Source: Prevotella sp. (GTDB taxonomy: Bacteria; Bacteroidota; Bacteroidia; Bacteroidales; Bacteroidaceae). From it: a stretch of DNA of 16,182 nt. The stretch is from the NCBI GenBank assembly GCA_021204735.1, contig JAJPYV010000077.1:1-16182 (forward strand), written 5' to 3'. Below, in pieces: positions 1 to 16,182 of this stretch; position 1 is the first letter of the stretch; each line of letters begins with the position of its first letter. The notes beneath the pieces were generated by a model that worked only from the letters and a program-made list of their open reading frames with translations, did no database searches and was not told the origin of the DNA. Made by a program: the position numbers and the translations under genes.

Positions 1-164
1 AGGTTCAAGACTGTGGATAACTAATGTGTAGTACTAAATTTCATTACATCTAAGGATAAATAACACTCTAAAATAGGGAGCAACAGCGTTTAGGACAAGA
101 ATACGCGCTGGAAAGGAGCCAGCAAAAGTCCTATAGTCTAGAAATAAAAAAATTAATAATTTTT
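1..164. other. Upstream intergenic stretch, no gene recognised
   Basis: No coding region can be supported here. Frame 1 is open only from the window edge to a TAA at 22-24, which could be the tail of an upstream gene, but eight codons cannot be identified. A small hairpin (arms GCTGG at 109-113 and CCAGC at 121-125 approximately) and an AT-rich inverted repeat around 147-163 (AAAAATTA / TAATTTTT) are visible. TATAGT near 132 resembles a -10 box but lacks a convincing -35. Confidence 0.4.
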
Positions 165-230
165 GCCAATAGGGTACCCTATTGGCATGGACTACTACGT
201 AGTCCATGCATACTCTCTTATAGTTTTTTC
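165..230 (+). promoter_or_regulatory. Tandem-palindrome element, copy A
   Basis: Two perfect palindromes sit side by side. The first (165-186) has the core CCAATAGGGTACCCTATTGG and overlaps by two bases the second (185-209), which has arms GCATGGACTAC and GTAGTCCATGC around a TAC loop. Their centres are about 21.5 bp apart. They are followed by CTCTCTTATAG (213-223) and TTTTTTC. A second intact copy (15365-15424) keeps the same order, spacing and trailing CTCTCTTATAG with different arm sequences. Possible roles are tandem operators upstream of a TATAGT -10 box (219-224), or a two-hairpin RNA. The structure is certain; the role is not. Confidence 0.7.
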
Positions 231-340
231 AATCTGCCGGCGAGCAATTTATTTGTCTCGAGCAGATGAATATTCTTCTTTGTTTGAATGAAACTCGTTG
301 GCTTTTAACGCCGGCAGATTTCGAAATTTCAATGAAAAAA
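224..340 (+). repeat. Inverted repeat enclosing about 66 bp, possible structured leader RNA
   Basis: AATCTGCCGGCG at 231-242 is exactly complementary to CGCCGGCAGATT at 309-320. Outside it TTTTTTC (224-230) can pair with GAAAAAA (334-340) across a bulge. The enclosed stretch contains a further small hairpin (CGAGCAA with TTG and CTCG, about 241-260). If transcription started just after the TATAGT of the tandem-palindrome element, the 12-bp helix would close at the very 5' end of the transcript, like the P1 stem of a structured leader. It could equally be a decayed small mobile element with terminal inverted repeats. Confidence 0.45.
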
Positions 341-556
341 GCGCGCCAAAGCCTATTTTTAAAAGTCTTTTTGCACAGTGTTGATAGCATTAATCGACAA
401 GTCCAATACAATGTTCTTTTTAATGTCTGCTCCGGATATATTTTCGAGATAGGCCGAGTAAGGAGTGACATTTATACGTGTTACGCTTTAGGCAAGCAAC
501 ATCCCTTCAAAGGGCTTGATTATATAGTACAGATTTTGCACGGGAAACAAGTATGA
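266..556 (+). CDS. Doubtful hypothetical ORF, 96 residues
   Basis: This open frame ends in a TGA that overlaps the ATG of ugd by ATGA, which can indicate translational coupling. Against it, there is no clear ribosome site before the ATG, no recognisable family or motif, and the frame runs through the long inverted repeat (309-340) and the TTTGCACAGTGTTGATA motif (370-386), both better explained as non-coding. I do not recognise the product and consider it more likely a chance frame or degraded remnant than a real gene. Confidence 0.15.
370..409 (+). promoter_or_regulatory. TTTGCACAGTGTTGATA promoter-like motif, copy 1
   Basis: The 17-bp motif at 370-386 ends in TTGATA (381-386), a 5/6 match to a -35 box. 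Exactly 17 bp later is CAATAC (404-409), a poor -10. Nearly the same motif recurs at 6626-6643 and 7986-8003, each time with a 17-bp spacer to a better -10. Here it would drive ugd with a leader of about 140 nt. The weak -10 makes this copy the least certain as a promoter, although the motif itself is clear. Confidence 0.45.
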
Positions 557-1755
557 AAATTGCAGTTGTTGGTATTGGTTATGTAGGGCTTTCTATAGCT
601 GTTCTTTTAGCACAGCACAATGATGTTCTTGCGATTGATGTTATGCAAGAACGCGTAGATATGGTTAATGCTCAAAAGTCCCCAATCGTTGATGTAGAGA
701 TAGAGGATTATCTTGCATCAGGCAAATTAAGTCTTAAAGCATCTACGGATGGGAAAGCATTCTATTCCCAAGCGGACTATATAATTATTGCCACACCTAC
801 TAATTACGATCCTGAGACTAATTTTTTCAATACTTCATCAGTAGAGAGTGTGATAAAAGATGCAATTGCAGCAGATACAAACGCTTATATTGTTATCAAA
901 TCAACTGTTCCAGTTGGTTATACAGTATCGTTAAGAAAGAAATTTTTGTATGAGAAAATAATGTTTTCTCCTGAGTTTCTTCGCGAAGGCAAAGCTCTGT
1001 ATGATAATCTATACCCCTCAAGAATAGTGGTTGGGGCCAATCTCAGGAATCCAGCACTGATGGAGTATGCTGCGGAATTTGCATCCCTGCTGCAGGAAGG
1101 CGCTATAAAGAATGATGTCCCTACTCTATTGATAAATGCCACTGAGGCTGAGGCCATAAAACTGTTCGCCAATACATATCTAGCTTTAAGGGTGTCTTAT
1201 TTTAATGAACTTGATACTTATGCTGAGATGAGGGAACTCGATACAAAGGCAATAATAGACGGAGTATGCCTGGATCCTAGAATTGGTTCAGGATATAACA
1301 ATCCCTCATTCGGGTATGGCGGATATTGCCTGCCAAAGGATACTAAGCAGCTTTTAGCAAATTTTGCCAATGTTCCGGAAAATCTTATACAGGCTATAGT
1401 CGATTCCAACAGAACGAGAAAGGATTTTATCACCAGAAGAATCTTGGAAAAAGCCGGATATCCAGAGAACAGGGACATTACTATAGGCATATACAGACTT
1501 ACCATGAAAACAAATTCGGATAATTTCAGGCAAAGCGCAATCCAGGGCATTATGAAGAGACTTGAGTATTTTGGTGCCACTATTCTCATATATGAGCCTG
1601 CGGCAAAGACAGATGAGCACTATGGTCATAGGATAACCAAGGATCTTGATGAATTCAAGAAATGCAGCACAATTATAGCAGCAAACCGCTTTTCAGAAGA
1701 TCTTGTGGACGTTAGGGATATAGTATACACAAGAGACTTGTTTGGAAGAGACTAA
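553..1755 (+). CDS. ugd: UDP-glucose 6-dehydrogenase
   Basis: It oxidises UDP-glucose to UDP-glucuronate in two NAD+-dependent steps in the cytoplasm, supplying an acidic sugar donor for capsule synthesis. The 400-residue length is typical of the short bacterial form. Visible motifs are the N-terminal NAD-binding GIGYVG (7-12), STVPVG (117-122), SPEFLREG (139-146), the lysine and asparagine in [13 protein letters not shown] (K203, N207), and the catalytic cysteine C259 in [15 protein letters not shown] (254-268). The order is NAD-binding domain, central dimerisation helix, then C-terminal UDP-binding domain. The ATG at 553 starts directly at the Rossmann strand [12 protein letters not shown]; the upstream ribosome site is weak (GGGAAA). 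It is followed after 133 bp by a glycosyltransferase and probably heads that operon. UDP-mannuronate-type dehydrogenases are related, but this set of motifs fits UDP-glucose dehydrogenase best. Confidence 0.95.
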
Positions 1756-1784
1756 GATATTTGGCAAGAATCACTGGGTGAAAG

Positions 1785-1820
1785 GGCTTAATGAGCTGGC
1801 ACAGTATATGGCTTAATGAG
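1785..1820 (+). repeat. Short direct repeat GGCTTAATGAG
   Basis: Two identical 11-bp copies (1785-1795 and 1810-1820) lie 25 bp apart in the gap between ugd and the next gene. The gap has no hairpin or promoter that I can see. The ribosome site of the following gene is GAGGG at 1874-1878. The repeat may be fortuitous. Confidence 0.35.
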
Positions 1821-1888
1821 AGTGAATTGCCTATTCGTTGGTTGTTGCTGTTTAAGTATTAGTTGATGAGAGCGAGGGATGAATTAAT

Positions 1889-4813
1889 ATGGCGTATGAA
1901 GTTTCATTACAAGAATTTGTGTTTCCTTCAGATGAAATATGTAATGAAAAAGAGATGTATTTTAAAGGGAATGGATTCTGCATAGATAATAGCAGGGTTT
2001 TTTTTAATGATGAGGGGACACTTATTTCATCAACATATTTTAACAGCTTTTCTCTTAATAAATGGAAACAGTATACTGGATTGACAAAGTTCGGTATTAC
2101 ATTCCGTTTAAGGGGGGATTTTAATGTTAAATTGTGCTCCATGGAGCTTTTAAAAGGCAAGGCATCAATTACTGTATTTCATGAACAGGATATAAGTTGG
2201 CCCGAAGAAAGCATTCTGAGGCTGGAGTTCAATTTTGATGTCAGAGGCATAGTCTATTGTGAACTACATGCAAAGAGTGAAGGGGCAGAACTGTATAAAG
2301 GAATATATTGGGCTTTAGTAGGCGACAGTAGAGTGCTCAATCCTGTTAATATTGCTGTTGGGATCTGTACATTCAATCGAGAGGATTTTATTATTCCAAT
2401 CCTTAAGCGTTTTGATTCAGTACTGAGAAATCCTGCCAGTGTTTTATATGGTAAAGTAAAATTCTTTGTAGCGGACAATGGTCATACTTTGCCATTAGAT
2501 GAATTTAATAACGAAAACATCAAGGCAGTATACAATAAGAATTTTGGAGGGGTAAGTGGTTTTACCCGTTGCCTTATAGAAGCAAAGAATTATGGTTTGA
2601 ATTTCACTAATTTTATCTTCCTGGATGATGATGTCATTCTTGATACTTCAGCAATAGAAAGAGAAGTTACATTATTATCACTGCTGTTACCAAAGTATCA
2701 AGCTTGTGCAATAGTCGGAGCAATGCTTTCATTAGACAAGCGGTTTATTCAGATTGAATACGCAGCCAAATGGGAGGGAACGGATTTCAGATTCAATCTC
2801 AGAGATATAGACTTGCGAGATAATCTGAACATTATATTAAATGAAGAATCTGATAATGTTAACTACAATGCTTGGTGCTATTGCTGTATACCTTTTAATA
2901 TAGTGACTGATACCAACTTGCCCTTACCAGTGTTTTTTCATCTTGATGATGTTGAATATGGATTAAGAAATAAACTTCCAATAATAACATTGAATGGCAT
3001 TAATGTGTGGCATAAACAAAAGAGATATCTTTTAAATGCTACTAATGATTACTATGATGTCCGCAACAGATTGATTATGCTTTCAAGCATTGATATGGAT
3101 TCTGTAATACCAGCGGCTTACTCATTACTAACATACTATACTTTAGAAGTATTGAGATACCATTACTCAAGGGCTATTAATGCCTTTGATGGAATTCTTG
3201 ACTTCCTAAAAGGTTTTGAGTGGTTTAAGAACCATGACGCTCAGCAGAAAAATGCTGGCCTGTATAATAATGTGGCATGGCAGGTTGCTGATGATAATAT
3301 AAGATCAGCGGCTCATGTCCCTTATATTGAGCGCAGGGGTAGGAAATATAAGCTCAAGGCTGCTATAAAGCAGATTTTGCCTACAGTCAAGGGGAAGACT
3401 GTGACACTTAATGATAACAGTATAAATGATGCATCCAGTGCCAGATTGGTTACTGTGTATGTCCCTTCTGATGATCAGTATATTGTTTACAAGAAGAGAC
3501 GTCTATTGGCATTTAAGTGTTTCAGGAAACATTATGAGATTACACGCAAGCTTAAAAAATGTGCACCTTTAATTAGGGAGTACCATAATCGTTTGCCGGA
3601 AGTTCAATCCATAAATTTCTGGGATAAGTATCTTGGTCTTCAGAATGGAGAAAAAAAGAAGAAAGTCCTTATTGTTGCCTCAGATAATGATGCAACAAGC
3701 GGAGCGTTCAGAAGCATGTCGGTCCTTAGCCAGATTTTAAAGGACCAGTACGGATTAGATATCTGTATTTTGATTCCTAATTCCGGGGATGGGATTAATC
3801 TTGTTAAGGAAAGAGGGTTGCGCTATACAATAATTGACACAGTGGATTGGATTGTGCCAAAGGATTGCTCCAAGGAAGCTTATAAAAAGAAGCAAGAAGC
3901 ATTAAAAACCATTAATAAGAATGCATTGCCGAAGATAATGCGTTTCATGGAAGAGGAAAAGTTTGATTTAGTTCATCTCAACACCTCATATACTTATGTT
4001 GCGGCAATTGCCGCTTATAAACTTCATGTTCCAGTCGTATGGCATATTCGCGAGTTCCTTGAAGAGGATCAGTCTCGCAAGATGTTTGACAGAGAATATG
4101 GGTTGTCACTGATGCGCAAGGCTGATAGGGTTGTTGCCATATCAAAAGCTGTATATGCAAAGTACAGCAATTTGCTGCATACGGATAATCTGGTTCAGAT
4201 ATACAACGGGATTTCAACGGAGGATTTCCTCTGCAGTGAGAGAACCATTTTGAATAATGATAAGATTACCTTTATCGCAGTTGGCAATATTAATCCCTAC
4301 AAGGGACAAAGACTGATAGTTGATGCTCTGCACAAATTAAAGGAAAATGGCTTTAATGATTTTGAATTGCTCCTGGTTGGCAATGACAGATCTCAATATT
4401 GCGGGGAAATCAGAAGCGCTATTGTCGAATACAATATGTCGGAGCAAGTCAAAATATTAGGCAAACGGCAGGATGTGAACGAGTTGTTCAGACTTGCCGA
4501 CATATCTTTTGTGGGATCAAAATTTGAAGCATTTGGCAGGATTACCGTTGAATCCATGTTATCAGGATGTCTTGTAATAGGGGCTAACACGGCCGGTACG
4601 CAGGAGCTTATATGCGATGATTCAGATGGCCTGTTGTTTGAGTCTGATGACGTAGAATCCCTATATGAGAGATTAAGATACGCATTGGATAATAGAGAAC
4701 GGATGAAAGACCTGGCGGCAAATGGTCGCAACAAGGCACTTTATGAATTTTCTGCAGCAAAAAATGCAAAGGAAATACATGACTTATATACCAGGATATG
4801 GGAGAAGGCATGA
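1889..4813 (+). CDS. Two-domain glycosyltransferase: GlfT2-like GT2 fused to GT4
   Basis: This 974-residue cytoplasmic protein appears to carry two glycosyltransferase modules. Residues 1-150 resemble the beta-rich N-terminal part of galactofuranosyltransferase GlfT2. Residues about 153-400 are a GT-A domain with GICTFNRED (158-166), the metal-binding FLDDDV (244-249), and FFHLDDVEYGLR (349-360) followed by WH (374-375), all in the GlfT2 arrangement. Residues about 400-580 are a helical linker. Residues about 591-970 are a GT-B, GT4 domain with NPYKGQ (802-807) and the EX7E motif E880 to E888 in FEAFGRITVES. It probably adds two successive sugars, perhaps one furanose (inference). The start is ATG 1889 behind GAGGG. 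The stop overlaps the next gene by ATGA, so the two are translationally coupled. An 8-T run at 1998-2005 lies early in the frame. Sugar specificity cannot be read from the sequence. Confidence 0.88.
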   Translation: MAYEVSLQEFVFPSDEICNEKEMYFKGNGFCIDNSRVFFNDEGTLISSTYFNSFSLNKWKQYTGLTKFGITFRLRGDFNVKLCSMELLKGKASITVFHEQDISWPEESILRLEFNFDVRGIVYCELHAKSEGAELYKGIYWALVGDSRVLNPVNIAVGICTFNREDFIIPILKRFDSVLRNPASVLYGKVKFFVADNGHTLPLDEFNNENIKAVYNKNFGGVSGFTRCLIEAKNYGLNFTNFIFLDDDVILDTSAIEREVTLLSLLLPKYQACAIVGAMLSLDKRFIQIEYAAKWEGTDFRFNLRDIDLRDNLNIILNEESDNVNYNAWCYCCIPFNIVTDTNLPLPVFFHLDDVEYGLRNKLPIITLNGINVWHKQKRYLLNATNDYYDVRNRLIMLSSIDMDSVIPAAYSLLTYYTLEVLRYHYSRAINAFDGILDFLKGFEWFKNHDAQQKNAGLYNNVAWQVADDNIRSAAHVPYIERRGRKYKLKAAIKQILPTVKGKTVTLNDNSINDASSARLVTVYVPSDDQYIVYKKRRLLAFKCFRKHYEITRKLKKCAPLIREYHNRLPEVQSINFWDKYLGLQNGEKKKKVLIVASDNDATSGAFRSMSVLSQILKDQYGLDICILIPNSGDGINLVKERGLRYTIIDTVDWIVPKDCSKEAYKKKQEALKTINKNALPKIMRFMEEEKFDLVHLNTSYTYVAAIAAYKLHVPVVWHIREFLEEDQSRKMFDREYGLSLMRKADRVVAISKAVYAKYSNLLHTDNLVQIYNGISTEDFLCSERTILNNDKITFIAVGNINPYKGQRLIVDALHKLKENGFNDFELLLVGNDRSQYCGEIRSAIVEYNMSEQVKILGKRQDVNELFRLADISFVGSKFEAFGRITVESMLSGCLVIGANTAGTQELICDDSDGLLFESDDVESLYERLRYALDNRERMKDLAANGRNKALYEFSAAKNAKEIHDLYTRIWEKA

Positions 4814-6408
4814 TGAAGGTATGTGCAGTAGTCGTAACTTATAACCGCAAGGTAATGCTGGAACAGTGTATTAACGCATTATTGGGACAATCCTATAGTA
4901 AATACGACATTATCATTGTTGATAACGCAAGCACGGATGGGACTCAGGAGTTTGTTGAAAAGAAGTTTGGTCAGAGTGTCATTTATATTAATACCGGAGC
5001 AAACCTCGGCGGATCAGGCGGATTTTACTATGGAATGAGATATGCATATGAGCATAATTATGATTTGCTTTGGGTAATGGATGATGATGTTGTCCCGACC
5101 AGAACAGCTTTGTCAGAATTGATAAATCATAGTAAATATGTTAAAAGTTTCAGCTTTTTAGCAAGTGCGGTTTATGCTGCGGATAACACAGCATTAAATT
5201 CTCCCGAAATAAGCGGCTATAAAACGAACGGATATAAATTCTGGTATGAGAAACTGGAATATGGAATGGTTCGCCTATCTCATGCTACTTTTGTGTCTCT
5301 TTTGATTAAAGCTGACGCGATAAGGCAATGCGGTCTTCCCTGTAAAGATTTCTTTATTTGGGGGGATGATATTGAGTATACAAAGCGTATCGTTGGCAAC
5401 TATGCTCCTGCGTTTATTGTTGGAACCAGCAAAGTCTATCACATGAGGCAGAATGTATCTAATTTGAATATATGTACGGAGAAGAATCCTAACCGTATAA
5501 AGATGCTTTATTACTTAATAAGGAACACTATAGTTTATACTGACGCATATAGCGGTAAGAAAGCGGCAAAAAACAAGATCAAACAATACCGGAAGGATTG
5601 CATCAAAATAGCATTAAGCAATGTAAATTATAAGAATCTGAGGATATCAACGATATTACGGGCAATCAGGGGATTCAAAAAAGGAGAATTTAATCTTACC
5701 GCATTTAAGAATCGCTTCCAGGTTTATGGCCAGGAGAAAGCAGTTATTAATTTCATTGGCTTACCTGAAATTTCTAGTTATGCACCTGAATGGGGGTATA
5801 TGTATAATTGTAAACTTGATGAGTTTAATATTTTTACTTTATATGAGAATGTGCCCGCTTATATAAAGGAAATATCATCTAAGTGGAATTTAAGCAGTAG
5901 CACTAGAAATGACATAATTCAATATGGCCTTAAATTTAGAGGAGGGTCTAATCGTAATGAATATCTAGTAGCAGATATTTCAGGTTCTCTTAAAGATTAT
6001 GTTATCTTCTCTAATAATGATGACACTTTTGCTTTAAGTTATACGGATAGTTTAAAGCAAGAATTAAGTGATGGTTCATTAAAATATCTGGTTGATAATT
6101 ATGATTTGCAGATAACTAATTCCTGCAACCTTAAGAAGGGACAATTAGAGCAGGCTTTAACCACTTTCGCTGTGGATATTTCAGGGAAATGCAGAATAGA
6201 TCATATTATCTTCATTAAAAAGAACGTCCCTGGCGCAGATGAGAATCTTACTCAATTGTATGATTCTATGTTTAAAATAGTCACACATCTTATGCCGGAG
6301 TCTAATATTTTAGATCTGACTGACATCAGCCAAGATGGTATTGTTTATGATTTAGCAAAGGATAGGCTATATAAGCTTATAGATGAAATCAGTAGTAATA
6401 AGGTATAA
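4810..6408 (+). CDS. GT2 glycosyltransferase with unassigned C-terminal domain
   Basis: Residues about 1-250 (from ATG 4810) form a GT-A, GT2 domain of the rhamnosyl/galactofuranosyl type: VVVTYNR near the start, VDNASTDGT, metal-binding MDDDV (D91-D93), a distal FIWGDDIEYTKR (about 182-193) and a following histidine (VYHMRQN). After a basic helical linker comes a second module, about residues 305-532, beginning with the strand INFIG and containing YLVADISG. Its layout recalls the SGNH-like DUF6270 family, but I cannot see a convincing GSC or catalytic triad, so this is tentative. The frame is also open from ATG 4798. I prefer 4810 or 4813 because GGGAGAAGG (4800-4808) then acts as ribosome site and the ATG overlaps the previous TGA. 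The protein should act on the cytoplasmic face on the growing lipid-linked glycan. Confidence 0.87.
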   Translation: MMKVCAVVVTYNRKVMLEQCINALLGQSYSKYDIIIVDNASTDGTQEFVEKKFGQSVIYINTGANLGGSGGFYYGMRYAYEHNYDLLWVMDDDVVPTRTALSELINHSKYVKSFSFLASAVYAADNTALNSPEISGYKTNGYKFWYEKLEYGMVRLSHATFVSLLIKADAIRQCGLPCKDFFIWGDDIEYTKRIVGNYAPAFIVGTSKVYHMRQNVSNLNICTEKNPNRIKMLYYLIRNTIVYTDAYSGKKAAKNKIKQYRKDCIKIALSNVNYKNLRISTILRAIRGFKKGEFNLTAFKNRFQVYGQEKAVINFIGLPEISSYAPEWGYMYNCKLDEFNIFTLYENVPAYIKEISSKWNLSSSTRNDIIQYGLKFRGGSNRNEYLVADISGSLKDYVIFSNNDDTFALSYTDSLKQELSDGSLKYLVDNYDLQITNSCNLKKGQLEQALTTFAVDISGKCRIDHIIFIKKNVPGADENLTQLYDSMFKIVTHLMPESNILDLTDISQDGIVYDLAKDRLYKLIDEISSNKV

Positions 6409-6492
6409 GAAGTATATTTAAATTTATGCTATATACCCTTTAAAAATTCGATATTACAGCTATAAAACCACAATAATAAATACCGGTTTTTA

Positions 6493-6546
6493 CCAATAGT
6501 GACCTTAATAGTGCACAGACTACATAGTCCGAGTATGTATAGTTTT
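6493..6546 (+). promoter_or_regulatory. Tandem-palindrome element, decayed copy B
   Basis: CCAATAG (6493-6499), GTGCACAGACTACATAGTC (6511-6529) and TATAGTTTTC (6538-6547) align in order with copy A (CCAATAG, GACTAC-TAGTCC, TATAGTTTTTTC). The pairing is mostly lost: the first palindrome is broken, and only GACTA / TAGTC remains of the second. It lies about 85 bp after a gene stop, like copy C (about 105 bp). It is probably a degenerate relative. Confidence 0.45.
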
Positions 6547-6625
6547 CTGTTTGTATTTTGCAAAAAAGTGATTTGATACATTTGAGCTCAATTGTTTGAA
6601 ATGAAGACAGTCAGAAACTTTTCTA

Positions 6626-6666
6626 TTTTGCACAGTGTTGATAAGGGCTTGTATTCCTTCTTTTAT
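6626..6666 (+). promoter_or_regulatory. TTTTGCACAGTGTTGATA promoter-like motif, copy 2
   Basis: The motif at 6626-6643 ends in TTGATA (6638-6643). After a 17-bp spacer comes TTTTAT (6661-6666), a 4/6 match to a -10. It is identical to copy 1 over 17 bp. It lies about 60 bp outside the left end proposed for the insertion element, so it probably belonged to the original intergenic region rather than to the element. Confidence 0.5.
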
Positions 6667-6728
6667 TGTCGCATTGGAAGTCAATCAAGAAGTATAGTGT
6701 TGTGATCTTCAAAAATAAGCCACTATTA

Positions 6729-7778
6729 GGGTAGGTTCGCTAGACAAGAATTCGTAAATGCATGTGGATATTTTCAAAACATGACTGAATCCCTAGTTTA
6801 TATAAACACATCTCAAGAGGTACAACCTGGCCAGCAGCATTCAGGGCTTTGTAATGTTAATGAAGCTGATTTGATTAATGCACATAATCCTAATGTCTGT
6901 CCAAACTGCGGAAGCTTAAGATTTGTAAGGTTTGGGAAAACCAGGAACGGTGTAAACAGATTTCTATGCAAAGATTGCGGCAAGACCTTTACGCCGGTAA
7001 CAGGTACAATTTTTGAAAACCACAAGATTTCTATAAGAGAATGGATGGATTTTTGTCGCAGCATGTTCAGCATGTTCAGCAACATCAATACATGTACTGA
7101 ATTCCTGAACAGCAGGAATGCGATAACAACATCCCGATACTGGCTTGAAAAACTGTTCCTTATTCTGGATGGCATACAAGATGACATTGTGTTATCTGGT
7201 ACTGTTCAGCTGGATGAATTTTTTATATCAGAAAATGAATTCAAGCCAATATACGCCGATGCGGAAGTTGGCAGTTCAGTTCGCAAAAAGAAGCAAGGGA
7301 AATTACGGCATCAATATTGTATTGTAATTGCTGCAGATGGGACAAACATATTGCTGTTTTATGATAGGATTGATGATTCAATCACACAAACAGCATTCAA
7401 TACATTCTGCAGTCATATTGCTCCGGGAACTCTTCTAATTTACAATGGAGAGGCATATCATTCTCAACTTGTCCAATCTTTGTCAGAAAATGGTGGCTTA
7501 TATGTTCCGAATGGGAATAGTACATTGGATGTGAATGGGGATTCCCTAATACAGGAGTTTAATAGCATCCGCTCAATGTTGATTCAACTGATTCAAAATC
7601 AATCAAGATTTAAACAGGAGGAGATTCAAGGATATTTGAACATGTATGCCTTTGTTATAAATCCGCCTTCAGAATGTGAGGAAAAGATAGATATAATCCT
7701 GAACCGAGCTTTTTTAAATCACATGGAACTCCGATACAGGGATTTCTATAAGAAAATATAGCATTTGTTAACCTACAC
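6729..7778 (+). mobile_element. IS1595-like insertion element, about 1.05 kb
   Basis: The transposase gene is flanked by a short imperfect inverted repeat: GGGTAGGTTCGC at 6729-6740 and, read on the other strand, GTGTAGGTTAAC from 7778 back to 7767 (9 of 12 match). The span is normal for this family. No 8-bp target duplication is seen: the flanks are CACTATTA on the left and AATATAGA on the right. Either the ends are misplaced, or the copy is old or rearranged. The element separates the ugd-led genes from the DUF4422 gene group. Confidence 0.5.
6781..7761 (+). CDS. IS1595-family transposase, probably inactive
   Basis: This 326-residue protein has the IS1595 layout. An N-terminal zinc ribbon (C40, C43, C63, C66 in CPNCGS and FLCKDCGKTF) is followed by a helix-turn-helix-like region (about 85-130) and a DDE/DDN-type nuclease fold. 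The first catalytic aspartate is D145 in TVQLDEFFI. The third-position asparagine is likely N261 in EFNSIRSM, followed by the family's YLNMYAF. Where the second aspartate is expected (usually DGH-like), the sequence reads LLIYNGEAYHSQ, so N222 replaces it. The frame is intact, but the substitution and weak helix-turn-helix suggest loss of activity. No ribosome site is evident before ATG 6781. The family assignment is firm; loss of activity is inferred. Confidence 0.82.
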   Translation: MTESLVYINTSQEVQPGQQHSGLCNVNEADLINAHNPNVCPNCGSLRFVRFGKTRNGVNRFLCKDCGKTFTPVTGTIFENHKISIREWMDFCRSMFSMFSNINTCTEFLNSRNAITTSRYWLEKLFLILDGIQDDIVLSGTVQLDEFFISENEFKPIYADAEVGSSVRKKKQGKLRHQYCIVIAADGTNILLFYDRIDDSITQTAFNTFCSHIAPGTLLIYNGEAYHSQLVQSLSENGGLYVPNGNSTLDVNGDSLIQEFNSIRSMLIQLIQNQSRFKQEEIQGYLNMYAFVINPPSECEEKIDIILNRAFLNHMELRYRDFYKKI

Positions 7779-7886
7779 AATATAGAAAATTTGCATAAAC
7801 AACAGGATCCCTCGCACAGTGACTTCGGTTAGAAGATCATTATAGTCTCCATGTGGAGATTATTACACAATTTACAAGTTAAATGT

Positions 7887-7923
7887 AAAGGCAGGCAGTT
7901 TTGAACTGGCTTGCCTTTTAATA
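7887..7923 (+). terminator. Rho-independent terminator
   Basis: AAAGGCAGGCAGTT (7887-7900) pairs with AACTGGCTTGCCTTT (7904-7918 approximately) as a stem of about 14 pairs with one G-U and one bulged G, a 3-nt loop and a short T run. It lies about 125 bp after the transposase stop and 25 bp before a consensus promoter, so it would isolate the downstream gene group from the element. The A-rich foot makes it potentially bidirectional. Confidence 0.6.
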
Positions 7924-7945
7924 TTGTTTTGAATTTATAACATCC

Positions 7946-7974
7946 TTGACAATAGATCATACATTTATTATAAT
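7946..7974 (+). promoter_or_regulatory. Consensus sigma-70-type promoter
   Basis: TTGACA (7946-7951) and TATAAT (7969-7974) are perfect consensus boxes separated by 17 bp. The predicted start is near 7981, giving a leader of about 350 nt before the DUF4422 gene. The initial transcribed region carries copy 3 of the TTTGCACA motif, so a protein bound there could block this promoter. Confidence 0.7.
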
Positions 7975-7985
7975 GTACACGTTTT

Positions 7986-8026
7986 ATTTGCACATTGTTG
8001 ATAGATCCCAATTCAAGCAATATACT
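7986..8026 (+). promoter_or_regulatory. TTTGCACATTGTTGATA promoter-like motif, copy 3
   Basis: The motif at 7986-8003 differs from copies 1 and 2 by one base in the conserved part. Its TTGATA (7998-8003) is followed after exactly 17 bp by TATACT (8021-8026), a 5/6 match to a -10. The predicted start is near 8033. This is the best-formed promoter of the motif family and lies in tandem, about 50 bp downstream of the consensus promoter. Confidence 0.6.
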
Positions 8027-8331
8027 GGAGTATAGAATGATTTTTAATTTTGGTGGGTGCAGTGTCATGGCCATGTAATATGACGTTAAAGCGGATTTAA
8101 TATGATTTTTTTTGCTTTAATTTTCAACACTATGCAAAATTTATGTGTTTTTAAAGAGTTGTTTACTATGGTTTTTAGGAGTAAAAAATTAGTGGCTTTT
8201 TATATGATTTACTGTGCGCGGTAATAGAGATGGGGGCAATGTGCATAGGCGCAGGCTTTTGTTATGTGGCGTAAATGATAGCAAAGTTGTAGGTTTTGCT
8301 GGTATAAGAAGAGTTGTTTAAAGAGGGGAAT
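8027..8331 (+). other. Long 5' leader with two very short ORFs
   Basis: About 300 nt lie between promoter copy 3 and the next gene. No known riboswitch is recognised. Two tiny frames occur: ATG 8168 to TAA 8224 (18 residues) and ATG 8230 to TAA 8274 (14 residues). Neither has a strong ribosome site, so coding status is doubtful. Copy 4 of the promoter-like motif lies here on the other strand. Confidence 0.35.
8099..8140 (-). promoter_or_regulatory. ATTTTGCATAGTGTTGAAA promoter-like motif, copy 4, minus strand
   Basis: Read on the minus strand from 8140, the motif ends in TTGAAA (8127-8122) and, after a 17-bp spacer, CATATT (8104-8099), a 4/6 match to a -10. It converges on copy 3. Transcription would run toward 7829 with no credible gene on that strand. 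It could make an antisense or short RNA, or simply be a second operator. Confidence 0.35.
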
Positions 8332-10086
8332 ATGAGCTATACTTTAAAGTTGCTTATTTGTTATCATAAGAAGGATGTCCTGCTAAAGGATGATGTTTTT
8401 ACACCTATTCATGTTGGAAGAAGCCTTGCAAGGGAGAGATTGGGGGAAGATAATCCAGATTACATGTGGCTGGAAGAAAACATGATAGGCGATGATACCG
8501 GGGATAATATATCAGCAAAGAACTCATCTTACAATGAATTAACAGCGGTTTATTGGGCGTGGAAAAATTATGATAAGCTTGGAAACCCGGACTATATAGG
8601 GTTAATGCACTATCGCCGTCATTTTATATTCAGACCTTCTTATGATGTTGTCGAGAATGTTAGCGGAATAGACGAAAATTATTACAGCCGTATCAACTAT
8701 AATGAAGATACTCTCGCTCACTTGTTTGATGACTGCGATTATGTTGCGCATATAGGGCATGTCGATGAGGTATTCAAGCACTACAGCGAGAATCATCATA
8801 TAGAGGATCTTGAACTGGCAATATCTATTTTGAAAAATAAGTATCCTGAGTACACCGAGACTGCGGATGCATATCTCAAGATGTCTTATGTGAATCTCTG
8901 CAACATGTTCATTATGCCCCGTAAGATGTACTTTGAATACTGCTCCTGGCTTTTTGACATCCTGGCTGAGTTCGAAAGTCAAGTTGATTTGACAGACAAG
9001 AGGCTGTTTATATCAGAGCGTCTTACAGGTATTTTCATAGAGTATCAAAAGCGCAAGGGCTTTAAGCAGAAGGCTCTTTCGGCTACATTTATTCAAAGTG
9101 AGACTCATGTTCCTATTGTAATGCCTTACCACTCAGACGTTTTTCGAACAGCTGTTACTATGTTGTCTGTAATGAAGCGAGCTGACAAGACTACATATGC
9201 AGACTTTTATTTACTTCACAAAGGGGATGCCAAGCGCAGAGAACTGGAGGAGTTTATCAGCCGATATCCCGGAAATACAATCCAGTTTGTTAATGTAAAA
9301 GAAAAGCTCGGTTCTAGTGTAATTTCAGAATTTAAGTTCCCTGAACATTATGCCTTGGTTGCCGCAGAAGTTTTGGACAATATCAAAAAATTCATATATA
9401 TGGATGAAAAAGCCTTTATCTTCGGTGATATAGGCAAGTTCTATCAGGCATGCAATAATGATGAGTATGCTGTTCTAGGTCTTCCTGCAGATGGCATTAC
9501 TACAGGGAAAGAGATAGAGGGGAACGTTTTTTGCCTTAATGGGGCACGTCTTCGCAGACTTCGCTTCATGGATGATGTGAGAGACAATTGTGCAGGCATG
9601 ACCTCATCAGAAGTTTTTATGAAATATGCTGCAGGGCAGGTGAATACTTTCCCATGGTGGCTCTATAACGTCACAGATATGGAAAAAGACGGCAGAATAT
9701 ACTATGACAAACCGCGCGGAGATCAGAGATGTGGAGTGTGGGACCATTGTTTGCTGTATTATAAAGATGAAATGGAGCCTTGGAAAAACATACAAGGGCT
9801 GTATTCCGTGTACTGGTGGAACATAGCTTCAGAACTCCCGTCCTGTATTCCATTCCTGCACGTGAGTGATGATGCATATGATTTGTTCTATTCACAGTCA
9901 TATGATCTGTGTTTGAAGAATGCAGGCAGAAAAGCCGCTTCTTTTCCAGTAGGTGTTCCATCTCCTGCCACAGCTAGCAATCCTAATAAGAAACAAGGTG
10001 TTTTAAAACGTGGGATGAAATATTATAAGGCTCACGGGTTCAGACAAACAGTAAAAAAAGTCTGGGGAAAGATTACGAGGAAATGA
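8332..10086 (+). CDS. DUF4422 plus GT8-like two-domain glycosyltransferase
   Basis: Residues 1-250 are a DUF4422 domain, a family often found in capsule loci and thought to be glycosyltransferase-like. Seen here are CYHKK (10-14), NSSYNELTAVYWAWKN (64-79), GLMHYRRHF (90-98) and NMFIMPRKMYFEYC (191-204). Residues about 258-510 resemble GT8, with VPIVMPYHSD at the start, KFIYMDEKAFIFGDI (353-367) and YKDEMEPWKN (477-486). In GT8 enzymes the middle motif normally contains DxD; here it is DEK, so metal binding may be lost. The C-terminus (about 550-584) is basic and may contact the membrane. The frame is open from TTG 8314, but ATG 8332 is chosen because AAGAGGGG (8321-8328 approximately) is a good ribosome site for it. 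The next gene starts 3 bp after the stop, so they form an operon. Confidence 0.85.
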   Translation: MSYTLKLLICYHKKDVLLKDDVFTPIHVGRSLARERLGEDNPDYMWLEENMIGDDTGDNISAKNSSYNELTAVYWAWKNYDKLGNPDYIGLMHYRRHFIFRPSYDVVENVSGIDENYYSRINYNEDTLAHLFDDCDYVAHIGHVDEVFKHYSENHHIEDLELAISILKNKYPEYTETADAYLKMSYVNLCNMFIMPRKMYFEYCSWLFDILAEFESQVDLTDKRLFISERLTGIFIEYQKRKGFKQKALSATFIQSETHVPIVMPYHSDVFRTAVTMLSVMKRADKTTYADFYLLHKGDAKRRELEEFISRYPGNTIQFVNVKEKLGSSVISEFKFPEHYALVAAEVLDNIKKFIYMDEKAFIFGDIGKFYQACNNDEYAVLGLPADGITTGKEIEGNVFCLNGARLRRLRFMDDVRDNCAGMTSSEVFMKYAAGQVNTFPWWLYNVTDMEKDGRIYYDKPRGDQRCGVWDHCLLYYKDEMEPWKNIQGLYSVYWWNIASELPSCIPFLHVSDDAYDLFYSQSYDLCLKNAGRKAASFPVGVPSPATASNPNKKQGVLKRGMKYYKAHGFRQTVKKVWGKITRK

Positions 10087-10089
10087 GAT

Positions 10090-12051
10090 ATGAGCAAAAT
10101 GCCTTCTGTTTCAATACTGGTCCCGGTTTATAATGTTGCTGAATATCTCAGGCAGTGCCTGGACAGTCTGATTGGCCAGACGTTAAAGGATATTGAAATC
10201 ATCTGTGTGGATGACGGAAGCACGGACACATCATCCCAAATTTTGCAGGAATATGCAAAGATGGACAGCCGTGTCATTATAGTAAACAAGTCTAACGGAG
10301 GACTTCCTTCTGCACGCAATGCAGGTCTTAATGTGGCGAGGGGCAAGTTTGTTGGATTTGTTGACGGGGATGATTATGTGGATGCAGACATGTACAGCCG
10401 GATGTATAAAGCCGCATGTATTAACAAGGCAGATATTGTTGTCTGCGGCGCGCATCTGTTCCCGGACGAAGGATCTGCTCCTGCATGGCTCAAGGACACG
10501 TTAACTACACGTGATAAAGTATATAGCAATGGAGATGGGGCCGAGGCATTATTCAATGAGAAATCTGCAAAGCCGTTCCTTTGGAGAGATCTTATTAGCA
10601 AGTCCCTTATTGATAAATATAAATTCAGGCTGGATGAAAGCGTTATTGTAGGTGAAGACCAGGCGTTTCAGTTCAAGATTTTTCCTGTTGCTCGAAATGT
10701 GACATTTATCCCGGACAAGCTTTATTATTACAGATATAGCCGGCCGTCTTCTTTAATGAATGAGCCTCAATATCATGACTATGGTCTACGCTTAAAAAAA
10801 CATATCCATATGATTGAAAGCATCCTGTCAAGCTGGAAGACTCTTGCTGTGGATTCCAGCATAACTGTTCGTTTGTTTGACTGGTGTGTCAATTTTATAT
10901 ATTGGGATCTTATCCGTGTCAACGCAACGGACAGAATTGAAATTGCAAAAGAGCTATGCAAGCTTCTGGTGAATGCCGGATACTACAATTATATTAAGGA
11001 TTACTCATGGGATACAAGAAATCATTTTGAATATATATATTCCTTGAGTACTCAGACAGCGGAGCAGCCAGTTGTTACAGTTGTCGCTGCTTTTGAAAAA
11101 TGCAGCGATTATATGGGTGACTTTATTGATTCGATTCTTGCTCAAAGCGAGAAGCGCATTGAAATTCTGTTGTATGAAAACAGCAGCGGAGACAAAACAA
11201 AGGGAATTATATTTGAGAGACTTGCAATGGATTCCCGTATCTGTTTAAGGCTCGGGGACTGGCAGCCTATAAGTGAAAAGTATAACGATGCTATACTTAC
11301 GGCCAAGGGTAAATATATTTGTTTTTTAAGCCCGTATGATTATATTCAGGATGCAAACTGGCTGAATAATGCTGTCGATGCATTTAGAGATGACATTGTT
11401 GATCTGGTTGGATACAGCGAGGGGCTGGCCGGCATAAAGTATATTAAATTTTGCCAGAATGCTAATTACAGGCAATTTCTTTACCGTGTTGACAAAATCC
11501 GCTCTGATGGTATACTGTTCAAAGACTATTCTCTCCTTATTGGCAGTGTTTTTTTCACTCAATACTGTCTTGTCAGCAATTACTGTTGTTTTATACCTAA
11601 ATTTATGTTCCATGGCAAAACACTAAGAAGAAACAGTATATATGCCAGCGAAGCAAAACTGGTATTGAGAGCGTTTGTGTGGCTGCTTCAAGCTGCCATA
11701 GACAATAATTTGCCGCTTTTGGCAGAGAAAGTATCAGATTGTTTAAATTCAGAGAATTACATCCGTCTAATAACGGATGCAGCCTATGGTTTTAATATTG
11801 AGCCCTCATCGGCAGACAATCCCCAGGAAGATTTTCATACTGAGATATTAGCTTTACTCATTAAGGCAAATGAATTGGCTAAATTAAACGGGGAAGATAA
11901 AGCGGTGATTCGTTCCCTTTCCGTTTTTGTAGATAGACGCCATCAATTCCTTGAAGGGGTATATATGGGGGGGGGTATAAACCAAAAAGAAGACGACGGA
12001 TTATCCATAAGCAATAACATCAGAGAAGAATTCAGGTATTTGCACGATTGA
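10090..12051 (+). CDS. Tandem GT2 glycosyltransferase
   Basis: Residues about 5-250 are a complete GT2 domain: SILVPVYNVAEYL (8-20), VDDGSTD (40-46), NGGLPSARNAGL (69-80), metal-binding VDGDD (91-95), and IVGEDQAF (186-193) at the acceptor side. Residues about 327-450 repeat the GT2 fold (VVTVVAAFEKCSDY, ENSSGDKTKG, GKYICFLSPYDY), but the DxD position reads SPYDY, so this half is probably non-catalytic. Residues about 450-625 are a helical region whose end is also found, decayed, just downstream. The ATG at 10090 follows GAGG at 10078-10081. The gene is 3 bp behind the DUF4422 gene. A run of nine G (11967-11975) near the 3' end could shift the last 28 codons. Substrates are unknown. Confidence 0.9.
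   Translation: MSKMPSVSILVPVYNVAEYLRQCLDSLIGQTLKDIEIICVDDGSTDTSSQILQEYAKMDSRVIIVNKSNGGLPSARNAGLNVARGKFVGFVDGDDYVDADMYSRMYKAACINKADIVVCGAHLFPDEGSAPAWLKDTLTTRDKVYSNGDGAEALFNEKSAKPFLWRDLISKSLIDKYKFRLDESVIVGEDQAFQFKIFPVARNVTFIPDKLYYYRYSRPSSLMNEPQYHDYGLRLKKHIHMIESILSSWKTLAVDSSITVRLFDWCVNFIYWDLIRVNATDRIEIAKELCKLLVNAGYYNYIKDYSWDTRNHFEYIYSLSTQTAEQPVVTVVAAFEKCSDYMGDFIDSILAQSEKRIEILLYENSSGDKTKGIIFERLAMDSRICLRLGDWQPISEKYNDAILTAKGKYICFLSPYDYIQDANWLNNAVDAFRDDIVDLVGYSEGLAGIKYIKFCQNANYRQFLYRVDKIRSDGILFKDYSLLIGSVFFTQYCLVSNYCCFIPKFMFHGKTLRRNSIYASEAKLVLRAFVWLLQAAIDNNLPLLAEKVSDCLNSENYIRLITDAAYGFNIEPSSADNPQEDFHTEILALLIKANELAKLNGEDKAVIRSLSVFVDRRHQFLEGVYMGGGINQKEDDGLSISNNIREEFRYLHD
11967..11975 (+). repeat. Homopolymeric G9 tract within the GT2 gene
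   Basis: Nine consecutive G lie in codons 626-629. Loss of one G gives an immediate stop (GTA TAA). Gain of one gives a basic tail (KPKRRRR-like) ending at a TAA after about 16 codons. Tracts of this kind are known slippage sites in surface-glycan genes, but this one affects only the C-terminal tail. Confidence 0.55.
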
Positions 12052-12330
12052 CTTATTCTAATAGCATTTGTATGTCTTTTGCAGGCGGCAAATGACTATA
12101 AACTGCTACTGATAGTTGAAAGAGTTACTGCCCTGTTGAATCCGGAGAATTGTATTTGGTTTTTATATTCATCCCACATCAGTAGACAATCCTAAAAGAG
12201 GATATATGATTTTTTTTCCTTGCTTATAAAGGCAAATGAATTGGCTAAGATTAACGGCGGAGACTACGCAATGTTTAGTACTCCTGCTGTTTTTATTGAC
12301 ATAAGCCGTCAATTCCTGAGAGAGGTATAG
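12052..12330 (+). pseudogene. Decayed partial copy of the GT2 gene 3' end
   Basis: Directly after the stop of the tandem GT2 gene, frames of the gap translate to segments matching residues about 523-624 of that protein. From 12052, LILIAFVCLLQAANDYKLLL aligns with LVLRAFVWLLQAAIDNNLPL, and continues with ENCI against ENYI. After a stop and frame change, LIKANELAKINGGDYA aligns with LIKANELAKLNGEDKA, and FIDISRQFLREV then stop (12330) aligns with FVDRRHQFLEGV. It lacks a start and the catalytic domain. It is best read as the remnant of a second paralogue whose 5' part was deleted. Its ending (REV then stop, no G tract) may reflect the ancestral C-terminus. Confidence 0.8.
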
Positions 12331-12465
12331 TTTGTGAGGGATACAATTGAATAATCCGGATTAAACTTTTTGAGAATATATTTTAATGGAGGTTTTTGCG
12401 TATCAATATTAACCCATTGTTTATGTTTTCGAGGAGTAATCTAATTTAAATTTAAGGAGGTTGTT
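12331..12465 (+). promoter_or_regulatory. Upstream region of the fusion gene: palindrome and strong ribosome site
   Basis: TAATCCGGATTA (12353-12364) is a perfect 12-bp palindrome and a possible operator. No convincing -35/-10 pair is seen. A TTG at 12396 behind TGGAGG opens a 17-codon frame that stops at 12447-12449, a doubtful leader peptide. AAGGAGG at 12454-12460, five bases before the TTG at 12466, is a near-perfect ribosome site and fixes the start of the next gene. Confidence 0.45.
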
Positions 12466-15258
12466 TTGCCCGATAAGTTTAGTTGGGATTCTCATTACGA
12501 TGTAGGCATATATGGCTGGTGGGGGCATGAAAACTTTGGCGGTGCTTTGACATATTTTGCACTCAGCAAGGTGCTTTCCAGCAAAGGGTTTTCTGTCCTT
12601 ATGATTCAGGAGGCTAACGGACTTCCTGGGAGATATTCTATTCCTGATAATACTATTGCCATGTCATTTGCGCATAATAATTTAGTGTGCTCTCCCCAGG
12701 TTAACGCTAAAGATTTGGCTCGTTTTAATGACATATGCGACAGATTTATCATTGGCGGGGATCAAGTTTGGAATTATTACATTCCATTTGTTAAAGAGGA
12801 TTGTTTTCTTAATTTTGTAGATTATAATAAAACAAAAATATCTTATTCTTCTTCCTTGGGCCCCCAAAATTATAATCCACCTAAAGCATTTACTGACAGA
12901 GTCAAGCCACTTATTAAGCGTTTTGATTCCGTGTCTGTACGTGAAGACTATGCTGTTGGTATAGCAAAAAGGCTTTTTGATATCAATGCAACACAGGTTC
13001 TTGATGCTATTTTCTTAACAGACAAACAGGATTTTGTTGAAGCAGCTGTTGACTCAACATATGTATTCCCTAAAAAATTCCTGTTTGCTTTTATTTTGAA
13101 TCCAACAAAAGAGAAGAGATTCCAGGTTGAAACTATTGCCAATAAGCTTGGTCTAGATATTGTCTGCTGTCCTGATGCAGCATTTGCATATCACAAGACA
13201 TTTAATGAAATTTTCTTGGGATTGAAGATTATTTTCCCATTGAGTGTCAGCAATCTCATTAAGGCATATGAGAAGGCATCATATATTGTAACAGATTCAT
13301 ATCATGGAACTTGTTTGAGTTATGTTTTTCATAAACACTTCTCTGTATATTACAATGAAAAGCGAGGTATGGATAGATTTATCTCATTGATGAATATCTT
13401 GAAGCTCGAATCAAGAAGAATTTATGAGAATTATACAGAACAAGAAATTTTTGGCAACAATAATGTAAATTTTAATGTAGATTGGACCGAAGCTGATCTT
13501 GAGATTCAACGGGGAAGGGATTTTTCTATTAGTTGGTTACTGGGGGCATTAACCAAAAGAAATATTGAGCCAATCCGAATTCCAAGTAAATATAATGTTT
13601 TTAGTGATTTGGCACTTGATCCTAATGTCCAGAATAATCGTGATTTCAAAAATGTACGGCTTGTCTGTACATTATTACGGGATTACGGGGTTAAGCATGT
13701 AGTGTTATCCCCAGGATGTCGTGCTATACCCTTGATTAGGATGTTTGAAAACAATACAGAATCGTTCATCCTTCACCGGGTTACAGATGAGAGAAGTGCT
13801 GCCTATTACGCTATGGGGCTTGCTACACAACTGCAGAAACCTGTTGCTTGTGTTTGTACCAGCGGAACAGCTGCCAGCAATTATCTTCCTGCGGTTACTG
13901 AGGCATATTATACAGGTATCCCTTTGATAGTAATTACTGGCGACAGATATAGTGTATTCTTGAATCAGAATGAAGATCAGACCATCCCTCAAAAGCATAT
14001 CTATTCTGATGTAGTCAAAATGGAGATTACACTTCCAGAAGCAAATGACTGGCTGAGTGATTATAAAGCGAGGAGAGACATATCAGCTTGCATTCTAGAG
14101 ACAACCCATAATGGGTTTGGCCCGGTTCATATCAACATCCCGGTTTATAATATTACGATTGGTGCTGATAGCGCCAAGATGAACTGGACTCTTTTACCAT
14201 TTATTAATCCGCATCTTCAAAGAGTGTCTTTTAATAATGGCACTTCCGATATGCTATTAAGGGTTAATGATCTGAAGAAATCCAAGAGAATACTTATTGT
14301 ATATGGTCAAAATGTTGCACCTAATGATAAGCAAAAACGTAACATAGAGTTATTTGCCTCCAAGTATAACTGTGTTATATTGACTGATCATATTTCTAAT
14401 CTCAATGTTAAGTACAGCATGGCACCATACAACATGTTGCAGTCTATTTCTCAAGCTAAATTCAATGAAAATTTGACACCAGATATTTTGATATCTGTTG
14501 GGGGGAGGAGACTGCTGAATGATCCACTTTTATTTAAGATTAGAGATGGTTCACACAGCGTAAGACATTGGTTAGTGAATCCAGATGGCCAAATAAGGGA
14601 CTTGTACTTCAGATTAACATCTGTATTTGAAACTACGCAGGATTATTTTTTTGAATTCTTTGCTGAAAACGCGGGTAATATCTCCAATAATGGTACATAT
14701 TACGAAGCCTGGAAAAATATTAATGACCAGTATGGGGTTCCTGCTATAAATAGATGGTGTTCTATTTATGTACAAAGCAAATTTTTGCCATCTATTCCGC
14801 GCAATTCCATTTTGCATTTGGCGGTTGGCCAAAGTTTCTACGATACCAGACAGTTCCGGATGGATGACTCAATAGAAGTGTACTGCAATATGGGAACAAA
14901 TGGTATTGACGGATGCACTTCAACATTTATGGGGCAATGCGCTGTAGTTAATGACAGGTTATGCTTCCTGCTTGTGGGCGATTTGTCATTCTTCTACGAC
15001 ATGAACAGTATTTGGAATAAGCCTTTAAAGAAAAATATCAGAATTCTTTTAGTAAACAATAATGGGACAGACTTGCTGAAAAGTCACAATCTTAAAGCAG
15101 TAACGTCTGTACATAATACTAAAGCGGAAGGTTGGGTTTGTACTGTTGGTTTTGAGTATATATCTGCCAATACTAAAGAAGAATTTGAGGAAAAGCTAAA
15201 ATATTTTGTCAGTGACAAGCCTGAAAATGCGGTTTTCTTTGAAGTTTTCTGCCCTTGA
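12466..15258 (+). CDS. Polysaccharide pyruvyltransferase fused to MenD-like ThDP enzyme
   Basis: This 930-residue protein has two parts. Residues about 10-330 are a polysaccharide pyruvyltransferase domain (CsaB/WcaK type): YGWWGHENFGGALTYFAL (16-33), IGGDQVWN (96-103), SSSLGP (128-133), SVRED (157-161) and TDSYHG (276-281). Residues about 385-930 match MenD throughout: SPGCRAIPL (415-423), DERSAAYYAMG (441-451) with the ThDP-activating glutamate E442, CTSGTAASNYLPAVTEA (464-480), DQTIPQ (504-509), and the cofactor-binding GIDG (813-816) and GDLSFFYDMNS (838-848) to NNNG (864-867). The first half is expected to move pyruvate from PEP onto a sugar. The second should use ThDP with a 2-oxoacid donor, but its acceptor is unknown. 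MenD has Arg-Gly before SGIDG; here it is Met809-Gly, so the substrate probably differs. No other menaquinone gene is nearby. The TTG start has an AAGGAGG site. Confidence 0.88.
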   Translation: MPDKFSWDSHYDVGIYGWWGHENFGGALTYFALSKVLSSKGFSVLMIQEANGLPGRYSIPDNTIAMSFAHNNLVCSPQVNAKDLARFNDICDRFIIGGDQVWNYYIPFVKEDCFLNFVDYNKTKISYSSSLGPQNYNPPKAFTDRVKPLIKRFDSVSVREDYAVGIAKRLFDINATQVLDAIFLTDKQDFVEAAVDSTYVFPKKFLFAFILNPTKEKRFQVETIANKLGLDIVCCPDAAFAYHKTFNEIFLGLKIIFPLSVSNLIKAYEKASYIVTDSYHGTCLSYVFHKHFSVYYNEKRGMDRFISLMNILKLESRRIYENYTEQEIFGNNNVNFNVDWTEADLEIQRGRDFSISWLLGALTKRNIEPIRIPSKYNVFSDLALDPNVQNNRDFKNVRLVCTLLRDYGVKHVVLSPGCRAIPLIRMFENNTESFILHRVTDERSAAYYAMGLATQLQKPVACVCTSGTAASNYLPAVTEAYYTGIPLIVITGDRYSVFLNQNEDQTIPQKHIYSDVVKMEITLPEANDWLSDYKARRDISACILETTHNGFGPVHINIPVYNITIGADSAKMNWTLLPFINPHLQRVSFNNGTSDMLLRVNDLKKSKRILIVYGQNVAPNDKQKRNIELFASKYNCVILTDHISNLNVKYSMAPYNMLQSISQAKFNENLTPDILISVGGRRLLNDPLLFKIRDGSHSVRHWLVNPDGQIRDLYFRLTSVFETTQDYFFEFFAENAGNISNNGTYYEAWKNINDQYGVPAINRWCSIYVQSKFLPSIPRNSILHLAVGQSFYDTRQFRMDDSIEVYCNMGTNGIDGCTSTFMGQCAVVNDRLCFLLVGDLSFFYDMNSIWNKPLKKNIRILLVNNNGTDLLKSHNLKAVTSVHNTKAEGWVCTVGFEYISANTKEEFEEKLKYFVSDKPENAVFFEVFCP

Positions 15259-15300
15259 ATTGTTACATCTCCATTTTTATGATAACAATCTAAAATTTTT
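15259..15300 (+). terminator. Weak terminator candidate
   Basis: ATTGTTA (15259-15265) and TAACAAT (15283-15289) can form a 7-bp AT-rich stem with a 17-nt loop directly after the stop codon, followed by CTAAAATTTTT. The stem is weak, so efficiency is doubtful. Confidence 0.25.
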
Positions 15301-15364
15301 CAATTGTACAAATATGGGTCTCCGCAAAGTATAAAGTGGAAATCATAATATAAACCTATGTTTT

Positions 15365-15424
15365 CTATAGGGGTACCCCTATAGTGCATAGACTATCGTC
15401 TATGCACTATTCCTCTCTTATAGA
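15365..15424 (+). promoter_or_regulatory. Tandem-palindrome element, copy C
   Basis: CTATAGGGGTACCCCTATAG (15365-15384) is a perfect 20-bp palindrome. It overlaps by four bases the second hairpin, whose arms ATAGTGCATAGAC (15381-15393) and GTCTATGCACTAT (15398-15410) flank TATC. The centres are 21 bp apart. CTCTCTTATAG follows at 15413-15423, exactly as in copy A. TATAGA (15419-15424) could be a -10 box, placing a start near 15431, about 20 nt before the next gene. Confidence 0.7.
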
Positions 15425-15430
15425 TTTAGA

Positions 15431-15447
15431 ATCCTAGAATAGAGGAT
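15431..15447 (+). promoter_or_regulatory. Small hairpin over the ribosome site of the last gene
   Basis: ATCCT (15431-15435) can pair with AGGAT (15443-15447), covering the probable ribosome site AGAGGAT before ATG 15454. The stem is only 5 bp, so any effect on translation would be mild. Confidence 0.3.
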
Positions 15448-15453
15448 AGTGAA

Positions 15454-16182
15454 ATGGATAACAATAACGTTAAGATAACAATAAATAAGGAAGATAGATA
15501 TGTTTATTATCTCGCAAAGCATGTTATTGAAAAATATAATGGACGCAAAATAGTAACATGGATTCGGTCAAATAGATTTGAAAGGGTATTAAAAGCCTAT
15601 TTTAATTTAACGGTCTCTTTTAACGTTTCATTACGCCGTGAGATATGTGATGGCAAGAAAACAAGACATCTTGATGATATTTCCCCTGCAGAATGTTATC
15701 TTGTTGTGCTTGATCGTGACTGTGACGAAGATACTAAAAAGCTTTTATATGCAAAAGGGTTTAAAATAGATGAAGATTGTCTATTCTTCAGGCATACGCC
15801 TATAATACTTGAAAACTATAAATGTACAAATGAAGGATATAAGGATATTTATGGTAACTGTATAGAATGTCATTCTGGTGCAGTTATTAAAAGATCTGTA
15901 TTCAGATTGGGAGGGAATAGCATTACTATTGGGAACAATGTTAATGGGATTTCTAACCTTTCTTTTGACTTGACAACTAATACGGATATTCAGATTCAGG
16001 AGGGGTGTGTTATAAATGCCTCTACACGAATTGAAAGTTTAGGGTCTAATGGGTGTGCAACGGTCAGGATAGGCGAAAGATGCCGTTTTACAGATGCTTT
16101 ATTAAGACTTTATGTAAGCCCTTATGAAACAGCAATCATATGTAATTCATATTGTTCTTTTGAAACTCATTTTGAGGCACAT
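15454..16182 (+). CDS. Acyltransferase-like beta-helix protein, partial (runs off the end)
   Basis: The frame is open from ATG 15454 to the window edge, 243 residues, with no stop. Residues 1-120 look like a small alpha/beta domain (AECYLVVLDRD, FFRHTPIIL). From about 155 the sequence changes to short hydrophobic-glycine turns typical of left-handed beta-helix acyltransferases: ITIGNNVN (157-164), IQIQEGCVIN (179-188), VRIGERCRF (204-212) and AIICNSYCSF (227-236). In capsule loci such proteins usually O-acetylate or N-acylate sugars using acyl-CoA; that role is inferred, and the catalytic histidine region, if any, would be at or beyond the window edge. The upstream ribosome site is AGAGGA. 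It appears to begin its own transcription unit behind tandem-palindrome copy C. Confidence 0.65.
   Translation, partial: MDNNNVKITINKEDRYVYYLAKHVIEKYNGRKIVTWIRSNRFERVLKAYFNLTVSFNVSLRREICDGKKTRHLDDISPAECYLVVLDRDCDEDTKKLLYAKGFKIDEDCLFFRHTPIILENYKCTNEGYKDIYGNCIECHSGAVIKRSVFRLGGNSITIGNNVNGISNLSFDLTTNTDIQIQEGCVINASTRIESLGSNGCATVRIGERCRFTDALLRLYVSPYETAIICNSYCSFETHFEAH

Follow-up and report, generated by a model that had tools for sequence, protein, structure and literature searches.

The residues with which MenD holds its substrates have been described. In the L. monocytogenes enzyme, Ser408, Arg412, and Arg431 grip the far carboxylate of the 2-oxoglutarate-derived intermediate (PMC12312563). In the accessible part of PMC9835592, Ser33 and Arg34 belong to the decarboxylation pocket and Arg108 lies by the second intermediate, and according to the accessible parts of PMC12312563 and PMC9835592, Arg108 and Gln119 contact the second substrate. 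The branching of sugars by a ThDP enzyme is known from yersiniose, for which the accessible parts of PMC12247030 and PMC4753412 describe the transfer of an acetyl unit by YerE to a keto sugar, with reduction of the ketone as the next step; a term search of the accessible part of PMC12247030 found no mention of MenD. Among the pyruvyltransferases (PST), WcfO and CsaB pyruvylate lipid-linked sugars, as stated in the accessible part of PMC6801904. No report of a PST-MenD-type architecture was found in open-licence papers, and to this extent the original remark that no described example was known holds, although the architecture is common in sequence databases.

The window, i.e., the whole stretch of 16,182 nucleotides that was analyzed, is the entire contig C225 of its source MAG (2.74 Mb, 438 contigs, 81.32% complete, 3.72% contaminated). 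Its features are listed in Table 1. The fused gene is a single open frame with a TTG start and zero internal stops, encoding 930 aa. The N-terminal half matches PS_pyruv_trans (PF04230, residues 23-297, E 2.5e-19, 70.7 bits versus a Pfam cut-off of 25.3), and the C-terminal half matches TPP_enzyme_N of Pfam (residues 399-509, E 5.2e-21) and the menD model TIGR00173 of NCBIfam (residues 397-824, 260.6 bits versus a cut-off of 244.2). By comparison, the best acetolactate synthase model of NCBIfam reached 48.4 bits on the fused protein versus a cut-off of 538, and the best structural match of the ThDP half was the three-domain ThDP fold of MenD. The uninterrupted fusion of a pyruvyltransferase with a MenD-like enzyme behind a good ribosome site, as first proposed, is thus borne out by the domain matches over the cut-offs, by the AAGGAGG 5 nt ahead of the TTG, and by a frame that shows neither a stop nor a frameshift. 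The ThDP elements, which had been described as intact, are indeed conserved: across an alignment of 54 fusions, E442, D839-L840, N864/G867, and G813-G816 do not vary at all, and G838 and S841 hardly do. The PST motifs are kept as well, with D99-Q100, R159, D277-S278, and H280-G281 invariant and R159, H280, K290, and R300 unchanged through the same 54 fusions. The pairing of these last four residues with the PEP-binding R148, H308, and K328 of CsaB is a guess. No solved relative of the PST half of a close homologue was detectable by sequence.

Table 1. Features of the window and of the fused gene
Feature	Position	Strand	Basis
UDP-glucose 6-dehydrogenase-like enzyme (nucleotide sugar dehydrogenase)	553..1755	+	profile matches
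Glycosyltransferase, GT4 match in C-terminal part	1889..4813	+	profile matches
GT2-family glycosyltransferase; best NCBIfam hit GlfT1 (galactofuranosyltransferase), under cut-off	4798..6408	+	profile matches
IS1595-transposase-like, IS1-type zinc ribbon, within glycan locus	6781..7761		profile match under model cut-off
DUF4422 protein	8314..10086	+	Pfam
Glycosyltransferase, two GT2 stretches, immediately upstream of fusion	10090..12051	+	profile matches
Shine-Dalgarno AAGGAGG, 5 nt upstream of TTG start	12454..12460	+	read from sequence
Fused gene, PST domain and MenD-like ThDP domain, 930 aa	12466..15258	+	ORF and profile matches
PST domain, residues 23-297	12532..13356	+	Pfam match span
MenD-like ThDP domain, residues 385-930	13618..15255	+	profile and structural matches
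E442, counterpart of catalytic Glu56 in L. monocytogenes MenD	13789..13791	+	alignment; role from PMC12312563
F791-M809, region of MenD Arg412/Arg431; Tyr and Met here	14836..14892	+	alignment; role from PMC12312563
Gene after fusion, truncated by contig end	15454..16182	+	no family at E<=0.001

It had also been proposed that the neighbors are all sugar-assembly genes. The locus is a glycan locus, but the description does not extend to the transposase-like gene in its middle. Profile searches gave no reductase match for the truncated gene that follows the fusion, the product of which reads like a hexapeptide-repeat transferase.

A search with the ThDP half against 5.8 billion proteins passed 4939 of 8000 scored candidates. 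Both Pfam domains were found in 108 of the 120 best of these 4939 matches when the query is included (107 of the 119 others), and the PST domain is missing from the remaining 12, two of which the source names partial. A genome collection search yielded 21 loci, of which 15 carry a complete fusion, or 16 with the window, of 912-1093 aa; the fragments L062 and L065 as well as L063 were not used, and L129 was left out of the analysis. Chance or assembly error is excluded by the 107 of 119 two-domain homologues together with the 15 further complete fusions in separate genomes, and the homologues are therefore not always encoded as two separate genes. Identity to the window across these 15 fusions is 29-64% for the PST half and 41-72% for the ThDP half. 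The records are named Lachnospiraceae, Blautia, Butyrivibrio, Christensenella, Ruminiclostridium, Provencibacterium, and a Mollicutes MAG, among others, and one carrier, Pseudoruminococcus massiliensis (L053), is an isolate; among cultured bacteria, Diplocloster modestus has the unfused form. A full-length match occurs in 2 of 295 genomes of the nearest relative's order, and among the matches listed for the 151 genomes of the family of the window's MAG, the window alone is full length; the gene content of this family looks like that of Bacteroidales. The fusion gene is thus patchily distributed, and the contig of the window could be a stray or have been gained horizontally.

Several architectures related to the fusion were seen. 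P0025, a homologue of 1282 aa, is one chain of 4Fe-4S, FrhB, PST, and ThDP domains. L058, P0015, and P0058 are fusions of about 1090 aa with about 170 additional N-terminal residues; two of the three weakly match an ILEI domain, under the cut-off. On another contig of the window's MAG (C145), a 1149-aa frame that is open at the contig end (L037:622-4071) joins an epimerase-type domain, Fe-S, FrhB, and a PST half that is 37% identical to that of the window.

To place the ThDP half relative to MenD, a tree of 58 rows was built by a quick method from 16 fused and 24 unfused glycan-locus homologues and 18 canonical MenDs; eight near-identical canonical MenDs were left out, and the L. monocytogenes row sits on a very long branch. 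The 16 complete fusions form a single clade (SH-aLRT 100), and the glycan-locus homologues, fused and unfused, split from the canonical MenDs with an SH-aLRT of 97. Ser408, Arg412, and Arg431 are all retained in 26 of 26 canonical rows, and the window has Gly, Tyr, and Met in these columns. Among the fusions, Arg412 is lost in 15 of 16 and Arg431 is replaced by Met in 15 of 16, the exception being L064, which keeps both. The catalytic Glu and the Mg-binding Asp are kept in all 16, as are the bend Ile, Arg34, Arg108, and Gln119; the Lys301 column holds Asp in 13 of 16. Because the clamp is lost and the catalytic residues are kept, we infer from the alignment that the donor of the fusions would be a 2-oxoacid lacking the far carboxylate. 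The unfused homologues retain Arg412 in 24/24, Arg431 in 3/24, Arg34 in 6/24, and Arg108 in 12/24. The basal glycan-locus members (L038, L059, L060, L064, and L117) retain the Ser-Arg-Arg clamp. This points to an ancestor that used 2-oxoglutarate and cautions against assuming a single donor for all, since the donor may differ within the group. TIGR00173 accepts glycan-locus homologues too (290.7 bits for L038 and 268.4 for L053). These relatives are misnamed MenD by annotation models, so that menaquinone can be wrongly ascribed to carriers that lack it.

What is new is that the ThDP enzyme travels with a PST and with an oxidoreductase of varying family. The neighboring genes were clustered and scanned, the Pfam tally covering 107 of the 108 neighbors of fused loci (L064:3211-6942 was left out). 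An SDR or a zinc alcohol dehydrogenase lies close downstream in 14 of the 16 fused loci: the SDR is at +1 in seven (L045-L051; in L045 it is a short open frame), and the zinc enzyme is at +1 in six (L052-L055, L057, and L064) and at +2 in L056. No reductase is next to the fusion in the window, where the contig ends one gene on, or in L058. A reductase thus occupies +1 in 13/16 cases versus 1/91 other neighbor positions (Fisher 4e-13, with rows related by descent). Each of the 24 unfused loci has a same-strand PST gene no more than three genes away (24/24), a count partly selected because 13 of these loci include some picked after a nearby PST had been seen; the PST gene is adjacent in 21/24, with gaps of mostly -4 to 107 bases. 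In L075-L085, which were chosen without a PST seen nearby, it lies within two genes in 11/11. That the two genes are separate but adjacent in the unfused relatives shows that both functions belong to one pathway. A reductase-type gene is found within two genes in 18 of the 24 (SDR in 14, AKR in L081 and L082, and epimerase type in L075 and L085) and is missing from L036, L040, L059, L060, L061, and L079, of which L036 and L079 are near contig ends.

A later test set of unfused homologues from a Lachnospiraceae-order search gave the same picture in L117-L123, the loci visible on both sides, with an adjacent reductase in 7/7 (five SDR and two epimerase type) and a PST within three genes in 7/7, that of L117 via Pfam; like the 11/11 above, this count is free of selection for a nearby PST. 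Three loci stand outside this count: L126, which is cut by a contig end, and L127 (on a 3-kb contig) and L128 (with canonical-looking residues), in which both partners and MenB are missing. L124 and L125, two canonical loci, carry MenB and lack both partners. In NCBIfam, the models closest to the partner SDRs are those of general SDRs and of butanediol and acetoin reductases; the partner zinc enzymes are closest to NDMA-dependent, threonine, and BchC dehydrogenases, all far under the cut-offs. These matches fit carbonyl reduction without naming a substrate. No sugar 4,6-dehydratase is prominent among the 25 commonest neighbor families, which leaves the source of a sugar ketone unexplained. UDP-galactopyranose mutase is matched by 6 of 107 fused-locus neighbors, so galactofuranose glycans are a frequent setting.

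Two unfused genes deserve separate mention. The window's MAG carries a second MenD-like gene, unfused and of 607 aa, with a PST gene 38 bases downstream (L036, contig C25). At L118:7680-10495, the PST gene is directly upstream of the unfused MenD-like gene, in one-base contact and in the order of the fusion.

Taken together, these observations lean slightly toward a reading in which a MenD-derived carboligase works with a ketoreductase to add a carbon branch to a glycan, with the PST pyruvylating the same glycan. The first interpretation is thus borne out in part: a carbon-branched sugar, one of the products then proposed, reads well given the recurrence of a ketoreductase-like partner beside the ThDP enzyme. 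The protein would be a bifunctional glycan-modifying enzyme, and its C-terminal half, from the MenD line, would no longer produce the menaquinone intermediate. With ThDP as cofactor, this half would decarboxylate a 2-oxoacid that lacks a far carboxylate (pyruvate most likely) and link the acyl unit that is left to a sugar's carbonyl carbon. A separate oxidoreductase, usually encoded by the next gene, would reduce the new ketone or prepare the sugar ketone; that different oxidoreductase families fill one slot by the ThDP enzyme suggests that a carbonyl is reduced or prepared. The N-terminal half would transfer pyruvate from PEP onto the same glycan, probably while it is lipid linked, and by analogy with WcfO and CsaB the fused ThDP half may also act on a lipid-linked sugar. 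We infer the donor, the acceptor, carboligation over plain decarboxylation, and the order of the steps from these patterns, and the window's organism would presumably have its reductase beyond the contig. The PST half varies more than the ThDP half, as if a constant reaction were matched to different glycans. A broader proposal is tentative and, as a whole, rather unlikely: a MenD-derived carboligase family, widespread in the glycan loci of at least two bacterial groups, would branch lipid-linked glycan sugars, the reductase would convert the ketone to a hydroxyl, and a PST, fused or adjacent, would bridge the resulting diol with pyruvate.

Carboligation must be weighed against a simpler chemistry, conceivable but improbable, in which the ThDP half does no more than decarboxylate a 2-oxoacid, giving an aldehyde that the partner reduces to an alcohol, and the small product is attached to the glycan without any carbon branch on the sugar. 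The partner could equally be an aldehyde reductase, four oxidoreductase types occupy its slot, and phosphonopyruvate decarboxylase is a known ThDP analogue; moreover, cytidylyltransferase and LicD genes lie near L118 and a LicD gene near L120. However, no such transfer gene recurs among the 25 commonest neighbor families, and the retention of Arg108 and Gln119 in every fusion points to a second, carbon acceptor. The retention of Arg34 and Arg108 would also suit a relay, in which the product of the PST half is an enolpyruvyl ether or a pyruvyl group, to which the MenD half adds an acyl unit by 1,4-addition before the reductase reduces the ketone. Exactly these two halves are fused, with an FrhB-type flavoprotein domain in addition in P0025, MenD itself catalyzes the 1,4-addition to an unsaturated carboxylate, and MurA-type enolpyruvyl transfer from PEP exists, as stated in the accessible part of PMC6801904. 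In the same part of that source, however, the characterized PS_pyruv_trans members form ketals, and the unfused homologues, though they also adjoin a PST, often lack these arginines (Arg34 kept in 6/24 and Arg108 in 12/24), which makes the relay quite unlikely. There is similarly little to recommend the idea that the two enzymes are merely co-regulated, each modifying its own sugar within one polymer and sharing no substrate: the far greater divergence of the PST half looks as if it followed different glycans, but PST and ThDP genes are neighbors in the unfused relatives too.

It is very unlikely that the protein is a true menaquinone MenD, fused and misplaced, perhaps the sole MenD of the window's organism. 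Its menD score exceeds the cut-off, and in the window's MAG, with a strong menB on C140, no other protein does so (C25 scores 166.8 and C416, which reads as an acetolactate synthase, 46.4). The menB lies beside a menE-like gene with no menD adjoining (L035), an arrangement that differs from the sampled same-genus genomes. Against this, the 2-oxoglutarate clamp is lost, and MenB was found in none of the 17 related carrier genomes searched (14 with the fusion and three with the unfused homologues L059-L061; the genome of L064 is outside the set), although, as a positive control, the same search gave above-cut-off hits in 7 of 14 known genomes. The assembly of the MAG is incomplete (81%, with 3.7% contamination), and it likewise yielded no isochorismate synthase over the cut-off. 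Five same-genus genomes (L066, L067, L069, L070, and L073) and L068 carry their own MenD within a men gene group, as read from the sequence. In an assembly this incomplete, the lack of another MenD over the cut-off speaks neither for nor against a separate MenD gene in the missing part.

If the MenD-derived carboligase reading is correct, the family marks a surface glycan bearing a new acidic sugar, possibly carbon branched, and ThDP-dependent sugar branching would be extended past the YerE-like and alpha-ketoacid-dehydrogenase-type enzymes. Under the broader proposal, the family would represent a second, independent origin of such branching, and a new acidic surface structure would be hidden under the name MenD. 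The conserved trio of PST, ThDP enzyme, and interchangeable oxidoreductase is a concrete and testable biochemical prediction.

Compared with known systems, the ThDP half resembles MenD (SEPHCHC synthase, TIGR00173) in its three-domain ThDP fold, catalytic Glu, Mg/ThDP motifs, and over-cut-off score. It differs in that the fusions lack the 2-oxoglutarate clamp, mostly have Asp in the Lys301 column, lie in glycan loci, are joined to a PST, and occur, the window's MAG apart, in searched carrier genomes with no MenB. With YerE and YerE-like enzymes and their ketoreductases (yersiniose and paulomycose), as far as the accessible parts of the sources describe them, it shares the pairing of a ThDP enzyme with a reductase and the predicted acyl branch followed by reduction. 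Those enzymes, however, belong to another branch of the ThDP superfamily, whereas the enzyme here is of the MenD type, has a PST partner, and matches acetolactate synthase models weakly. The PS_pyruv_trans domain, over the Pfam cut-off, is that of the ketal-pyruvyltransferases CsaB, WcfO, and Pvg1p (PF04230), but in the window it is fused to a ThDP enzyme. The FrhB-PST fusions of polysaccharide loci likewise join a PST to a redox partner (L037, and P0025 with FrhB in front), with an Fe-S flavoprotein in place of the ThDP enzyme.
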